The notes under the pieces: generated by a model
What the model saw: only the letters and a program-made list of their open reading frames with translations
What the model was told of the DNA's origin: nothing
The model's database searches: none
NCBI GenBank assembly: GCA_945888375.1
Contig: CAMCZZ010000001.1
Coordinates: 248,001 to 312,000 of the forward strand
Direction of reading: 5' to 3'
DNA: 64,000 nucleotides
DNA from: Akkermansia muciniphila
GTDB lineage: Bacteria > Verrucomicrobiota > Verrucomicrobiia > Opitutales > Opitutaceae
Part shown: positions 1-64,000 of the stretch, piece after piece
Numbering within the stretch: position 1 is the first letter of the stretch
Layout: every line of letters begins with the position of its first letter
Made by a program: the position numbers and the translations under genes

Positions 1-100
1 CTTCCTTGACGGCGATCATGGCGTGTTCGGCAGGAGCCTGACCATAGCGGCCGAAGTAGGCGTGGCCCGGAGACAAGTAGATGTGTTCGATACGAATCAT
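1..100 (-). CDS. MOSC-domain protein, N-terminal fragment (cut by window edge)
   Basis: Only the first 33 codons are inside the window, read from an ATG at 98-100 towards position 1. The peptide starts MIRIEHIYLSPGHAYFGRYG and goes on with an alternating hydrophobic/acidic stretch. The 'LSPGH-x-x-FG-x-x-G' opening resembles short MOSC-domain proteins, relatives of the molybdenum cofactor sulfurase C-terminal domain that bind sulfur or the cofactor. It lies 15 bases downstream of mog on the same strand, so it is probably the last gene seen of the cofactor operon. The function is inferred from this short N-terminus plus context; the catalytic Cys region is outside the window. Confidence 0.6.
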   Translation of the reverse strand, partial: MIRIEHIYLSPGHAYFGRYGQAPAEHAMIAVKE

Positions 101-115
101 GGCGCGGCGGCAGCT

Positions 116-589
116 TTACTCTCCGTGGAGATGGCGAATGCACTCGCGGATGGCAGGCAAGAGGGGCGGTAGACATTCGCCGATGGCGCGGGGGTTGCCG
201 GGGAGGTTAATCAAGAGTGTTTGTCCGCGGGTGCCGGCGGTGGCGCGGGACAGGATGGCGGTGGGCACGAGCGGAAAGCTGCTGGCGCGCATGATCTCGC
301 CGAAGCCGGGCAACTCGCGCTCGAGCACGGCGCGAGTGGCTTCGGGGGTGAGGTCGCGGGGCGCGGGACCGGTGCCGCCGGTGGTGACCACAAGGTCGCA
401 GCGCTCGACGTCGCACAGCTCGATCAACAAAGCAGACAACGCGGCGCGGTCGTCCGGCAGGAGCCGTGCGAGGAAGGTGTGGCCGGGGCCGAGGTGCTCC
501 GCGAGGACACGCTCGATCTCGGGGCCGCTGCGGTCGGGGTAGACCCCGGCGCTGGCGCGGTCGCTGAGGGTGACGCGGGCGATCTTCAT
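116..589 (-). CDS. mog: Molybdopterin adenylyltransferase Mog
   Basis: A 157-residue protein of the MogA/MoaB family, which adenylates molybdopterin before molybdate insertion. The start MKIARVTLSDRASAG is the usual family N-terminus, followed by the pterin-binding TTGGTG motif near residue 70 and LPGNP near residue 128. The length fits stand-alone Mog (about 160-195 residues). MoaB is a close relative, but the neighbouring moeA (same pathway, next step) favours the adenylyltransferase role. It is transcribed with moaC upstream, separated by a 132-base gap that holds a large palindrome, and the MOSC gene follows 15 bases later. Confidence 0.88.
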   Translation of the reverse strand: MKIARVTLSDRASAGVYPDRSGPEIERVLAEHLGPGHTFLARLLPDDRAALSALLIELCDVERCDLVVTTGGTGPAPRDLTPEATRAVLERELPGFGEIMRASSFPLVPTAILSRATAGTRGQTLLINLPGNPRAIGECLPPLLPAIRECIRHLHGE

Positions 590-618
590 GGGTGAAAGCC
601 GGATATAACCACGGAGGG

Positions 619-707
619 TGGCCCACGAAACACACGAAAGGACACGAAAACCCAGCCAACCAATCCAAGGTTTTCCTTTCGTGTCATTTCGTGTGTTTCG
701 TGGGCCA
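619..707. repeat. Long imperfect palindrome of the CACGAAA type
   Basis: The arms at 619-652 and 669-707 are inverted copies: TGGCCCACGAAACACACGAA on the left matches the complement of the right arm almost base for base, with one mismatch and a 5-base indel near the loop. The element fills the mog-moaC gap, so in the operon mRNA it would fold into a very stable hairpin. There is no U-tract, so it is better read as a dispersed palindromic repeat than as a terminator. Confidence 0.8.
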
Positions 708-721
708 TCGGTTTGAATGGT

Positions 722-1180
722 TCAGGTCTTGGTTTTGGCGGTCACGTGCACCGCGCCGAGGACCATGGTTTTGTCCACCGCCTTCATCATGTCGTAAAGG
801 GTGAGGCCGGCGACGGTCACGGCGACGAGCGCCTCCATCTCGACGCCGGTGCGGGCGGTGGTGCGGGCGGTGGCGGTGATGACCACGCGGTCGGCGTGGA
901 CGTCAAAATCGACCGACACGGAATCGAGGGGCAGACCGTGGCAGAGCGGGATGAGTTCGTCGGTGCGTTTGGCGGCGAGGATGCCGGCGAGGCGGGCGGC
1001 GGCGAGGACGTCGCCCTTCGGCAGGGCCTGGGCGCGGAGCAAGTCGATGGTGGCGGGCTGGCAGACGAGTTCGCCGGTGGCGGTGGCAGCGCGGGCCTGA
1101 AGGGGCTTGTGGCCGACGTCGACCATGCGGGCGGCGCCGGTGGCGTCGAGGTGGCTGAAGGAGGGATCGGGGGCGGACAT
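722..1180 (-). CDS. moaC: Cyclic pyranopterin monophosphate synthase MoaC
   Basis: A 152-residue protein. Together with MoaA it converts GTP to cyclic pyranopterin monophosphate, the first stage of molybdenum cofactor synthesis. Family features are visible: SFSHLDATGAARMVDVG at the N-terminus, AKRTDELIPLCHGLPLDSV in the middle (the conserved LCHPL-type segment) and the GVEMEALVAVTVAGLTLYDM block near the C-terminus with the catalytic Lys in DMMKAVDK. The ATG at 1178-1180 was chosen because homology begins there; the open frame extends about 100 codons upstream, but that part is low-complexity shadow of moeA. It lies 25 bases after moeA on the same strand. Confidence 0.93.
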   Translation of the reverse strand: MSAPDPSFSHLDATGAARMVDVGHKPLQARAATATGELVCQPATIDLLRAQALPKGDVLAAARLAGILAAKRTDELIPLCHGLPLDSVSVDFDVHADRVVITATARTTARTGVEMEALVAVTVAGLTLYDMMKAVDKTMVLGAVHVTAKTKT

Positions 1181-1205
1181 TTTGTCGGCGGGGCGGGCGG
1201 GTGGG

Positions 1206-2375
1206 TTAAACGAGCAGGCCGTCGACGCTGAACTCCGGCGCGACGGCGGTCGGAACGCGCAGCAGGGCGTGGGTGCGGACGAGAGCGGTGAGGTCGCTGG
1301 AATCGACCCAAGGCAGGGGCGCGTAGCCCTCGGCCACGCGGGTGGCGGGCCACCAGGTCTCGCGCGGGTGCGGGCGCAGCGTCGCGCCGGGCGCGAGCGG
1401 GAGGCACAGCAGGGGGGCGGGCGCGGCGCCGGCGAGGCGGGCGAGCACGCGCGCGACGAAGAGGTGGAAACAAACAAAATGGGACAGCGGATTGCCGGGC
1501 AGGCCGAAGGCGATTTGCGCGCCGCGCACCCCGACGAGCAGGGGTTTGCCGGGACGGGAGGCGACTTGTTCGACCACGAGGGTGAAACCGTGCGCGACGA
1601 GCAGGCGGGCGGTGTGGTCGTGCGCGCCGCCGGAGGAGCCGCCGGACACGAGCAGGAGGTCGGGCGCGGCGTCGAGCAGGCCGGCGAAGGCGGCGGCGGT
1701 GGCCTCGTAACCTTCGCCGGCGCGGGCGTGGGCGACGAGTTCGGCGGAGGTCTGCGCCAGCAGGGCGGAAACGAGGGTGGAGTTGCTGTCGCGGATGCGA
1801 CCGGGTTGGCTGGGGGCTTCGGGGGCGATGAGTTCGCCGCCGGTCACAAGGTGGGCGACGCGCGCGCGGCGGGCGACCATCGGCGTGACGAGGCCGACGG
1901 AGGCGAGCAAGGCGAGCGCGCCGGCTTGGAGCGTGGCGCCGGGGGCGTGCAGGAGGTCACCCGCGCGGGCCTGGGAGGCACGGCGACGGATGAAAGCGGC
2001 GGACGGCGCGACGCGCAGAGTCACGGTGCCGGCGGCGGGGTCGGCGGTGGTGTCCTCGTGCATGACCAGGCCGACCGGGCCGGCGGGCACGGCGGAGCCA
2101 GTGAAGAGTCGCAGCACGGCGCCGGGGGGAGGAGCGTCGGGTGCGAGGTCGCCCATCGGAATGTCGCCGACGAGGCGCACGGTGCTGCCGGCGGGGAGGT
2201 CGAGCGCGGCGACGTAGCCGTCGATCGCGGCGCGGTCGAAGGGCGGCTGGTCCTCGGGGGCGGTCACGGGCTCGCGCAGCTCGCGGCCGGCGGCGGCGGC
2301 GAGCGGGACGCGCTCGGCCGGCAGGGGTGCGCCGAGGGTGTCGAGGCGTTCCCAGACGGCGGTGACGGAGAGCAT
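1206..2375 (-). CDS. moeA: Molybdopterin molybdenumtransferase MoeA
   Basis: A 389-residue protein that inserts molybdate into adenylated molybdopterin. Visible family motifs are QPPFDRAAIDGYVA (domain III, about residue 43; E. coli has PxFDNSAMDGYA), FTGSAVPAGPVGLVMHEDT (about residue 90), LVSGGSSGGAHDHTARLL (the MPT-binding subdomain) and AFGLPGNPLSHFVCFHLFV (the GLPGNPVS motif). The length is slightly below E. coli MoeA (411). It lies between moaE (23 bases upstream) and moaC (25 bases downstream), consistent with one transcript. Motif substitutions such as Gly for the usual Asp in the SGGSSGG region deserve checking, but overall assignment is firm. Confidence 0.92.
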   Translation of the reverse strand: MLSVTAVWERLDTLGAPLPAERVPLAAAAGRELREPVTAPEDQPPFDRAAIDGYVAALDLPAGSTVRLVGDIPMGDLAPDAPPPGAVLRLFTGSAVPAGPVGLVMHEDTTADPAAGTVTLRVAPSAAFIRRRASQARAGDLLHAPGATLQAGALALLASVGLVTPMVARRARVAHLVTGGELIAPEAPSQPGRIRDSNSTLVSALLAQTSAELVAHARAGEGYEATAAAFAGLLDAAPDLLLVSGGSSGGAHDHTARLLVAHGFTLVVEQVASRPGKPLLVGVRGAQIAFGLPGNPLSHFVCFHLFVARVLARLAGAAPAPLLCLPLAPGATLRPHPRETWWPATRVAEGYAPLPWVDSSDLTALVRTHALLRVPTAVAPEFSVDGLLV

Positions 2376-2398
2376 GGGTGGTTGGCGGCGCGGGCGGA

Positions 2399-2791
2399 TC
2401 AGGCCGCCGGCAGCGTGTTGGTTTTCCAGATGGGGACGTCTTTTTTTAAGAGGTCCATGAAGCCGGCGAGAAAGGCAAAGGCCTCGGCGCGGTGGCGGGC
2501 GGCGACGCCCAGGTAGATGGCGGCCTCGCCGACCGGCACGGGGCCGAGGCGGTGGACGATGTGGACGGCTTGCACGGGGTGATCGGCAGCGAGGGCGTCG
2601 GCGATGCGGGCGATCTCGCGCTCGGCCATGGGTTGGTAGGCTTCGTAGACGAGGCCGCCGATGGCGCGGTCGCCCTCGATGCCGCGCACCAGGCCACGGA
2701 ACTCGACGAAGGCGCCGGTCTCGGGGCCTGGGGCGGGCGCGGGCGGGGTGGCGGGGATGGGCTCGGGGGTGAGTTGGACGTGGAGGCGCAT
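2399..2791 (-). CDS. moaE: Molybdopterin synthase catalytic subunit MoaE
   Basis: A 130-residue protein, the large subunit of molybdopterin synthase, which transfers sulfur from MoaD thiocarboxylate to cyclic pyranopterin. GAFVEFRGLVRG near residue 27, LVYEAYQPMAEREI near residue 48, VHIVHRLGPVPVGEAAIYLGV and the C-terminal LLKKDVPIWK (containing the catalytic Lys pair) are all family landmarks. moaD ends 3 bases upstream of this start, so the two subunits are probably translationally coupled. Confidence 0.93.
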   Translation of the reverse strand: MRLHVQLTPEPIPATPPAPAPGPETGAFVEFRGLVRGIEGDRAIGGLVYEAYQPMAEREIARIADALAADHPVQAVHIVHRLGPVPVGEAAIYLGVAARHRAEAFAFLAGFMDLLKKDVPIWKTNTLPAA

Positions 2792-2794
2792 GGC

Positions 2795-3034
2795 TCAGCC
2801 GCCGGAGACGGGCGGGATCAGGGCGATTTCGTCGCCGGGTTGGAAAACGGTTTCGGCCGACGCGAACGCGCCATTGCGGGCGAGGCGGATGGCAGGGCGG
2901 AGCAGGGCAAGATCAGGATGGCGCTGCAGGACGTTTTGCCAGAGCTCGTCGGCGGTGAGCGGGGTTTCGGAGGGGATCGATTCTGAGGCGAGGGTGGTGA
3001 TACGACGGACCTGGGCGAAGTAGAGAAGGGTCAT
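2795..3034 (-). CDS. moaD: Molybdopterin synthase sulfur carrier subunit MoaD
   Basis: A 79-residue beta-grasp protein that ends in Ser-Gly-Gly; the C-terminal Gly-Gly is the point of thiocarboxylation in the MoaD/ThiS family. The opening MTLLYFAQVRRIT and the segment DEIALIPPVSGG match MoaD. It directly precedes moaE (3-base gap). A 220-base gap separates it from moaA upstream, long for this operon. Confidence 0.9.
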   Translation of the reverse strand: MTLLYFAQVRRITTLASESIPSETPLTADELWQNVLQRHPDLALLRPAIRLARNGAFASAETVFQPGDEIALIPPVSGG

Positions 3035-3254
3035 AAGCAGGTCGGTGATGATCGTAACCGGAGTATTGAGCGAGTTGTCGGTGCCGGCTGATTGATAAAG
3101 TGCTGTGCCGCTTTGCCAAGGGGCACGGAGCGGATTCGGACCTTAGTTTTAAAAACGAGTTTGGGGTCAGTCCATCTCCATCCTGCTTCGGGGCATTTAC
3201 GTGTCGCCGTTTTAATTCCCCCGTGCCTGAATTTGGGCAGCACCCTGGGGTGGG
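3035..3254. other. 220-base gap between moaA and moaD
   Basis: No gene, tRNA or convincing hairpin terminator is visible here. The composition is less GC-rich than the flanking genes and includes a short stretch reading TTAGTTTTAAAAACG. Short open frames across it are low-complexity or Arg-rich and do not look coding. It could hold an internal promoter for the moaD part of the cluster; I see no recognisable molybdenum cofactor riboswitch. Confidence 0.5.
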
Positions 3255-4223
3255 TTAGCCACCGATGGCAGTCATGGGGCGGGCGGGAAGGTAGTTGGCG
3301 TGGAATTCGTGGTCCTTGGGTTTTTGGGCGATGGCCTGGGCGATGGCCGCGTCGAGTCGGTCGGTGGCGAGGGCTTCGGCGAGATTGAGTTCGCCGTGGC
3401 GGCCGAGGCAGGGGCGGAGTTTGCCGTCGGCGGTGAGGCGGAGCTTGTTGCAGGAGGCGCAGAAATCCTGCTCGGACAGGGCGCCGATGAAGCCGATGCG
3501 GGCGCCGGGCAGGTCGGCGCATTCGTGGTAGCGGGCGGGGCCGTGGCCGGCGCGGTAGTCGGGCAGGGGGCGGAGCGGGCCGAGGTCGTTTTCGAGGACG
3601 GCGCGGGCGTCGGCGAGGGGGAGGAAATGGGCCGGCGTGAGCACGTCGGTGCGGGTCAGAGGCATCAGCTCGATGAAGCGGATGGGTAGGCGGCGGGCGG
3701 CAGCGAAGCGGACGAGGCCCGGGAGGGCGTGGTCGTTGACCCCGCGCATCAGCACGGTGTTGAGCTTCACGAACAGGCCGGCGGCGAGGGCGGCGTCGAT
3801 GCCGGCGAGGACCTGGGCGACGTCGCCGCCGGTGATGCGGCGGTAGGCGGCGGGGTCGAGGGCGTCGAGGGACACGTTGGCGGAGCGCACGCCGGCGGTA
3901 GCGAGGTCGGTGGCGAGGGGCGCGAGGCGGGTGCCGTTGGTGGAAAGGCCGAGGGAGTGGAGGTTTTCAAACGCGCCGATGCCGCGGGCGATTTCCACCA
4001 CGTCGTCGCGCAGGAGGGGTTCGCCGCCGGTGAGGCGGAACTTGGTGAAACCGAGGCGCGAGGCCGCGCGGGCGATGGCGACGAGCTGGGCGGCGCTGAG
4101 GTGGTCGGCGCGTTTCGCCCAGCCCTTGTAGCCCTCGGGCATGCAATAGAGGCAGCGCTCGTTGCACCGGTCGGTGACCGAGATGCGCAGGTAGTCGATG
4201 GAGCGGCCGAAGGGATCTAGCAC
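3255..4223 (-). CDS. moaA: GTP 3',8-cyclase MoaA (radical SAM)
   Basis: A 322-residue radical SAM enzyme that starts molybdenum cofactor synthesis from GTP. The N-terminal cluster motif is C20-x3-C24-x2-C27 in DRCNERCLYC. The C-terminal cluster is supplied by FCASCNKLRL and RPCLG, and the protein ends in the family's Gly-Gly (AIGG). The start is a GTG at 4221-4223, giving MLDPFGRSIDYLRISVT, exactly the family N-terminus; the open frame runs 80 codons further upstream but is not conserved-looking. The next upstream gene on this strand ends at 4312, so a promoter would lie in the 88-base gap. Confidence 0.93.
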   Translation of the reverse strand: MLDPFGRSIDYLRISVTDRCNERCLYCMPEGYKGWAKRADHLSAAQLVAIARAASRLGFTKFRLTGGEPLLRDDVVEIARGIGAFENLHSLGLSTNGTRLAPLATDLATAGVRSANVSLDALDPAAYRRITGGDVAQVLAGIDAALAAGLFVKLNTVLMRGVNDHALPGLVRFAAARRLPIRFIELMPLTRTDVLTPAHFLPLADARAVLENDLGPLRPLPDYRAGHGPARYHECADLPGARIGFIGALSEQDFCASCNKLRLTADGKLRPCLGRHGELNLAEALATDRLDAAIAQAIAQKPKDHEFHANYLPARPMTAIGG

Positions 4224-4311
4224 GGGGACAAGCTGAGCGGGGCCTGGGTTTGGGGCAAACCGGCAGGGTGATGGACTGAGAAAAAAGCGTGAGGCTGGGT
4301 GGCGGCCGGAA

Positions 4312-6081
4312 TCAGGGCGCGAGCGGGAGGCGGACACGCATGGTCGTGCCGCTGGGTCCGGTGGCGTGCAGGGTGATGTCGCCGTGGTGGGAGAGCAGGA
4401 TGCGTTTGGCGATGGCCAGGCCGAGGCCGGTGCCATCGGCGCGACCGGAAAGGAAGCTGTCAAAAATATGCGCAGCGAGTTCGGGCGGCACGCCGCGGCC
4501 GGTGTCGATCACGTCGAGCACGACGTGGCGGGCGCCGTCGTGCGGCTCGGTGCTGACGATCACGGTGATGGCGCCGCCCTGGTCCATCGCCTGGGTGGCG
4601 TTGAGCAGGAGATTGAGCAGCACCTGCTGGATCTGGCCTTTGTGCACGTCGACGGGCAGCGGCTTGGCGGGGGGCTCGAAGCGGAGGCGGATCTTGCTCT
4701 GGGCGAGCTTCAAGCGGATCAGCACAAGGGTGTCGCCGACCAGGTCGGCGATGTTCCAGCGCGAGTGCATGGACGACGGGGCCTTGGCGAACTGGAGCAC
4801 GCGGGAGACGATCGACTCCAGCTGGTCCAGCTTTTCGCCGATCACCCGCACGTCGGTGCGGCGGGGGTCGTCCTCCGGAAAATCAAGCCCGAGGTAACCG
4901 TAGAGGAGCTTGATCACGGTGAGGGGATTGCGGATCTCGTGGGCGATCTCGGCGGCGAGCAGGCCGAGGGTGGTCAGCTGCTCATTCTTGCGCAGGGTGT
5001 CCTCGCTCTGGAACACGCGGGAGTAGAGGCGGGAGTTTTGAAGGGTGACGGCGGCGAGGCTGGCGAAGGCGGCGAGCAGGCGTTTTTCGTCGTTGTTGAA
5101 TCGGTGGGTGTGATCAGTGAATACGGCGAGCACGCCGACGGCTTCATTTTCCCAGAACATCGGCACGGCGAGCAAGGAGCGGAGGGAGGGGTGGCGCGGG
5201 AGGTCGATGACGTCGAGGAACTCGGGGGACTGGACATTGGCGAACTCGATCGCGCGGCGGGTGTTCAGGGCGCCGGCGACCAGGCTGGTTTCGAGCGGGA
5301 GGTCTCCCTCTGGTGGCGGCGTATCAGGCAGTCCGGCAAGGGACACGGCGCGGAGGCAGCGTCTGGCCGGGTTGTATTCAAGGAGCAGGCACGCGCGGGC
5401 CGAAAGCAGGCTGCGGGCATCGCGGGAGATGGCGTCGTGCAGTTCCTGGCGCTCGAGCTTGGTGACGAGGGTGAGGCCCGCATTGACGAGGTTTTCGAGC
5501 TGGCCGGCTTTGCCCCTCAGGTGCTGGAGCTGCCAGAGCCGGAGCAGCACGGCGGTGCTCTCGGCGGCGAGGACGACGAGGTTTTGCAGGTGCTCGGGGC
5601 CGAAGCCGCCGAGGGTGTCGCTATCGAGGTTGATTACGCCGAGGATCTGGCCGTTGGCCGGGACGAGGGGCGCGGTGATCTCGGCGCGCACCTCCGGACG
5701 GACCGGAATGTAGCGGGGGTCGGCGCGGACGTCGGCGACCAACTGCGGGCGGCCATGGAAGGCGACCCAGCCCGTGATGCCTTGGCCGGGGCGGAGCACG
5801 ATCTCGTCGATGTCCGCCGGCATGCCTTGATGGACCTCAATCTCTAGGCGGCTGGTATCGGGGTTGAGCAGCGAGATGGAGCCGGACGAGGCGCCGAGGT
5901 GTTCGATGGCAAGGCGGAGGATCTCGATCATCGCGACGCGCGGGCTCTCGGCTGTGGTAGCAAGGCGGCTAACTGCGAGGAGCAGGGCGTGCCCGGAAGT
6001 GTGGGGGAGGGTCGGCGAGGAATCCACAAGGGGCAAGGTGGTCTCCGGCGGGTCCGGCGTAAAGCCTCCGGGCGGGCCCAA
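4312..6081 (-). CDS. Sensor histidine kinase with two GAF domains
   Basis: A 589-residue soluble two-component sensor. It has a first GAF domain at about 50-180, a second at about 200-350, then a HisKA domain with the phospho-acceptor His381 in EIAHEIRNPLTVI, an N box (LLLNATQAM, about 491-499), a G1 box DTGRG (526-530) and a G2 box GTGLGLAIAKR (550-560). No membrane segment is visible, so it probably senses a cytoplasmic ligand. The first 20-25 residues are Pro/Gly-rich; a TTG or GTG around 6028-6036 (TLPLVDSSP) is a plausible alternative start. No response regulator gene is adjacent. It lies 98 bases downstream of the EIIA-DAC gene on the same strand. Confidence 0.88.
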   Translation of the reverse strand: MGPPGGFTPDPPETTLPLVDSSPTLPHTSGHALLLAVSRLATTAESPRVAMIEILRLAIEHLGASSGSISLLNPDTSRLEIEVHQGMPADIDEIVLRPGQGITGWVAFHGRPQLVADVRADPRYIPVRPEVRAEITAPLVPANGQILGVINLDSDTLGGFGPEHLQNLVVLAAESTAVLLRLWQLQHLRGKAGQLENLVNAGLTLVTKLERQELHDAISRDARSLLSARACLLLEYNPARRCLRAVSLAGLPDTPPPEGDLPLETSLVAGALNTRRAIEFANVQSPEFLDVIDLPRHPSLRSLLAVPMFWENEAVGVLAVFTDHTHRFNNDEKRLLAAFASLAAVTLQNSRLYSRVFQSEDTLRKNEQLTTLGLLAAEIAHEIRNPLTVIKLLYGYLGLDFPEDDPRRTDVRVIGEKLDQLESIVSRVLQFAKAPSSMHSRWNIADLVGDTLVLIRLKLAQSKIRLRFEPPAKPLPVDVHKGQIQQVLLNLLLNATQAMDQGGAITVIVSTEPHDGARHVVLDVIDTGRGVPPELAAHIFDSFLSGRADGTGLGLAIAKRILLSHHGDITLHATGPSGTTMRVRLPLAP

Positions 6082-6179
6082 GGCCGGCTTTGGTTACGGC
6101 CCCAATCTGCGCAGCCCAAAGCCTGCGACTTGCGGCCCTATGGCCGGGCCGGGTCAGGTTTTAAGTTCTGCCGGTTGGC

Positions 6180-7547
6180 TCAGGCCGCGCCGGGGTTGAG
6201 CTTGCGCTCGGTGAGGGGGAGCATGACGCCGCGGCGGAAGAGGGTGACCTGGCCGGTGCTGGACGACACCACGATGCTTACGCAATCGGTGGCTACGGAC
6301 ACGGCGGCGGCGGCGGCGTGGCGGCTGCCCAGTCCACTGGGTAAAGCGTGGTCGGTGTCGGCAGCGAGCAGGAGGCTGCCGGCGCTCGAGACCACGCCGT
6401 CGCCCCGGATCACAAAGGCGCCGTCGATGGAGGAAAACTCCTTCACGGTCTCATCCATGAAGGGGTTGAGGATATTGCGATCCTCCTCCTTATAGCCGTA
6501 GAAAGGATTGAGAACGAGTGGCTTGGTAAGCTTCTCGACCCGAGTGGCGTCGCCAACGACGAAGAGGCAGCCGACGGGGCGGCCTTCGCGGCCCTCGACT
6601 CCCAGTTCCATGGCGATGCCGATCACCCGTTCCAGCACCTCGGGTTTCACGTCATCGGGCAGAAGGTCGGCGTGGCCGCCGAGCAGGGTCTGGAACTCAC
6701 GTTCTACATCGACGATTACGACCGTGTCGAATTGGTTGCTGCCGGCGAGTCCGCCGACGCAGCAGATGCGGTCGTTAAAGGCGATCACTCCGCGGGTCAG
6801 GGCGATGAGCATCGCGCTACGCAACTGGGCCATGCGCTGGGTGGAGAAGGAGCGCACTTGGATGACCTGCACGGCGCGGTCGGCGGCGGACTCATCGTCC
6901 AGCTCCACGTGGTTGCGGGTCACGAGGATGGTCTTGGTTTTGGGGAACCAGGCGCCGGGCTCGATGCCGCCCACGAACGTATCTCCGAACACCATGATGG
7001 CGCGGCACACGGCTCCGCGGGCGATGCGGTCGGCCTCGCGGATCATCAGGCGGTTGACGCGGTTTTGCTGGGCCTGGACGGGCCGGGCGAGGATGCCCCC
7101 GACGCCGGCTACGAGGCGGCTGTGGAGGGCGTTGAGATTGGGCGCGCCGACTAGGCTGGCGACGAGCTCAGGCTCCTTTACCAGTCGGGCGATGGTGGCG
7201 AGGACCTGCAGGTAATCGCGGGCGCGCTCGTCGGCCAGCAGGAGGAGCAGCAGGTGGGCGCGTTCATCGCCGAGGGAGCCGTCGTGCTGGACGCCTTCCC
7301 GGCTGCGGCCGACCACCAGCACGTAGCGCCGGGACATCTTTACGCGCACGTGGGGCAGGGCGACGCCGTTGCCCAGGTAGGTGGTCATCGTGCTCTCGCG
7401 CTGGAGCAGGCTCCGCAGGAGGGTTTCGCGCCGTAGATCGGAAAAACAGGAGGAGGCGTTTTCGAGCAGCTCGTTCAGGGCACCTTTCAGGTCGGTCGAT
7501 TTCAGCTCTACGAAGCGGCTGCGGGAGATGTGGCGTTCGAGGCGCAT
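6180..7547 (-). CDS. PTS EIIA domain fused to a diadenylate cyclase (DAC) domain
   Basis: A 455-residue protein with three parts. Residues 1-150 are a PtsN/fructose-type EIIA domain with the phosphorylatable histidine in GNGVALPHVRV (His66). Residues about 155-290 are a mixed alpha/beta region that looks like the accessory domain ahead of the DAC domain in archaeal-type DacZ enzymes (tentative). Residues about 325-445 are a DisA_N/DAC domain with DGAFVIR (DGA at 375-377) and GLGSRHAAAAAVSVATD followed by IVVSSSTGQVTLFRRG. Known DACs have RHR; here the second Arg is Ala (RHA, 409-411), so activity is likely but not certain. DAC enzymes make cyclic di-AMP from two ATP. The fusion suggests control by PTS phosphorylation. 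Confidence 0.85.
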   Translation of the reverse strand: MRLERHISRSRFVELKSTDLKGALNELLENASSCFSDLRRETLLRSLLQRESTMTTYLGNGVALPHVRVKMSRRYVLVVGRSREGVQHDGSLGDERAHLLLLLLADERARDYLQVLATIARLVKEPELVASLVGAPNLNALHSRLVAGVGGILARPVQAQQNRVNRLMIREADRIARGAVCRAIMVFGDTFVGGIEPGAWFPKTKTILVTRNHVELDDESAADRAVQVIQVRSFSTQRMAQLRSAMLIALTRGVIAFNDRICCVGGLAGSNQFDTVVIVDVEREFQTLLGGHADLLPDDVKPEVLERVIGIAMELGVEGREGRPVGCLFVVGDATRVEKLTKPLVLNPFYGYKEEDRNILNPFMDETVKEFSSIDGAFVIRGDGVVSSAGSLLLAADTDHALPSGLGSRHAAAAAVSVATDCVSIVVSSSTGQVTLFRRGVMLPLTERKLNPGAA

Positions 7548-7613
7548 ACGCTCAGGCAGGGGTGGGCGGCGGGGCGCCCGCAGGGTGGGCGGCCGAGGCG
7601 GGCCGCGGGGAAA

Positions 7614-7994
7614 TTATTTTTCCCACTCCAGCGCGCCTTTTTTGATCTCGTAGAAAAGGCCGAGGACGAGGACCCCAAAGAAAAAGCCGATGGGGGCGAG
7701 GATGGGGACGTTGTTGGCCAAGAAGTCGCGGTAGATCAGCGACCATGGAATCAGGAAAACGACTTCGATATCGAAGAGGATAAACAGCATCGCGGTGACG
7801 TAGAATTTCACCGAAAAGCGGGTGTGGACGATGCCCTCGGCCTTTACGCCGCATTCGTAGGCGGTGTCGGTGATGGCGGTCCGTTTGCGCGAGCGCTGGC
7901 CGAGTAGGTGGCTGACTCCGACGATGAGGCAGGCAAGGCCGGCGGCGAGGAGGAGCTGGATCAGGACTGGAGCGAAATCGGCGACGGTCGTCAT
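7614..7994 (-). CDS. nuoA: NADH-quinone oxidoreductase subunit A
   Basis: A 126-residue membrane protein of respiratory complex I. Three hydrophobic segments are visible (about 8-30, 64-88 and 96-116). The family signature YECGVKAEG (about 46-54), the segment RFSVKFYVTAMLFILFDIE and the acidic pair after it are all present. The ATG at 7992-7994 gives the expected length; the longer open frame upstream is low-complexity. No other nuo gene is in the window, so it stands alone, 66 bases upstream of the EIIA-DAC gene on the same strand. Other complex I genes must lie elsewhere. Confidence 0.92.
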   Translation of the reverse strand: MTTVADFAPVLIQLLLAAGLACLIVGVSHLLGQRSRKRTAITDTAYECGVKAEGIVHTRFSVKFYVTAMLFILFDIEVVFLIPWSLIYRDFLANNVPILAPIGFFFGVLVLGLFYEIKKGALEWEK

Positions 7995-8068
7995 GGCGGC
8001 TAAAGATGGACTAGAAGGGGACCCGGCCGGGAGGCGGGTCGCAAGGGTGTTTTTGGTTGCGAGGGGGC

Positions 8069-9145
8069 TTATTTGGCTGGGGAGGCCATGATGGTGGGCT
8101 CCTCGCCGCGGCGTTTGCCCACGCCGAGGGTTTCGGCGAACTCGAGGGTGCGGATCTCCTCGCTCACCGGTTCGAAGCCGGCTTCGCGGCGTGCTCGGTT
8201 GATGCGGGCGAGCATGAGGGCGTCCATGCGGACGGGGTCGGTGCCGAGCCAGAGGCGGGGTTCGCCTTTGGTGTAGAGGGAGTTGTAGCTTGGGCCGCCG
8301 ACGAATTGCCATTGTTCTAGGCTGGTGAGGGTGAAAGCCCAAGTCTGGCGTAATTCCGGGATGGCGGCCATCTCGGCTACGGCGGCGGGGGCGCTGCGGG
8401 TGCTGCGGAAAAAGCGCGAGGTGTTGGATGCGTTCCAGAGGGTCGCGTTGACGAGGGCGCCGTTCACGCCCAGCGACTCATGATCTGTGTAGACGGGGAG
8501 ATTGATCCAGAAATCGGCTTCGAGGAAAAGCGGGGTGGCGAGGAAGCTCTTGCGGTCGGCGTCGCGGTCGGCCTTGGGGTCGTGGTTGGCGGCGGCGAGA
8601 CGGTCGAGATCGTAATCGGGCGCCTGATCCTGGCGTCCGGAAAGGATGGGGTCGAAGCGCGACGGCAGGGGGCTGTCGTAGAACCACACCGGATCGTAGA
8701 AGCGGCCCGATTCGAGCACGAAAAAGGGGTGGCCGGCAAAGGGCGGGGGCAGGAGGGGGTCGGAGGGCAGGTAACCGCTCAGGCGGAGGCGGAGTTGGTT
8801 CAAGCCCACGAGGAAAATATTTTCTCGGGTGTAGCCGCGGCGCATCAGAGACTCGATCACGGCGCGCACCAGGGGCTGGGGAGTGGCGAGGCCCGGGCCG
8901 GATTCGGCGTAGAGCTTGAGGCCTGCTTTAGCCTTGGCGCCGGGAGTGAGGCGACGGCCGACCTTAGTCTCAAAACTTTGCAGCAGCGACTCCACGGCGC
9001 CGGCATAGTGATCCGGGCTGGCCATGGCGGCGCTCACCCCGGGCGCGAGGGGGGGGAGCGGGGCTTCCCACAGGCTTTGCGCGGGTGAGGGCGAGGTGAC
9101 GGCAAACAACAGGGCGGCGGTGGCGAGCAGGAGGCGGAGACACAT
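8069..9145 (-). CDS. Secreted DUF362-like protein
   Basis: A 358-residue protein with a clear signal peptide (MCLRLLLATAALLFAVTSPSPAQS). The rest resembles DUF362 proteins: GLATPQPLVRAVIESLMRRGY (about 85-110), a middle segment WINLPVYTDHESLGVNGALV and a C-terminal segment reading LGTDPVRMDALMLARINRARREAGFEPV. DUF362 proteins have no settled biochemical role. The Cys-rich ferredoxin portion that some members carry is absent. The ATG at 9143-9145 was chosen because the signal peptide begins there; the open frame upstream is antisense shadow of dnaG. It diverges from dnaG across a 57-base gap. Confidence 0.7.
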   Translation of the reverse strand: MCLRLLLATAALLFAVTSPSPAQSLWEAPLPPLAPGVSAAMASPDHYAGAVESLLQSFETKVGRRLTPGAKAKAGLKLYAESGPGLATPQPLVRAVIESLMRRGYTRENIFLVGLNQLRLRLSGYLPSDPLLPPPFAGHPFFVLESGRFYDPVWFYDSPLPSRFDPILSGRQDQAPDYDLDRLAAANHDPKADRDADRKSFLATPLFLEADFWINLPVYTDHESLGVNGALVNATLWNASNTSRFFRSTRSAPAAVAEMAAIPELRQTWAFTLTSLEQWQFVGGPSYNSLYTKGEPRLWLGTDPVRMDALMLARINRARREAGFEPVSEEIRTLEFAETLGVGKRRGEEPTIMASPAK

Positions 9146-9202
9146 GAGCGGGCGCAGTCCTTGACAGAGCAAGCGCCGGGCCGAAAGTGAAAACCGCCCG
9201 CG

Positions 9203-11134
9203 ATGCCGCGCCTCAAAGAAAGCTGCAAACAGGACCTCAAGCTGCGCATCAATATCGTGGACGTGGTTTCCCGCGTCGCCACGCCCAAACGCGCCGGGGG
9301 CAGCCGCTTCAAGGCCCTCTGCCCTTTCCATCAGGAACGGACCCCCTCTTTCCATTTCGACTCGGATAAAGGCTTTTACAAGTGCTTTGGCTGCGGCAAG
9401 TCGGGTGATATTTTCTCCTTTGTCCAGGAGACCGAGGGGCTCAATTTTACCGAAGCGATCGAGGCGCTGGCGCAGCGCTTTAATGTCACGCTTGAATACG
9501 AGGAAGGTGGTGGTGGTCCCTCGCGCGAAGAGCGCTCGCTCCGGCAGGAGTTGTTTGATCTTCATGAATTTGCCACCGATCATCTCCACCAGGCCTTCAA
9601 GGGCGGCGGGGATGCGGCGAAATGGATGCGCGATTACTGGACGGTCAACCGGCGGTTTCCCGCTGAGTTGGCGGATGAGTTTAAAATCGGCCTGGCCGAC
9701 GCTCAGTGCAGCGGCCTCGGGGCGGCGGTTTTGCGAAAAAAATTCTCGGAAGCGGCGATCCGCCAGTGCGGCTTGTTCTACCTTTACGACGACGCGCTGA
9801 TGACCGTGCAGGCGCTCAAGCCGCGCTTTCGGGGACGCCTCATGATTCCCATCCGCGACCACCAGGGCCGCGTGGTGGCCTTCACGGCACGCCAGACCGC
9901 GCTTACGCCGGAGGATGACAAATCGCGCGAAGCCAAATATGTTAACTCTCCAGAGACCCCAATTTTCACCAAGGGCAACCTCCTCTTCAACCTCGATCGG
10001 GCCCGGGCCCACGCCGGCGAAGGCAATCCCTTTGTGATGGTCGAGGGCCAGCTCGACGCCCTGCGTTGCTGGTCGGTCGGGCTGAAGACTGCGATCGCCC
10101 CGCAGGGCACGTCCATTACCGAGGGGCAGCTCCTGCTCCTGCGTCGCTATCACACGGAGCTGGAGTGTTTTTTCGACAGCGACGCGGCTGGGCAAAAGGC
10201 AGCGCTACGGCTTTTGCCGCTGGCGCTCAAGACCGGCATCGAGGTGCGTTTCCTTACCCTCGCGGGCGAGGGTAAGCTCGATCCCGACCTGCTGTTTTTG
10301 GACAAGGGGCTGGCGGGCTACGAAGAGGTTAAGAAAAACTCGTTTGGCGGCATGCAGTTCATGCGGCGTTATGTTCTGCCCGATGCCCGCAGCGCGACGG
10401 CGGAGCGGACGCATGCTGCGGTGCGCGAGATCTACTCAGTCATCGCGGCGGCTGACTCCGAGCTCCTGCGGCGACGTTTGCTTGGCGAGATCGCACCGGC
10501 ATTGGGTGCCCTCCAAGTCACGCCAGATGTTTTTGAACGGGATTTTGCCTCGTTTTTGGCCAAAGGCGGCCGGGCTGCCGCCACCGGTCCGGGGGTGACC
10601 GGTCCGGCTACCGGCTCGGGCGGAGGCGGCGAGTCCGGCCCCGGTGAGCGTTTCGAGATTAATGGTCAAGGGACGCCGGCCCCCGAGGATTCCGCTGCCC
10701 CGGAGCGCGACCTGTTGTTGCTTTTGCTCCACTCCGAAATTCTGGGCGGAGCGTTGGCGGCCGCCTGTCCCCACGACTGGGTGGATGATCGCCTGCCGGC
10801 AGGAGCCTTACTAAATCGTTTTCTGGCAGAATTTTCCGAGGGGCAATGGCCGGGTGTCAACCGGCTCGACACCCTGTTGGAATCCGAGGCGGAGCGCGCC
10901 TTGGTGGCCTCTTTACTCTTTGAAAAGCCGCAAATTGACGACTGGTCGAAGGTTGGGGTGGAAGGGCTCACCCGGCTTCGCGCCCGGGCGCTGGCTCCCC
11001 GGCTCCGCCAGATCAATATTTTGCTGGCGCAGGCGGCGACCGACCATTCCTTTGACGCCACTGCTTTGCTGAAAGAACGCTCCGAACTTCAACGCCGGCT
11101 GCGCTCCCCCCTTGCGCTCGCCCCCCTCGCCTGA
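9203..11134 (+). CDS. dnaG: DNA primase DnaG
   Basis: A 643-residue primase that makes RNA primers at the replication fork. The N-terminal zinc-binding domain has C40, H43, C61 and C64 ([12 protein letters not shown] and [11 protein letters not shown]). The TOPRIM core follows with [11 protein letters not shown] (the catalytic Glu) and [13 protein letters not shown] (the acidic metal-binding pair). Residues about 430-495 are a Gly/Pro-rich linker ([18 protein letters not shown]) leading to the helical C-terminal helicase-binding region. rpoD follows 62 bases downstream, as in the classical macromolecular synthesis operon, although rpsU is not seen. Confidence 0.95.
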
Positions 11135-11196
11135 TAGCGTGCTCGTTTTTCGCCTCTCCACGCCTGTCTTCCTCGATCGCTCCCTCCGCCACTCTC

Positions 11197-13005
<1,809 letters not shown>

Positions 13006-13053
13006 GCCGGCGCCCGCCGCCTCGCTTTTTCCGTCCGCGTTTCCGCCCGGTTG

Positions 13054-13449
13054 ATGTCGCCCGCCTCCCCGGTTTGTTCGCGGTTGGCGCTTTGGCTGGG
13101 TTGCTCGATTTTGCTCGGCGGCTTTACGGCGTGTTCTTGGGTGCCTGGGCGAATGACCAGGCCCGCAGTGGCGCCGGTCTGGGGGCCTCCGGTCCTACGC
13201 GAAGTCGGACGCATCATCGACTACGATGCGGCGGCGGGCACCGCTTGGTTTGAAGTGCCGGCGCACCTCGCGGTGCCGGGCGATCTGACTGGGGCGTCCT
13301 TGGTGGTGCGCCATCCGGATACCTTGGTCCAGACGGCGCGCGTGGTGGTTTCGCCGCACCGTGCGGGCCGTATTTTCGGAGTATATGTCATCGAAGGGCG
13401 GCCGGCGCTGGAGGAAGAGGTGGCTCGGCTGGCGGACACGTTGCCATAG
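13054..13449 (+). CDS. Small putative lipoprotein, unknown function
   Basis: A 131-residue protein whose N-terminus ([21 protein letters not shown]) looks like a lipoprotein signal with a weak lipobox ending in Cys (FTAC). The mature part is about 100 residues and predicted mostly beta ([19 protein letters not shown]). I do not recognise the family. The ATG at 13054 was chosen over a TTG one codon upstream. It starts 48 bases after rpoD and ends 112 bases before tatA on the same strand. Confidence 0.6.
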
Positions 13450-13561
13450 TGGCTGGGAGGTTAGGGCGGGCGCACCCCGCCGCCGGTCCCGAGGTTGCTC
13501 CTCCTTCTCGGGTGGTTTCCCCCTTTACTCGATTGGTCGCACGCGGCATTTTGCGTGCATC

Positions 13562-13837
13562 ATGACCGTGATTCCCACTCCTTTTCTTGGCGTCTTCGGC
13601 CTCGGCGGCCCCGAATTGCTGATCATCCTTGCGGTGCTCATTCTGCTTTTCGGTGCGAAAAAGTTGCCCGAACTGGCCAAAGGATTGGGCCGTTCGGTGA
13701 ATGAGTTTAAAAAGTCGTCCAAGGAAATTGAGGCGGAGGATGCCAAGGAGCCCGGCGAAGCCGAACTCAAGGCCCAGCTTGCCGCCGCTAAGGCGGAACT
13801 TGCCGCTGCGAAGGGCAAGAGTGCCGGAAACAACTGA
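13562..13837 (+). CDS. tatA: Sec-independent protein translocase subunit TatA/TatE
   Basis: A 91-residue protein with the TatA layout: a short N-terminus, one membrane helix ([20 protein letters not shown]), the [22 protein letters not shown] amphipathic helix and an Ala/Lys/Glu-rich cytoplasmic tail. TatA forms the pore for folded, twin-arginine-signal proteins. TatB differs mainly in length and hinge; the FGAKKLPE hinge favours TatA. No tatC or tatB is adjacent. A likely substrate in the window is the PhoX-like protein at 43574. Confidence 0.9.
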
Positions 13838-13895
13838 CGCCCTCTCGCAGGGCACCGGTTTTGGGAGAAGTTGCCGGCTTGGTGAGCGGCGGGGT

Positions 13896-14306
13896 TTACT
13901 CCGCCCAGTTTAGGGCGATGTCCTTGATGACTTCGGGAGCGAGCGAGCGGTGCACCGGGCAACCGTGGGCGGCGCGTTCGAGTTCGCCGGCCGGCACCTT
14001 ACGGGCCTCGGCGGGCAGCCAAAAAGTGGCGGCGAGGCGGGCGATGGCGCGGGGCGGGGTGGCGGTCATCTCCTTGGTGACCTCGTAGCGGACGGGGCCG
14101 AGTTCATGGCCGTGCTTGCGGGCCATCAGGGCCATGGTGGTGGCGATGCAGGTGGCGAAGGCGGTGGCGACCAGATCGGTGGGGGAGAAGGCGGCCCCGC
14201 GGCCCTGATTATCTCGCGGGGCGTCGGTGGCGAGGGTCGCCCCGGATGGTTCGTGGCTGGCGGTGCAGTGGAGTTCGCCTGCGTAGGTGCCGGTGATTTT
14301 GACCAT
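13896..14306 (-). CDS. OsmC/Ohr family protein
   Basis: A 136-residue OsmC-like protein. The two redox cysteines expected in thiol peroxidases of this family are visible in AFATCIATTM (about residue 53) and HGCPVHRSL (about residue 117). OsmC/Ohr proteins reduce organic hydroperoxides and use a lipoyl or thiol reductant. The opening GELHCTASHEPSG and the middle FSPTDLVATAFATC are typical. It is transcribed convergently to tatA (58 bases between stops) and has no operon partner beyond the ACT gene upstream (59 bases). Confidence 0.85.
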   Translation of the reverse strand: MVKITGTYAGELHCTASHEPSGATLATDAPRDNQGRGAAFSPTDLVATAFATCIATTMALMARKHGHELGPVRYEVTKEMTATPPRAIARLAATFWLPAEARKVPAGELERAAHGCPVHRSLAPEVIKDIALNWAE

Positions 14307-14365
14307 GGGAACAGCGGAAGGCTTGTGAGGGAACGCGGTTTTTTGCCGGCCGGGGCCCTGACGGC

Positions 14366-14818
14366 TCAGCGGGTGATGTCGGACTGGGTGAGGATTTTAA
14401 AGCCGCGGTTACTCAGGGACTGGGCGGCGACATCGGGGTCCTCGATCTTAAGCACCAGGGCGGAGCGGCCCTCGGGGCGCTTGATAAAGCTGTAGACGTA
14501 ATGGATGTTAATCTCGGCCTCCAGCAGGGCAGCCAGAACTTCGCGCAGGTCGCTCTCGTCGTTGATTTCGACGGCGAGAACACCGCATTCGGTATAAGGG
14601 AAGTCATTGTTAACCATCAACTCGCGAGCCTTGTCGTTGTCGTCAACCACCAGGCGCAGGATGGTCGTATCGGTGAAATCCAGCACGGTGAGCGCCATGA
14701 TATGGACGTCGTTGGCCTTGAGCAGCGACGTGAGGTCGGAGAGGCGGCCCACGCGGTTCTCGGTAAAGACGGAGAACTGTTTAACGGGGTCGGCGGCGGC
14801 GGTGATGGCTTTGGACAT
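14366..14818 (-). CDS. ACT-domain regulatory protein
   Basis: A 150-residue protein built of two ACT domains (about 13-75 and 80-145): KQFSVFTENRVGRLSDLTSLL, then AVEINDESDLREVLAALLEAEINIHYVYSF. ACT domains bind amino acids and regulate their synthesis. No enzyme domain is present, so it is a stand-alone sensor or a regulatory subunit, similar to proteins annotated as acetolactate synthase-related. Function is inferred from the fold only; no biosynthetic gene is next to it. Confidence 0.82.
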   Translation of the reverse strand: MSKAITAAADPVKQFSVFTENRVGRLSDLTSLLKANDVHIMALTVLDFTDTTILRLVVDDNDKARELMVNNDFPYTECGVLAVEINDESDLREVLAALLEAEINIHYVYSFIKRPEGRSALVLKIEDPDVAAQSLSNRGFKILTQSDITR

Positions 14819-14887
14819 GCTTGGCTGGAGGGTGGGGGAGCTTTGGCGAAACGGCGCGGGGCTAAAGGCGAAATTCGTCGCGAAGGG

Positions 14888-15442
14888 CTACTTTGTGGCT
14901 TTGTCCGGTTTTAGCGGGGCCGGCTCGAAACGCAGGGCGAGAGAGTTCATGCAATAGCGGGTGCCGGCAGGCGGCGGGCCATCCTCGAAGGAGTGACCGA
15001 GGTGGCTCTCGCAGCGGGAGCAGAGGTTTTCCGTGCGAACCATATTGAAGCTGGTATCGACTCGGTTGAGGATGCGGTCGGGCGAGATCGGGCCGGTAAA
15101 GCTGGGCCAGCCGGTGCCGGAGTCGAACTTACTGGCGGCGTCGAAAAGGGCAAAGCCGCAGGCGGCGCAGTGATATAATCCCTCTTTATCGTCTTTTTGC
15201 CAATAGGCCCCGCTGCAGGCGCGTTCGGTGCCGGCTTCGCGCAGAATGTGAAATTGTTCAGGGGAAAGCCGCGTCCGCCATTCGGCCTCCGAGAGATGCA
15301 CTTTACCGTCGGGGCCGGGGGTGAGCGGTGCGGCGGGGTTGGGCGGTGGGGTCGCTGAGGGGCTCGGGGACTGGTTACAGCCGGTGAAGAGCAGGGCAAA
15401 AAAGAAAAACAAGGCAGGCGCGCTCAGGCGTAGAAGGATCAT
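14888..15442 (-). CDS. msrB: Peptide-methionine (R)-S-oxide reductase MsrB, lipoprotein form
   Basis: A 184-residue protein with a lipoprotein signal (FFFFALLFTGCNQS), a Pro/Ser-rich linker, then an MsrB domain. Zinc-binding pairs are visible in YHCAACG and CSRCESHLGH, the substrate segment in SGTGWPSFTGPI and the catalytic Cys in RYCMNSLALRF. MsrB reduces methionine-R-sulfoxide in proteins; the lipobox predicts it is anchored on the outer face of a membrane, repairing envelope proteins. The ATG at 15440-15442 is chosen because the signal begins there. It diverges from the small gene at 15495. Confidence 0.9.
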   Translation of the reverse strand: MILLRLSAPALFFFFALLFTGCNQSPSPSATPPPNPAAPLTPGPDGKVHLSEAEWRTRLSPEQFHILREAGTERACSGAYWQKDDKEGLYHCAACGFALFDAASKFDSGTGWPSFTGPISPDRILNRVDTSFNMVRTENLCSRCESHLGHSFEDGPPPAGTRYCMNSLALRFEPAPLKPDKATK

Positions 15443-15494
15443 GGCAGCGGGGGGAGGTTGACGACAGGGGGGCAGGACTCGCACTTTGTTCACC

Positions 15495-15773
15495 ATGGCA
15501 GGCGATGCAAATATTCCCCCGGCGAGTCTTTTTCTTTGGTTGGCCCGGCATACCGGCTTCCCGGCTTCGCGGCTGGGGAACCGGGCGGAGCAACTCTTGC
15601 TAATTGGCGGGTTGGCCCAGGACGAAAATCTGCCGGTGCGCTCGTCGAACGGCACGCTCAGTCTCATCCCGGGTGCGGCCGATACCGAGAATGCACAGCG
15701 GGCCGCCCAGCGGACGTTGGCGGAGTTGCGCAAGCGCGTGCACTTTAAATGCGACAACGGAGCCAAAGTTTGA
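15495..15773 (+). CDS. Small hypothetical protein
   Basis: A 92-residue open frame (an ATG at 15486 would add three residues). It reads MAGDANIPPASLFLWLARHT at the start and a helical Arg/Ala-rich end (AQRAAQRTLAELRKRVHFKC). No family is recognised. The stop codon overlaps the possible TTG start of the next reading frame by two bases, and the opposite strand carries no better gene here, so it is probably real but unproven. It may be in an operon with the downstream beta-repeat protein. Confidence 0.45.
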   Translation: MAGDANIPPASLFLWLARHTGFPASRLGNRAEQLLLIGGLAQDENLPVRSSNGTLSLIPGAADTENAQRAAQRTLAELRKRVHFKCDNGAKV

Positions 15774-15880
15774 ACCTGTCACCCGTGCGGGCCACTGGCT
15801 ATCGCTGGCAAGCTGGCGCGCGGCTGGTGCTTGCCCTGCTTGGTGTGGGACCGGGGCTGGCTGGGTTGGCGCAGGCGGAG
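15770..15880 (+). other. Signal-peptide-like segment ending in an in-frame UGA
   Basis: From a TTG at 15770 (or GTG at 15785) the frame reads NLSPVRATGYRW, then a typical export signal (ARLVLALLGVGPGLAGLAQAE), then UGA at 15881-15883. The same frame continues without another stop into the gene at 15914 (LERTYRRSFPVPSEIV). The natural product would be a secreted protein spanning both parts. A nonsense mutation or a sequencing error at 15881 are the simplest readings. Confidence 0.55.
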
Positions 15881-15913
15881 TGACTGGAGCGCACCTACCG
15901 CCGGAGTTTTCCA

Positions 15914-16819
15914 GTGCCTTCCGAAATCGTCATGGTGGATGCGGCGCGGGGCATGATCGAAGTGGTGGCGGGTTCGCCCGGCAGCGAGGTGGTTTTCGAG
16001 GTGAACGAGCAGGTGCAGCGAGAGGCCAAGCCGGTGGAAAAGGTTGCCGTGGACGGCACTCCCCCCGCGCAGCAGGCGGGCTTTGAGCGGATTTTTGCGC
16101 GCCTGGAGCCACGCTTTGAGGCTGGTGCAAAAAAGGTGCGGCTCACCGTAGCGGACTCGCAGGCGGTGGTGTTCGATTGGGACCCTGCGCTGCGCATGGT
16201 GATCATGATCAAGGTCACGGTCCCCCCGGGGGTATCGCTGGCGGTGCAAAATGTCTCCGCTGGGGTATCCGTATCGACGGCCTACAAGGGAAACCTCCAG
16301 GTCCGGAGCGACTCGGGTTCGGTCTATGCCCAGCGTATCGAGGGTGATTTTCTGGTCCGGACTGATTCCGGGAGCATCACCGTGGCCGAAGTGACCGGGC
16401 GGGCTGAATTGCGGAGCGACAGCGGTCTCGTGCTCGCCGGAGTCTTGGCTGGGCCTTCTTCCCTGCGCACCTCGAACGGGAGCATCGAGGTGCAGCAACC
16501 TCGGGGCGAGCTCAAGATCAGGGGGGATCACGCCGACATCATCGTGGGTCTTTCCGCGCCGCCCCCGCCTTTGACTGATGTGCGCACCTCGGCCGGGGTG
16601 ATCACCTTGAATATAGATGCCAATCTTCCCGTCACGATCGACGCTGCCACGAAGTTCCTGGGCAAAGTGCGGATGCGCGGCCTGGCCCCGGTCGTGCGTG
16701 AGGGGGGGCCTGATCGTTCAATGCTGGGGGCGGATTTTAACGGCGGGGGGCCGCTGGTGAAGCTTCGCACTTTTGGCGGAGTAGTCGCGCTGGTCGGGCG
16801 CACCCCGCTGGATGGCTGA
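15914..16819 (+). CDS. DUF4097-like beta-repeat protein (N-terminus interrupted)
   Basis: A 301-residue frame from GTG. The C-terminal two-thirds contain strand repeats of the type RSDSGSVYAQRIEGDFLVR / TDSGSITVAEVTGRAEL / RSDSGLVLAGV / RTSNGSIEVQQPRGEL, the pattern of DUF4097 and related adhesin-like right-handed beta-helix proteins of unknown function, usually exported. The natural start is probably 15770-15785, upstream of an in-frame UGA at 15881, which would supply a signal peptide. As it stands the shorter product would stay in the cytoplasm. The M32 peptidase gene follows 58 bases later. Confidence 0.65.
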   Translation: MPSEIVMVDAARGMIEVVAGSPGSEVVFEVNEQVQREAKPVEKVAVDGTPPAQQAGFERIFARLEPRFEAGAKKVRLTVADSQAVVFDWDPALRMVIMIKVTVPPGVSLAVQNVSAGVSVSTAYKGNLQVRSDSGSVYAQRIEGDFLVRTDSGSITVAEVTGRAELRSDSGLVLAGVLAGPSSLRTSNGSIEVQQPRGELKIRGDHADIIVGLSAPPPPLTDVRTSAGVITLNIDANLPVTIDAATKFLGKVRMRGLAPVVREGGPDRSMLGADFNGGGPLVKLRTFGGVVALVGRTPLDG

Positions 16820-16877
16820 CGCAGCCTGTGTTGGTGGCTTGCGCGAGGGGCAATCAGCGCGCCACCGTGCGGGCATC

Positions 16878-18380
16878 ATGAGGACTTCGTCTCCTGCCTA
16901 TCCGGAGTTGCTGGCCCGGTTGCGCCGTATCCATGTGCTGGGCACGGTCACGGGCGTGCTGGGCTGGGATGAGCAGGTGAATCTGCCTCCGGGGGCGGCG
17001 GAGCGGCGCGGGGAGCAGCTTTCGCTTCTGGCCGAGCTGGCCCATGCCGAGGCTACGGCGCCGGCGCTCGCTGCGGCCCTGGCGGGCTGCGAGGCTGCCG
17101 GCCTGGACGGGGAGGCTGCATTGGTCGTGGCGGCCGCGCGCCGTGACTACGACCGCGCGGTCAAGCTGCCTGCCGATCTGGTGGCGGAAAAAGCCCGCCT
17201 GAGCAGCGAGGCCTATCATGGCTGGGCGGCGGCGCGGGCGGCCCGAGATTTCCCGGCCTTCGCGCCTTTTCTGGAAAAACACCTCGCACTCGCGCGCCGC
17301 GAGGCGGAGCTGCTGGGCTACGGTGACCGGCCCTACGATCTGGCGATCGACCGTCATGACCCGGGGTTGGATGCGGTCCGGGTGGGGGCGCTTTTTGCGG
17401 AGTTGAAGACGGGTCTGGTGCCCTTGGTGCGCCGTATCGATGCGCGGGTGCAGTCCCGCGGCGAGCGTCGCGTCGCCTGGCGCGGTTTCGACGTTGAGGC
17501 GCAGCGGCGGGTGGCGCGCCTGGTGACTTCGCGGCTGGGTTTTGATTATGAGCGCGGACGACTGGATGTTTCGCTGCATCCTTTCTGCGAGGGGACGGGG
17601 GACGATGTGCGCCTCACCACGCGCTTCGACCCGGACAATCCCCTCGATTCGCTTTACAGTTCCATCCACGAGGCCGGGCATGGTCTGTATGAGCAGGGCT
17701 TGCCGCCGGTCCACGCGGGCACTGCCCTCGGGGTGGCGGCCGGCATGGCGGTGCATGAATCCCAGAGCCGGCTGTGGGAAAACCAAGTGGCGCGCTCGCG
17801 GGCTTTTTGGAAGTGGTTGGAGCCGGAATATCGCGCCGCCTTTCCGGGCGCGCTGGCCGGGGTATCCGCCGAGGTGCTGCACGCGGCGGTCAATGAGGTG
17901 CAGCCGGGTGGACTTATCCGGGTCGATGCGGACGAGGTTCACTACAACCTCCATATTCTGCTCCGCTTCGAATTGGAAAAACGACTCTTTGCGGGCGACC
18001 TGGCGGTCGCTGATCTGCCGGAGGCTTGGGATGATTTAAGCGGTGAGCTGCTCGGCCGCCGTCCGGCGCACGCGGGCGAGGGCGTGCTACAAGATGTGCA
18101 CTGGAGCGGCGGGGCCTTTGGTTATTTTCCCAGCTACACCCTTGGCAACATGATCGCGGCCCAGCTCTGGGGGGCGGCCCGGGCGGCACTGCCGGGGTTG
18201 GAGGAGGACTTTGCGCGGGGCGAGTTCGGGCGTTTGCTCGGCTGGCTGCGCGGGACGGTTCACGCCCATGGCCGGCGCGAGGATGCCTTTGCCCTCACGC
18301 GCCGCGCGACCGGCGCGGAGTTAGGCGCGGGGGCCTTGCTGGAGTATTTGGCCGAGCGCTATGGCGGGCGCGTCCTTTGA
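16878..18380 (+). CDS. Carboxypeptidase M32 (thermostable carboxypeptidase family)
   Basis: A 500-residue metallocarboxypeptidase, the usual size for family M32. The zinc site is HEAGH at 264-268 (SIHEAGHGLYEQGLP) with the third ligand Glu294 in AVHESQSRLWEN. Other family segments are VLGWDEQVNLPPGAAERRGEQ near residue 27, the DPDNPLDSLYSSIHE run and YLGNMIAAQLW-like YTLGNMIAAQLWG near the C-terminus. It removes C-terminal amino acids from peptides in the cytoplasm. The ATG at 16878 was chosen over the upstream frame because homology begins there. tatD starts 2 bases after its stop. Confidence 0.92.
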   Translation: MRTSSPAYPELLARLRRIHVLGTVTGVLGWDEQVNLPPGAAERRGEQLSLLAELAHAEATAPALAAALAGCEAAGLDGEAALVVAAARRDYDRAVKLPADLVAEKARLSSEAYHGWAAARAARDFPAFAPFLEKHLALARREAELLGYGDRPYDLAIDRHDPGLDAVRVGALFAELKTGLVPLVRRIDARVQSRGERRVAWRGFDVEAQRRVARLVTSRLGFDYERGRLDVSLHPFCEGTGDDVRLTTRFDPDNPLDSLYSSIHEAGHGLYEQGLPPVHAGTALGVAAGMAVHESQSRLWENQVARSRAFWKWLEPEYRAAFPGALAGVSAEVLHAAVNEVQPGGLIRVDADEVHYNLHILLRFELEKRLFAGDLAVADLPEAWDDLSGELLGRRPAHAGEGVLQDVHWSGGAFGYFPSYTLGNMIAAQLWGAARAALPGLEEDFARGEFGRLLGWLRGTVHAHGRREDAFALTRRATGAELGAGALLEYLAERYGGRVL

Positions 18381-18382
18381 AC

Positions 18383-19183
18383 ATGCACTTAATTGATACT
18401 CACACCCATCTGGATGTTTTTGAGAAACGCGGCGAGACCCCCGCCGTGCTCGCGCGGGCGGCGGCGGCCGGGGTGGGGGCGATGATCACGATTGGCACCG
18501 CCGTCGACGACTGGGCGCTATATCGCGACATCGCCACGCGGCACGCCGGGGTAGTCTTTTACACGGCCGGTTTGCATCCCTGTTCGGTGGACGAGAGCTG
18601 GAGCGAGCAAGTGGCCAGGCTTGAGGATTTCTGGCGCGGCTACGGAGCGCGACCGGTGGCGCTTGGAGAATGCGGGCTCGATCGTTTCCACCTGCCCAAG
18701 GATGACCCGGTGCGGGCGGAGCGGATTCTTATCTGGCAGCGGGCGGCCTTCGCGGCCCAGTTGGAGCTTGCGGCGCGGCTGGGTTGCCCGCTGGAGATCC
18801 ACTCGCGCGGCGCTTTCGCCGAGACGGTGGCCATGATCGATGCGAGCGGCGTGGATTGGACTCGGGTGGTGTTCCATTGTTTCACCGAGGGGCCGGTGGA
18901 AATGGCCGAGCTTCAGCGGCGGGGCGGGCGGGGTTCCTTTACCGGGGTCGTCACCTACAAAAACGCGGAGCCGGTGCGCGCCGCGCTGCGGTTGCAGGGG
19001 ATCGACAGTCTGATGCTGGAGACGGATGCTCCTTACCTCGCGCCGGTCCCGCACCGGGGCAAGGAGAACGAGCCCGCGTTTGTCGCTTTCACGGCGGCGG
19101 CGGCGGCGCGGGAACTGGGGTTGGCGCCGGCTGAACTTGCGGCGCGGACAACGGTCAATGCGCGGGCTTTTTTTGGGATTTAG
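18383..19183 (+). CDS. TatD family metal-dependent hydrolase
   Basis: A 266-residue TIM-barrel hydrolase. The metal-binding HTHLD occurs at residues 7-11, further conserved segments are ALGECGLDRFH, LEIHSRGAF, VVFHCFTEG and LMLETDAPYLAPVPHRGKENEP, which together define TatD nucleases/hydrolases. The length is standard. The ATG at 18383 is two codons inside a TTG-started frame. It lies 2 bases after the M32 peptidase, and its last 29 bases overlap the end of rnr on the opposite strand. Confidence 0.9.
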   Translation: MHLIDTHTHLDVFEKRGETPAVLARAAAAGVGAMITIGTAVDDWALYRDIATRHAGVVFYTAGLHPCSVDESWSEQVARLEDFWRGYGARPVALGECGLDRFHLPKDDPVRAERILIWQRAAFAAQLELAARLGCPLEIHSRGAFAETVAMIDASGVDWTRVVFHCFTEGPVEMAELQRRGGRGSFTGVVTYKNAEPVRAALRLQGIDSLMLETDAPYLAPVPHRGKENEPAFVAFTAAAAARELGLAPAELAARTTVNARAFFGI

Positions 19184-21581
19184 CGGCGGGCGCAGGCTCG
19201 GCGGGGCGGAAGTCCATCAGGCGTTTCACGCGGTCGACCTTGGCGACGTGCACGGGCAAACGGGCGCCGACGGCGTAGCGTTTTTTGGTCTTTGCGCCGA
19301 CCAGCGCGCTACCGTCGCCGGTGATCTGGTAATAGTCGTCGCGCAACAGGGAGGCGGGGACGAAGCCAAAGGTCATGGACTCGGTCAGCTCGATGAAAAA
19401 GCCGTTTGGCCGGGCGTCAGTGATCACGGCCTCGAAGGCCGTCGGAGTATTCTTGAGCAGTTCGCGTTCGAAAAACTCGAGAAGCTTGATTTTCACGCTC
19501 TCGCGCTCGGCCTCGGCGGAGTTGATTTCGGTCAGGCTGAGGTGTTCGCCCATCTCCTCGGCGCGGGCCGCGGTGTAAGGCAGTTTCGCCTTTGGGTCGG
19601 GCGCGTGCGGCGAGTCGGCGGCGGGGCGGTGGCGTTCGAAGGTGGCGTCGTTGTGGCCTAGGACGAGCGAGCCCTGGCGGGCGAGGTAGGCCTCGAGCAC
19701 GCGGTGCACGACGAGGTCGCTGTAGCGGCGGATGGGCGACGTGAAATGGGTGTAGTCGTTTTTATGCAGGCCAAAGTGGCCATCGGGGGCGGAGCGGTAG
19801 GCGGCCTTGCGCAGGCTGCGGAGCAACTGGGTGCGGAGGGTGTAGCCCTGCGGGTGGGTGGCGAGGGTCTTGAGCAGGGCGACGAGCTCCTGGCGTTCGG
19901 AAAGGTCGCCGACGCGGATACCGTGGGTGGCGAGTTGCTGGCGGAGTTCGTTTAACTTCTCGGGATCGGGGTCATCGTGCACGCGGTAGATCGAAGGGAG
20001 TTTTTCGCGGCGGGTGAGGCGGGCGAGGGCCTCGTTGGCGGCGAGCATGAACTCCTCGATCAACTGGTGGCTCTCGTCGTGCTCGATGCGCTCGAGGCGG
20101 TCGGCGTAGCCCTCGGCGTCGACGAAGACCTTGGTCTCGGGCATGTCGAGGTCGAGCGAACCGGCGGCCATGCGTTCGCGGCGCAGGCGGGAGGCCAGTT
20201 TCCAGAGCTGGCGGATCCAGTCTTGCAGGGCGGTCAGTTCCTGGTCGGAAAGGGAGGACAGCGCCCGGCCGGTGGAGCCGGTCTGGTGTTTGGGCGGCAA
20301 CGGCAGTTCGCGGATTTTGGAGAGGTCGTCGGTGAAGAGCAGCGCGAAGGCCTGTTTGTAGGTCAGGCGTTTGTAACTGCGGATCACGGTGGCGGCGTAG
20401 GCGGTGTCTTTTTCAAGCAGCCGGCCTTTGGCATCGAAATCGAGAAAGACGGCTTTGCAGAGGCGGTCCTGGGCCTCGACGAGAGAGCAGAGGCCGTTGG
20501 AGAGTTTTTCCGGCAGCATGGGCACGACAGTGCCGACGAGGTAGGTGGAGTTGCCGCGTTTGAGGGCTTCGCGGTCTAGCGCGGTGCCCGGCTTCACATA
20601 GGCGGAGACGTCTGCGATGTGGATGCCTACGCGCAGGCCGCCGCCGGGCAGGGGCTCGAGCGAGAGGGCGTCGTCGAAATCCTTGGCGTCGTCTGGATCG
20701 ATGGTGAAAACGGGGCTCTGGCGGTAGTCCAGGCGGCCGGCGGTCTGGTGGGGCTGGACGGTGTCGGCGAGGCCGGCGACCTCGCGTTCCACCTCGGCGG
20801 GAAAGACCGGGTCGAGTTTGAATTTACGATACACCCCGAGCAGTTCGGCGCGTGGCTCGAAGGTTTTGCCCAGCACCTCGGTGACGACGCCGCGGAGGGG
20901 TTTGCGGGGATCTTCCCAGGGTTCGAGGGTGGCGACCACCTTGTCGTCGGCTTTCGGGGCGGGTTTGAGGCGCGAAAGGGCCGGGTCCGCGACGAAGACC
21001 TCGAGTGGGAAACGCGGGTCGTCGGCGAGGACGACATACTGGGAGCGGACCTTGGCGAGGCGGCCGACGATTTGTTCGCGGGCGCGTTTCACGATGCGGA
21101 CGACGCGGCCGCGGGCCTCGTCGTTGCGGGCGTCGCCGGCGGCGAAGCGCCGGCCGCGCAGAGTGGCGTCCACGACCACAGCAACGGTGTCCCCGGGTAG
21201 GGCGTTTAGCGTATCCCCGGGGCCGATCTGGATGTCGTCGGGGCGGGGCGCGCCGGGCTCGGCTTCTTCGCCGAGGGCGGGCACGAACCACGCGGAGCCG
21301 CCTTGGCGGAACTGGATGCGCCCGAGGAGTTCATCATCAGCGCCGGGTTGGGCGGTTTTCCGGGTGGTTTTGGCGGATGGGCCGGGCGCCGGGGCGGGCA
21401 GGGCGTAGCGATCGCCGTGGGTCTGGATCACTTCGCCTTTGGAGAGCAGGAGGCGGAGTTCATGCAGAAAGCGGGAACGTTGCTTGGGGGGTAGCTTAAG
21501 GGCGCGGAAGAGGGCGGCATCGTTCACCGGGCGGTAGCCGGGGGCGCGGAGGATTTCGAGCAGCGGGGCGCGGAAAGTCAT
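19155..21581 (-). CDS. rnr: Ribonuclease R (RNB-type 3'-5' exoribonuclease)
   Basis: An 808-residue RNase R/VacB. It has an N-terminal winged-helix region (about 1-60), cold-shock domains (about 85-260), an RNB catalytic domain with the metal-binding aspartates in FTIDPDDAKDFDDAL (D295, D301, D303, D304), and an S1 domain near the C-terminus (AVITDARPNGFFIELTESMTFGFVPA). It degrades structured RNA and takes part in rRNA quality control. The tail is Lys-rich (AKSQKKPAH). The 29-base overlap with tatD is tail to tail. The 338 bases upstream of its start contain a MITE-like element. Confidence 0.94.
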   Translation of the reverse strand: MTFRAPLLEILRAPGYRPVNDAALFRALKLPPKQRSRFLHELRLLLSKGEVIQTHGDRYALPAPAPGPSAKTTRKTAQPGADDELLGRIQFRQGGSAWFVPALGEEAEPGAPRPDDIQIGPGDTLNALPGDTVAVVVDATLRGRRFAAGDARNDEARGRVVRIVKRAREQIVGRLAKVRSQYVVLADDPRFPLEVFVADPALSRLKPAPKADDKVVATLEPWEDPRKPLRGVVTEVLGKTFEPRAELLGVYRKFKLDPVFPAEVEREVAGLADTVQPHQTAGRLDYRQSPVFTIDPDDAKDFDDALSLEPLPGGGLRVGIHIADVSAYVKPGTALDREALKRGNSTYLVGTVVPMLPEKLSNGLCSLVEAQDRLCKAVFLDFDAKGRLLEKDTAYAATVIRSYKRLTYKQAFALLFTDDLSKIRELPLPPKHQTGSTGRALSSLSDQELTALQDWIRQLWKLASRLRRERMAAGSLDLDMPETKVFVDAEGYADRLERIEHDESHQLIEEFMLAANEALARLTRREKLPSIYRVHDDPDPEKLNELRQQLATHGIRVGDLSERQELVALLKTLATHPQGYTLRTQLLRSLRKAAYRSAPDGHFGLHKNDYTHFTSPIRRYSDLVVHRVLEAYLARQGSLVLGHNDATFERHRPAADSPHAPDPKAKLPYTAARAEEMGEHLSLTEINSAEAERESVKIKLLEFFERELLKNTPTAFEAVITDARPNGFFIELTESMTFGFVPASLLRDDYYQITGDGSALVGAKTKKRYAVGARLPVHVAKVDRVKRLMDFRPAEPAPAAKSQKKPAH

Positions 21582-21747
21582 GATGGAGGTATCGCAGTGA
21601 GCGGATCGTCGGGCCCCGGGGTGGCGGCGGCGAAGGTTATGCGACTAAGGTGCGCGTGGGGCGTGATTCCGACAAGACCTATCGCGGTGCTGCTTGGGTG
21701 ATTATGCCGGGTGGTGCCAAAGGAGGTCGGATGCAACGACCGCGTGC
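21582..21747. other. Intergenic region upstream of rnr
   Basis: No gene is apparent between the rnr start and the MITE-like element. The segment presumably carries the rnr promoter; I see no clear operator or hairpin. Confidence 0.4.
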
Positions 21748-21917
21748 TAGTGTCCTGTCATTGAAGTTACTTTAAAAAGTAATTGGCCGCAAAAAGACGC
21801 GGAAAGCGCATATTCAAACCCGATGTTAGCTGTTTCTGCCTTTTTTTGCGACATATGAGGCTTTTGCGGCCACCCTCCGGTTTCGTTTAATCAATTTTCT
21901 TCGATGACTGGACACCA
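21748..21917. mobile_element. MITE-like element of about 170 bp
   Basis: The ends are inverted: TAGTGTCCTGTCATTGAAG at 21748-21766 against the complement of 21899-21917 (TGGTGTCCAGTCATCGAAG), 16 of 19 matches. Inside lies a second inverted pair around GGCCGCAAAA (about 21785-21795 and 21867-21878). It is far too short for a transposase and is AT-richer than the region. No target-site duplication is visible. It sits in the 338-base gap between rnr and the six-hairpin gene, ending 2 bases before that gene's stop codon. Confidence 0.6.
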
Positions 21918-21919
21918 GT

Positions 21920-24900
21920 TCACCGTTCCAAGGTTACGGCGAGGACACCTATCACGACCTCATTGGCGAGGGTGCGGACGGTGAGGGAGCGGAGTTCCTT
22001 TTGCGGGTCGAGGGGGAGGGCGAGCACGGTGGCGGCGCCGCCGGGGATGGTGGCGCCACGGCGGGCGAAATCGGCGGGGGTTCCGGCGCGGATGCGGGCG
22101 GTCTTCAAGTCGATGCGCAGGGGAACGGGCTCCGGTCGGGAGAAGGCGAGGCCGTCGATGAAGTAGTCCTGATCGATGGGCCACCAGGTCGTCGGGTTGT
22201 GCAGGGGCAGGCGGGCGGTCGTGCCGTCGGCGTAGGTTGCGATTACTTCTCCATTGTCGAGGCGGCTCTGCATCCAGTTGGTCGAGCCGGCCATGAGCAG
22301 GTGGACGCGGCGGGCGCGGTCGGTGAGGGGGAACGAGAGCTCGCGCGGGTAGTTGTCCCATTGCGAGGTGAAGGCGATGTTCGGCGTGGTGCCAGGGCCG
22401 GGGGTGGCGAAGGGCACGCCGGAGGGCAGGACGAGCCGCCCGCCGTGCGCGGCGGAGGCGGCGCGGAGGCCGGTGTCGTCGATCTCGGCGGTGGCGTTCA
22501 CGTGGCCGGCCCAGGCGCCGATGCCCTGGGCGGGGATGGCCAGGGAGACGAAGGGCGAGCGCGGCGAACGGTATTTGCCGGGGGCGAAGATCGCGGTGAC
22601 GCGGTCGTTGAACACGGGGCTGAGGTCGAGCGGTTCGAGGCGGGCGTCGGCGGCGGGCGGGGGCGGGGCGACGAAGGCGGTGATGTCGGCCGGCGGCGCT
22701 GCGGGGAAGGGCGGAGCGGGACTTGGCGCCACGGCGGGGCCGGACCAACGGACAATGATGGTAAAGTCCTTGGCGGCGGGGGCGAGGGCGACAAGGCGGG
22801 GCGTGTCGCTCCAGGCGGGGTCGGGGGACGCGGTGACCGCGACGCTGTTGACCGTCACCTCGGCGGCGGCGGCGCGGTGGGGCAGGGCGAGGCGGAGGGC
22901 GACGGGGCGGGTGAAGCGAGTGGCGAGGCGGTAGGTGTCCACGTTGCCCTTACGCGTGAAATCGAGGTCTAGGTCGGGATGGTGGAGGGCGGCGCGGTCC
23001 CAAGCGGAGGGGAAGCCGGGGGCGAGGCCGAGTTCGCCGGCGAGCAGATCGGGCGCGAGGCCGAAGAGGCCCTCGACCAGAGCGCGGGAGAAGACGCCGG
23101 AGCCGTCGGCGAAGTCGCGCTGTGACTCGCCGCGGTAGGCGTCGAGGTAGTTCATCGAGCCGATGTTGCCGGGGCACACGCCCATGTAGAGCGAGGCGAG
23201 GAGGGACGAGCGGGCGAGGGTGTAGGCGGCGTCGGCGCGGCCGGCCTGCCAGAAACCGAGGGCGGTGTGAAGGTTCTCGCCCATGACGACGTTATTAATG
23301 GACCAGGTGTAGGGCATCCAGTCGCTGGTGGCATACATCGCGAGACCCTCGGGCACGCCCGGACCGCGCACAGCAAGGCGGGGGAGGTCGCGCTCGACGG
23401 CGCGGGTCATGCGCCAGGCCTCGGACGGGCTGACCAGTCCGGCGTCCATCGTGTGATAAAAGCTCCAGAGCGCGGCCGAGGGGTGGACTAGTTGCAGGCC
23501 GAGCAGGTCTTTGAACTCGGCGAACATGCCGCGGTCGGGTAGCCAGAGCAGTTCCCGCATCCCGCGTGCGATCAGGGCGGCCTCGTTTTCGTAGGGGGTG
23601 GGGTCGGCACCGACGAGGCGGGCGACGCGCGCGGCCATCAGGTTGTGCCAATGGTTGTAGGCGGAGGCGTGGGCGGTGCCGCCGCCGTGGTATTGCAGGT
23701 CGTCGCTCGCCCAGATGGCGGCGTAGGCCTCGTAGAGCGGGAGTTTTGTGGATGAGTCCGGCCCTTTGCTAAACTCGCGACGGAAGAGGCGGCGTTGCCA
23801 GGCGAGGTGGCGCTCGATGACGGGCCAGACCTCGCGGGCGAAGGCGTGATCGCCGGTCCACAGCAGATGCCGGAAGAGGGCGTCGATGTAGACCAGGTTC
23901 ATGTCGTAGTGGTGGAACGACAGGGCGCCGGGGGCGTGGAGGGCGCGGCGGGAGCGGGCGAGGTTGGTTTCCTCTTCCGGCGGAGGGAGCACGGCGGGGA
24001 TGTCGCCGGGTTTTTGTTGTCCGGCCCAGTAGCTGAAATGGCGGCGGGCGCGTTCGTGCCAGCCCAGCGCGTCGTTCAGGTAAGGGCCGCGCCAGCCGAG
24101 GAGTTTTTGCCGCCAGGCGATGGCGCCGTGCAGGACGACGCCTTCACGGTCGTCCCACACGGCATCGGCGGCGAGATTGAGTGCGCCGACGGCGGCATCG
24201 AGGTAGGGGTCGGGGGTGGAGACGCGGACGTGGCTTTGTAGGGCGAGGCGCGCGGCCTCGGCGGCGGCGAAGCGGGCGGGGAGCTCGACGGCGGCGGGTG
24301 CGGGTGCGTTGTCCGAGAGGCTCTGAACCCAAAGGTAGACGGGAGTGGCGTGGGTGAGCGTGACGCGGCCGGCGACGATGGGTGCGGCGGGCGCGGTGAC
24401 GGGCGTGGTGGCGGTGAACGGCGAGGCCCAAGCGGCGGCGTCGAGCACGGCGAGGGTGGACGCGGGCAGGGTAAGGCCGCGCAGGGCGGCGGACTTGGCC
24501 TGGAGGGTGAAGGCGGCGTCGGCGTCTACGGTGAAGGACTGGCCGCGGGCGTTTTCGGGGGAGAACTGGAAGTATTCGCCGATGGGCACGCGCTCGGTGC
24601 CGATGTCGCCGTCGCGTTTGCCGCGCTGGCCGCTGGCACCGCCGTAGGCCCATCCGAGGACCAGCGGGGAGGCGAGTCCGCGGGCCTCGACTCGCACGAT
24701 CAGGCCCTCGGCCTGGGCGCAGGGGATGGAATCCACGACGAGGGCGCCGTCCGGGCCGAGGGCGGGGTCGGTGATCTCGTGGCGGAGGGAACCGGGGCGG
24801 TAGCGGGTGACGACGCGCGCGGCGTCATACAGCCAGCGCACGGTGCCGTCGGTGGCGACCAGGCCAAGTCGGAGGTTGCCGCCGCGGCCGGGCAGGTAGA

Positions 24901-25162
24901 GCGACCATTCAGGACGGTCGCCGCCGTCGACACGGAAGGCGGTGTGGGTGCCGTAGAGCGGGCGGTTGAAAAACTCGCGGCCGTTCTCGATCACGAAGTC
25001 GCCGCCGAGGGGCGTGTAGCGCAGCGGGCGTTTGAGTTCGCGCGGGCGGTCGGCGGAGAAGGCGACGACGGCGGATGAGGGCGGGGGCAGCGCGTCCTCG
25101 GCGAAAAGTCCGGCGGACAAGACGATGAACAGCGCGGCGGCGGGGGCTCGGAGTGGGGGCAT
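21920..25162 (-). CDS. Secreted six-hairpin glycosidase-like protein (DUF4450-type)
   Basis: A 1080-residue protein. A signal peptide (APAAALFIVLSAGLFAEDA) starts at the ATG 25160-25162. The N-terminal segment NGREFFNRPLYGTHTAFRVDGG and SLYLPGRGGNLRLGL resemble DUF4450 proteins, and the middle (about 400-830) has the helical, Trp-rich pattern of six-hairpin glycosidases (AWRQKLLGWRGPYLNDALGW, MYATSDWMPYTWSINNVVMGENL). The C-terminal third is beta-rich and may bind carbohydrate. The exact substrate is unknown; with a pectate-lyase-like neighbour a pectin-related glycan is likely. Its start overlaps the stop of the lyase gene by one base (TGATG), a sign of translational coupling. Confidence 0.65.
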   Translation of the reverse strand: MPPLRAPAAALFIVLSAGLFAEDALPPPSSAVVAFSADRPRELKRPLRYTPLGGDFVIENGREFFNRPLYGTHTAFRVDGGDRPEWSLYLPGRGGNLRLGLVATDGTVRWLYDAARVVTRYRPGSLRHEITDPALGPDGALVVDSIPCAQAEGLIVRVEARGLASPLVLGWAYGGASGQRGKRDGDIGTERVPIGEYFQFSPENARGQSFTVDADAAFTLQAKSAALRGLTLPASTLAVLDAAAWASPFTATTPVTAPAAPIVAGRVTLTHATPVYLWVQSLSDNAPAPAAVELPARFAAAEAARLALQSHVRVSTPDPYLDAAVGALNLAADAVWDDREGVVLHGAIAWRQKLLGWRGPYLNDALGWHERARRHFSYWAGQQKPGDIPAVLPPPEEETNLARSRRALHAPGALSFHHYDMNLVYIDALFRHLLWTGDHAFAREVWPVIERHLAWQRRLFRREFSKGPDSSTKLPLYEAYAAIWASDDLQYHGGGTAHASAYNHWHNLMAARVARLVGADPTPYENEAALIARGMRELLWLPDRGMFAEFKDLLGLQLVHPSAALWSFYHTMDAGLVSPSEAWRMTRAVERDLPRLAVRGPGVPEGLAMYATSDWMPYTWSINNVVMGENLHTALGFWQAGRADAAYTLARSSLLASLYMGVCPGNIGSMNYLDAYRGESQRDFADGSGVFSRALVEGLFGLAPDLLAGELGLAPGFPSAWDRAALHHPDLDLDFTRKGNVDTYRLATRFTRPVALRLALPHRAAAAEVTVNSVAVTASPDPAWSDTPRLVALAPAAKDFTIIVRWSGPAVAPSPAPPFPAAPPADITAFVAPPPPAADARLEPLDLSPVFNDRVTAIFAPGKYRSPRSPFVSLAIPAQGIGAWAGHVNATAEIDDTGLRAASAAHGGRLVLPSGVPFATPGPGTTPNIAFTSQWDNYPRELSFPLTDRARRVHLLMAGSTNWMQSRLDNGEVIATYADGTTARLPLHNPTTWWPIDQDYFIDGLAFSRPEPVPLRIDLKTARIRAGTPADFARRGATIPGGAATVLALPLDPQKELRSLTVRTLANEVVIGVLAVTLER

Positions 25163-28100
25163 CAGCGGACCTTGACGCGGTAAAAACGGCGAGGCGAGGC
25201 GCCGCCGTCGTGGGTGAAAACGAGGTTCTGGCTGGTGGCGCCTTGGCGTGTCTCTAGGTCGGTCCAGACGCCGGCTACGTCCTCTGTGGTCTGGAGGGTG
25301 TAGGTGTGGCCGGCGTAGGACGCGATGGTCAGGGTGAAGGCGGTGCCCTCGCGCGACCAAGAGGAGAGCTTCACGGCGGAGGCATCGAGGACGGTGCCGT
25401 TGTTCACCAGGTTGGGCGGGAGGCTGCCGCCAGCGGTCATGAGATCGAGGACGCCGTTGTTGACGAAAGCGCCGGAGACGACGAGCTCGGCGCCGTCGGC
25501 GAGGCGCATGACGCCGTCGTTGAGGATGTCGCCCGTCACGGTCAGGCGGACGGCGCCGCGCAGGCCGATCTCGCCCTGGTTGTTGACGTCGCCGGAGATC
25601 GTGCCGCGGCCGGTGAGCACGGCTCCGGGGGCGAGGTCGAGGGCCTGGCCGGCGAAGGTGCCGTCGGCGAGTTCGAGGGTGGCGTGGGGGCCGACCTCGG
25701 TCTTGCCGGTCAGGACGAGCGAGCCGGATAGGACGAGGCGGCCGGCCTCGATGTCGACGGAGCCGCCAAAGGTGGACGCGCCGGACAGGGTCCAAGCGGC
25801 TGTGCCGATCTTGACGACACGGAGGCCGGCGAGGTCGCCGCCCTGCACGATCTGGCCGGCGAAAGCGGTGTCGAGGTTGGCCCCGCCGACGCGGTAGGTG
25901 GTGGTGGTCTCGCCGCTTCCGGATTGGCGGCCCGAGAGCCGGGTGGAGGGGCCGCCGGAAACGGCCCCGAGCTCGATGGTGATGTCGCCGTTGCGGTTGG
26001 TCAGGGTGCCGGAGGCGGAGCCGAGGGCGAAGTGGGTGGAGACGGAACCGAGGTTCACGTCGCTGGTGCCGACGGAATTCGAGTTTAGGCGGAGCATGCC
26101 GGAGCCGGCGCCAAGATTGATGGTGCCGGAGAAGCCGGACATCGCGCCGTTGATGCTCAGGATGCCGGCGACACCGGACAGGTCGAGCGAGGCGACGCCG
26201 GAGCTGGAGAACGTGCTCGCGGTCGAGTTCGCGAGGGTGAAATTGCCGGTGTAGGCGGACGTGATGGCGGAGGCGCCGGAGACGACGACGGAGTTGTTCA
26301 GGAAGATGGTGGCGTTGGGCAGGGAGAGGGTGCCGCCGGCAAGCGTGACTAGTCCGGTGCCGAGGGACGTGCTGGCGTTGCCCAAGGCCAGGGTGCCGGC
26401 CTCGATGCGCACGCCCCCGGTGAAGGGGTTTGCGGCGGTGTTGGCCAGCGTGAGCGTGCCCGCGCCGGCTTTCACGAGCCGGGCGGCGCCGGCGAGCACG
26501 CCCGCACCTTCGAAGGAGTAGGCGCGGGTGGAGTTGTTCACCGTCACGACGGAGGGCTGGAGCGTGCCGGTGAGCACGATGGAGCCGCCGGCGCCGGTGT
26601 CGTCGAAGGTGACGCGATCGAGGTTGTAGAACACGGCGGGGGAGCCGCCGGTGAAGTTGCCGGACGTGGTGTTCAGGTCCCAGAGGCCGCCTGAGGCCCC
26701 GGACCAGACGAGCGGGGCGGCGGAGCCGGCGACCACCAGGTTCAGGAAGGTCGGGCTGCCGGAGGCGGCGCGGGCGATGGAGAAGGTCTGGCGGGTGGTG
26801 CCGGTGGCGGCGGGAAGGATCGGGACGACGGTGCTGCCGGACGCGGACAGGGTGGAGGCGCCGTCGACCAGCGGGTAGGTGCCGGGCGCGAGGCCGGCGG
26901 TGAGGTCGAGGAAGTTGATCTGGGCGTTGACGGTCGCGCCGAGCGTGAAGACGCCGCCCGAGACGGTGATTTTGTCCGAGGTGGCGACGGGAGTGGGGCC
27001 GAGGTCGAAGACTAGGGTGGAGCCGCTGGCGGCGTTCAGGCCGGCGGAGGCGGTGAAGGTGCCGGCGGCGCCGTCGGACGCGCCGGGGTTGAGTCTGCCG
27101 CCGGAGGAGACGGTCACGAGGCCGCCGGTCGTGCCGGTGCCGGCGAGGGTGCCGCCGGAGGCGACGGTGATCGGCGCGGTGGTGAAGGAGCCGTTCAGGC
27201 GTAAGGTGCCGGCGGATACGGTGGTGAGGCCGGTGTGGGTGGAGGCGCCGGTGAGCGTCCAGGCGCCGGAGCCGACCTTGTTCACCAGGGTGGCGACCAC
27301 GCCGCCCGTGCCCCCGTTGGTGATGATACCGTGGAAGGTGGCGTCCTCGCCGCGCGCGCCGATGCTGTAGAGACTGGTGTTCGAGTTGGTGGCGACTGGA
27401 GTCTGCGTGCCTTGTAGCTGGGTGTTTGGGCCGCCCGTGAGGGTGCCGATGGCGTAGGCGGTGGTGCCGCCGTTGCGGTTCATGAACTGGCCGGAGCCCT
27501 GGCCGAGATCGATGGCGAGGTTGGCGGAGCCGAAGTTTGTGTTGCTGGTCTGGTTCAGACGCAGGCGCGGGGTGCCGGTGGGGCCGAGGGTGATGCGTCC
27601 GGAGTAGCCGCTCCAGGTGCCGGCGATGGTCCAGAGCGCGGAGGTGTTCACGGTGACGTCACCGGAGCCGGTCCAGTTGCCGGTGGCGTTGTGCTGGGTG
27701 GTGACGTTGACGACGGTGGGGGCGTTGAACTCGAGGGGATTGGTGATGTTGCTGGCGGCGCCGCCGGGGGAGAGGGTGAGGGTGCCGCCGTTGAGTTGGA
27801 GCTTGGTGGAGCTACCGGCGGTGTAGTTGGTGAGCGTGAGGCCACCGGCTTCGTGGACAACGGAGCCGAAGCTGTTGGCGGAGGTGTTGGAAAGGGTGAG
27901 GGTTCCGGTGCCGCGCTTCACGAGCTGCCCTCCGACGGTCAGGGCCCCGGCGCCGGAAAGGGTGTAGTTCCTGGTGGTGTCGAAGGTGACGGCGCCGGCG
28001 GCGACGTTGGCGGGGAGGCTGATGGCCGGGCTGGCGGAGCCGCGGTCGTCGAAGAGGGCGGTGTCGTTCACGGCGAAGGCGACGGGGGCGTCGCCGTGTT

Positions 28101-29976
28101 TCCAATTGGGCGCGGTGGTGTCCCAGGCGTTGGCGGAGCCGTCGCCCTGCCAGACGAGGGAGCGGGGGACGCTCTGGTTGGCGACCATGATCAGGAACGA
28201 CTGGGTCCAGGTGTCACCTTGCGAGTCGGTGACGGTGAACTCGAAGCGGGCGCGGCCGGAGGCGTTGAGCGTGGGCGTGAAGGTGACGAGGCGGCCGCCC
28301 GTGCCGGACTGGGCGACGGAGCCGCCGACGGCGTTGGCGAGGGTGAAGACGGGCGAGAGCGAGTTGAAGCCGAGGGTGTAGCGCGAGAGGTCGACGGAGA
28401 GGGAGGAGGGCGCGGCGGGGGTGTTGCGGCTGACTACAGCGTGGGGGCTGGCCTTAAAGTGGAGATACTCCTCGAGGCGGGTGTAGCCGGCGGGGGTGTT
28501 GGCCGGCATGAGCGTGGTGCCGGTCAGGATACCGCCTGAGGAGGCGAGGGCGGTGTTGTGATCCTGGCTGGCGGTGGCCCAGCCGAGGGCGCCTTCCCAG
28601 TAGTCGGGCATGCCGTCGCCGTCGGTGTCGGTGGGGGCGGCGGTGGAGTTGAGGGTGCCGAAGCCGCCGTTGGTTATGTTGTAGGGCGACTGGGCGAGGA
28701 GGGCCTCGCCGTTGGACGGGGTGTCGTTGGCGTCGAGTGGGGAGTCCTTGGCGACGAGGATGCTCTGCTGGTTGAGCACGCTGTTGATAAGCAGGGTGTC
28801 GAGCTCGTCGCGAAGGGGGGCGGTGAAGGAGGCGTCTAGGCGGAGCGGGCCGGAGGCGGAGACGACTTTTTTGTAGGCGGTGCGCGGCGGGTCGATGACG
28901 ACGGCGGCGGAACCGGAGGAGCCGGCGAAGGGGGTGGCGGACTGGTTGTAGCTGACGGTGCCGGGGGTGGTGCCGGCGTTGGGGTAGGGCTGGCCGGCGA
29001 CGATGGAATAGCCCTTGTCGGTGCCGTCGAGCAGGCCGTTGTTGTTCGAGTCGTGGAGGCAGTTGTCGAGGTAGAGGGAGAAGTTGGCCTGGCCGTTGTC
29101 GCCGACGCGGGCCTTGGAAAGGGCGGTGCTGTCCACTCCGACCTGGTGGTCTGGGATGGAGAGGAAGTAGTTGCCGCGGACGTTGGCCTTCCAGCTCACG
29201 TTGGACTGGGAGTCGCCCATGATGAAACCCTCGTTGCGCCAGTGGAAGGTGACGTTGTTGACCCACTCGAGGAGGCCGTAGGGGCGGGCCTTGGGGTTGC
29301 GCGTGCGGTGGTGGGCCCAGAGGGTGTGGTGGCAGGAGCCGTCCTGAAGGTCCCAAAGGCCGCCGGCGTTGTGGCGCTCCATGCCCCAGGCGCTGACGGA
29401 GTGCTGGAGGGTGAAGTTGTCGAGGGTGCTGTTGAAAAAGGAGATGTTCTCGTCCGTGCTGAACATCAAGGAGACGTGGTCGATGATGCTGGTGTGCGCG
29501 CTGCTATCGAGGTTGATGCAGTCGCCGGAGCTACCGTATTTGCCATGACGCACGCGAAGGTGGCGGACGACCTGGTTATTGCCGGTGAGGAGGAGGCGTC
29601 CGTCTTTCAGGCCGATGCCGTCGCCGGGGGCGGTCTGGCCGGCGATGGTGATTTTGCTTTTGACCAGGCGGATGGTTTTGTTGCCGGTGTCGGAGTTGTT
29701 CGCGATCGGGATGTAGCCGGAGACGGCGAAGACGATGGTGCGGCCGGTGGCGGGGGCGTTCTCGACGCCGTAGCGGAGCGACCCGGCGCCGGTGCCGTTC
29801 AGGTTGGTGACGGTGTAAACGTCGCCGCCGCGGCCGCCGGTGGCGAAGGCGCCGAAGCCCTGCGCGCCGGGGAAGGCTGGGATCTGGGCGCGGGCGAGCG
29901 TGGCGGCGCCAAGCAAGGCGAGGGCCGCGAGCGCGGCGGGCAGACGGGCACGAAGGGACGGGTTATGACGGGGCAT
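25162..29976 (-). CDS. Secreted pectate-lyase-like protein with autotransporter-associated repeats
   Basis: A 1604-residue exported protein. It has a signal peptide (about 1-31, LAALALLGAATLARAQ), then a right-handed beta-helix lyase domain (about 32-430) with FPGAQGFGAFATGGRGGDVYTV, the segments SSAHTSIIDHVSLMFSTDEN and WAHHRTRNPKARPYG, as in polysaccharide lyase family 1. A calcium-loop segment follows (DTDGDGMPDYWEGALGW), then about 900 residues of autotransporter-associated beta-strand repeats (GTGTLTLSNTSANSF, AGTLRLNGSF, NRNGDITIELG). No outer-membrane barrel is visible at the C-terminus, which ends RRFYRVKVR. It probably cleaves pectin outside the cell. The downstream gene overlaps by one base. 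Confidence 0.78.
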   Translation of the reverse strand: MPRHNPSLRARLPAALAALALLGAATLARAQIPAFPGAQGFGAFATGGRGGDVYTVTNLNGTGAGSLRYGVENAPATGRTIVFAVSGYIPIANNSDTGNKTIRLVKSKITIAGQTAPGDGIGLKDGRLLLTGNNQVVRHLRVRHGKYGSSGDCINLDSSAHTSIIDHVSLMFSTDENISFFNSTLDNFTLQHSVSAWGMERHNAGGLWDLQDGSCHHTLWAHHRTRNPKARPYGLLEWVNNVTFHWRNEGFIMGDSQSNVSWKANVRGNYFLSIPDHQVGVDSTALSKARVGDNGQANFSLYLDNCLHDSNNNGLLDGTDKGYSIVAGQPYPNAGTTPGTVSYNQSATPFAGSSGSAAVVIDPPRTAYKKVVSASGPLRLDASFTAPLRDELDTLLINSVLNQQSILVAKDSPLDANDTPSNGEALLAQSPYNITNGGFGTLNSTAAPTDTDGDGMPDYWEGALGWATASQDHNTALASSGGILTGTTLMPANTPAGYTRLEEYLHFKASPHAVVSRNTPAAPSSLSVDLSRYTLGFNSLSPVFTLANAVGGSVAQSGTGGRLVTFTPTLNASGRARFEFTVTDSQGDTWTQSFLIMVANQSVPRSLVWQGDGSANAWDTTAPNWKHGDAPVAFAVNDTALFDDRGSASPAISLPANVAAGAVTFDTTRNYTLSGAGALTVGGQLVKRGTGTLTLSNTSANSFGSVVHEAGGLTLTNYTAGSSTKLQLNGGTLTLSPGGAASNITNPLEFNAPTVVNVTTQHNATGNWTGSGDVTVNTSALWTIAGTWSGYSGRITLGPTGTPRLRLNQTSNTNFGSANLAIDLGQGSGQFMNRNGGTTAYAIGTLTGGPNTQLQGTQTPVATNSNTSLYSIGARGEDATFHGIITNGGTGGVVATLVNKVGSGAWTLTGASTHTGLTTVSAGTLRLNGSFTTAPITVASGGTLAGTGTTGGLVTVSSGGRLNPGASDGAAGTFTASAGLNAASGSTLVFDLGPTPVATSDKITVSGGVFTLGATVNAQINFLDLTAGLAPGTYPLVDGASTLSASGSTVVPILPAATGTTRQTFSIARAASGSPTFLNLVVAGSAAPLVWSGASGGLWDLNTTSGNFTGGSPAVFYNLDRVTFDDTGAGGSIVLTGTLQPSVVTVNNSTRAYSFEGAGVLAGAARLVKAGAGTLTLANTAANPFTGGVRIEAGTLALGNASTSLGTGLVTLAGGTLSLPNATIFLNNSVVVSGASAITSAYTGNFTLANSTASTFSSSGVASLDLSGVAGILSINGAMSGFSGTINLGAGSGMLRLNSNSVGTSDVNLGSVSTHFALGSASGTLTNRNGDITIELGAVSGGPSTRLSGRQSGSGETTTTYRVGGANLDTAFAGQIVQGGDLAGLRVVKIGTAAWTLSGASTFGGSVDIEAGRLVLSGSLVLTGKTEVGPHATLELADGTFAGQALDLAPGAVLTGRGTISGDVNNQGEIGLRGAVRLTVTGDILNDGVMRLADGAELVVSGAFVNNGVLDLMTAGGSLPPNLVNNGTVLDASAVKLSSWSREGTAFTLTIASYAGHTYTLQTTEDVAGVWTDLETRQGATSQNLVFTHDGGASPRRFYRVKVR

Positions 29977-30404
29977 GGGTCGCTGAGTTATCGCGAGGCC
30001 CGGAAGAACCGGCGCGGCGCGGGGAAGAGTTCAGGGGGGTCGATATGCTTTGCACCGTGCCCGTGGCCGCAATGACTTGGAAATTCGTCCAGTCCGAAAG
30101 GTCGGGGGAGTGTTGCAAGTTATAGTCGAGGCCGGTGGTGCCGCTAAAGAGCAACGTCAGGGTGCCGGCGTCGCGGGTGATCGCGAGTGAGCGTGGACAG
30201 GTCGAACTCGATCGGCGTGGCCGGGGTGGTTTCGAGGCGGGGCAGGGCGAGCCAGGCGAGGTAGTCGTCGAGGCGGGTGTAGCCGTCCGCGTCGGGGTCG
30301 GCGTTGGAGTCGGGAAAATCGTTCGCGGGCGAGGCGGGGTTGGTGAACGCGACGGCCCAAAAACAGATCGCGGTGAATCGCTGTTTGGGAGGGAAGTAAT
30401 GCAT
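29963..30404 (-). pseudogene. Truncated and frameshifted remnant of a secreted lyase-type gene
   Basis: From the ATG at 30402-30404 the frame reads MHYFPPKQRFTAICFWAVAF, a signal-like start, then a calcium-loop segment (DSNADPDADGYTRLDDYLAWLAL) like the one that follows lyase domains, then IEFDLSTLT before an early stop near 30144. The adjacent frame carries the rest: LAITRDAGTLTLLFSGTTGLDYNLQ and HSPDLSDWTNFQVIAATGT, ending at 29963. The catalytic domain is missing, and one base shift joins the two pieces around 30175-30185. It overlaps the start of the lyase gene by 14 bases. Either a decayed gene or an assembly error; decay is more likely since the catalytic part is absent. Confidence 0.6.
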
Positions 30405-30451
30405 CGAAAGGGGTGGGTCGGCGGGATGGGTTTCTGGGGTCGCCAAGATAG

Positions 30452-30482
30452 AAAAAGGCGCACCTCCGAGGAAGTGCGCCTT
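30452..30482 (-). terminator. Rho-independent terminator of the PEP-CTERM gene
   Basis: A perfect 9-bp stem (AAGGCGCAC at 30455-30463 with GTGCGCCTT at 30474-30482) and a 10-base loop. On the minus strand it is followed by a short U-tract (CCTTTTTC). It lies 35 bases after the stop at 30517. Confidence 0.8.
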
Positions 30483-30516
30483 CGTTGTTAAGATGGGATT
30501 GGAAGCGAGGCTCGGA

Positions 30517-31572
30517 TCAGACTTTGCGCTTACGGCGGAGACCGATTGTTGCAAGGCCGGCCAGACCGGCGAACACCGCTAAGTTGGACGGTTCCGGTAT
30601 GGCGGAGAAGCTGCTAATCTCCAGCGAGTTGAGCGTGATGCCCACCGGGATGTTGGTTCCGCTTCCGGTGGTCGATTGCGCGCTCCGGAAGCCGATGGCC
30701 AGACCATCGAAGTTCAGGCCCGAGATAAAATTGGTGCCGTTGGTTGTTCCGGAGATCATATCCAGCGCGGTGGTTCCGTCGGAACCGAACAACGTGTATG
30801 AAATCAAATATTGGTCAGCTGCGGCCAGTGTTATACGATAGTTTAGGCTGTAGCTGGTGCCGTTGACGAGCGAGCCGGCTGGCAGCGCTCCTGCGGAAGA
30901 ACCGACCGAGACGCCGGCTGTGCCTGGGTTTCCATAGGTTCCACCGCCAACACCCATGAACAGAAGATCTTGTGTGGAAGAGGCCGTGGTGACTTGCGCC
31001 GGCCGGGTCATGATTTGGTTGATGCTCGAGCTACCGTTGTTGGTGCCGATGCGAGCGGCATAGCCCTCCCAGTTCTTAGCGTAGCCAGTGCTGAAATTCG
31101 CGTTGCTCACAACATTTGTAAGCCCCGAGTTCTCAAGCCCGGCCGCAGGGTTGACTCCGCCGCTATCAAACAGGCCGACGTTGATTGTGCTGTTTAACGT
31201 ATTCGTGCCGCCATTCCCCTTCAGGAGATTTGTCGTATCGGTAAACTGCACTCGCAGTTGAATGTAGTCGTTGATGTTGGTGAGCGCGACGGCGCTGCTG
31301 GTGAATCGACTCTGCGTTTGAATGACGCCGGAAGTGGTGCCGACTATGCCAAATCCAAAGGCTCCGGAAGCGTAGGATGGGTTGGTGCTGGACGCTCCGT
31401 TAGCGTTTTCCACGTTTTTTGTGGAGGCGATCACCCAATCGTTCACATTTACCGTCGTGCCGGCAGTGGAACGTAGGGCGCCTGAACTGAAATCGGTTGA
31501 GTAAATTGTCGTCTGGGCGGACGCGACAAGGGGAAGCAGTGCCAAGGGCACGAACATACGATGCAGTTTCAT
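30517..31572 (-). CDS. PEP-CTERM sorting-domain protein
   Basis: A 351-residue exported protein. A signal peptide starts at the ATG 31570-31572 (MKLHRMFVPLALLPLVASAQ). The body is Gly/Ser/Thr/Asn-rich beta structure (STDFSSGALRSTAGTTVNVN). The tail has the PEP-CTERM pattern: IPEPS, a hydrophobic segment (NLAVFAGLAGLATIGL) and RRKRK, which is recognised by an exosortase that anchors or releases surface proteins. No exosortase gene is in the window. It is transcribed away from the LacI regulator and followed by a strong terminator. Confidence 0.8.
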   Translation of the reverse strand: MKLHRMFVPLALLPLVASAQTTIYSTDFSSGALRSTAGTTVNVNDWVIASTKNVENANGASSTNPSYASGAFGFGIVGTTSGVIQTQSRFTSSAVALTNINDYIQLRVQFTDTTNLLKGNGGTNTLNSTINVGLFDSGGVNPAAGLENSGLTNVVSNANFSTGYAKNWEGYAARIGTNNGSSSINQIMTRPAQVTTASSTQDLLFMGVGGGTYGNPGTAGVSVGSSAGALPAGSLVNGTSYSLNYRITLAAADQYLISYTLFGSDGTTALDMISGTTNGTNFISGLNFDGLAIGFRSAQSTTGSGTNIPVGITLNSLEISSFSAIPEPSNLAVFAGLAGLATIGLRRKRKV

Positions 31573-31760
31573 GGGTAGGTTGGGGGGAGGAAAGCGGACG
31601 GAAAGCAACTGACTGTTTCTTGCATATATCAATCCCGTGCCGGCTCGACGTCGGTGAACCCGACATTGTTGACTAAAGGTCGGATTCAACGTTTCGCGAG
31701 CATGCGCTTATCGTTGACTAAGCGAGTCGGGGCCCTCGGTCTAACTAAGCTTTCCTCCCC
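31573..31760. promoter_or_regulatory. Divergent promoter region of PEP-CTERM gene and LacI gene
   Basis: 188 bases between the two divergent starts. GTTGACTAA occurs twice in direct repeat (31668-31676 and 31713-31721), 45 bases apart, with a similar CTAACTAAG at about 31743; these could be regulator binding sites or -35-like elements. TGCATATATCAA at about 31621 is AT-rich and could serve as a -10 region for the minus-strand gene. No perfect LacI-type palindrome is evident. Confidence 0.4.
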
Positions 31761-32846
31761 ATGCCCCAACCCGCGACCCTGCAGGACGTCGCCGACAAGG
31801 CCGGTGTCCACCGTTCGACCGTTTCCTTGGCGCTGCGCAACAATGCCCGCATCTCCGTCGAGGTGCGCGAGCGGGTGCAGCGCATCGCGCGCGAACTCGA
31901 CTACCGCACCAATCCGCTCGTCACCGCGCTCATGCGGTCGCGCCGCACCCACCAGGCGGCGAAAGACGTGGTTTTGGCGTATGTCACGAACTACTCAACG
32001 CGTTATGGCTGGCGCCCGCCGCATCACGATCGGCCGGACTACTTTCCGGGGGCGGCGGCGCGGGCTGCCGAGCTGGGTTACAAGTTGGAGGATTTTTGGC
32101 TGGGAGAGCCCGGTATGACGTCGGCGCGTTTTGCGCAGATCCTTTCGAGTCGAGGCATCAGTGGACTGCTGATAGGTCGGCTGCCGCCTGGCATGAGCGA
32201 GATCGAATTGCCGTGGGCTAACTTTTCGGCGGTCGCGCTCGGGCTCACTTTGAATAACCCGGATTTGCACCGGGTGTCCGAGGATGCCTTTGCTTCGGCC
32301 ACGGATGCGATGCAGCGATGTATGGCCAAAGGCTATAAACGTATCGGTTTCGTGATGTCTGAACCGGATGATAGTCCCAATATGGGCGACCGCTGGTTAG
32401 GGGCGTTTTTGCGGCTACAACTCAGGTTGGCACCGGAAAACCGCATACCATTCTGTGAATATCGCCCGCGGGGCGAATTTTCCGGACATTTCTTGCGTTG
32501 GTTAGATGCGCACGCTCCGGATGTGGTATTGGCCACGCATGCCGGTCCTATTCTAGATCTGTTGTCCCAAAGCGGTCGCAAGCTTCCGAGTAACGTGGAG
32601 CTGCTTTTGTTGAACAATAACAAACTTAACCAAGGGTTTGGCGGGATCCATCTCGATCCGGGTATCCTTGGTTCCCTGGCGGTGGACATGGTGGTGGGCA
32701 TGTTGCATCGAGGGGAGACGGGTCTGCCGACGGCTCCGCACCATGTGTTGGTGCCCGGTTGTTGGGTCGAGGGGCCCAGCTTGGAGGCGTCCGGCAGTCT
32801 GGTTTCTCGAAGAAATACGGTTAAGAAAACCGTTTTGGCCGACTAA
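31761..32846 (+). CDS. LacI family transcriptional regulator
   Basis: A 361-residue LacI/PurR-type regulator. The N-terminal helix-turn-helix and hinge are TLQDVADKAGVHRSTVSLAL and VRERVQRIARELDYRTNPL, followed by a periplasmic-binding-protein-like effector domain. It sits divergently from the PEP-CTERM gene and next to the lyase/glycosidase block, so it is a good candidate to control that block in response to a sugar from pectin-like material. The effector is unknown. Confidence 0.88.
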   Translation: MPQPATLQDVADKAGVHRSTVSLALRNNARISVEVRERVQRIARELDYRTNPLVTALMRSRRTHQAAKDVVLAYVTNYSTRYGWRPPHHDRPDYFPGAAARAAELGYKLEDFWLGEPGMTSARFAQILSSRGISGLLIGRLPPGMSEIELPWANFSAVALGLTLNNPDLHRVSEDAFASATDAMQRCMAKGYKRIGFVMSEPDDSPNMGDRWLGAFLRLQLRLAPENRIPFCEYRPRGEFSGHFLRWLDAHAPDVVLATHAGPILDLLSQSGRKLPSNVELLLLNNNKLNQGFGGIHLDPGILGSLAVDMVVGMLHRGETGLPTAPHHVLVPGCWVEGPSLEASGSLVSRRNTVKKTVLAD

Positions 32847-32896
32847 GCCCTTCATTTTCCCGACCGGTTACCCGGCGGTGAAAGTCTCGGTCAAAT

Positions 32897-32974
32897 TGGC
32901 GTCCCCACGGGGATTCGAACCCCGGTTCTTACCGTGAAAGGGTAGTGTCCTAGGCCAGACTAGACGATAGGGAC
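32897..32974 (-). tRNA. tRNA-Glu (anticodon UUC)
   Basis: On the minus strand a complete cloverleaf can be folded: acceptor stem GTCCCTA with TGGGGAC, anticodon loop CTTTCAC giving UUC (Glu), T-arm GGGGTTCGAATCCCC. The discriminator is G and the CCA end is encoded at 32897-32899. It lies 50 bases downstream of the LacI gene on the opposite strand. Confidence 0.96.
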
Positions 32975-33060
32975 TCGACCGAGGAGTGGACGGTGCGGGG
33001 GCAGGCCGGTCGTGCAAGCAGAATTTTCAGGGAACAACGTCTTTGGCCCTGTAGCCCGAC

Positions 33061-33155
33061 TACCGCATTTTCCCGTGCCGTCTGGCGCAAACGGTTGGCC
33101 GGCGGCTCGCCCTCTCACCCGCGTCGGGCACCTTCCTGGCGCAGGCCGGGGATTC
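33061..33155. repeat. Dispersed intergenic repeat, copy A
   Basis: A block of about 95 bases beginning TACCGC and ending GCAGGCCGGGGATTCC. A second block of nearly equal length with the same ends and similar middle is at 35004-35100, and the first third recurs at 45061-45100. The match is imperfect, so this is a degenerate family. Confidence 0.45.
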
Positions 33156-33417
33156 CACACCGACCCGGCGGCGCAACAACTTCTCGAGTGCCTTGGATTT
33201 GCGTGTGTTGACCCTAAATTACGGGTCAGATTTGGGCACCTTAATTATATTTTAAAACAATGTTAATCAATAGTTAATAATATTTATATTTCTATCTATT
33301 ATTTTTTTAACCCTTGGATGAGAAGCGGGTTTCCGTTTCTTTGTCTGGAGTTTGCTGATTTCTTCGAACTACAAGAATCAGTTACATTTTCGCTGATTAT
33401 TTGCGTTGGTGCCTGCC
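33156..33417. promoter_or_regulatory. AT-rich region upstream of the gene at 33418
   Basis: Bases 33235-33315 are strikingly AT-rich for this genome (TTAATTATATTTTAAAACAA and TTAATAATATTTATATTTCT). No gene, hairpin terminator or RNA gene is visible. It most likely contains the promoter of the following gene. Confidence 0.4.
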
Positions 33418-34347
33418 ATGGATTCTCCCCGCACACACATTTCCCCTGCTGCTGCTCCGCCGACTATCGCGCAGCTACCCGTGAGGCTGCGGGATTTGCT
33501 CAAGCGAGAGGTGTGTTTGGATATCAGCCGTTTACACATTGAAGCGGCGTTGGACCAAGTGGAGCGGGAAGCCGAGGAGTTACGTCAGACCAAGCCGCCC
33601 TTTCTGTTTTTGCATGGCAAGCCTACGCGGATTGATTTCCAGAGTCGTGAGGCCAACGCGGTGGAGACCTTGGCGGCGTTGACGCGGGGTTTACAGAATC
33701 TGGAGGCGATGAGGCCTCGGGTGCGGGCTTGGGTGGAGGATGATTTGGAGACGTTCCTGCGCGACTCCCAGCCGGCCTATATGTTGGGCTTGGCCACGCA
33801 TCGTTTTTTTGACGATTGGCAGCGGGCGATCCAGCGTTTTGACCAAAGAGTGGCGGGGTTTAGGGCCGCGCTGGGCCAGCTCCTGGCGGCTCTGAGCACG
33901 GTGCCTATGGGGGTGGTGCTGGCTTCGCATCCGGCGGCTTTCGAGCATTTGATGACGGCGCGCCAGTGGGGCACGTTGCTGGACTATGAATTTTTGTTTT
34001 TTAACCGCGTGGCGGATTTACAGCGTCGGGCGGCGGAGTTGGGGGGGGATACGCTGAATCGCACTCCTGACCATCAGTTCGGCAACCACGTCGCGCACTG
34101 GGTCCGCACCGAGGCCGAGGTGGTCCGGCGCAATGTGGTGGAGTTGCGGGCCCGGCTGGAGATGGCGGCGATGGATGCGCGTGCGATTTATGTGGCCGAG
34201 GCGGCGCTGGCCAGTGCCAGCGCGCGCAGCTACGTCGCGCCGATGGGGGAGGCTTTGTCGCAGTTGATGCGTCTCGAGATCGATCCTGAGGAGGTGCAAA
34301 CCGTGGTAGCGGAGACCGAGCGCATGGTCATCGCGGCCGGGGGCTAA
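33418..34347 (+). CDS. Hypothetical protein, alpha-helical
   Basis: A 309-residue cytoplasmic protein I do not recognise. It begins MDSPRTHISPAAAPPTIAQL; the rest is mostly predicted helix, with LRDLLKREVCLDISRLHIEA, EAMRPRVRAWVEDDLETFL and long amphipathic stretches (RRNVVELRARLEMAAMDARA) that could form coiled coil. No signal peptide or membrane segment is seen. The ATG at 33418 follows an AT-rich leader. The gspB-like gene is convergent, 36 bases away. Confidence 0.7.
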   Translation: MDSPRTHISPAAAPPTIAQLPVRLRDLLKREVCLDISRLHIEAALDQVEREAEELRQTKPPFLFLHGKPTRIDFQSREANAVETLAALTRGLQNLEAMRPRVRAWVEDDLETFLRDSQPAYMLGLATHRFFDDWQRAIQRFDQRVAGFRAALGQLLAALSTVPMGVVLASHPAAFEHLMTARQWGTLLDYEFLFFNRVADLQRRAAELGGDTLNRTPDHQFGNHVAHWVRTEAEVVRRNVVELRARLEMAAMDARAIYVAEAALASASARSYVAPMGEALSQLMRLEIDPEEVQTVVAETERMVIAAGG

Positions 34348-34382
34348 ACTGAGCCGGGTGCTCTTGGCGGGCTGGTGCCGGT

Positions 34383-34931
34383 TTAATAGCGCCGAAGATA
34401 GATCGCGCCGCGCCGGTCGTTGAAGACGATCTGGCCGTCCTGGATGCCGGCGAAGATTAGTTCTGCGGTGATGTCTTCGCCTGCGTTGATGATGCGACCT
34501 TGGTGCATGATGCGGGGTTTCTCGCCGGGTAGCACGGCGGAGATCACCAGTTCGTTTACCGTGCGATAGGTGTCGGTGCGAGGTTCCGGGGTGGGGAAGG
34601 CTGGGGCGGCGCCGTTGCGGGGAGGAAGGGCGAGGGCGGCCGGGGCGGATGGTTCTGGCTCCGGTGACTTAATGGGAGCAGGTCCGGGAGTGGTCCGCAG
34701 CGGCTTGGCTGTTGCAGTATCACGATTCGTCCAGAAAAGGGCTGCGGCGAGAAGCGCGGTGATCGACAGCAGGATCAGCCACTTACGCTCATGGTGGGCG
34801 GCCTTGCGCAAGGTATCTTGTTTGGCTTTCGCCCTGGTGGTTTCGGTGGGGATCTGCCCGGGTAAAAAAGGTGCGGTGGTGTTGCCGGTGCGTTCCTTTG
34901 CCTTGGCCAAGGCTTCCGCGATTTTGCTCAT
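34383..34931 (-). CDS. GspB-like type II secretion/pilus accessory protein
   Basis: A 182-residue membrane-anchored protein. It begins MSKIAEALAKAKERTG (ATG at 34929-34931), has one membrane helix (KWLILLSITALLAAALFW, about 50-68), a long Pro/Ala-rich linker and a C-terminal domain reading NELVISAVLPGEKPRIMHQG and ITAELIFAGIQDGQIVFNDR. This layout and the C-terminal repeat pattern resemble GspB/GspC-type type II secretion proteins, which couple inner- and outer-membrane parts. No other secretion gene is adjacent, so this rests on the domain pattern. Confidence 0.5.
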   Translation of the reverse strand: MSKIAEALAKAKERTGNTTAPFLPGQIPTETTRAKAKQDTLRKAAHHERKWLILLSITALLAAALFWTNRDTATAKPLRTTPGPAPIKSPEPEPSAPAALALPPRNGAAPAFPTPEPRTDTYRTVNELVISAVLPGEKPRIMHQGRIINAGEDITAELIFAGIQDGQIVFNDRRGAIYLRRY

Positions 34932-35003
34932 GTTGAAATGGGTTGTTAAAGGAAATTTCGGCGGTCGCAAGCTGGGTTCTGACGCCGTTTATTCCAACCT
35001 GGA

Positions 35004-35100
35004 TACCGCGCTAACGCGGGTCGTTTTCGCGACACCTCTTGGCCTTCGGCCCGGCGCGTCACCCGCGACCAGCCCGCTCCAGAGGCAGGCCGGGGATTCC
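35004..35100. repeat. Dispersed intergenic repeat, copy B
   Basis: About 97 bases with the same TACCGC start and GCAGGCCGGGGATTCC end as copy A at 33061, and CGGGTCG-T-TCGCG in the first part, shared with copy C at 45061. Confidence 0.45.
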
Positions 35101-35177
35101 GCCCCAAACCAACGACTCGAAAACTTGGGCGATACTCTGACGGGACAGGCGCGGCATCCGGATTTAAGGGAAAGGAT

Positions 35178-36128
35178 TTATAGATCTTCGTCAGCGGAGG
35201 CGGGCAGAAGACCGGCCTGGGGGTCGCGTTGCACGCGTTCCAGCCAGTCGCGCATGAGAGGGTCGGCGGCGGCGAGTTGGGCGGGAAAGGGGGCGGAGAG
35301 CAGGTCGATCACGCGCAGGCGGCCCCTGGGGTCGCGCACCAGGTTTTTGGCGTGGATGTCGGCAATAAACCAGGGGCGCCCGTCGATGAAGGCGAGGCGG
35401 GGATGGTCCCGGTGGGCGCGAAGAAAACGAGCGGGTATGGGGATGAGGGCGGAGGGTAGCGAGTTGCTGACGTCGGCGCCTTCGGGCAGGCGTTCGCCGA
35501 GCTGTTGCTTGGCGACTAGCACGCCTTCCGGGGTTACGGCGACGACTTCCGTGGGCATGCCGTCAAGAGCGAGAATCAGGGCTAATTTTTCCAGCAAATC
35601 CAGGTAGCCGCCGAGGCAGGCGTCGGCTTGTAGTGCGGGGGCATCAGGTTTTTCGGCCGGGGTGCGCGCGGCGAAGGCGAAGGTGCCCCCAATGCGGCCT
35701 TCCTCGCGAGGAAGGTAGAATTTATAGATCAGGCCATCGTGGACTGACTGGTAGGCGGATGCCTCAACGCCGCTGCCGATGCGCCGGAGCCGGGGGCTGC
35801 CCTCGCCCATGGGGTCATCGTGGTCGGCGGGAAACCCGAAGTCACCAAGCGGGATGATGGGCACGAGTGCGCGGAAGGCGGCGGCGGCGGCGGCGAGTTC
35901 GCCCCAGAGCGCATCTGCTCCGGCAAGCAGGCTCAACTCGTCGGCTGCCCAGAGGACGAGATCATCGTCCGGATCCGTTCCGATGCCGACTTTCTGCGCT
36001 GCCGCGCCGAGGCGAGCGAACGCTTCCAGTCGTCGCTGGTGATTGTATTGAAGAGCGGTTTGGCCGGCGGGACCGGGATCGCGGTTGCCCCCGAGGAGAG
36101 TGGGGCATCCGGTAAAGGGGTCTTGCAT
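35178..36128 (-). CDS. Protein-kinase-like protein, possibly phage-type polyvalent kinase
   Basis: A 316-residue protein with kinase-like landmarks: a glycine loop (RRIGSGVEASAY, 115-126), a Lys in a beta strand (LIYKFYL, K136), a catalytic-loop-like WFIADIHAKNLV (D257, N262) and a metal-binding Asp in LRVIDLLS (D275). These spacings recall small bacterial kinases found in phage polyvalent proteins and in aminoglycoside-kinase-like families. Substrate unknown. The first 30 residues are uncertain, and a later start is possible. It lies between a repeat (copy B) and a CBS-domain gene. Confidence 0.5.
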   Translation of the reverse strand: MQDPFTGCPTLLGGNRDPGPAGQTALQYNHQRRLEAFARLGAAAQKVGIGTDPDDDLVLWAADELSLLAGADALWGELAAAAAAFRALVPIIPLGDFGFPADHDDPMGEGSPRLRRIGSGVEASAYQSVHDGLIYKFYLPREEGRIGGTFAFAARTPAEKPDAPALQADACLGGYLDLLEKLALILALDGMPTEVVAVTPEGVLVAKQQLGERLPEGADVSNSLPSALIPIPARFLRAHRDHPRLAFIDGRPWFIADIHAKNLVRDPRGRLRVIDLLSAPFPAQLAAADPLMRDWLERVQRDPQAGLLPASADEDL

Positions 36129-36232
36129 GATTTGGCGTTCACGGCGGGAGGTCTGCAGGTTGTCCCCCTGCGGCCTTTCGACAAGTGGAACTTGCTGGGG
36201 GTTGTTCGCAGCTTATTCCCCGCGCCGGGTTT

Positions 36233-37567
36233 TTACCCGGAGGTCTCGTCCTCTGTTTCGGGTGTGGCTTCGGGCAGCCGGGCGGCGAGTATTTTATCGA
36301 TGCGGTGCCGGTCCATATCGATCACTTCAAAGCGCCAACCGTCGTGGTCGAAATGGTCACCGGCGTGGGGGATGCGGCCGAAGTAAGTCATCACGAAGCC
36401 GCCGGCGGTTTTGTATTCCGCGGTATCTTCATGAGGCAGTTCATCGAGGCAGAGCAGTTCCTTGAACTCGGGAACCAGGAGGGTGGCGTCGATCAGCCAT
36501 GAGCCGTCTTCGCGCTTACGGGCTTCGGGGGCGGCGCGGCGGCCTTTCTCGGGCAGGTCGCCGGCGATGGCTTCCATCACATCTATCATGGTCACCAGAC
36601 CCTGCATGGCGCCAAACTCGTCGGTCACCAGGGCAAGGTGTTGCCCGGTTTTGCGGAATTGCTCGATGAGGTGGATTACGGTCATCGACTCCGGAACGAT
36701 GAGCGGAACCGACATCACGCTCTTCAAGTTGGAGGGCAGGCCGAAGGCGGAGTTTGCCCATAGGGCCTTTACCGTGACGACGCCGACCACTTGGTCGCGA
36801 TGAGCGGTGTAGACGGGGTAGCGGGAGTGACCGCTGGTGACGATCTTCCTCCAGTTTACCTCGTCGGGGTCATCCAGATTGAGGAAGACCATTTTGGGCC
36901 TCGGGGTCATGATCGCGGTGACACCGAGTTGATCCAGACCGAGGACACCGGCGACCATTTCGGTCTCGGTCGGGTTGAACGCGCCGGTTTTCAAGCCTTG
37001 CTGGACGAGGTCGTTGATCTCGCCCTCGGACACGGACTGGTCGCGGGCGAGGCCGAGGCCGAAGAGTTTGAGAATGCCCTCGGTAAGCCCGGAAAGCCCG
37101 GCGACGACGGGATGGGCCAGATTGGAGAGACGGGCGACTGGTCCGGCCACGAGGCGGGCGATGCCTTCGGGATTGGCTAGGGCAACGCGTTTCGGGACGA
37201 GTTCACCAATCACGACCGAGGCCAGGGTGATCCCGACCACGACGACGGCGAGCGCCACGGTGCTCGCGTGCGGACCGACCAAAGGAAGGCCTTTCAGGGC
37301 CTCCGCCAGCGAGTCCGCCAGGGCCGCTCCGCCCACGGCGCTGGCCAGGGTGCCCACGAAGGTGATGCCCACTTGCACGGTGGAAAGGAAGCGGGTGGGG
37401 GACTCGGCGACGGCTAGGGCGCGGGCGGCGTGGCGGTCGCCTGCCTCGGCTAGCTCGCGCAGACGGGTCTTGCGGGAGGAGACGACGGCCAACTCGGCCA
37501 TGGAAAAGAAGCCGTTGGCAAGCAGGAGCAGAAACAGGAGCAGGAGCTCCGGGAGGATTTGGTGCAT
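36233..37567 (-). CDS. CNNM/CorC-type CBS-domain membrane protein (hemolysin family)
   Basis: A 444-residue protein. An N-terminal DUF21 membrane domain with several helices (about 1-150, LLLLFLLLLANGFFSMAELA and VGITFVGTLASAVGG) is followed by two CBS domains (TAIMTPRPKMVFLNLD and HLALVTDEFGAMQGLVTMIDV) and a C-terminal CorC_HlyC domain (GSWLIDATLLVPEFKELL). Such proteins are linked to magnesium or cobalt export and to membrane stability. Two CorA magnesium transporters are elsewhere in the window. Orientation: minus strand, 104 bases after the kinase-like gene. Confidence 0.87.
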   Translation of the reverse strand: MHQILPELLLLFLLLLANGFFSMAELAVVSSRKTRLRELAEAGDRHAARALAVAESPTRFLSTVQVGITFVGTLASAVGGAALADSLAEALKGLPLVGPHASTVALAVVVVGITLASVVIGELVPKRVALANPEGIARLVAGPVARLSNLAHPVVAGLSGLTEGILKLFGLGLARDQSVSEGEINDLVQQGLKTGAFNPTETEMVAGVLGLDQLGVTAIMTPRPKMVFLNLDDPDEVNWRKIVTSGHSRYPVYTAHRDQVVGVVTVKALWANSAFGLPSNLKSVMSVPLIVPESMTVIHLIEQFRKTGQHLALVTDEFGAMQGLVTMIDVMEAIAGDLPEKGRRAAPEARKREDGSWLIDATLLVPEFKELLCLDELPHEDTAEYKTAGGFVMTYFGRIPHAGDHFDHDGWRFEVIDMDRHRIDKILAARLPEATPETEDETSG

Positions 37568-37846
37568 GGGACCTTCCTAGCATCAACGGAGAAGGCGCAC
37601 GGCGCAAACTGGATTTGCAGGCCGCAAAGGAACGTCAAGCCGGCTCCGGAATCGTAGTTTTATAATGGATACATGTCGATTTTATCAAAAAAAACTCATT
37701 ACGAGTGTATCTCATGCTTGCAAAGAAACAGCCGTCATGAATGCTGCCGCTCACGCAGCGCAAAGTGCGCGGTGTCCGGCGGACCTTTCCCCAAGGTCTT
37801 CGTCCGGTGTCAGACCCAGAACCAAACCAACAACAGGAGATACATC
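37568..37846. promoter_or_regulatory. Promoter and long leader of the histone-H1-like gene
   Basis: A consensus -10 (TATAAT, 37661-37666) is present, with only a weak match upstream for -35. The remaining 180 bases would be 5' leader. A strong ribosome binding site AGGAGA (37835-37840) lies 6 bases before the start. Longer open frames in this stretch are shadows. Confidence 0.45.
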
Positions 37847-38008
37847 ATGGCCACTGCCAAAAAGTCCGTAAAGAAAGCCGCTCCGGCCGCCAAGGCCGCT
37901 GCTAAGAAGCCCGCCGTCAAGGCTGCCGCCAAGAAGCCCGCTGCCAAGGCTGCTGCCAAGCCAGCCGCCAAGAAGCCTGCCGCCAAGAAGCCTGCCGCTA
38001 AGAAGTAA
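37847..38008 (+). CDS. Histone-H1-like Lys/Ala/Pro-rich DNA-binding protein
   Basis: A 53-residue protein composed almost only of Lys, Ala and Pro, in AAKKPAAK-type repeats (MATAKKSVKKAAPAAKAAAK at the start). This matches the C-terminal tail-like H1 homologues of bacteria (Hc1/Hc2, AlgP-type), which bind DNA non-specifically and compact the nucleoid. The codon-level repeat suggests expansion by slippage. The start is fixed by the AGGAGA site. A perfect terminator follows at 38057. Confidence 0.82.
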   Translation: MATAKKSVKKAAPAAKAAAKKPAVKAAAKKPAAKAAAKPAAKKPAAKKPAAKK

Positions 38009-38056
38009 GGTCTACGACCTTCCTCATCAGCGGCTGTGCTCTAGCCCAGCCTACGA

Positions 38057-38088
38057 CCGCCGCCTCCCTCCGGAGGCGGCGGTTTTTT
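38057..38088 (+). terminator. Rho-independent terminator of the histone-H1-like gene
   Basis: A perfect 11-bp stem (CCGCCGCCTCC at 38057-38067 with GGAGGCGGCGG at 38072-38082), a 4-base loop and TTTTTT. The strongest terminator in the window. Confidence 0.92.
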
Positions 38089-38190
38089 GTTAGCCAAGCC
38101 GGCCGCTCTTGCACTCGACTTGCGGGCGGACGGAGCCTTTTCTTTTTTCAATATCTAGGCCTGTAACCTCAGGTCTCTTCCCCTTTTCTT

Positions 38191-38835
38191 ATGAAGGTTC
38201 TCGCCGTTGAAGACGATCGCACCGCTCTTGCCATCCTTACCCGGGCCTTGGTCCGGCTGGGTCACGAGGTTTTGACCGCAAGTGATGGCGAGGCGGCGCT
38301 CGCGGTGCTGGCCGCAGATCCGGTCCGGGTGGTGGTTAGCGATTGGCTCATGCCGGGTTTAGACGGGCTGGAGTTGTGCCGGCGGGTGAGGGCACGCACG
38401 GGCAGTGAATATGTCTATTTCATTTTGCTGACGGCGCAGACTCCTTCCGAAGAGAACCAGCGAGAGGCGATCGAGGCGGGGGTGGATGACTTTCTGCAAA
38501 AGCCGCTGCAGCCTCAGGAAATCTGGATGCGGCTGCGGGTGGCGGAGCGGATTGTGGGTTTCGCCACGCAAGTGCGCCAGCTGGAGGCTTTTTTGCCCAT
38601 CTGCGGTTATTGCAAAAAAATCCGCGACGACGGTAACTATTGGCAGCAGATAGAAAGCTACATCAATGCGCGAACGGGCACGGATTTCAGCCACTCTATT
38701 TGTCCTGATTGCTATACCAGCGTGGTGGTGCCGCAGCTCGAGCAACTGAAGCGGGATACTGAAGCCGAGCGGTCGGCGGGCACGACTCCGGCGGTCCCGG
38801 AAAAAGGGGGGGCAAATGTCCGAGATGAGAATTGA
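38191..38835 (+). CDS. Response regulator with zinc-ribbon-like C-terminus
   Basis: A 214-residue protein. Residues 1-120 are a receiver domain with acidic pair D8/D9, phospho-acceptor D51 (VVVSDWLMPG), T81 and K104 (FLQKPLQ). The C-terminal part has two Cys pairs, CGYC (138-141) and CPDC (171-174), with H168 between (FSHSICPDC), likely binding a metal. This tail is seen in other receiver proteins of unknown output. No DNA-binding domain is present. slyX overlaps its last 20 bases. Confidence 0.85.
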   Translation: MKVLAVEDDRTALAILTRALVRLGHEVLTASDGEAALAVLAADPVRVVVSDWLMPGLDGLELCRRVRARTGSEYVYFILLTAQTPSEENQREAIEAGVDDFLQKPLQPQEIWMRLRVAERIVGFATQVRQLEAFLPICGYCKKIRDDGNYWQQIESYINARTGTDFSHSICPDCYTSVVVPQLEQLKRDTEAERSAGTTPAVPEKGGANVRDEN

Positions 38836-39025
38836 GAGGATTGAGGAGCGGGTCGCGTGGCTGGAGCATCACGTTGGCCAGCAGGATCGGGCGATGCTCG
38901 AAATGGCGGAGCGGCTGGACCGGATCGTGCGGGAGCTTTCTCGCCTGCGTGAGCGTTCCACTGCGACGGGTGCTACCATGGAGGCGGGCGCGGCCCTGCC
39001 GGAGGAGCGGCCGCCTCATTACTGA
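38816..39025 (+). CDS. SlyX-like protein
   Basis: A 69-residue protein with the SlyX N-terminal coiled-coil pattern (IERIEERVAWLEHHVGQQDR, then MAERLDRIVRELSRLRER) and a C-terminal PPHY, both typical of SlyX, whose function is unknown. It overlaps the response regulator gene by 20 bases. Confidence 0.75.
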   Translation: MSEMRIERIEERVAWLEHHVGQQDRAMLEMAERLDRIVRELSRLRERSTATGATMEAGAALPEERPPHY

Positions 39026-39031
39026 CCTGGC

Positions 39032-39757
39032 TCAGCCGATGAGTTTGCTCAGCCGGGTGCGGTAGCGGGCGGCTAGCGCGATATTCGCCTCCATGCCGCC
39101 GGGCACATTTTGGCTGGTTACCAAGGGTAGGTCACGGCCCTCGGCGCGCAGCCAAGCGACTGCCTCTAGGGCGAGCAGATTGAGTAGCAGGGATCCGGTT
39201 AACGTCGAGGTAGGGCCGGCGAAGCGGCCGGGCTCCACCTCAACCACTGCGTCTCCGGGCACGCCCCCGTTATCGAGGACATAATCGCAGACCGCGTGCA
39301 GATTTCGGCCGCCCGGGTGCACGGTGCTCGCGGTGGTGCTCATACTTAGGGCGGTCAGGGCGATCGTGACGAGGCCGCGGGATTTAGCGTGCAGGGCGAC
39401 TTCGATGGGAGATGCGTTTTTACCTGAATTGGAGATTACAATGAAGCACTCGCCGGCCTGAAGCCCATAGGTATTTTCGTAGCGCCGGGCCAGGCGCTCC
39501 CCGTAGCCGACCACGTTCTCCGAAAAGCCGTAGCCGGGGTCAAAAAGACCGGTGACAGGCATCAGTCCACCGGCGCGGCCGATGATCTCGCGGGCTAGCA
39601 TTTCGGAATGACCGGAGCCAAAAAGGTGGAGCACGCCGCCGGCGGCGATCGAGCGGCCGATGATCGGTCCCAGGGCGCGGAGAGTCTGCAGGTTTTTTTC
39701 CCTGGCCGAGTCGAGGAGAGCGAGGGTGGTGGCGTGGTAGGAATCGGCGAAGGACAT
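39032..39757 (-). CDS. SIS-domain sugar-phosphate isomerase-like protein
   Basis: A 241-residue SIS-domain protein. Sugar-phosphate-binding segments are visible: GGVLHLFGSGHSEMLAREI, the loop VISNSGKNASPIEVALHAK, and DYVLDNGGVPGDAVVEV. Related proteins (UPF0309, sugar isomerase domain) bind phosphosugars such as N-acetylhexosamine phosphates; the exact substrate is unknown. It is convergent with slyX, with 6 bases between the stops. Confidence 0.82.
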   Translation of the reverse strand: MSFADSYHATTLALLDSAREKNLQTLRALGPIIGRSIAAGGVLHLFGSGHSEMLAREIIGRAGGLMPVTGLFDPGYGFSENVVGYGERLARRYENTYGLQAGECFIVISNSGKNASPIEVALHAKSRGLVTIALTALSMSTTASTVHPGGRNLHAVCDYVLDNGGVPGDAVVEVEPGRFAGPTSTLTGSLLLNLLALEAVAWLRAEGRDLPLVTSQNVPGGMEANIALAARYRTRLSKLIG

Positions 39758-39824
39758 GGAGCTCCTTCAAATCACGGATGGTCGATGTCGAATGACGAAT
39801 GGAAAATGAGCAAGGGCGCCAGCC

Positions 39825-39876
39825 GTTTGCCGGTTAAGGATCATTTCTGGTTAGGCGGGCTGAGCCACCGGCAAAC
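39825..39876. repeat. Inverted repeat in the gap before the SIS gene
   Basis: GTTTGCCGGT (39825-39834) is repeated inverted as ACCGGCAAAC (39867-39876), with a 32-base spacer. It lies between the methyltransferase stop and the SIS-domain start on the minus strand; function unknown. There is no U-tract. Confidence 0.45.
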
Positions 39877-39932
39877 CGGAGCGTTTTATCTCCGTCGAAT
39901 TCGTTTAGGCGAAAGACCGCGGGGTAAACCGG

Positions 39933-40964
39933 TCAAGCCGTGGATTGCCAGCGGCCGTAGATGCCGCACGGCAGGATCTTGGCATAGCTGGCTTGCGAGC
40001 CTGCGATGGCGTCGGCCTGGATGGGCAGCCCCACCTCGCCGGCGGTTATCTGGCCGGGGCGCTCTCCGAGCAAGGCGTGGAGCAGGTTGGCCACGACAGT
40101 GGGCGAGAGGCGCGCGGTGTAGGCGTTTACGAGAAAAAACAGGGAATGAGGCGTCAGAATCTCGCGGCATTCGCGGAGGAGTTCCCACAGGCTGTCTTCG
40201 AGTTTCCACATCTCTCCGCCGGCTCCGCGGCCATAGGTGGGGGGGTCCATGATGATGGCGTCGTAGCGTTTTCCGCGCTTGAGTTCGCGGCGCACGAATT
40301 TGAGGCAGTCGTCCACGATGAAGCGGATGGGGGCGTCGGCCAAGCCGGACAGGGCGGCGTTTTCCCGGCACCATTTCACCATGCCCTCGGACGCATCGAT
40401 GTGGGTGACGCTGGCTCCGGCCTTGGCGGCGGCGCAGGTGGCGGCGCCGGTGTAGCCGAAGAGGTTGAGGACGTTGACTTCACGGCCGGCGGAGCGGGCC
40501 TCGCGGATCAGGGAAGAGGACCACTCCCAGTTCACGGCCTGCTCGGGGAAGAGACCGGTGTGTTTAAAGCTGGTCGGCTGGATGCGGAAGGTGAGGCCGA
40601 GGCGTTCGTAGCCGATGGTCCAGTGTTCCGGCGGCTGTTTTTTAAATTCCCAGCGGCCTCCGCCCTCGGGGCTGCGATGATAAAAGCCGTCCCAGCCGGT
40701 CCAGGTGGCGCCGTCGGCCTTGGGCCAGATGACCTGCGGATCCGGTCGCACGAGATTCACGCGGCCCCAGCGTTCCTGTTTCATGCCAAAGCCGCAGTGG
40801 AGCAGTTGGTAATCCCGCCAGCCATCGGCGACGAGGAGCGGGGAGCGTTGAATGACGGATGCGGGCACGGGGCGAGCGAAGGCGCGTGGGTCCCGAGTGT
40901 CGAGCGTGCGAAAAGGGCTGCGACGGGAGCTGGGTTTGACAGTTTGGGGTGGGCTTTTTTCCAT
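39933..40964 (-). CDS. Class I SAM-dependent RNA methyltransferase (RlmI-like)
   Basis: A protein of up to 343 residues with the Rossmann SAM-binding motif VLNLFGYTGAATCAAAKAGA, the acidic pair segment THIDASEGMVKWCRENA and the catalytic DAIIMDPPTYGRG. It resembles rRNA cytosine methyltransferases and related 23S enzymes. The ATG at 40962-40964 would put its start 10 bases from that of the divergent gene. A GTG at 40866-40868 (a 312-residue product starting PASVIQRSPLLVADGW) is more likely, as the first residues are Ser/Pro/Arg-rich and not conserved-looking. Confidence 0.82.
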   Translation of the reverse strand: MEKSPPQTVKPSSRRSPFRTLDTRDPRAFARPVPASVIQRSPLLVADGWRDYQLLHCGFGMKQERWGRVNLVRPDPQVIWPKADGATWTGWDGFYHRSPEGGGRWEFKKQPPEHWTIGYERLGLTFRIQPTSFKHTGLFPEQAVNWEWSSSLIREARSAGREVNVLNLFGYTGAATCAAAKAGASVTHIDASEGMVKWCRENAALSGLADAPIRFIVDDCLKFVRRELKRGKRYDAIIMDPPTYGRGAGGEMWKLEDSLWELLRECREILTPHSLFFLVNAYTARLSPTVVANLLHALLGERPGQITAGEVGLPIQADAIAGSQASYAKILPCGIYGRWQSTA

Positions 40965-40974
40965 CGTGCTTTCT

Positions 40975-42015
40975 ATGAAGCCCACCTCACCGTTTTTATT
41001 TCGCGTGTTGCTCGCCCTTTCGCTGGGCAGTGCGCTTGTCCAGGCCGATATCGTCGAGACCAAGACCGGTGCCCGCCTGGTAGGGACGGTCTCCCATGTC
41101 GAGGGTGGGACCATCGTCCTCGTTACCGACTATGCCGGGACGCTAAGCATCAAGCAAAGCGAGGTGGTAAAACTGGAGACGGAGAAGCCTCTTTTTTTCC
41201 GACTGACGGGTGGCACCACGATGGAAGGCACGGTCGAGGCTAGGAAAAACGGCGAGCTCAAGATAACTGGCAAGGATGGCACGATCTCCACAACGGTGGA
41301 CAAGGTCGCGGCCACGTGGGGCCCCGGGCAGATGGATCCTGCGGTGGCCCAGTTGATGCGGAAATGGAAATACGAAGCTTCGTTCAGCCTTTCGGGCAAG
41401 ACCGGCAACAGCGAACAACTTGGTTATGACGGCGGCGCCAAGGCCACTTTGACGAGCCCGGATGACACGCTGCTTTTTTACACTGATTTTGGCTATCAGG
41501 AGACCGACAAACTGAAGTCCGAGGAAAAGTTTCATGTGGGGGTCGATTACTCCCGTTACCTCTCGGAACGAGTGACATGGTATGTTCGCGACGAGGGGGG
41601 CTTTGATAACGTCAAGGACATCGACTTCTACAACGTGGCGGCTGGCGGTCTCGGCTATGATTTGATCAAGGCCTTGCCTGTCCAGAAACTCACCAGCCGT
41701 GCGGGTATTTCCTATCGTTTTGAAGACTACGGCGATCCCTCCAACGAGGATGTGCGCAGCGCGGGTCTCGATCTGGGCCTTGCCCACGCCTATCACTTCA
41801 AAAATGCGGTCATGCATAATAATATGACCTTCGTGCCCTCTTTTGAGGACTTCACCAACTACCGCGCGATCCATGATTCCAGTCTCGAGTTCCCCTTGGC
41901 CGGTCCCTGGACGTTTCGCATGGGCGTGAACAACGACTACACCAGTAATCCCAGCCCCGGGGTGTCCAAACTCGACACCACTTATTACGGCAAGTTCGTC
42001 TTGAATTGGGAGTAA
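40975..42015 (+). CDS. DUF481 outer-membrane protein (YdiY-like)
   Basis: A 346-residue exported protein. The signal peptide is FLFRVLLALSLGSALVQA. An N-terminal beta region (about 25-105, TKTGARLVGTVSHVEGG) is followed by the DUF481 barrel-like part with alternating aromatic strands (SFSLSGKTGNSEQLGYDGGA, YTDFGYQETDKLKSEEKF, YYGKFVLNWE at the end). DUF481 proteins are salt-induced outer-membrane proteins of unknown detail. The ATG at 40975 starts the signal. A terminator follows at about 42062. Confidence 0.8.
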   Translation: MKPTSPFLFRVLLALSLGSALVQADIVETKTGARLVGTVSHVEGGTIVLVTDYAGTLSIKQSEVVKLETEKPLFFRLTGGTTMEGTVEARKNGELKITGKDGTISTTVDKVAATWGPGQMDPAVAQLMRKWKYEASFSLSGKTGNSEQLGYDGGAKATLTSPDDTLLFYTDFGYQETDKLKSEEKFHVGVDYSRYLSERVTWYVRDEGGFDNVKDIDFYNVAAGGLGYDLIKALPVQKLTSRAGISYRFEDYGDPSNEDVRSAGLDLGLAHAYHFKNAVMHNNMTFVPSFEDFTNYRAIHDSSLEFPLAGPWTFRMGVNNDYTSNPSPGVSKLDTTYYGKFVLNWE

Positions 42016-42061
42016 GGCCGGCCGTTTTTTTCGCCGGCCGGGCTATCTTTTTGGGGCCCAA

Positions 42062-42094
42062 AGTCCGCCGCGTGCTTTTGTGGCGGGCTTTTTT
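42062..42094 (+). terminator. Terminator after the DUF481 gene
   Basis: Stem AGTCCGCC (42062-42069) with GGCGGGCT (42082-42089), one G-U pair, followed by TTTTT. A second possible hairpin (GCCGGC-type) lies just after the stop at about 42018-42047. Confidence 0.7.
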
Positions 42095-42111
42095 GTGTCT
42101 TCATCGCACCT

Positions 42112-42588
42112 ATGATCGTCCCGTCTGTTTCTTTGCCGCCCGTCTCCTCCCCGGTGCGCATCGCGGTGATTTCCGATACTCACGACCACTGCCCGGCGGA
42201 TCTCCCCGGCCGGTTGCTGGGGGCAGACGAAATCTGGCACCTCGGGGATGTCTGCGCGCCCGCCACCTTGGTTGAGTTGGAGGCGCTGGGCATTCCGCTT
42301 CATGTGGTGCGGGGCAACAATGATGAGCATCCCTGGCCGCTCACGCTTCGACTGGTGCGGGGCGGCCGGGTCTTTCATCTCGAGCATATTGCGCCCCGCC
42401 GAGCGTATGCCGGGGTCGATTTTATGCTTAGTGGCCACACTCATGTGCCGACGGACACGACCGATACCAACGGTGTGCGTTGGTTGAATCCGGGCTGTAT
42501 TATCCGCCCCCGGGCCCGCGTGCGCACCTTTGCCTGGCTGACGGTCGGGGCGGAGGGGGCGGTCGGCTGGGAATGGATCGAGTTGTAA
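42112..42588 (+). CDS. YfcE-type metallophosphodiesterase
   Basis: A 158-residue calcineurin-like phosphodiesterase. Metal motifs are ISDTHDH (Asp and His), HLGDV, GNNDEH and the final SGHTHVPTD. The size and order match the small YfcE/MJ0936 family. It acts on phosphodiesters in vitro; the physiological substrate is unknown. It starts 18 bases after the terminator of the upstream gene. Confidence 0.85.
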   Translation: MIVPSVSLPPVSSPVRIAVISDTHDHCPADLPGRLLGADEIWHLGDVCAPATLVELEALGIPLHVVRGNNDEHPWPLTLRLVRGGRVFHLEHIAPRRAYAGVDFMLSGHTHVPTDTTDTNGVRWLNPGCIIRPRARVRTFAWLTVGAEGAVGWEWIEL

Positions 42589-42701
42589 GATAAACAGGCA
42601 TTGGGCAGGCTCGGCTTGGTGCGCCATTTTCTGGCCGGCAAGGCGAGATACCGCTGGCGCGTCCGGCGTGCGCGTGTTCACTGCCTGACTATCGCACCGT
42701 G

Positions 42702-43496
42702 ATGCCAGGAGTGATCCAAGGTTTGTTGGATTTTTTCGCCCCGTCGGACGCCTCCCCCGCGCCGTTGGTTGCCCGCGCGTCGCCGTCCAACCCGTCGTTC
42801 CCCTTCCTGGCGCAGGAAGAGGAGGCGCGGCGCGTTGATCTGGTTTTCGAGCGCAGTGCCCGGGCTGAACGCTACCGGTTGACCTTGCGCAAGGACGGCG
42901 TCGCGGTGGCGGTTATCCCGGCGCGTGGCACCGAGCGGGAGGCGCGAGCTTTTGTCGAGCAACACCGCGCCTGGTTGGAGCGCGCGCGGGCGCGACAGCA
43001 AGCGAGGCCGCGGGCGGCGACGTTTTGGACCGTGGGCACGCATGTATTGTGGCGGGGTGAACTTATTGAGATTCGCCGGGCGGCCGAGGGTGAGCGCCCG
43101 GCGGTATGTCTGGCGGCGGACGTCTTTCGGGTGGCGCGGCTGGAGGGCGACCTGCGGCCCACGCTAGAGGCGCATTTTTTGCGACGGGCGAAGATCGAAC
43201 TCACTGCGCGCACGTGGGAGTTGGCGGCCGAGACGGCGATGGACGTAAAGGAGGTCATGGTGCGCAACCAGCGCACCCGCTGGGGCTCCTGCACGACTGG
43301 CGGGATCATATCACTCAACTGGCGGCTTATCCAGGCCCCGGAAAGCGTGCGCGATTACGTGATTTACCATGAACTCATGCACCTGAAGGAGATGAACCAC
43401 TCGGACCGTTTTTGGCGGCGGGTCGAGGAGGTCTGCCCGCCTTGGCGCGAGGCCGAGGTGTGGCTAAAACGCAACGGTGCTTTGCTCGGTCTCTAG
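42702..43496 (+). CDS. YgjP-like M48-type zinc metallopeptidase
   Basis: A 264-residue protein of the YgjP/DUF45 family. The zinc site is HELMHLKEMNHSDRFW; TRWGSCTTGGIISLNWRL is the other family signature, and RAARGTEREARAFVEQHRAW-type helices precede it. It is cytoplasmic, with no signal peptide. The ATG at 42702 follows a GTG one codon upstream. It is followed 77 bases later by the PhoX-like gene. Confidence 0.87.
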   Translation: MPGVIQGLLDFFAPSDASPAPLVARASPSNPSFPFLAQEEEARRVDLVFERSARAERYRLTLRKDGVAVAVIPARGTEREARAFVEQHRAWLERARARQQARPRAATFWTVGTHVLWRGELIEIRRAAEGERPAVCLAADVFRVARLEGDLRPTLEAHFLRRAKIELTARTWELAAETAMDVKEVMVRNQRTRWGSCTTGGIISLNWRLIQAPESVRDYVIYHELMHLKEMNHSDRFWRRVEEVCPPWREAEVWLKRNGALLGL

Positions 43497-43573
43497 TTGC
43501 GGGCAGGTTCTTTGCCCGGCGCAAACCTGTCCGGCTTCTTGTGCGTGGCGAGGTTTTGGTTTTTGATGGTCGG

Positions 43574-44962
43574 GTGAATACACGCCGCGACTTTCTTCGT
43601 TCCGCCAGTCTTTATGCCGCTGGTTTCGCCGGTCTGCGGGTCTTGTTGCAAAACCCGCTGGCAAGCGCCGCCGGGGCGGGTGTTGCCGGGCCGGGCATGG
43701 GTCCGCTGCGGCGGGATCCGGCCGGCGTCCTCGATCTGCCGGAGGGGTTCTCCTATGTCGCGCTCTCGGCCTGGGGTGAGGAGATGGACGACGGACTGCT
43801 CGTCCCCGGCGGACACGATGGCATGGCCGCCTTTCCCGGTCCCGACGGGCGTGTGCTCCTCGTGCGCAACCACGAGCTCGAAAGCGATTGGCTCGATTAT
43901 TCGCCTTTTGGTCGTGATCAATCCCGCCTTGGCCGAGTTGATATTTCGCGGCTCTACGATCGTGGGGGCGGAGTGCGCCCGAATCTCGGGGGCACCACTA
44001 CGCTGGTCTACGACCCGGCTGCGCGGCGCCTGGAGCGGCATTTTCTCAGCCTCGGCGGCACGGTGCGCAACTGCGCCGGCGGGCCGACGCCCTGGGGCAC
44101 CTGGGTGACCTGCGAGGAGGTCAATGACCAGGCCGAGCCGCACGCGGAGCAGGCGCATGGCTTTAACTTCGAGGTCGCGCCCAGCGCCACGCCCGGGCTG
44201 GTCGCGCCGGTGCCCTTGAAGGCCATGGGACGTTTCCGCCACGAGGCGGTGTGCGTCGAGCCGCGCTCCGGCATCATCTATCAGACTGAGGACATCGGCG
44301 ACGGTCTGCTCTACCGCTTCATTCCCGCCGAGCCCGGAAAACTCGCAGCCGGCGGACGGCTGCAGGCGCTGGCTTTGCGGGATAAATTCGGGGCGGACAC
44401 CCGCAATTGGGGCGCCGCGCTGTTTCCGGTCGGTCGGCCCCTTGCGGTCCGTTGGGTCGATCTCGACGAGGTCGAGAGCCCGCGCGGCGACCTGCGGCAT
44501 CGCGGCTTTGGTGCGGGAGCGGCCTTGTTTGCCCGAGGCGAGGGCGCGTGGTGGGGTGGGGATGCCGCGTGGTTTGCCATGACCAACGGCGGCTCCGCCG
44601 AGTTGGGACAGATTTTCCGCTACCGGCCGAGTCCCGCCGAGGGCACGGCTGCCGAGGTGGACGTGCCCGGCACGATGGAGCTTTTTGTTGAGCCCAACGA
44701 CTCCGCGCTGGTGAGCAACGCCGACAACCTCACCGTTGCTCCCTGGGGTGATCTCGTGCTTTGCGAAGACACCGGCGCGGCCTGCCGGCTGGTTGGCGTC
44801 ACCCCGCAGGGAGGGTTTTATGTCATCGGCCGCAATCCTGTGTCCGGTCGCGAGCTGGCCGGCGCGTGTTTTTCCCCCGACGGAGCGACCCTGTTTGTCA
44901 ACGTGCAGAAACCGGGGCAGACCCTTGCCATCACCGGACCCTGGCCGCGTGCGCGGGGTTGA
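43574..44962 (+). CDS. PhoX-family alkaline phosphatase-like protein, Tat-exported
   Basis: A 462-residue protein with a twin-arginine signal (NTRRDFLRSASLYAAGFAGL). The body matches PhoX (DUF839): VLLVRNHELE, GGTVRNCAGGPTPWGTWVTCEE, RHEAVCVEPRSGIIYQTED and a beta-propeller pattern; PhoX binds iron and calcium. The start is a GTG at 43574. It would hydrolyse phosphate monoesters in the periplasm. A tatA gene is in the window. Activity is inferred from family only. Confidence 0.85.
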   Translation: MNTRRDFLRSASLYAAGFAGLRVLLQNPLASAAGAGVAGPGMGPLRRDPAGVLDLPEGFSYVALSAWGEEMDDGLLVPGGHDGMAAFPGPDGRVLLVRNHELESDWLDYSPFGRDQSRLGRVDISRLYDRGGGVRPNLGGTTTLVYDPAARRLERHFLSLGGTVRNCAGGPTPWGTWVTCEEVNDQAEPHAEQAHGFNFEVAPSATPGLVAPVPLKAMGRFRHEAVCVEPRSGIIYQTEDIGDGLLYRFIPAEPGKLAAGGRLQALALRDKFGADTRNWGAALFPVGRPLAVRWVDLDEVESPRGDLRHRGFGAGAALFARGEGAWWGGDAAWFAMTNGGSAELGQIFRYRPSPAEGTAAEVDVPGTMELFVEPNDSALVSNADNLTVAPWGDLVLCEDTGAACRLVGVTPQGGFYVIGRNPVSGRELAGACFSPDGATLFVNVQKPGQTLAITGPWPRARG

Positions 44963-45060
44963 GCGGGGCCGTCTCGCGCGCCCCTCCTCCGGGATGCGTA
45001 GGTCGCGATCACAATCGGCCGGGGTGGCGCAGGACTGGCGGGGCCGGGTTTGAACCCGCC

Positions 45061-45100
45061 TACCGCGCTTTTTACGGGTCGTCTCGCGCCACCGGTTGAT
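45061..45100. repeat. Dispersed intergenic repeat, copy C (partial)
   Basis: TACCGCGCTTTTTACGGGTC and GTCTCGCGCCACCGGTT, matching the first third of copies A and B at 33061 and 35004. It lies between the PhoX-like gene and the next hypothetical gene, where no other feature is seen. Confidence 0.4.
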
Positions 45101-45126
45101 TCACCGCCTCGCCGCGTCCACGTGGG

Positions 45127-45957
45127 ATGGTGTGGGGGAGTTTTAAGAAGATCGGTTCAAGTGTTTTGCCGGGCGCGGGCGCGGGCGAGGCGATCTTGAA
45201 CCAAGGTGGACTGCGGGCTTGGCGTGTTGCCCAAAGTTTTCACGCTGCGGGTGCGGTGCAGGATCCCTTCTCCAAAATTTCCCAGGTGCGGCTCGCGGGC
45301 GGTGGCGGCGGCGCGGTCAAGGCCCTTGGTGGCTTCGACAAATCCCGGCACTCGGTCCCTGACGCGGTGAATGCGGCCACCACTGGCTTTCTCGCCAGAT
45401 TGTGCGCGGCCGAACTGGCGGAGGAGGCGGAGGGTATGTTTCAGCGTGCCCGCTCCGCCCTTGGCTACAAGCGTGCGGGTATCACGCTGGAGGTCGGGCC
45501 GGGCTCGGCCACCCTCACGACCAAGGATTTTTGTTGGGAGTTGGGCTATGCGTTGGAGGAGCGCGATCCGTCCCGCTACACGCTTGCGCGTTCGCTGCAC
45601 GGGCTGCACTCGGCCGAGTTGGTGCGATTGGAGGCTTTCAACACCCTTTTTGCCGGCCAGTTTGATGCAGTCGTCTTTGAGCTCGCGCGGGGCGTGCGGG
45701 TGGAGGCGGTGATTGATGCGGTGGAGGCGCTGGACCGGGAAGTGGAGACGGCATTGGCGGTGGCGTATCCCTCGGATTGCAGCCGTTGTGAACTGACCGT
45801 CCCGGGAGTGGCGGCGCGGGTGGAGTGTGATGGTGCGACGCTGGCGCTGCGTCTCTCGCGGGCGGCTGCCCCGGATGAGTGTCTGCGGGAATTTGACGCG
45901 GTGCGTTCGGCCTTCCGGCTCAGTCGGGATGCGGTGTTGGCGGGCCTTTTGGGTTGA
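45127..45957 (+). CDS. Hypothetical protein
   Basis: A 276-residue protein I do not recognise. The N-terminus (MVWGSFKKIGSSVLPGAGAG) is Gly-rich, the middle has LARLCAAELAEEAEGMFQRA and the C-terminus is beta-rich (CELTVPGVAARVECDGATLA). No signal or membrane segment. The small gap and same strand suggest association with the degenerate NtrC-like gene 99 bases downstream. Confidence 0.65.
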   Translation: MVWGSFKKIGSSVLPGAGAGEAILNQGGLRAWRVAQSFHAAGAVQDPFSKISQVRLAGGGGGAVKALGGFDKSRHSVPDAVNAATTGFLARLCAAELAEEAEGMFQRARSALGYKRAGITLEVGPGSATLTTKDFCWELGYALEERDPSRYTLARSLHGLHSAELVRLEAFNTLFAGQFDAVVFELARGVRVEAVIDAVEALDREVETALAVAYPSDCSRCELTVPGVAARVECDGATLALRLSRAAAPDECLREFDAVRSAFRLSRDAVLAGLLG

Positions 45958-46056
45958 GCTCGTTCCGGTGGTATGCGGCGGGAGCGCCGGGGAAAACCGC
46001 TTGCCGTCTGCGTCGGCTTGCCAGGAGCGTGATTCGCGTCGTTCACTCTCCCCTTT

Positions 46057-47265
46057 ATGAGCGTGTCCATTACCCCGCGTTCGCGTATTTTGATCGCGGA
46101 TGATTCCGATGTTTGCCGCACCGTGTTGGCCATTCTTCTTAAGAATACCGGCTTTGAGGTAACCAGTGTGGTCAATGGCCGGGAGGCGGTGGCCAAGCTC
46201 CAGACGCAGTCTTTCGACCTCGCCATCCTGGACAACGACATGCCCGAGCTGGATGGGCTGGGCACGCTGGCGGCCTTGCGCGGGTTTTTGCCGAACCTGC
46301 CGGTGGCCATTGTCTCCGGCACCTTGTCGCCGGACTTGCGTGCGCGTTACGAAAAGCACGGGATTGCCGCAATTTATGATAAGCCGGTCGATCCGAGGAA
46401 ACTGCGCGATCAGATCCCGGCCATTCTGGAGCGGGAGCAGCAGGCGGTCCGGGAAAGTCTCGGGGCGGCGGTCGGACTTTCCTCGGCGCCGTTTCGGGTC
46501 CTGGGGGCAGCGGACGCGGCTTTAGAGAAGCCGGTCTTTGCGGGAGGCTCGGCGCAGGTGCGCAAGTTGGTGGCGGAGTTTGGGCGGATCCGGGATTTTC
46601 GCACGGCGGCAACTATCTCCGGTGGTTCGGGTGCGGCGTTCCTCGATGTGGCGGTGGCCTTGGCGGAGGAAAAGGATGCGGTGCTGCTGGCTTGTCCGGC
46701 GGCGGATATCGGGGTGGAGCATTTGGCGCGGTTGCTGGAGCCGGCCCTGTTGCATGTCCGCCCGGTGCTTTTGATTGTTTTGAACACGGAGAAACTGGAT
46801 GCCGGCCAGCAGGCCTTGCTGGAGGATTTTATCGGCGGGGGCGGGGAGCTGGCGGCCTTTGCCGGGCGGGCGCGGGTCATTTTGTGCGCCGAGGCTTCGC
46901 TCAGTGCCTTGGCGGATGCGGGCGAGTTCAACGAAATGCTCCTGATGCGCGCCGGGGCGATGAAACTCACCATTCCCCGCCTGGAGCAACGACGGGAAGA
47001 TCTGGTGCAGATCGCCCGGGCGGTGCTCCGGCGTCTCGGGGCCGCGAACGTGCTTTTCAGTCCCGGGGCCTCGGCCTGGATCGAGCAGGAAGCTTGGTCC
47101 GGTGACTATGCGCAGCTGCACCGGACGATTAACGTCGCCCGGCTGGCTTGTCCGGATGCCCACGAGCTCGACGTTGCCGACCTCAAGCAGGCCTGCGCGA
47201 GCGAGCCGGCCTGGCGCGAGCCTCTTTACCACGACATTTTGCTCAGCACGTTGGGCGGGGAGTGA
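46057..47265 (+). CDS. NtrC-like receiver protein with degenerate ATPase domain
   Basis: A 402-residue protein. Residues 1-125 are a receiver domain (ILIADDSD with D15/D16, phospho-acceptor D59 in AILDNDMPELDG, K109). Residues about 160-360 follow the order of a sigma-54 activator AAA+ domain, but the Walker A region is destroyed (ISGGSGAAF in place of GESGTGKE), the GAFTGA loop is not seen and the R-finger region is altered. The C-terminus (LTIPRLEQRREDLVQIARAV, then GDYAQLHRTINVARL) still matches the sensor part. No Fis-type helix-turn-helix follows. It could work as a phosphorylation-dependent protein-binding module. Confidence 0.78.
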   Translation: MSVSITPRSRILIADDSDVCRTVLAILLKNTGFEVTSVVNGREAVAKLQTQSFDLAILDNDMPELDGLGTLAALRGFLPNLPVAIVSGTLSPDLRARYEKHGIAAIYDKPVDPRKLRDQIPAILEREQQAVRESLGAAVGLSSAPFRVLGAADAALEKPVFAGGSAQVRKLVAEFGRIRDFRTAATISGGSGAAFLDVAVALAEEKDAVLLACPAADIGVEHLARLLEPALLHVRPVLLIVLNTEKLDAGQQALLEDFIGGGGELAAFAGRARVILCAEASLSALADAGEFNEMLLMRAGAMKLTIPRLEQRREDLVQIARAVLRRLGAANVLFSPGASAWIEQEAWSGDYAQLHRTINVARLACPDAHELDVADLKQACASEPAWREPLYHDILLSTLGGE

Positions 47266-47280
47266 GCCCCGGATTGGGGC

Positions 47281-47313
47281 GCAAAAAAGCCGCGCCGGTG
47301 GCGGGCGCGGCTT
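47281..47313 (-). terminator. Terminator after mdh
   Basis: A perfect 10-bp stem (AAGCCGCGCC at 47287-47296 with GGCGCGGCTT at 47304-47313), 7-base loop, with TTTTTT on the minus-strand side. It lies in the 90-base gap between two convergent genes; the U-tract favours use by mdh. Confidence 0.8.
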
Positions 47314-47355
47314 GGCGGCTGGCGGGCCGCTGGAAGCAATGATAGAGGCTTTTGA

Positions 47356-48345
47356 TCAGGATTTTAGCATCTCGACCACGGCGGCGCGTTCCTCGACCAA
47401 TTCCTTGTTGGTGACCGCTATTTTTTCACGGCAGAACTCGCACATTTCGAAACCAGTGACGACCTCATAGGAGCCGGGCGTGGTGGTGCGGACGGGCATG
47501 CCGGCCCAGACCTCGGGATCGAAGCCGTAGAGGCCGTTGCTCTTGACGGCGACGGAGTGGATTTTTCCGGGGGTCATCAGATCGCGCACGTGGTCGACCA
47601 AGGCGTTGGCGGCGGAGGCGGCGGAAGAGGCCCCGCGGGCGGCGATGATGGCGGCGCCACGCTTGCCTACCGTTTCGAGGAAGGGGCCCTGCAGCCAGGC
47701 GTGGTCGGTGATGGCGTCGGTGGCCTTCGCGCCTGCGATGGTGGCGTGGGCGAAGGACGGGAACATGGTCGGGCTGTGGTTGCCGTAGATAAAGATGTCC
47801 TTCACCGCGGTAAGGTCCACGCCGGCCTTTTTGGCCAGCTGGGTTTGGGCGCGGTTTTGGTCGAGGCGGACCATGGCGGTGAAGCGGTCGGGGGTGAGGC
47901 GCTTGGCCTGGGAGGCGGCGATCATGCAGTTGGTGTTGGCGGGATTGCCCACCACGGCGACGCGGGCGTCATCGGCCGCGACGCGGTCGATGACCTGGCC
48001 CTGACCGATGAAGATCCTGCCGTTGTCCTTGAGCAGGTCGGCGCGTTCCATGCCGGGCCCGCGGGGCTTGGCGCCGACGAGGAGGGACCAGTTGGCGTCT
48101 TTGAAGCCCACTTCGGGCTGGTCGGTCATGATGATGCCCTTGAGCAGCGGGAAGGCGCAGTCGTCGAGCTCCATGGCGACGCCTTCGAGGGCCTTCATGG
48201 CCTTTTCGAAGGGGGCTTCGATCAGCTGGAGGATGACGGGGCGGTCGGGCCCGAACATCGCGCCGGAGGCGATGCGGAAAAGGAGGGAGTAGCCGATCTG
48301 GCCGGCGGCGCCGGTCACGGCGACGCGAATGGGGGAGGTGCTCAT
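47356..48345 (-). CDS. mdh: Malate dehydrogenase
   Basis: A 329-residue NAD-dependent malate dehydrogenase of the citric acid cycle. The NAD-binding motif is [16 protein letters not shown], the substrate segment [13 protein letters not shown], and the catalytic His lies in [11 protein letters not shown]. The length and the presence of TNPANTNC-type motif indicate the bacterial/cytoplasmic eukaryotic type. It lies 59 bases downstream of the DAHP synthase gene on the same strand. Confidence 0.93.
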
Positions 48346-48404
48346 GGTGGGTGGAAGGAGAAGGATTTGGTCTGGATCGAAAATGCTCTCGGCGCGACGA
48401 AGTT

Positions 48405-49475
48405 TCAGGCGAAGCGGCCGGCGAGGCCGGCGTGAAGATCGCGGACGAGTTTCTCGGTGGTCTCCCAGTCGATACAGCCGTCGGTGATGCTCACGCCATA
48501 GCGGAGGTTTTCGCGTGGAGCCGGGAAGGACTGGTTACCGGCGTGCAGGTTACTCTCGACCATCGCGCCCATGATGGAGGCGTTGCCGGCTTGGATCTGG
48601 CTGACGAGGGCCTGGATCACGTCGGGTTGGAGCTCGGGTTTTTTGGAAGAATTGTCGTGAGAGACGTCAACCAGGATGGAGGCGGGCAGGGCGGCCTTGG
48701 CGAGGAGCTGCTCGGCCTCGGCGATGTGGGCAGCGGAGAAATTTGGGCCCTTGGCGCCGCCTCTGAGCACGAGGTGGCATTCGCGGTTGCCGCTAGTGCG
48801 CACGGCAGCGGCGGAGGCGTTTAAATCGATGCCGAGGAAGGTCTGGGGCTGGGCGGCGGCCTTGATGGCGTTGATCGCGACGGTGAGGCCGCCGTCGGTC
48901 CCGTTCTTGAAGCCGATCGGCATGGACAGGCCGGAGGCCAGCTGGCGGTGGGTTTGGGACTCGGTGGTGCGTGCCCCGATCGCGCCCCAGCAGACGAGGT
49001 CGGCGATGTATTGCGGGGTGATGGGGTCGAGGAATTCGGTGGCGGTGGGCAGGCCGAGGTCGAGGACTTCGCGGAGAAAGGCGCGCCCGAGGCGTAGGCC
49101 TGCGGCGATGTCGTGGGAGCCGTCGAGATGCGGATCCATGACGAGGCCTTTCCAGCCCACGGTGGTGCGGGGTTTCTCAAAGTAGACACGCATGACGACC
49201 AGCACACGGTCGGAGACCTCGGCGGCGAGGGTGGCGAGACGGCGGGCGTAGTCGCGACCGGCCTCGACGTCGTGAATTGAGCACGGGCCGATGATCAGCA
49301 GAAAGCGGCGTTCGTCGGTGAAAATGAGGCGCTGGATCTCGCGACGGGAGGCGGCGATGAAGTCGGCCTGGGCCTCGGTCTTCGGCAGCTCGGCCAGTAG
49401 CTGGGCCGGAGTTGGAAGGGGGCGGGTCTCGACGACGTGGAGGTCGGAGGTCTTTTGCATGGCGTAAACGGTCAC
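48405..49475 (-). CDS. 3-deoxy-7-phosphoheptulonate synthase (DAHP synthase)
   Basis: A 356-residue class I DAHP synthase, the first step of aromatic amino acid synthesis, condensing phosphoenolpyruvate and erythrose 4-phosphate. Motifs are [55 protein letters not shown] and [12 protein letters not shown], ending with [15 protein letters not shown]. It is the AroF/G/H type, usually feedback-inhibited; which amino acid cannot be told from the sequence. A hairpin and an AT-rich region lie upstream (49500-49750). Confidence 0.93.
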
Positions 49476-49590
49476 GCTGGCAGGGGCGGGGTGTCGAGGG
49501 CAAGCATGCTCGCGAACCTAGGGAATTCACGCGTGCTTGGCCGGGGGCTTTCCGGGTTTTGCGCAGACTCGTCTGAGTCGTAAAATAAGT

Positions 49591-49622
49591 TGCCCGGTCG
49601 CCTACCCCTAAGCGACCGGGCA
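49591..49622. other. Strong hairpin upstream of the DAHP synthase gene
   Basis: A perfect 11-bp stem (TGCCCGGTCGC at 49591-49601 with GCGACCGGGCA at 49612-49622), 10-base loop. It is followed by TTTGCTTTCTT on the plus strand and by ACTTATTTTAC on the minus strand, so a terminator in either direction is possible, but neither U-tract is strong. A second small hairpin (CTCCTG with CAGGAG) lies at 49647-49664. Confidence 0.55.
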
Positions 49623-49750
49623 TTTGCTTTCTTAGTTACCCCAAAACTCCTGATTTAACAGGAGAAGTGAAAAGTGAATACTTATATAAAGAAGAAGCTG
49701 GACCCGGCCGTCAACAAAATCTCTCATTTTCTCTCAATTAAATTCGTTAA

Positions 49751-50683
49751 ATGCTTTTAGATAAAAACTTAAATATTTCGGTTAAACCGCTTTCCGGTAT
49801 GTTGGAGGGCGTCCCGACCGCTTGGGTGCGGGTGGCGGGGCCGGATGCGGCTGGCTTTTTGCAGGGACAGTGCACTCAGGATTTACGTTCGCTGCGGCTG
49901 GGTGAAACAGCATTTGCTTTATGGTTAACCTTAAAGGGCAAGGTGATGGGAGAGACTTTAGTGCTGAAGGCCGAGAGTGATGTCTGGTGGCTGTGGAGTG
50001 CCCACACGCCGGGCGCGGCGTTGGGGGCGAGGCTGGAGGAATTTGTGATCGCGGATGACGTGGCCATCGAGGCGGGAGGAGTGGGGTGGGCGCAACTGAC
50101 TTTGGCGGGGGCTGCGGGCGAGGCCTGGTTGCGCTTGGCGCGGGAGGGTCGTGAGCCGCCGCCGACGGGTCTGGCCGAGGCTTGGGGCGGGGGGTGGCTT
50201 TTCGCCGGGCGGCGCGGGCAGATGAGCGTGTGGGACTGGGTGCGGCCGGATAGGCAAGACATACCGGATAAAGGGGACATGCCCGTGCTAACCGAGCAGG
50301 GGTTACGGTGGGATCGGCTTGCGGCGGGGGTGCCGGCCATTCCCGGGGAATTTGGTTCCGGTGATTTACCGCAGGAGGCAGGATTGGAGGAGGTGGCGAT
50401 TTCCTTCACCAAAGGTTGTTATCTTGGGCAGGAAGTCATGGCGCGCTTGCAGGCGATGGGGCAGGTCCGCCGCAGGCTGGTGCGGGTGGCGGGTGCCGGG
50501 GCGGCGCCGGATGCGGGCGCGGCATTGCTGCAGGCGGGCCGGAGGGTGGGGGAGTTGCGCGCGGCGGATAGCGACGGAGGGGCCTGGATCGGACTGGCGA
50601 TGCTTAATCTGCTCGGCCTTGATACGGCGGCGGAAATCGGGCTTGCCGGAGGTGGTGCGGTCTTCGTGATCGACCGGCCATGA
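49751..50683 (+). CDS. YgfZ/GcvT-like tetrahydrofolate-binding protein
   Basis: A 310-residue protein. The family signature KGCYLGQEVMARLQAMGQV is present near residue 225 (K-G-C-Y-x-G-Q-E). The N-terminal AGFLQGQCTQDLRSL is also typical. YgfZ proteins use tetrahydrofolate to support iron-sulfur cluster enzymes. The start codon follows an AT-rich leader; a later ATG (MLEGVPTAW, 49799) is possible. Its stop overlaps the next start (ATGA). Confidence 0.85.
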   Translation: MLLDKNLNISVKPLSGMLEGVPTAWVRVAGPDAAGFLQGQCTQDLRSLRLGETAFALWLTLKGKVMGETLVLKAESDVWWLWSAHTPGAALGARLEEFVIADDVAIEAGGVGWAQLTLAGAAGEAWLRLAREGREPPPTGLAEAWGGGWLFAGRRGQMSVWDWVRPDRQDIPDKGDMPVLTEQGLRWDRLAAGVPAIPGEFGSGDLPQEAGLEEVAISFTKGCYLGQEVMARLQAMGQVRRRLVRVAGAGAAPDAGAALLQAGRRVGELRAADSDGGAWIGLAMLNLLGLDTAAEIGLAGGGAVFVIDRP

Positions 50684-50919
50684 ACGAACGCGAATCCCTT
50701 CTGGAACTGTGCGCGCGCCTCGGTGCGCCGACCGCGCAAGCGGAAGTGATGGCCGACCAGCTGTTGAAGCGCTGCACGCAACTCGCGGCGGAGCGGGGTT
50801 GGCCGCGTGAGCGGGCGATGGAGCATCTCTTGACCGTGCTGATCAAGGGTCGCAACGGGGAGACGGTGCCGGGTTTTGAAGGCGGGCAACCGCCGGCCGG
50901 GGAGGCCCTGGGGATTTGA
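50680..50919 (+). CDS. Small conserved-looking hypothetical protein
   Basis: A 79-residue helical protein (ERESLLELCARLGAPTAQAE, WPRERAMEHLLTVLIKGRNG), overlapping the YgfZ-like gene by 4 bases (ATGA), which suggests coupled translation. No function known. Confidence 0.65.
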   Translation: MNERESLLELCARLGAPTAQAEVMADQLLKRCTQLAAERGWPRERAMEHLLTVLIKGRNGETVPGFEGGQPPAGEALGI

Positions 50920-51008
50920 GAAAACGGCGTGCGCGGGAGCAGGCAAAACCGGCTCGCCAGCATTTCGGCGGGGGGTGATTGTGGCAGTTTATCCCTGAAG
51001 TCTTTCTT

Positions 51009-52151
51009 ATGAGCAAAGCCCTCCTAGTCGCCCGGTTTGAACAGGTTTTCGGTCGCTCGCCCGCGTTGGTGACGCGCGCGCCCGGCCGCATCGAATTCAT
51101 TGGCAACCATACCGATTATAACGCTGGCACCGTGCTGGGTGCCTCGATCGATCGTGGGGTTATGGTGGCGGTGGCACCCCGGGTCGACGGCGTGCGGAAT
51201 TTTCACAGCACCTACACGTCCGAGACGGTTTCTCTAGCGGCGGGTGAGCCGGTGCGGCAGACGGGGTCGGCGGCGTGGACCAATTACCCGCTCGGTGTGC
51301 TAGCGGCGCTGCCGCATTTCGGACTGCGGGCGCCTGAGGGCTTTGACTACCTCGCGGACTCCGATCTGCCCGCGGGTGCGGGCTTGTCCTCGAGCGCGGC
51401 GATCGAGCTGGCCTCGGCGCTAGCGTTTCTCGGACTCACCGGCCAGTCGCCGGACCGTGAGACGGTGGTGAAAATCGGCAAGCATGCGGAAAATAACTTC
51501 GTCGGTGTGCCTTGCGGCATTCTTGACCAGGGAGTTTCCGGTTTCGGCCAGGCCGGGCGTCTGGTGTTCATCGATTGTGCGGGGCCGCGCTTTACAACCG
51601 TGCCGATGCCCGCCGGAGCGTCTTTCTGGATATTCAACACCCATACCAAGCACGCGTTGGTTGACGGTCTTTATGCCGCGCGGCACCGCGAATGCATGGC
51701 GGCGGCGGCGGCTTTGGGCGTGAAGTGGCTGGTGGAGCTTACCCCCGGTGCTTTGCAAGCGTCGGAGGCCAGGGTGGAGCCAACGGCGTTCAAGCGCGCG
51801 CGGCATGTGGTTGAAGAGATCGCGCGGGTCGACGCCTGCGTGCAGGCGCTGGAGGCGGGTGACCTCCGTGCGGTGGGCGCGTTGCTGACCGCCTCGCACC
51901 GCAGCTCGCAGCATCTTTTTGAAAACAGCACCCCTGAGCTGGATTTTCTGGTCGAGGGGCTGGCGGCCGCGCCGGGTGTTTTTGGCGCGCGGCTGACCGG
52001 AGGCGGTTTTGGCGGAGCGGTCATGGCGCTGGCCGGCGCGGGCTTCGGCCCGGCGGAGGCCGAGGCGGTGGCCGCCGCTTACGCGGCAAAATTTGGCTCC
52101 CGGCCGGAGGTGCTGCCGATGGGGGTAGGGCCGGGCGCGACGGTGCTCTGA
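51009..52151 (+). CDS. galK: Galactokinase
   Basis: A 380-residue GHMP kinase that phosphorylates galactose at C1. The signature RAPGRIEFIGNHTDYN lies near residue 25, the ATP-binding LPAGAGLSSSAAIELA near residue 128 and the C-terminal RLTGGGFGGAVMAL near residue 330. The ATG at 51009 gives the expected start (MSKALLVARFEQVFG). No other Leloir genes are adjacent. The SYLF-protein gene follows 92 bases later. Confidence 0.9.
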   Translation: MSKALLVARFEQVFGRSPALVTRAPGRIEFIGNHTDYNAGTVLGASIDRGVMVAVAPRVDGVRNFHSTYTSETVSLAAGEPVRQTGSAAWTNYPLGVLAALPHFGLRAPEGFDYLADSDLPAGAGLSSSAAIELASALAFLGLTGQSPDRETVVKIGKHAENNFVGVPCGILDQGVSGFGQAGRLVFIDCAGPRFTTVPMPAGASFWIFNTHTKHALVDGLYAARHRECMAAAAALGVKWLVELTPGALQASEARVEPTAFKRARHVVEEIARVDACVQALEAGDLRAVGALLTASHRSSQHLFENSTPELDFLVEGLAAAPGVFGARLTGGGFGGAVMALAGAGFGPAEAEAVAAAYAAKFGSRPEVLPMGVGPGATVL

Positions 52152-52243
52152 GCACAGGGGTGGCTGAAGGGGGTGGGCGAGTTGTCTGCTGCGAGCGCTT
52201 CTCTGATGTCGCCGAAGCGCTTTTTTTTCTTCACAGCGTCAGT

Positions 52244-52951
52244 ATGCAATCCTTCCTCCGCTCTCCTCTTGCGTTTCGCGCTTTCGCGTTTGCTCTCGTC
52301 GTTTTTGTTTTCGGCAACGGTCTGCACGCCGCGCCCGGCACGCTGAAGAAGTTCACCGGCCGCGTTGAAACGTGCGAGGCAATCTTGCGGGAGATCCAGG
52401 ACGATGCCCAGCTGGCTATTCCGGCGGGGGTCTTGAGTCAGGCAAAAGCCCTGGTCATTGTTAATCAGGTAAAGGGTGGTCTCGTGCTTGGTCTGCAATA
52501 CGGCTATGGCGTGGCTCTCACCCGCAGGGCCGATGGCAGCTGGAGTGTGCCGGTATTTATCAAAGCCGGGGAAGCGAGTCTGGGCCTGCAGCTGGGCGGG
52601 CAACGTATCGAGACCGTCTATGTGCTCACCGATGTGGACACCGTCAGGAAGCTTTTTAACGGGCGCATGAACATCGGAGTCGATGCCCGGGCGGTCGCGG
52701 GCCCGCGTCTCTATGAGGCCGAGAAGGTGAATGCCGCCATGCTTGCCACCCCCGTGTTGGTTTATGCCCGGAATCGCGGATACTATGCCGGTGCCACGGT
52801 GAAGACTGGCTGGCTGGATCGTGATGACTCTGCCAATTGGGATTATTACGAGACGCCCTATGTGCTGCCCGAGTTGCTTTACGGTGATTTCGTAAAGGCC
52901 CCCGCATCGGTGCGGCCGCTGGTGGACTTTGTGACGTCCATCGCCCGCTGA
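52244..52951 (+). CDS. SYLF/Ysc84-type lipid-binding protein, secreted
   Basis: A 235-residue protein with a signal peptide (RAFAFALVVFVFGNGLHA). The SYLF domain is recognised from ILREIQDDAQLAIPAGVLSQ AKALVIVNQVKGG and the later AGPRLYEAEKVNAAMLATPVLVYA. SYLF domains bind phosphoinositides in eukaryotes; the bacterial role is unknown. The ATG at 52244 was chosen because the signal begins there. Confidence 0.82.
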   Translation: MQSFLRSPLAFRAFAFALVVFVFGNGLHAAPGTLKKFTGRVETCEAILREIQDDAQLAIPAGVLSQAKALVIVNQVKGGLVLGLQYGYGVALTRRADGSWSVPVFIKAGEASLGLQLGGQRIETVYVLTDVDTVRKLFNGRMNIGVDARAVAGPRLYEAEKVNAAMLATPVLVYARNRGYYAGATVKTGWLDRDDSANWDYYETPYVLPELLYGDFVKAPASVRPLVDFVTSIAR

Positions 52952-53119
52952 TCAGTTTGTTCAGCCCGCCGGTTTTTGGGGGGCTTTCGGGGTATTTTCA
53001 GCTGCTCTGTTATTTCAGCGCACCGGCTGCACTCGGGGCTTGCCAATACCAGTCGCAGGCGGACTTTCACGTTCCCTTTTTTTCGCGAACTTTTTGGCAC
53101 GATTTTCCTCACGCCTGTC

Positions 53120-53584
53120 ATGGCCGGACTCCTCCGCAACCTCCTCGACCCCGCTTGCATCGTGCTATCGATGCAAGCCACCAAGCGCACGGCGGCTTTG
53201 AGCGAGGTGGCGCGCAGGCTGGACGGTCATCCCTCGGTCAGTAACTACGACGGCTTTTATCACGAATTACTTGCCCGCGACCGGTTGGACACCACCTGCC
53301 TGGGCAATGAGATCGCGCTGCCGCATGCGCGCACCGAGCATGTGGGAGAGCTGGTGCTTGCCATCGGGCGCAGCCGTGCCGGGGTGAGTTTTGAAAAGGA
53401 CAACCAGCTCGTCCGTTTGCTTTTCGTGTTGGGCACGCCCAAGAGCAATCCAATGGGCTATCTCCAGGTGGTTTCCACTCTGTGCAAAATCTTCAAGGAT
53501 CCGGCTAATCGAGAGGCCTTGTTGCAGGCGGATACCCCCGAGGCCTTTGTCGAGGCCCTCTTGGCGGCCGAGGGCAAGCTCTGA
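53120..53584 (+). CDS. PtsN-like PTS EIIA protein
   Basis: A 154-residue stand-alone EIIA of the nitrogen/fructose type. The phosphorylatable His lies in CLGNEIALPHARTEHVGE, and RLLFVLGTPKSNPMGYLQVVSTL is the other family segment. Such proteins are phosphorylated by NPr/HPr and regulate potassium transport and stress pathways. A second EIIA domain occurs fused to a DAC domain at 6180. No EIIB/EIIC or ptsI is adjacent. Confidence 0.87.
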   Translation: MAGLLRNLLDPACIVLSMQATKRTAALSEVARRLDGHPSVSNYDGFYHELLARDRLDTTCLGNEIALPHARTEHVGELVLAIGRSRAGVSFEKDNQLVRLLFVLGTPKSNPMGYLQVVSTLCKIFKDPANREALLQADTPEAFVEALLAAEGKL

Positions 53585-53665
53585 GCCCGCCGGCCGGGCC
53601 GCGTGTCTTTCGGCTTCCGCCCGCCGCCGTCCCGGGCCTAACTTCGTGCAACGCCCGAACGCCGC

Positions 53666-54634
53666 ATGATCCAATCCTTCATCCTCAGCGACGGTAAAAT
53701 CGTCGGCCGCGACCTCGAGCCGGAGGCCCTGCGGCTTGTGCATGGCGATAAGGGGCTCGTGCTCTGGGTAAATCTCTCCGATCCGACCCCCGAGGAGGCC
53801 AAGGCGGTGCTGGAGGGCGTGTTTCACTTTCACCCTCTGGCGATCGAGGACTGCATCGCGCCCAGTTCCCTCCCCAAGATTGAGGATTATGAAGACTACC
53901 TCTTCATCGTGATGCATGCGGTGGACTTCAACCGCACCGAGAAGTTTACCACCACCGAGCTCAACCTCTTCCTCGGCCGCGAAGCGCTCGTCACTTTTCA
54001 CCGGCAGCCGTTGAAATCGGTCGCGGCCGTGCTCGAGCGTTGCGCCAAGGCCACGGGCCTCGTCGCGCGCGGGCCCGATCGCCTTGCCCACCTCGTGCTC
54101 GACGCCTTGGTGGACAACTACAAACCCGTGACCGATGAGTTTCGTCGCGAGCTGGACGAGATCGAGGAGGATGTGCTGGAGGGCAAGGCGGCGGATCTCA
54201 CCGCCCGGCTGCTCGCGGTGCGTGCCGACCTGAATACCCTCCGCGCCGCCATCCGGCCCCAGCGCGAGGTCGCCGCCCGCCTCGCCCACGGCGAGACCAA
54301 AATCCTGCGGCCGCTCATGCTGCCCTATTTTCGCGATCTGCGGGACAATCTCGTGCGCATCGAAGAGACCGCCACCGCCCAGACCGACCAGTTGTTAATC
54401 TCCTTTGACCTGCATCTCAGCCGCTCCGACTTCGAGGCCAACCGCAGCATCAAGGCCCTGACCGCCCTTACCGCTGTTACTCTGCCGGCTACCCTCGTCA
54501 GCACTTGGTATGGCATGAACTTCGTCCACATGCCGGAGCTGGAGGGACCCTGGGCCTACCTGATTGTGGGTCTCATCACTCTGGCGCTCACCTACCTCAC
54601 CTACCGCTGGTGTCTGCGCAAGGGGTTGATCTGA
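53666..54634 (+). CDS. CorA-type magnesium/cobalt transporter, first copy
   Basis: A 322-residue CorA protein: a large N-terminal cytoplasmic domain and two C-terminal membrane helices, the first ended by the selectivity motif YGMNF (STWYGMNFVHMPELEGPWAY). LSDPTPEEAKAVLEG, HPLAIEDCIAPSSLPKIEDYEDYLF and FTTTELNLFLGREALVTFH are typical. It forms a pentameric channel for divalent cations. A closely related gene follows 22 bases later. Confidence 0.92.
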   Translation: MIQSFILSDGKIVGRDLEPEALRLVHGDKGLVLWVNLSDPTPEEAKAVLEGVFHFHPLAIEDCIAPSSLPKIEDYEDYLFIVMHAVDFNRTEKFTTTELNLFLGREALVTFHRQPLKSVAAVLERCAKATGLVARGPDRLAHLVLDALVDNYKPVTDEFRRELDEIEEDVLEGKAADLTARLLAVRADLNTLRAAIRPQREVAARLAHGETKILRPLMLPYFRDLRDNLVRIEETATAQTDQLLISFDLHLSRSDFEANRSIKALTALTAVTLPATLVSTWYGMNFVHMPELEGPWAYLIVGLITLALTYLTYRWCLRKGLI

Positions 54635-54656
54635 GCCGCGAGCTGTCCCGCCGACC

Positions 54657-55634
54657 ATGATCACCACCCTCGTTTTTCGCGAAGGCCGCCACCACGCGCA
54701 CAATCCTGCGTTGGAATTGCTTCCGGCGTTGCGGACCGAGCCGGGGGTCATGCTGTGGGTTGATCTGAGCGAGCCGACTCCGGAGGAGACGGCGGCGGTG
54801 CTGGAGCGGGCCTTCGCCGTGCACCCGGTGGTCATCGAGGACTGCACGACGGACTCTCCTCTACCCAAAATCGATGCTTTCGACGACTACCTGCACCTCG
54901 TGGTCCACGCGGTTGATTACTCGAAGACGGACAAGTTCACCACCACCGACCTGGATCTGATCCTAGGAAAAAACTTCCTCGTCACGTTTCACCGCCAACC
55001 CCTGCGCATCGTGCAACAAGTGCTGGAGCGGCACGGCCGATCCGGGCACGCGGTGCAACCGGTGCGCGGGCCGGACCGGATCGCCCACACCCTGCTCGAC
55101 CAGTTGGTCGAGGCCTACAAGCCGGCGCTGGAGGAGCTGCGTGCCGACCTGGAATCCATCGAGGAGGCGGTGCTTGGCGAGGCCGAGCCGCACGAGCTCT
55201 TTCCGCAAGTGACGGCGCTGCGCAAGGACCTCGCGACCCTGCGCCAGATCGTGCGGCCGCAGCGGGCGGTGGCGGCGGAGCTGGCCCAGGGCAAGCCGGG
55301 GTTTATCCGGCCGGTCATCCTGCCCTATCTGCGCGATTTGGCGGAAGACTTCGCACGCATCGAGAGCCAGGCCTCGGTGTGGGGAGACCAGTTGATCCTC
55401 ACCTTCCGGCTCTACCTGAAGCGCTCCACCCACGAGACCAACGAGGGCATCAAAATGCTCACCGGCCTGACTGCCCTGACCATGCCGCCCATCCTGGTTG
55501 GCAGCTGGTTCGGCATGAATTTCCGCGCCATGCCCGAGCTCGCGCCGGCTTGGGCCTACCCTGTGGCGGCGGTCGGCACCTTCGGCTTCACCGCCGCGCT
55601 GTTTTTTTATCTGCGCCGCAAGCGGTGGCTGTGA
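54657..55634 (+). CDS. CorA-type magnesium/cobalt transporter, second copy
   Basis: A 325-residue protein collinear with the first copy (LSEPTPEETAAVLERAF, HPVVIEDCTTDSPLPKIDAF, KFTTTDLDLILGKNFLVTFH) but with FGMNF instead of YGMNF and a distinct tail (FYLRRKRWL). The pair is a tandem duplication that has diverged. The FGMNF variant is found in other CorA members, so it should still be a channel; ion preference may differ. Confidence 0.9.
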   Translation: MITTLVFREGRHHAHNPALELLPALRTEPGVMLWVDLSEPTPEETAAVLERAFAVHPVVIEDCTTDSPLPKIDAFDDYLHLVVHAVDYSKTDKFTTTDLDLILGKNFLVTFHRQPLRIVQQVLERHGRSGHAVQPVRGPDRIAHTLLDQLVEAYKPALEELRADLESIEEAVLGEAEPHELFPQVTALRKDLATLRQIVRPQRAVAAELAQGKPGFIRPVILPYLRDLAEDFARIESQASVWGDQLILTFRLYLKRSTHETNEGIKMLTGLTALTMPPILVGSWFGMNFRAMPELAPAWAYPVAAVGTFGFTAALFFYLRRKRWL

Positions 55635-55653
55635 GCCCGGTCTTCAGTCGGGG

Positions 55654-55732
55654 TTTACCACGGATGGGCACGGATAAACACGGAATCCGAACCGCCTCTA
55701 TCCGTGTTCATCCGTGACCATCCGTGGTTAAA
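55654..55732. repeat. Long imperfect palindrome of the CACGGAT type
   Basis: The arms at 55654-55684 (TTTACCACGGATGGGCACGG onwards) and 55701-55732 are inverted copies with about 28 of 31 matches and a 16-base loop. It is the same kind of element as the one at 619-707 but a different sequence subtype. It lies between the second corA gene and the PEP-CTERM gene. Confidence 0.8.
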
Positions 55733-55773
55733 ATTTGAAGGTTCGGGGATTCAATACGGCGGCGGCGGGCACG

Positions 55774-55804
55774 AAAAAGCCGCGTCCCGGACGGGACGCG
55801 GCTT
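55774..55804 (-). terminator. Terminator of the PEP-CTERM gene at 55834
   Basis: A perfect 12-bp stem (AAGCCGCGTCCC at 55777-55788 with GGGACGCGGCTT at 55793-55804). On the minus strand it is followed by TTTTTCG. It lies 30 bases after the stop codon. Confidence 0.85.
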
Positions 55805-55833
55805 GAGGATCAAGACCGCCGAGGCGGCCGGGC

Positions 55834-57636
55834 TCAGCGGCTGGAGCGGCGGCGGCGGAGGGCGGCTAGACCGAGCGCACCGAAGCCGGCGAGGGCGGCG
55901 GCGGTGGAGGGCTCGGGGATGGCGGAGACGCTGTAGACCGCGAGGGAGCCGGAGATGTCGATGGACGCGGAGGCATCGAAGACACCTTCGTAGCCGACGA
56001 TGATCAGCGCCTGACCGGTGGGGCTGTCGGCGGCGGCGATGAACTGGATGGACTCGGGCGAGGTGAAGGCGCCGAAGCCGTTGTCGGCGGTGCCGGTCAC
56101 GGTGTTGTAGTAGCCGGTGATCTCGACGTTGTTCAGGTCGGTGATGTCGAATTGGAAGATACCGTTTTCGCGCTCGGCACCCACGAAGATCAGGTCGCGA
56201 CCGTTGACCCGGCCAAAGGCCAGCGCCTCGGGCTCCGGACCTTTGTCGTCGGAGCGGGAGTCGAAGAAGCCGACGCCGGTGGTGCCGGTTTCGATGCCGA
56301 AGGAGGCGAGGTTGTTTGCCTTGACGTAGTCTTCGATGGCCGAGCCGCTATCGAAAACGATGTCGCCGGTCTCGGCGTTCCAGAGGGTGAAGCTGCGAGT
56401 GCCCGGCATGGTGGGCACCTCGATCTTGCCGTCGGCGTCGGTGTCGCCATCGATGTTGGAGATGCGGAGTCGGCCGAGAACGGCGTTGCTGTCCATCGCT
56501 GTAGTGATGGCGGTGGTGTCCGTGATTTGGGCGGAGCCTCCGGTGCCGCGGCTGGCGTCGCGCAGGCGCACGCGATCCACATCGTCCAGACGGAAGTCGC
56601 CCTCGTTGGCGGTGGCGATCACCTGAACACCGTTCTTTTGGAAAGTGACGGCGGTGTCGGGCATGGGCATGCCGGCGACCACGTCATCGACCTTGGCGGC
56701 GGGGAAGTTGGAGGTGTAGGTCAGATCGGCGGGACGTTCGGTGGCGGGGCTGTTGGCGAGGCCGTCGCGGTCCGAGGCGTCGATGCGCTGGTTGATGGTG
56801 CCGAGCAGATGGATGTCGGTGACTTTGCCCGCGTTGACGCCGGTCAGGTCGACCACGGCGATGGCGTTGTTTTCCTGGAGGGTCACGTAGGCCTTGTCGT
56901 TGGTGGAGGCGATGTATTCGGGCTCCACGTCGAGGGCGTCGGGGGTCTTGACCTGCAGGGTGTCGAGGCGGTTGTTGCGCAGGCCGGTGAGGGCGACGCC
57001 GCCGGCGAGGCCGGTGGAGAAGTTTACATCGGTCACGTTGGAGGCGGAGAGCGAGGTGACGCCCGAAGCGCCGGCGCTGACCGAGGAGACGTCCACGATG
57101 CTCACCGAGCCGGGGGCCTGGGCGCCGGTGGTGACGAATTCACCTTCGTTGGCCACGAGGAGGCGGCTGCCATTCGGGGTGAAGCTGACCGAGTCGGGGT
57201 GGTAGCCGACGTCGAGGGTCTTCAGCACCGTGCCGGTGGAGAGCTGGAACAGGGCGATGCGGCCCTGGGTGGTGTTGTTCGCGGTGGGGATCACGCTGGC
57301 CACGCCGAAATCGCGGCCTAGCGGGTCGACGGCCACGCTGGAAACCGAGAGGATATCGGTCGCCGCGCCGAAGACGGAGGTGTTGAGGTTGACCGAGGTG
57401 GTCAGGTTCAGGCTGCCGGTGTTCGACAGCGTGTAGATGTTGATCGCGTGGTTCTCGAATCCGGCGGCGTTGAAGGAGTTCGTGGTGAGCACGAGGTCGT
57501 TGGCCTTGTCGAAGGCGACGATCTCGCCGCCACGGGTGACGTTGACGCCGGAGAGAAAGCTAAGCTCGGCGAAGGCCGAGACCGGGAGGAGGGCGCAGGC
57601 GGCGCCGACGAGCAGGGTGTGTAGTTTGGTTTGCAT
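55834..57636 (-). CDS. Secreted PEP-CTERM choice-of-anchor protein, beta-propeller
   Basis: A 600-residue exported protein. The signal peptide is LHTLLVGAACALLPVSAFA, from the ATG at 57634-57636. The body has the repeating GRIALFQLSTG / DSVSFTPNGSRLLVANEGEF / NDKAYVTLQENNAIAVVDLTG pattern of beta-propeller choice-of-anchor I proteins, related to secreted alkaline phosphatases, and DADGKIEVPTM-type acidic loops. It ends with IPEPS, GFGALGLAAL and RRRRSSR, a PEP-CTERM signal. Function unknown; possibly a phosphatase-like surface protein. Confidence 0.82.
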   Translation of the reverse strand: MQTKLHTLLVGAACALLPVSAFAELSFLSGVNVTRGGEIVAFDKANDLVLTTNSFNAAGFENHAINIYTLSNTGSLNLTTSVNLNTSVFGAATDILSVSSVAVDPLGRDFGVASVIPTANNTTQGRIALFQLSTGTVLKTLDVGYHPDSVSFTPNGSRLLVANEGEFVTTGAQAPGSVSIVDVSSVSAGASGVTSLSASNVTDVNFSTGLAGGVALTGLRNNRLDTLQVKTPDALDVEPEYIASTNDKAYVTLQENNAIAVVDLTGVNAGKVTDIHLLGTINQRIDASDRDGLANSPATERPADLTYTSNFPAAKVDDVVAGMPMPDTAVTFQKNGVQVIATANEGDFRLDDVDRVRLRDASRGTGGSAQITDTTAITTAMDSNAVLGRLRISNIDGDTDADGKIEVPTMPGTRSFTLWNAETGDIVFDSGSAIEDYVKANNLASFGIETGTTGVGFFDSRSDDKGPEPEALAFGRVNGRDLIFVGAERENGIFQFDITDLNNVEITGYYNTVTGTADNGFGAFTSPESIQFIAAADSPTGQALIIVGYEGVFDASASIDISGSLAVYSVSAIPEPSTAAALAGFGALGLAALRRRRSSR

Positions 57637-57781
57637 GTAGGAAAGAGGCTTATCCAAGCGGCCATCTTGCTGTCGGCTAGTCTGGGATTGTTAAAAACAT
57701 GTCACGGAGGTCCAGGCGGGCAGGGGAGGGGGCATCGTCGGGTCCAACTTGCGGGAAACGGGGGTTTGGGCAGGGTGGCGC

Positions 57782-58474
57782 ATGGCGTTGCGCGGACTTA
57801 TCTTCGACTTTGACGGTCTCATCGTGGACACGGAAACGGCTACGTTCGATGCGTGGCAGGGGGTGCATCGCGAGGATGGCTTGAAGGGGGATCCGGCGAT
57901 TCTGCACCAGGTGGTCGGGCACGTGGGGGTGGAAGCTGATCTGTGGGTGGCCTACCCGCCGGGGCGGGACAGGATGCAGTTGGAGACCCGTTTCGCCCTC
58001 GCCACCCGTGCGGCCTGTTTAGTGGCTCCGGTATTGCCCGGGGTGGTCGAACTGCTCGACGAGGCGGCGGCGGCCGGGCTGCGGCTGGCGGTGGCCTCGA
58101 ATTCCTCCCATCGGCATGTCGAAGGGCATCTGGCGGCGCGGGGGCTGCTCGGGCGTTTCGCGGCGGTGGTGTGTCGGGAGGATGTTCCCCGGGCCAAGCC
58201 CGCGCCGGATGTTTATCTGGCGGCGCTGGGGCGGCTCGGGTTGGAGGCGGACGAGGCGGTGGCCTTTGAGGATTCGCTGCCCGGCCACGCGGCGGCCGCG
58301 GCGGCGGGGCTGCGCGTGATGGTGGTGCCCAATCCCTCGACGGCGGGCGACCACTTCGTCCACGCGACCTGGCGCTCGGGCTCGATGGGCGAGGTCACTT
58401 TGGCTCGCCTAGAACAACTCCTCCTGGCGCAACGATTCGCGGCGGGCGGGGTCCAGGGTGCTGTGCTCCAGTAG
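57782..58474 (+). CDS. HAD family phosphatase (subfamily IA)
   Basis: A 230-residue HAD hydrolase. Motif I is IFDFDGLIVD (D9, D11), motif II is AVASNSS, motif III is the Lys in RAKPAPDVYLAAL and motif IV is VAFEDSLPGHAAA. The beta-phosphoglucomutase/phosphatase type is likely, but the substrate is unknown. Its last 66 bases overlap the end of the exonuclease gene on the other strand. Confidence 0.86.
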   Translation: MALRGLIFDFDGLIVDTETATFDAWQGVHREDGLKGDPAILHQVVGHVGVEADLWVAYPPGRDRMQLETRFALATRAACLVAPVLPGVVELLDEAAAAGLRLAVASNSSHRHVEGHLAARGLLGRFAAVVCREDVPRAKPAPDVYLAALGRLGLEADEAVAFEDSLPGHAAAAAAGLRVMVVPNPSTAGDHFVHATWRSGSMGEVTLARLEQLLLAQRFAAGGVQGAVLQ

Positions 58475-59092
58475 CCAGCGCAGGGATTTATCTGGCCAGC
58501 CGGGGATCTCGGCCAGGCGGGTCAGGAGCAGGGCGCCGGCGAGGGCGTCGTAGAGGGCAGCGTGGTAATGGCGGCGGCTGGGCGGGCAATGCGCGGCGGC
58601 GAGGGTGTCGAGCGCATCTTGCAAGCCCTCGGCGGCGATCAGGGCGGCGAGTTTCACCGGGGCCGAGGCGGCGCGAGCCTGTGGATAGAGGCGTCCGGTG
58701 TCGATCCACGGTCCCCAATCGTTGGCCGCGTCGGTCGTGGCGGGGGTTTCGCGGGAAAAATCCGGCGCGGCGCGGGCGTAGGGCCAGACGGACTTGAGCA
58801 AGCTGTTCTCGGCCTGCGCGAAATGGGCGGCGAGCGGTCCGCTGGCGCGCAGGGCGGCGAAGCGGGAAAACTCCTCCGCGAAGGGGGCGCAGTCGGCGAG
58901 GGCGGTGGGCTCGAGGCCGTGCACGGCGATGTCCTCGGCGCGCACCCGGCCGACGGGGCGGCAGGCGCGACCGGCGACTGCCACGATGGCGCCGGCGCGC
59001 AGCGACACGACCCCGAACTCGAGGATACCGGAAGCGACCGAGCCCTCAAAGTCGATGAAGTGAATGAGTTGATCCGGCCAGAAGGTGCCCAC
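58409..59092 (-). CDS. DnaQ-like 3'-5' exonuclease
   Basis: A 227-residue protein with the exonuclease fold motifs: HFIDFEGSVAS (the D-x-E pair, D14 and E16), the middle Asp in WIDTGRLYP and the late HYHAALYDALAGALLLTRL (His and Asp). It is shorter than DnaQ itself and could act in RNA or DNA repair. It overlaps the HAD gene tail to tail by 66 bases. Confidence 0.82.
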   Translation of the reverse strand: MGTFWPDQLIHFIDFEGSVASGILEFGVVSLRAGAIVAVAGRACRPVGRVRAEDIAVHGLEPTALADCAPFAEEFSRFAALRASGPLAAHFAQAENSLLKSVWPYARAAPDFSRETPATTDAANDWGPWIDTGRLYPQARAASAPVKLAALIAAEGLQDALDTLAAAHCPPSRRHYHAALYDALAGALLLTRLAEIPGWPDKSLRWLLEHSTLDPARRESLRQEELF

Positions 59093-59191
59093 GGGATACA
59101 GGGATCACACGGAAGCGGCGGAACCGACCACAAAAATTTTCCCTGTCTTTCCGTGTTTTCCGCGGGCAATAGTCTTCTATCCTACATCGCC

Positions 59192-59959
59192 ATGGATCTC
59201 GCCCTCTACCGTTCGTTTCTGACCGACCTCGCCGTCGAGAGTGGCGACTTCATCCGGTCTTTTTATGGCAGATCGGACCTGGCGGTGGAGACCAAGGGCG
59301 ACACCTCGCCGGTCACGGCGGCGGACCGGGGGGCGGAGTTGCTTCTACGCCGGCGCATCGCGGACCGTTTTCCCGACCACGGAATCATCGGGGAGGAATA
59401 TGGCAATGAGCGCGCCGAGGCGGAGTTCACCTGGGTGCTCGACCCGATCGACGGGACCAAAAGTTTCATCTCGGCGGTCCCGCTTTGGGGCACGCTCATC
59501 GCCCTGCTGCACCGGGGCCAGCCGGTGTTGGGCTGCATTCATCAGCCCATCCTCGGCCAACTGCTTCTCGGCGATGGCGTATCTGCGACGCTCAACGGTG
59601 CGCCCGTGCGGTGTCGCTCCACGACGCAGGTGGAGGCGGCCACTATCCTGACCAGCGATCACCTCAACCTCGGCCGTTACCAGAATGGTCCGGCCTGCGA
59701 CCGTTTGCTGGGGCGGGCGCGGCTGGCGCGGACCTGGGGAGATTGTTATGGCTACCTGCTGCTGGCTTGTGGTCAGGCCGATGTGTGTCTCGACCCGATC
59801 ATGAACCCATGGGACATAGCCGCGCTCATCCCGGTGGTGCGCGGGGCGGGCGGGGTGATCACCGACTGGCACGGCGGCGCGGCCTATCCGGCGGCGCACA
59901 CCGTGGCGGCGGCCACCCCGGTGCTGCATGCGGCGGTGGTGGAGGCGTTGCGGGGCTGA
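59192..59959 (+). CDS. Inositol monophosphatase family protein
   Basis: A 255-residue phosphatase with the IMPase motifs TSPVTAADRGAELLLR, IIGEEYGN, the metal-binding WVLDPIDGTKSF and NPWDIAALIPVV. The family includes histidinol-phosphatase (HisN) and myo-inositol-1-phosphatase; the sequence HisN-like spacing makes histidinol phosphatase plausible, but no his gene is near. The ATG at 59192 fits the family start. Confidence 0.86.
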   Translation: MDLALYRSFLTDLAVESGDFIRSFYGRSDLAVETKGDTSPVTAADRGAELLLRRRIADRFPDHGIIGEEYGNERAEAEFTWVLDPIDGTKSFISAVPLWGTLIALLHRGQPVLGCIHQPILGQLLLGDGVSATLNGAPVRCRSTTQVEAATILTSDHLNLGRYQNGPACDRLLGRARLARTWGDCYGYLLLACGQADVCLDPIMNPWDIAALIPVVRGAGGVITDWHGGAAYPAAHTVAAATPVLHAAVVEALRG

Positions 59960-60246
59960 GCAGAAGCGCAAGGGTTAAGCAGCCGGCCGGCGGGCGGCGG
60001 TGGCGGCGCATTGATTGTGGAAGGCGAAGGCCTCGTGGCCGCTCGTTCTTGCGGGCGGCGTCCTGGCGTCTTTCGGGATTGGCTGGGTTGAGCTGGCTGG
60101 TTCAGGTGGCCGGGGGTGCCCGGGCATGGCTGCACCGGGATTTTACCGGGTTTCCGTCTTCGTGCCGGCTGAGTTTTTACTTTTCATCTCGGCTGTTTGT
60201 GCGCGGTCTCGCCAGCGGCCAGAAAATCGCGCAATTTTTTCACTTT
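59960..60246. other. Region between the phosphatase and MFS genes
   Basis: 287 bases without a convincing gene. A frame continuing from upstream into the transporter start reads as Arg/Ser/Trp-rich low-complexity sequence and is not coding-like. No terminator is evident. Confidence 0.4.
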
Positions 60247-61653
60247 ATGACCCCTACCCCAGTCTCAGCCCACCCCGATCCGGAGTCTGCGTCCGCGAGC
60301 CAGAATGGCAGCAAGCGATGGCGGGTGGGCACGCTGACTTATGGCACGGCTGGGTTGGTCGCGCTGTTCTGCTGGCTGCTCTGGGGCGACTTTGCCTGGA
60401 ACATGAAGGAGCGCGCGGTGCAGCCGATGTCGCAGCTCTTGTTCAAGCAATTCAAGGCCAGCGACCTTGTCCTGGGTTTGATGGTGACCTCGTTGCCGGC
60501 GGCCTTGGGCATGTTGATTGGGCCGATCATCAGTGTGCGTTCCGACAACCACCGCGGGCGCTGGGGGCGCCGCATCCCTTATTTGCTGATTCCTACCCCG
60601 ATTGCGGCGCTGGCCATGGTGGGTATGGGCTATACGATCGAGATTGCGGACTTTTTGCGGGGTATATTGGGCGCGGATGCGCCTGATCCGATCGCGTGCC
60701 GACTGATCGTATTCGCGGGCTTGTGGACGTTTTTCGAGATTTTCACGGTCATCGCCAACTCGGTCTTTGTGGGGCTGATCAATGATGTGGTGCCGCAGGC
60801 GGTGATCGGGCGGTTTTTTGCGCTCTTTCGCATCGTCGGTCTCGGTGCCGGTATTATTTTTAACTCCTTCCTGATCGGGCACGCGGAGGAGAACTTCAAA
60901 CTGCTCTTCATCGGCTTGGGGCTGCTTTATGGCGTAGGCTTTTCGGTCATGTGTTTCATGGTCAAGGAGGGAGACTATCCGCCGCCGGCGCCGAAGACGG
61001 GCGGGGCCTTCACCTCGCGGGTGGCCGAGCCGATCCGGGCCTATGTGCAGGAGTGCTCGGCGCATCGGTTTTACCTCTGGATCTTTCTTGCGGCGATGCT
61101 TGGCAACGCCGCCTTCCTGCCGATCAACTCCTTTGACGTGCCTTACATCCGCAGCATCGGCATGACCATGGAGCGTTATGGCGAGTTGCGGTCCCTCACC
61201 TATGCGATCTCGATCTGTCTGGCGCTCTTCATTGGCTGGTTCGCGGATAAATTTCACCCGATCCGGGTAGGTATGTTCGCGCTCGCGGTCTATGCCGTCA
61301 TCGCGCTCTGGGCTGGTTTTATAGCGAGGGACATCACGAGTTTTTCCGTGGCCTACGTGGCCCATGGCGTGATCTCGGGCATCTTTTTCACCGGCACGGC
61401 ATCTTTGTTTCCGCGTCTTTTCCCTCGGGCCAAGTTTGCCCAGTTCGCGTCGGCGGCCGGCATCATCCTGGCGCTCGGCTTTATCGGGGTGCCTCCGGTG
61501 GTGGGGCAGTTCCTCGATCTAACGGGCCATGCTTACCACTATACCTTTGTGATCGGCGGGGTGCTGGCGGCCACGGGGGTGGTCGCGTTCTTGATTCTTT
61601 ACCGGCAGTTTCTCGCGCTGGGTGGTAGCGAGCGCTACACGCCGCCGTCCTGA
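60247..61653 (+). CDS. MFS transporter (SLC45/GPH-like)
   Basis: A 468-residue protein with about 12 membrane helices. The N-terminal segment RVGTLTYGTAGLVALFCWLL WGDFAWNMKER, SDNHRGRWGRRIPYLLI and a central cytoplasmic loop (VKEGDYPPPAPKTGGAFTSR) match sugar-type MFS carriers (SLC45-like). The substrate is unknown; a sugar is likely. The ATG at 60247 follows a hydrophobic leader frame. Confidence 0.82.
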   Translation: MTPTPVSAHPDPESASASQNGSKRWRVGTLTYGTAGLVALFCWLLWGDFAWNMKERAVQPMSQLLFKQFKASDLVLGLMVTSLPAALGMLIGPIISVRSDNHRGRWGRRIPYLLIPTPIAALAMVGMGYTIEIADFLRGILGADAPDPIACRLIVFAGLWTFFEIFTVIANSVFVGLINDVVPQAVIGRFFALFRIVGLGAGIIFNSFLIGHAEENFKLLFIGLGLLYGVGFSVMCFMVKEGDYPPPAPKTGGAFTSRVAEPIRAYVQECSAHRFYLWIFLAAMLGNAAFLPINSFDVPYIRSIGMTMERYGELRSLTYAISICLALFIGWFADKFHPIRVGMFALAVYAVIALWAGFIARDITSFSVAYVAHGVISGIFFTGTASLFPRLFPRAKFAQFASAAGIILALGFIGVPPVVGQFLDLTGHAYHYTFVIGGVLAATGVVAFLILYRQFLALGGSERYTPPS

Positions 61654-61720
61654 GCGGGCGGGGCGTGTCTGGAGCGCTCTGGCCAAGGGATGGACCGAGC
61701 CCTTGTTAGCCGGGGGGCGC

Positions 61721-62068
61721 TCAGTCCTGCCAAAACCCGGCGCCGGACTGGCCGGTGCCGGCCTCGACCAGTTCGCCGGCTTCCTCGCCGGTGGAGGTCT
61801 CGTCGGTTTTTTCCTCCAGCGGGGCGAACCGTTCCGAGCTGAAACCGAGTTCCTGTTTACCTTGGTGAAAGGGGTCGGGCGGGTTGGTGAGTTCGTTTAG
61901 GAGTAGTCCTACGGTGGCGGAATCGCCGCCCTTCACCACTTTTTCGCGGCCCAGGAAGACCTCGCGGATGGTGTAGGTTACACCCTTCACGGGGAGTTGT
62001 TTATAGATCGCGCGGATCAGCGCGGGGAAGGTGTCGTTGATGCAGACGACTTTCTGGCCTTTGATCAT
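61721..62068 (-). CDS. Small hypothetical protein
   Basis: A 115-residue protein that begins MIKGQKVVCINDTFPALIRA with YKQLPVKGVTYTIREVFLGR, then an acidic Gly/Glu/Thr-rich tail (EEKTDETSTGEEAGEL). No family is recognised. The first 75 residues are predicted beta-rich, the tail disordered. Codon use looks normal, so it is probably real. Confidence 0.6.
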   Translation of the reverse strand: MIKGQKVVCINDTFPALIRAIYKQLPVKGVTYTIREVFLGREKVVKGGDSATVGLLLNELTNPPDPFHQGKQELGFSSERFAPLEEKTDETSTGEEAGELVEAGTGQSGAGFWQD

Positions 62069-62156
62069 GACGGTCAGGCTGACAGGAAGGCGGCCGGAGC
62101 GGAAGCGGGGAAATCGGGTGCAGTGGATTCCCCCTTCCGTGGCCTGATGGTTGGCT

Positions 62157-62786
62157 TTATCGCAGGCGGCCGTAATCGGCGGCTTTGACGGTTATCAGGT
62201 TTGAGCGGACGGCTAACACCAGAGAGCGATGCAGCAGACGGGAAAGTAGCAGGGGCAGGGTCAACAAGAAGCAGGCGGTGGCCAGGGTCTGGTAGTTTTG
62301 TTTGAACAACAAACCAAAGCCCCCCGCCGCGACCGCGGTCATGAGGAAGCCCCAGGAGAGGTGGCGGAGGCCGATGGCGGCGAGGATGCCGATGGGTAGG
62401 GCAAAGAGGGCGACTTTGAGCGGGAGGATGGCCAGGGCCAGTCCGGCGAGGTAAGCCACCGGCGCGTGCAGGGTGTCGTCTTTCGTGCGGTGCAGGTCAT
62501 GCTGGATCAGCAAGCCCGCGGTCATGGCGATCAGTAAAACCAAGCGGGCGGGCCACTGTTGCGGGCCGCTGGGATCAATGGCGGCAAAGGCGGCGTTGAG
62601 CAGAGTCGCGCCGGCATAAGCCCGCAGCAGATCCATGGCCTTGAGCGGATGAAGCCACCCGAAGCTAACGCCAGGAAGTTGCAATAGATCGCTCAGGCTG
62701 AGCGTTTTGAAATAACGGCGGATGAGCGGGCTGCTGGGTAAGGCCAGTAGTAACACCCCGGATGCGTATAGAAGGTAGGGATACAC
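62157..62786 (-). CDS. Membrane protein, unknown
   Basis: A 209-residue protein with about five hydrophobic segments (YLLYASGVLLLALPS, AGATLLNAAFAAI, LVLLIAMTAGLLIQHDL, YLAGLALAILPLKVALFALP, TLATACFLLTLPLLLSRLL). The family is not recognised. It ends AADYGRLR and lies 88 bases after the hypothetical gene, on the same strand. Confidence 0.6.
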   Translation of the reverse strand: MYPYLLYASGVLLLALPSSPLIRRYFKTLSLSDLLQLPGVSFGWLHPLKAMDLLRAYAGATLLNAAFAAIDPSGPQQWPARLVLLIAMTAGLLIQHDLHRTKDDTLHAPVAYLAGLALAILPLKVALFALPIGILAAIGLRHLSWGFLMTAVAAGGFGLLFKQNYQTLATACFLLTLPLLLSRLLHRSLVLAVRSNLITVKAADYGRLR

Positions 62787-62885
62787 GTATATTAACTCCG
62801 TAGAAAATAGAAAATCATATGCATTAACCTTGCCAGTTCTGCTTGGTCAAGCCTCTCACTTTGAAAAGCCCGAACCAGGTCAGGC

Positions 62886-64000
62886 TTAATCAAGCGTCTG
62901 CCGGTAGCGCTTCAGGCCTATCGTCATGGCAAGGGCGAGGAAGAGCAGTAGAGGCCAAATTTCGGGGGCGATTTCTGAGAGGCCGTTGCCCTTCAGTAAG
63001 ATGCCGCGGACGATACGCAGGAAGTGGGTAATGGGCAGGCAGGAGCCGATGGCTTGGGCCCACTCGGGCATGCCGCGAAAGGGGAACATGAAGCCAGACA
63101 AGAGGATGGAGGGCAGGAAAAAGAAAAACGCCATCTGGACCGCCTGGAGCTGATTTTTCGCAAGGGTGGAGAAGGTGATGCCCACTGCGAGGTTGGCCGC
63201 GATGAAGAGTAGAGCGACGGCGTAGAGCAGCGGCAAACTGCCCAGCATGGGGATGTGAAAAATGAAATGGGCGACCACCAGAATGAGACTTATCTGAATG
63301 TATCCCACCACGATGTAGGGCAGGATTTTGCCTGCCATGACCTCGAACGGGCGAACCGGCGTGGAGAGCAGGTTCTCCATCGTGCCCCGTTCGCGTTCGC
63401 GGGTGATGGCGAGGGCGGTGATGACCACCATAGTCATGGTGAGCACTACGCCCATCAGGCCGGGCACAACGTTGTATTGGGTGATATTTTCAGGATTGTA
63501 GTGGGCGTGGATGCGGAAATCGACCGGGCCATCCTGCGCCTGCAGCGGGGCGAGCGCACTGGGCAGATCGCGGTTGAAGACGTGGTCGGCGAGTTGCGTG
63601 ACGGCGTTTAGGGCGGGGCCGGTGGCGGCGGGATCGGAGGCATCTGCCTCGATCAGCACTGTGGGGCGTTCGCCGCGAAGAAGGCGGCGGGTGAAATCGA
63701 CGGGGATGTTTACTACGAACTGCACCTCGCCGACTTGCAGCAGGCGTTGGGTCTCGGCCTCGGATTCAGTCTCTTTAATGATCCTGAAATACTCGCTGGT
63801 GCGGAGGGCCTGCACGAGGGTGCGGGCGAAAGGGCCGTTGTCGGCAAGGTGGACGGCGGCGGGCAGGTGACGTGGGTCGGAGTTGATCGCGAAGCCGAAC
63901 ATCATCAACTGCATCAGCGGGATGCCGACCATCATGCCAAAGGTTACGCGGTCGCGTTTCATCTGAATGAACTCCTTCAGCACGACGGCCCAGAGGCGGT
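62886..64000 (-). CDS. ABC-2 type transporter permease (YhhJ-like), 5' end cut by window
   Basis: The visible 371 codons start beyond the window edge; the first readable residues are RLWAVVLKEFIQMKRDRVTF, the usual N-terminus of YhhJ/YbhR-type permeases. A membrane helix near the N-terminus (FGMMVGIPLMQLMMFGFA), a large extracytoplasmic domain (about 35-175) and five C-terminal helices (VVPGLMGVVLTMTMVVITAL, FFLPSILLSGFMFPF) are present. It works with an ATPase to export drugs or other molecules; the ATPase is probably just outside the window. Confidence 0.85.
   Translation of the reverse strand, partial: RLWAVVLKEFIQMKRDRVTFGMMVGIPLMQLMMFGFAINSDPRHLPAAVHLADNGPFARTLVQALRTSEYFRIIKETESEAETQRLLQVGEVQFVVNIPVDFTRRLLRGERPTVLIEADASDPAATGPALNAVTQLADHVFNRDLPSALAPLQAQDGPVDFRIHAHYNPENITQYNVVPGLMGVVLTMTMVVITALAITRERERGTMENLLSTPVRPFEVMAGKILPYIVVGYIQISLILVVAHFIFHIPMLGSLPLLYAVALLFIAANLAVGITFSTLAKNQLQAVQMAFFFFLPSILLSGFMFPFRGMPEWAQAIGSCLPITHFLRIVRGILLKGNGLSEIAPEIWPLLLFLALAMTIGLKRYRQTLD

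Follow-up and report, generated by a model that had tools for sequence, protein, structure and literature searches.

A predicted diadenylate cyclase joined to a PTS EIIA domain in Opitutales, and its possible control by phosphorylation

Does the phosphotransferase system (PTS) reach the synthesis of c-di-AMP through a single protein? The question is raised by one gene on the minus strand of the window, that is, the whole 64,000-nucleotide stretch of Akkermansia muciniphila DNA that was analysed, in which an earlier note had read a PTS EIIA domain, with His66 of a GVALPH motif as its phosphorylation site, fused to a diadenylate cyclase (DAC) with DGA and GSRH motifs within residues 375-413. The codons for His66 and for the cyclase motifs are present as described, and a domain search places the EIIA and the DAC each above its Pfam cut-off in one and the same protein. 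The two-part description falls short, however, because a third domain, DacZ_P, lies between the other two and had been missed. The gene and its parts are laid out as follows.

6180..7547, minus strand: EIIA-DacZ_P-DAC fusion, whole gene, ATG start, uninterrupted, 455 aa
7098..7547, minus strand: PTS EIIA type-2 (EIIA-Ntr-like) domain, residues 1-150, limits approximate (Pfam PF00359, Foldseek)
6687..7064, minus strand: DacZ_P domain, residues 162-287, pyruvate-kinase C-terminal fold (Pfam PF21755, VIA-align)
6225..6602, minus strand: DAC (diadenylate cyclase) domain, residues 316-441 (Pfam PF02457, VIA-align)
7352-7350, minus strand: His66, predicted phosphorylation site, in GVALPH (codon read from the DNA)
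6425-6417, minus strand: DGA motif, D375-G376-A377 (codons read from the DNA)
6329-6315, minus strand: GSRHA, G407-S-R-H-A411, equivalent of the RHR motif (codons read from the DNA)

When the 455-residue frame was run against Pfam, three families matched at E <=1, all above their curated cut-offs: PTS_EIIA_2 (PF00359, residues 40-143, 63.2 bits against a cut-off of 27), DacZ_P (PF21755, residues 162-287, 91.6 bits against 27.4) and DAC (PF02457, residues 316-441, 73.8 bits against 27). The top NCBIfam match of the fusion is the DacZ model NF041371, at 125.3 bits against an equivalog cut-off of 430, and the next matches, to fructose-type and nitrogen-type EIIA and to other cyclase models, all fall below their cut-offs, as does the PtsN equivalog TIGR01419 (45.6 bits, below 138.7). 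Judged by these profiles, the EIIA part is a PtsN-like domain, not PtsN, and the fusion is a relative of haloarchaeal DacZ, not DacZ itself. Membership of PTS_EIIA_2 is indicated by a domain above the Pfam cut-off together with a phosphorylatable His in the loop, and membership of the DacZ/CdaZ branch by a DacZ_P domain, of PK_C fold, adjoining the DAC; by its sequence the fusion is a member of that branch.

Structure models are consistent with this division of the chain. The full-length AlphaFold model, built from 24 sequences, is weak (pLDDT 64.9, pTM 0.40), so that domain-domain contacts are unreadable from it, with the EIIA part mostly at 70-90. Foldseek matched that part to PtsN/EIIA-Ntr 3urr (E 1.2e-7, TM 0.78 by target) and also placed top matches of the full-length model on DisA and CdaA. 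A second model, of residues 158-455 (48 sequences), is better, at pLDDT 77.9 and pTM 0.64; VIA-align matched its first 125 residues to the pyruvate kinase PKM2 4qg9 (Z 13.3, rmsd 2.5, 110 residues) and the remainder to DisA 9y4s (Z 15.9, rmsd 2.4, 129 residues), with 2fb5 as the best diadenylate-cyclase row for the DAC part (Z 16.1). Residues 155-290, for which the earlier note had proposed a structure prediction, are thus a known fold, because VIA-align matches them to the pyruvate kinase C-terminal domain. A phmmer search with the DacZ_P segment alone gave kelch-type chance matches only, and the link to pyruvate kinase therefore rests on the Pfam domain and the fold. Braun et al. 2019 state that archaeal DacZ and CdaZ share the PK_C fold, which was first found binding fructose-1,6-bisphosphate, in pyruvate kinase (PMC6741144).

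The nearest known systems each resemble one portion of the protein. DacZ and DacY-CdaZ, of which Haloferax volcanii DacZ and Methanocaldococcus jannaschii CdaZ are examples, likewise consist of DacZ_P/PK_C followed by DAC, and the fusion differs from them in its additional N-terminal EIIA domain. PtsN (EIIA-Ntr) has the fold and the phosphorylation loop in common with the EIIA of the fusion, whereas in the fusion that domain is joined to a cyclase and carries Tyr112 where solved PtsN proteins have a His, which we take to be their second active-site histidine. This residue is Tyr in 61/65 aligned fusions, and the other PtsN-like protein of the same genome likewise has Tyr at the equivalent position. 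CdaA and DisA share the DAC fold and the DGA and RH motifs; in contrast to them, the fusion has DacZ_P and EIIA, and its RHR motif ends in Ala instead of Arg. The extra domain of CdaA is described as transmembrane (PMC6741144) and that of DisA as DNA-binding (PMC5575661).

The architecture recurs well beyond this genome. Some match was found in 37 of 38 near genomes and a near-full-length match in 35, the others being G007 (EIIA match only), G029 (none) and G035 (two contig-end pieces). In G035 the EIIA match stops 85 bp short of a contig end, with nuoA upstream, and the DAC half opens another contig; a real split of the gene was considered, and an assembly break is the best reading. In a draw of 288 genomes from the phylum, 41 of 43 same-order genomes had a near-full-length match, which rules out an artefact or a frameshift as the origin of the fusion. 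Outside the order, at least 4 of the 245 genomes drawn (G277, G040, G070 and G189) had near-full-length matches, at 31-35% identity, a lower bound because in many genomes five candidates were scored per genome. The deep branches of the tree are long and unsure, so that one and two origins of the fusion are indistinguishable.

A search for DAC domains in 75 genomes found one in 57/59 order genomes, every time including the fusion. Exactly one DAC was present in 55 of these genomes, two in G253 and G202, and zero in G133 (99% complete, 8 contigs) and G176 (98%, about 150 contigs). The DAC of the fusion sits in a frame of at least 444 residues in all DAC-bearing order genomes except G035. Nine genomes from other orders of the class each had a DAC of 125-130 bits, in frames of 259-359 aa that we take to be CdaA-type, and one of the nine, G113, had a second DAC in a 523-aa frame. 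In the named collection, the best 80 of at least 500 relatives have matches that start at residues 1-3, end at residues 448-455 and show 67-97% identity, and their titles name 79 Verrucomicrobiota taxa and one merely 'bacterium', genus-only titles having been assigned to taxa from recall. Among the matches listed, the two highest identities (97%) belong to an 'Opitutaceae bacterium' and to the entry titled 'bacterium'. From these sequence comparisons, the EIIA-DacZ_P-DAC fusion is an old arrangement of its order and the standing DAC there.

Two partial relatives were observed in passing. The second DacZ-type cyclase frame of G202 has no EIIA (L064:6738-9024), and a gene for a DUF2254 membrane protein lies directly downstream of it. 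At a contig start, L063:2-832 is a DacZ_P-DAC half, either an odd fusion or a chimeric assembly, and the stretch before it presumably resembles a GroEL apical domain.

The earlier note had also held that no described protein joins EIIA and DAC, and this is doubtful. DacD is a DAC class named by Braun et al. 2019 within a scheme from Corrigan and Gruendling 2013, and the representatives printed there are proteins of Lacunisphaera limnophila, Puniceicoccaceae, Coraliomargarita, Verrucomicrobia and Opitutae (PMC6741144). Lacunisphaera, Puniceicoccaceae and Coraliomargarita are Verrucomicrobiota of the class Opitutia in the NCBI taxonomy. Because all five DacD representatives bear Verrucomicrobiota names, and because the standing DAC of the order is the fusion, the fusion most likely belongs to DacD, an assignment by taxonomy and by one DAC per genome, not by sequences. 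Corrigan and Gruendling 2013 reportedly draws such an architecture, and Galperin 2023 is said perhaps to do so as well. Among the matches listed in the open-licence literature, none was a functional study of a protein that joins EIIA to DAC; the fusion is most likely a member of a DacD-type class for which that literature yielded no characterisation.

Whether the cyclase half is active was approached through residue conservation. The 72 near-full-length fusions of the near-genome set and the phylum draw, G035 not among them, supplied 65 aligned sequences, 61 from Opitutales and 4 from other classes. Outside the alignment are the order fusions of G036, G074, G083, G139, G188, G234 and G240, the cyclase-half proteins L059, L063 and L064, and L069, L073, L075, L076 and L077, which are second copies of included loci. 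D375, G376, G405, G407, R409, H410 and A412 are invariant in 65/65 aligned fusions, and A377 is present in 61/65. Residue 411, where the earlier note had correctly seen that Ala replaces the usual second Arg of RHR, is Ala in 56, Ser in 4, Thr in 3, Val in 1 and Arg in 1, and since Ala is the rule and Arg occurs once, Ala411 is a group character, not local decay. A closer set of 80 named loci and the query is identical at residues 66, 375-377, 405, 407 and 409-412 in 81/81. Compared with the query, the sequences have a median identity of 0.59 in EIIA, 0.62 in DacZ_P and 0.81 in DAC.

RHR is given as the usual diadenylate-cyclase motif (PMC5575661), and the RHA of the fusion could accordingly be read as the mark of a catalytically dead DAC domain. 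This reading is very improbable: the motif residues D, G, R and H do not vary, the fusion is the sole DAC found in 55 order genomes, and Haloferax volcanii DacZ, which belongs to this branch, produces c-di-AMP (PMC6741144), a likeness at the level of the branch. The means of removing the product bear on the same point. A phosphodiesterase, PgpH, has been described (PMC5575661). The 7TM-7TMR_HD domain was found in 51/59 order genomes, among them the present one, in which no DAC other than the fusion was found. We take 7TM-7TMR_HD to be the domain of this c-di-AMP phosphodiesterase. G133, in which no DAC was found, also gave no 7TMR_HD match, as would suit an active cyclase; on the side of a dead domain, G176 lacks a DAC yet does match 7TMR_HD, and in seven fusion-bearing order genomes 7TMR_HD was unmatched, so DAC and 7TMR_HD are not strictly found together. 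Potassium is reported to be under c-di-AMP control in many bacteria (PMC7900238). No c-di-AMP riboswitch was found in this genome; TrkA_C has 4 matches there, in 2 frames. The earlier note had named the lack of a DAC match, or of the motif in homologues, as what would undo its proposal, and both match and motif are in place. The fusion very probably catalyses the synthesis of c-di-AMP, to judge from its domain and its invariant residues.

A phosphate for His66 would have to come from a relay. The genome, of 3.22 Mb and 99.5% complete, has one HPr match, one EI with three PEP-utiliser domains and no further domain in the frame, and two EIIA_2 proteins, one of them the fusion. The other lies in the window and is a candidate competing phospho-acceptor.

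52976..53584, plus strand: other EIIA_2 protein, PtsN-like (Pfam 97.2 bits)

Two tandem genes for CorA-type transporters come after this gene (window 52976-55634, plus strand). Of the EIIA and EIIC families, PF00359 and PF02378 were those searched, and PTS_EIIC had no match in this genome nor in 28/30 order genomes, being present in G202 and G020. Because EI, HPr and two EIIA_2 proteins are present and PTS_EIIC is unmatched, the PTS of this genome looks regulatory, with the fusion as one of its two visible end points. Across 64 genomes (59 of the order and 5 others), EI was found in 62 and HPr in 61. EI was not found in G035 nor HPr in G032, both of which have the fusion, and the genomes with a missing EI or HPr are drafts, 93-95% complete.

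His66 is present in 62/65 aligned fusions and is replaced by Ser in L065 (G205) and L066 (G179) and by Tyr in L072 (G027). The loci L065:5479-6849, L066:5997-7370 and L072:6524-7882 are useful as natural controls. Among the best-kept EIIA positions are P65, H66, R68, R50 and E51, which form the phosphorylation loop and its surroundings, and other well-kept positions (R11, E26, G80, L113 and L116) look structural. Co-variation of His66 with EI and HPr was sought and not seen: G205, G179 and G027 have EI, HPr and DAC and no His66, and the opposite holds for G030 (L070, 0.9 Mb), in which neither EI nor HPr was found and His66 is kept.

These exceptions are what would be expected if the EIIA served only for interaction or structure, tying the cyclase to a partner and carrying no regulatory phosphate, with DacZ_P as the true sensor. 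The three fusions that lost His66 kept the cyclase, the EIIA of L065 has slipped below the Pfam cut-off (26.1 against 27), G030 has the fusion without a detected relay, and EIIA is less conserved than DAC. A scaffold, however, would not need His66 and its loop, which are retained in all but those three fusions, His66 without exception in the closer relatives. EI and HPr are also present almost throughout, although PTS_EIIC is so rarely matched. A tether of this kind is therefore unlikely. Given the loop and the relay, HPr probably phosphorylates His66.

The neighbourhood of the gene points in no such direction, as the conserved neighbour of the fusion over 97 loci is nuoA and no pts gene.

7614..7994, minus strand: nuoA (NADH-quinone oxidoreductase subunit A), next gene upstream, separated by 66 bp, ATG read
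4312..6081, minus strand: GAF-GAF histidine kinase, downstream neighbour (Pfam)

The nuoA product matches Pfam Oxidored_q4 at 97.6 bits on a longer frame. A NuoA match lies directly upstream and on the same strand in 87/97 loci, at a distance of 10-158 bp as measured between tblastn ends, and further upstream dnaG is matched in 68/97 and rpoD in 62/97; the 97 loci are not independent, and some possibly represent the same genome from two collections. Of the loci with no NuoA, L058, L060, L061 and L062 come from other classes, and L106, L137 and L152 start only 92-159 bp ahead of the match, which leaves L068, L070 and L072 as real exceptions. The linkage may be an order-wide synteny. An operon with the downstream histidine kinase was considered and is not conserved, the arrangement being shared by 1/97 loci (L079), and the kinase is probably unrelated to the fusion. 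A promoter and terminator scan at the locus was uninformative. Molybdenum cofactor genes lie in window 116-4463 on the minus strand, with MoaC and a radical SAM/Mob_synth_C protein (MoaA) named by Pfam and MogA, MoeA and MoaE by eye. At the L058 locus, which belongs to another class, the gene that follows downstream of the fusion (L058:3713-5578, minus strand) encodes an amino-acid permease with a C-terminal PTS_EIIA_2.

Control could also run the other way: DAC/DacZ_P, with ATP or c-di-AMP bound, would gate the EIIA, and the EIIA would be the output, regulating the transport of ions or solutes in the manner of PtsN. The permease beside the fusion in L058 fits such a role, as do published links of both partners to potassium: PtsN directly binds a K+/H+ antiporter, which its unphosphorylated form inhibits (YcgO; PMC11808508), a 2026 review treats potassium control as a main theme of the nitrogen PTS (PMC13104625), and c-di-AMP acts on potassium as noted above (PMC7900238). 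The main text of that review contains neither 'c-di-AMP' nor 'diadenylate' (PMC13104625). Such a reversal is nonetheless improbable, if less so than a dead cyclase, as a PtsN-like protein is encoded separately in the genome and the DAC is the best-conserved domain, its motif residues invariant, which is what selection for catalysis as the output would lead one to expect.

The best explanation as a whole is, on balance, a DacD-type cyclase whose activity would be controlled by phosphorylation of its EIIA domain. In outline, EI would draw phosphate from phosphoenolpyruvate and HPr would hand it to His66 of EIIA, whose phosphorylation state would alter the packing of EIIA on DacZ_P and DAC; the altered packing would in turn change the face-to-face pairing of DAC domains that would turn two ATP into c-di-AMP, and a PgpH-type phosphodiesterase would remove the product. 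A second signal from metabolism would probably enter through DacZ_P, our guess being a ligand such as fructose bisphosphate or a nucleotide. The evidence for this explanation consists of the three Pfam domains, the structure matches, the order-wide retention, the invariant motifs, the kept His66 loop, the EI, HPr and two EIIA_2 proteins found with no PTS_EIIC match, the 7TMR_HD of 51/59 order genomes and the EIIA_2-bearing permease of L058, and the evidence against it of the loss of His66 in 3/65 fusions, the relay-less G030, the gaps in the relay of G035 and G032, Tyr112, the nuoA neighbour, the missing riboswitch, the seven fusion genomes with no 7TMR_HD match and the weak full-length model. 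The single step by which His66 phosphorylation would control the cyclase could go either way on the sequences compared here. The direction of that control is more doubtful still: that unphosphorylated EIIA restrains the cyclase is a guess by analogy, made because unphosphorylated PtsN binds and inhibits YcgO.

How the synthesis of c-di-AMP is controlled is a question of current interest, and here the sole cyclase found carries candidate regulators in its own chain, one of which, the EIIA, offers a defined and testable phosphorylation site. Because no PTS_EIIC match was found in this genome or in most of the order genomes searched, a role for EI and HPr is to be sought among few acceptors, which in this genome are the two EIIA_2 proteins. 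It is conceivable, and we put it forward tentatively from the domain content, that a transporter-less regulatory PTS is wired directly to c-di-AMP, His66 and DacZ_P together making the cyclase a sensor of the PEP node. We know of no earlier c-di-AMP cyclase under the control of PTS phosphorylation, and if the proposal is true this would be the first. Two separate systems of potassium control, PtsN and c-di-AMP, would then be united in one polypeptide, and carbon and energy status (PEP, pyruvate) would be joined to an osmotic messenger, which would suggest a reason for keeping a PTS that does not transport. Central metabolism may set the level of c-di-AMP through the EIIA and pyruvate-kinase-like domains of the fusion.
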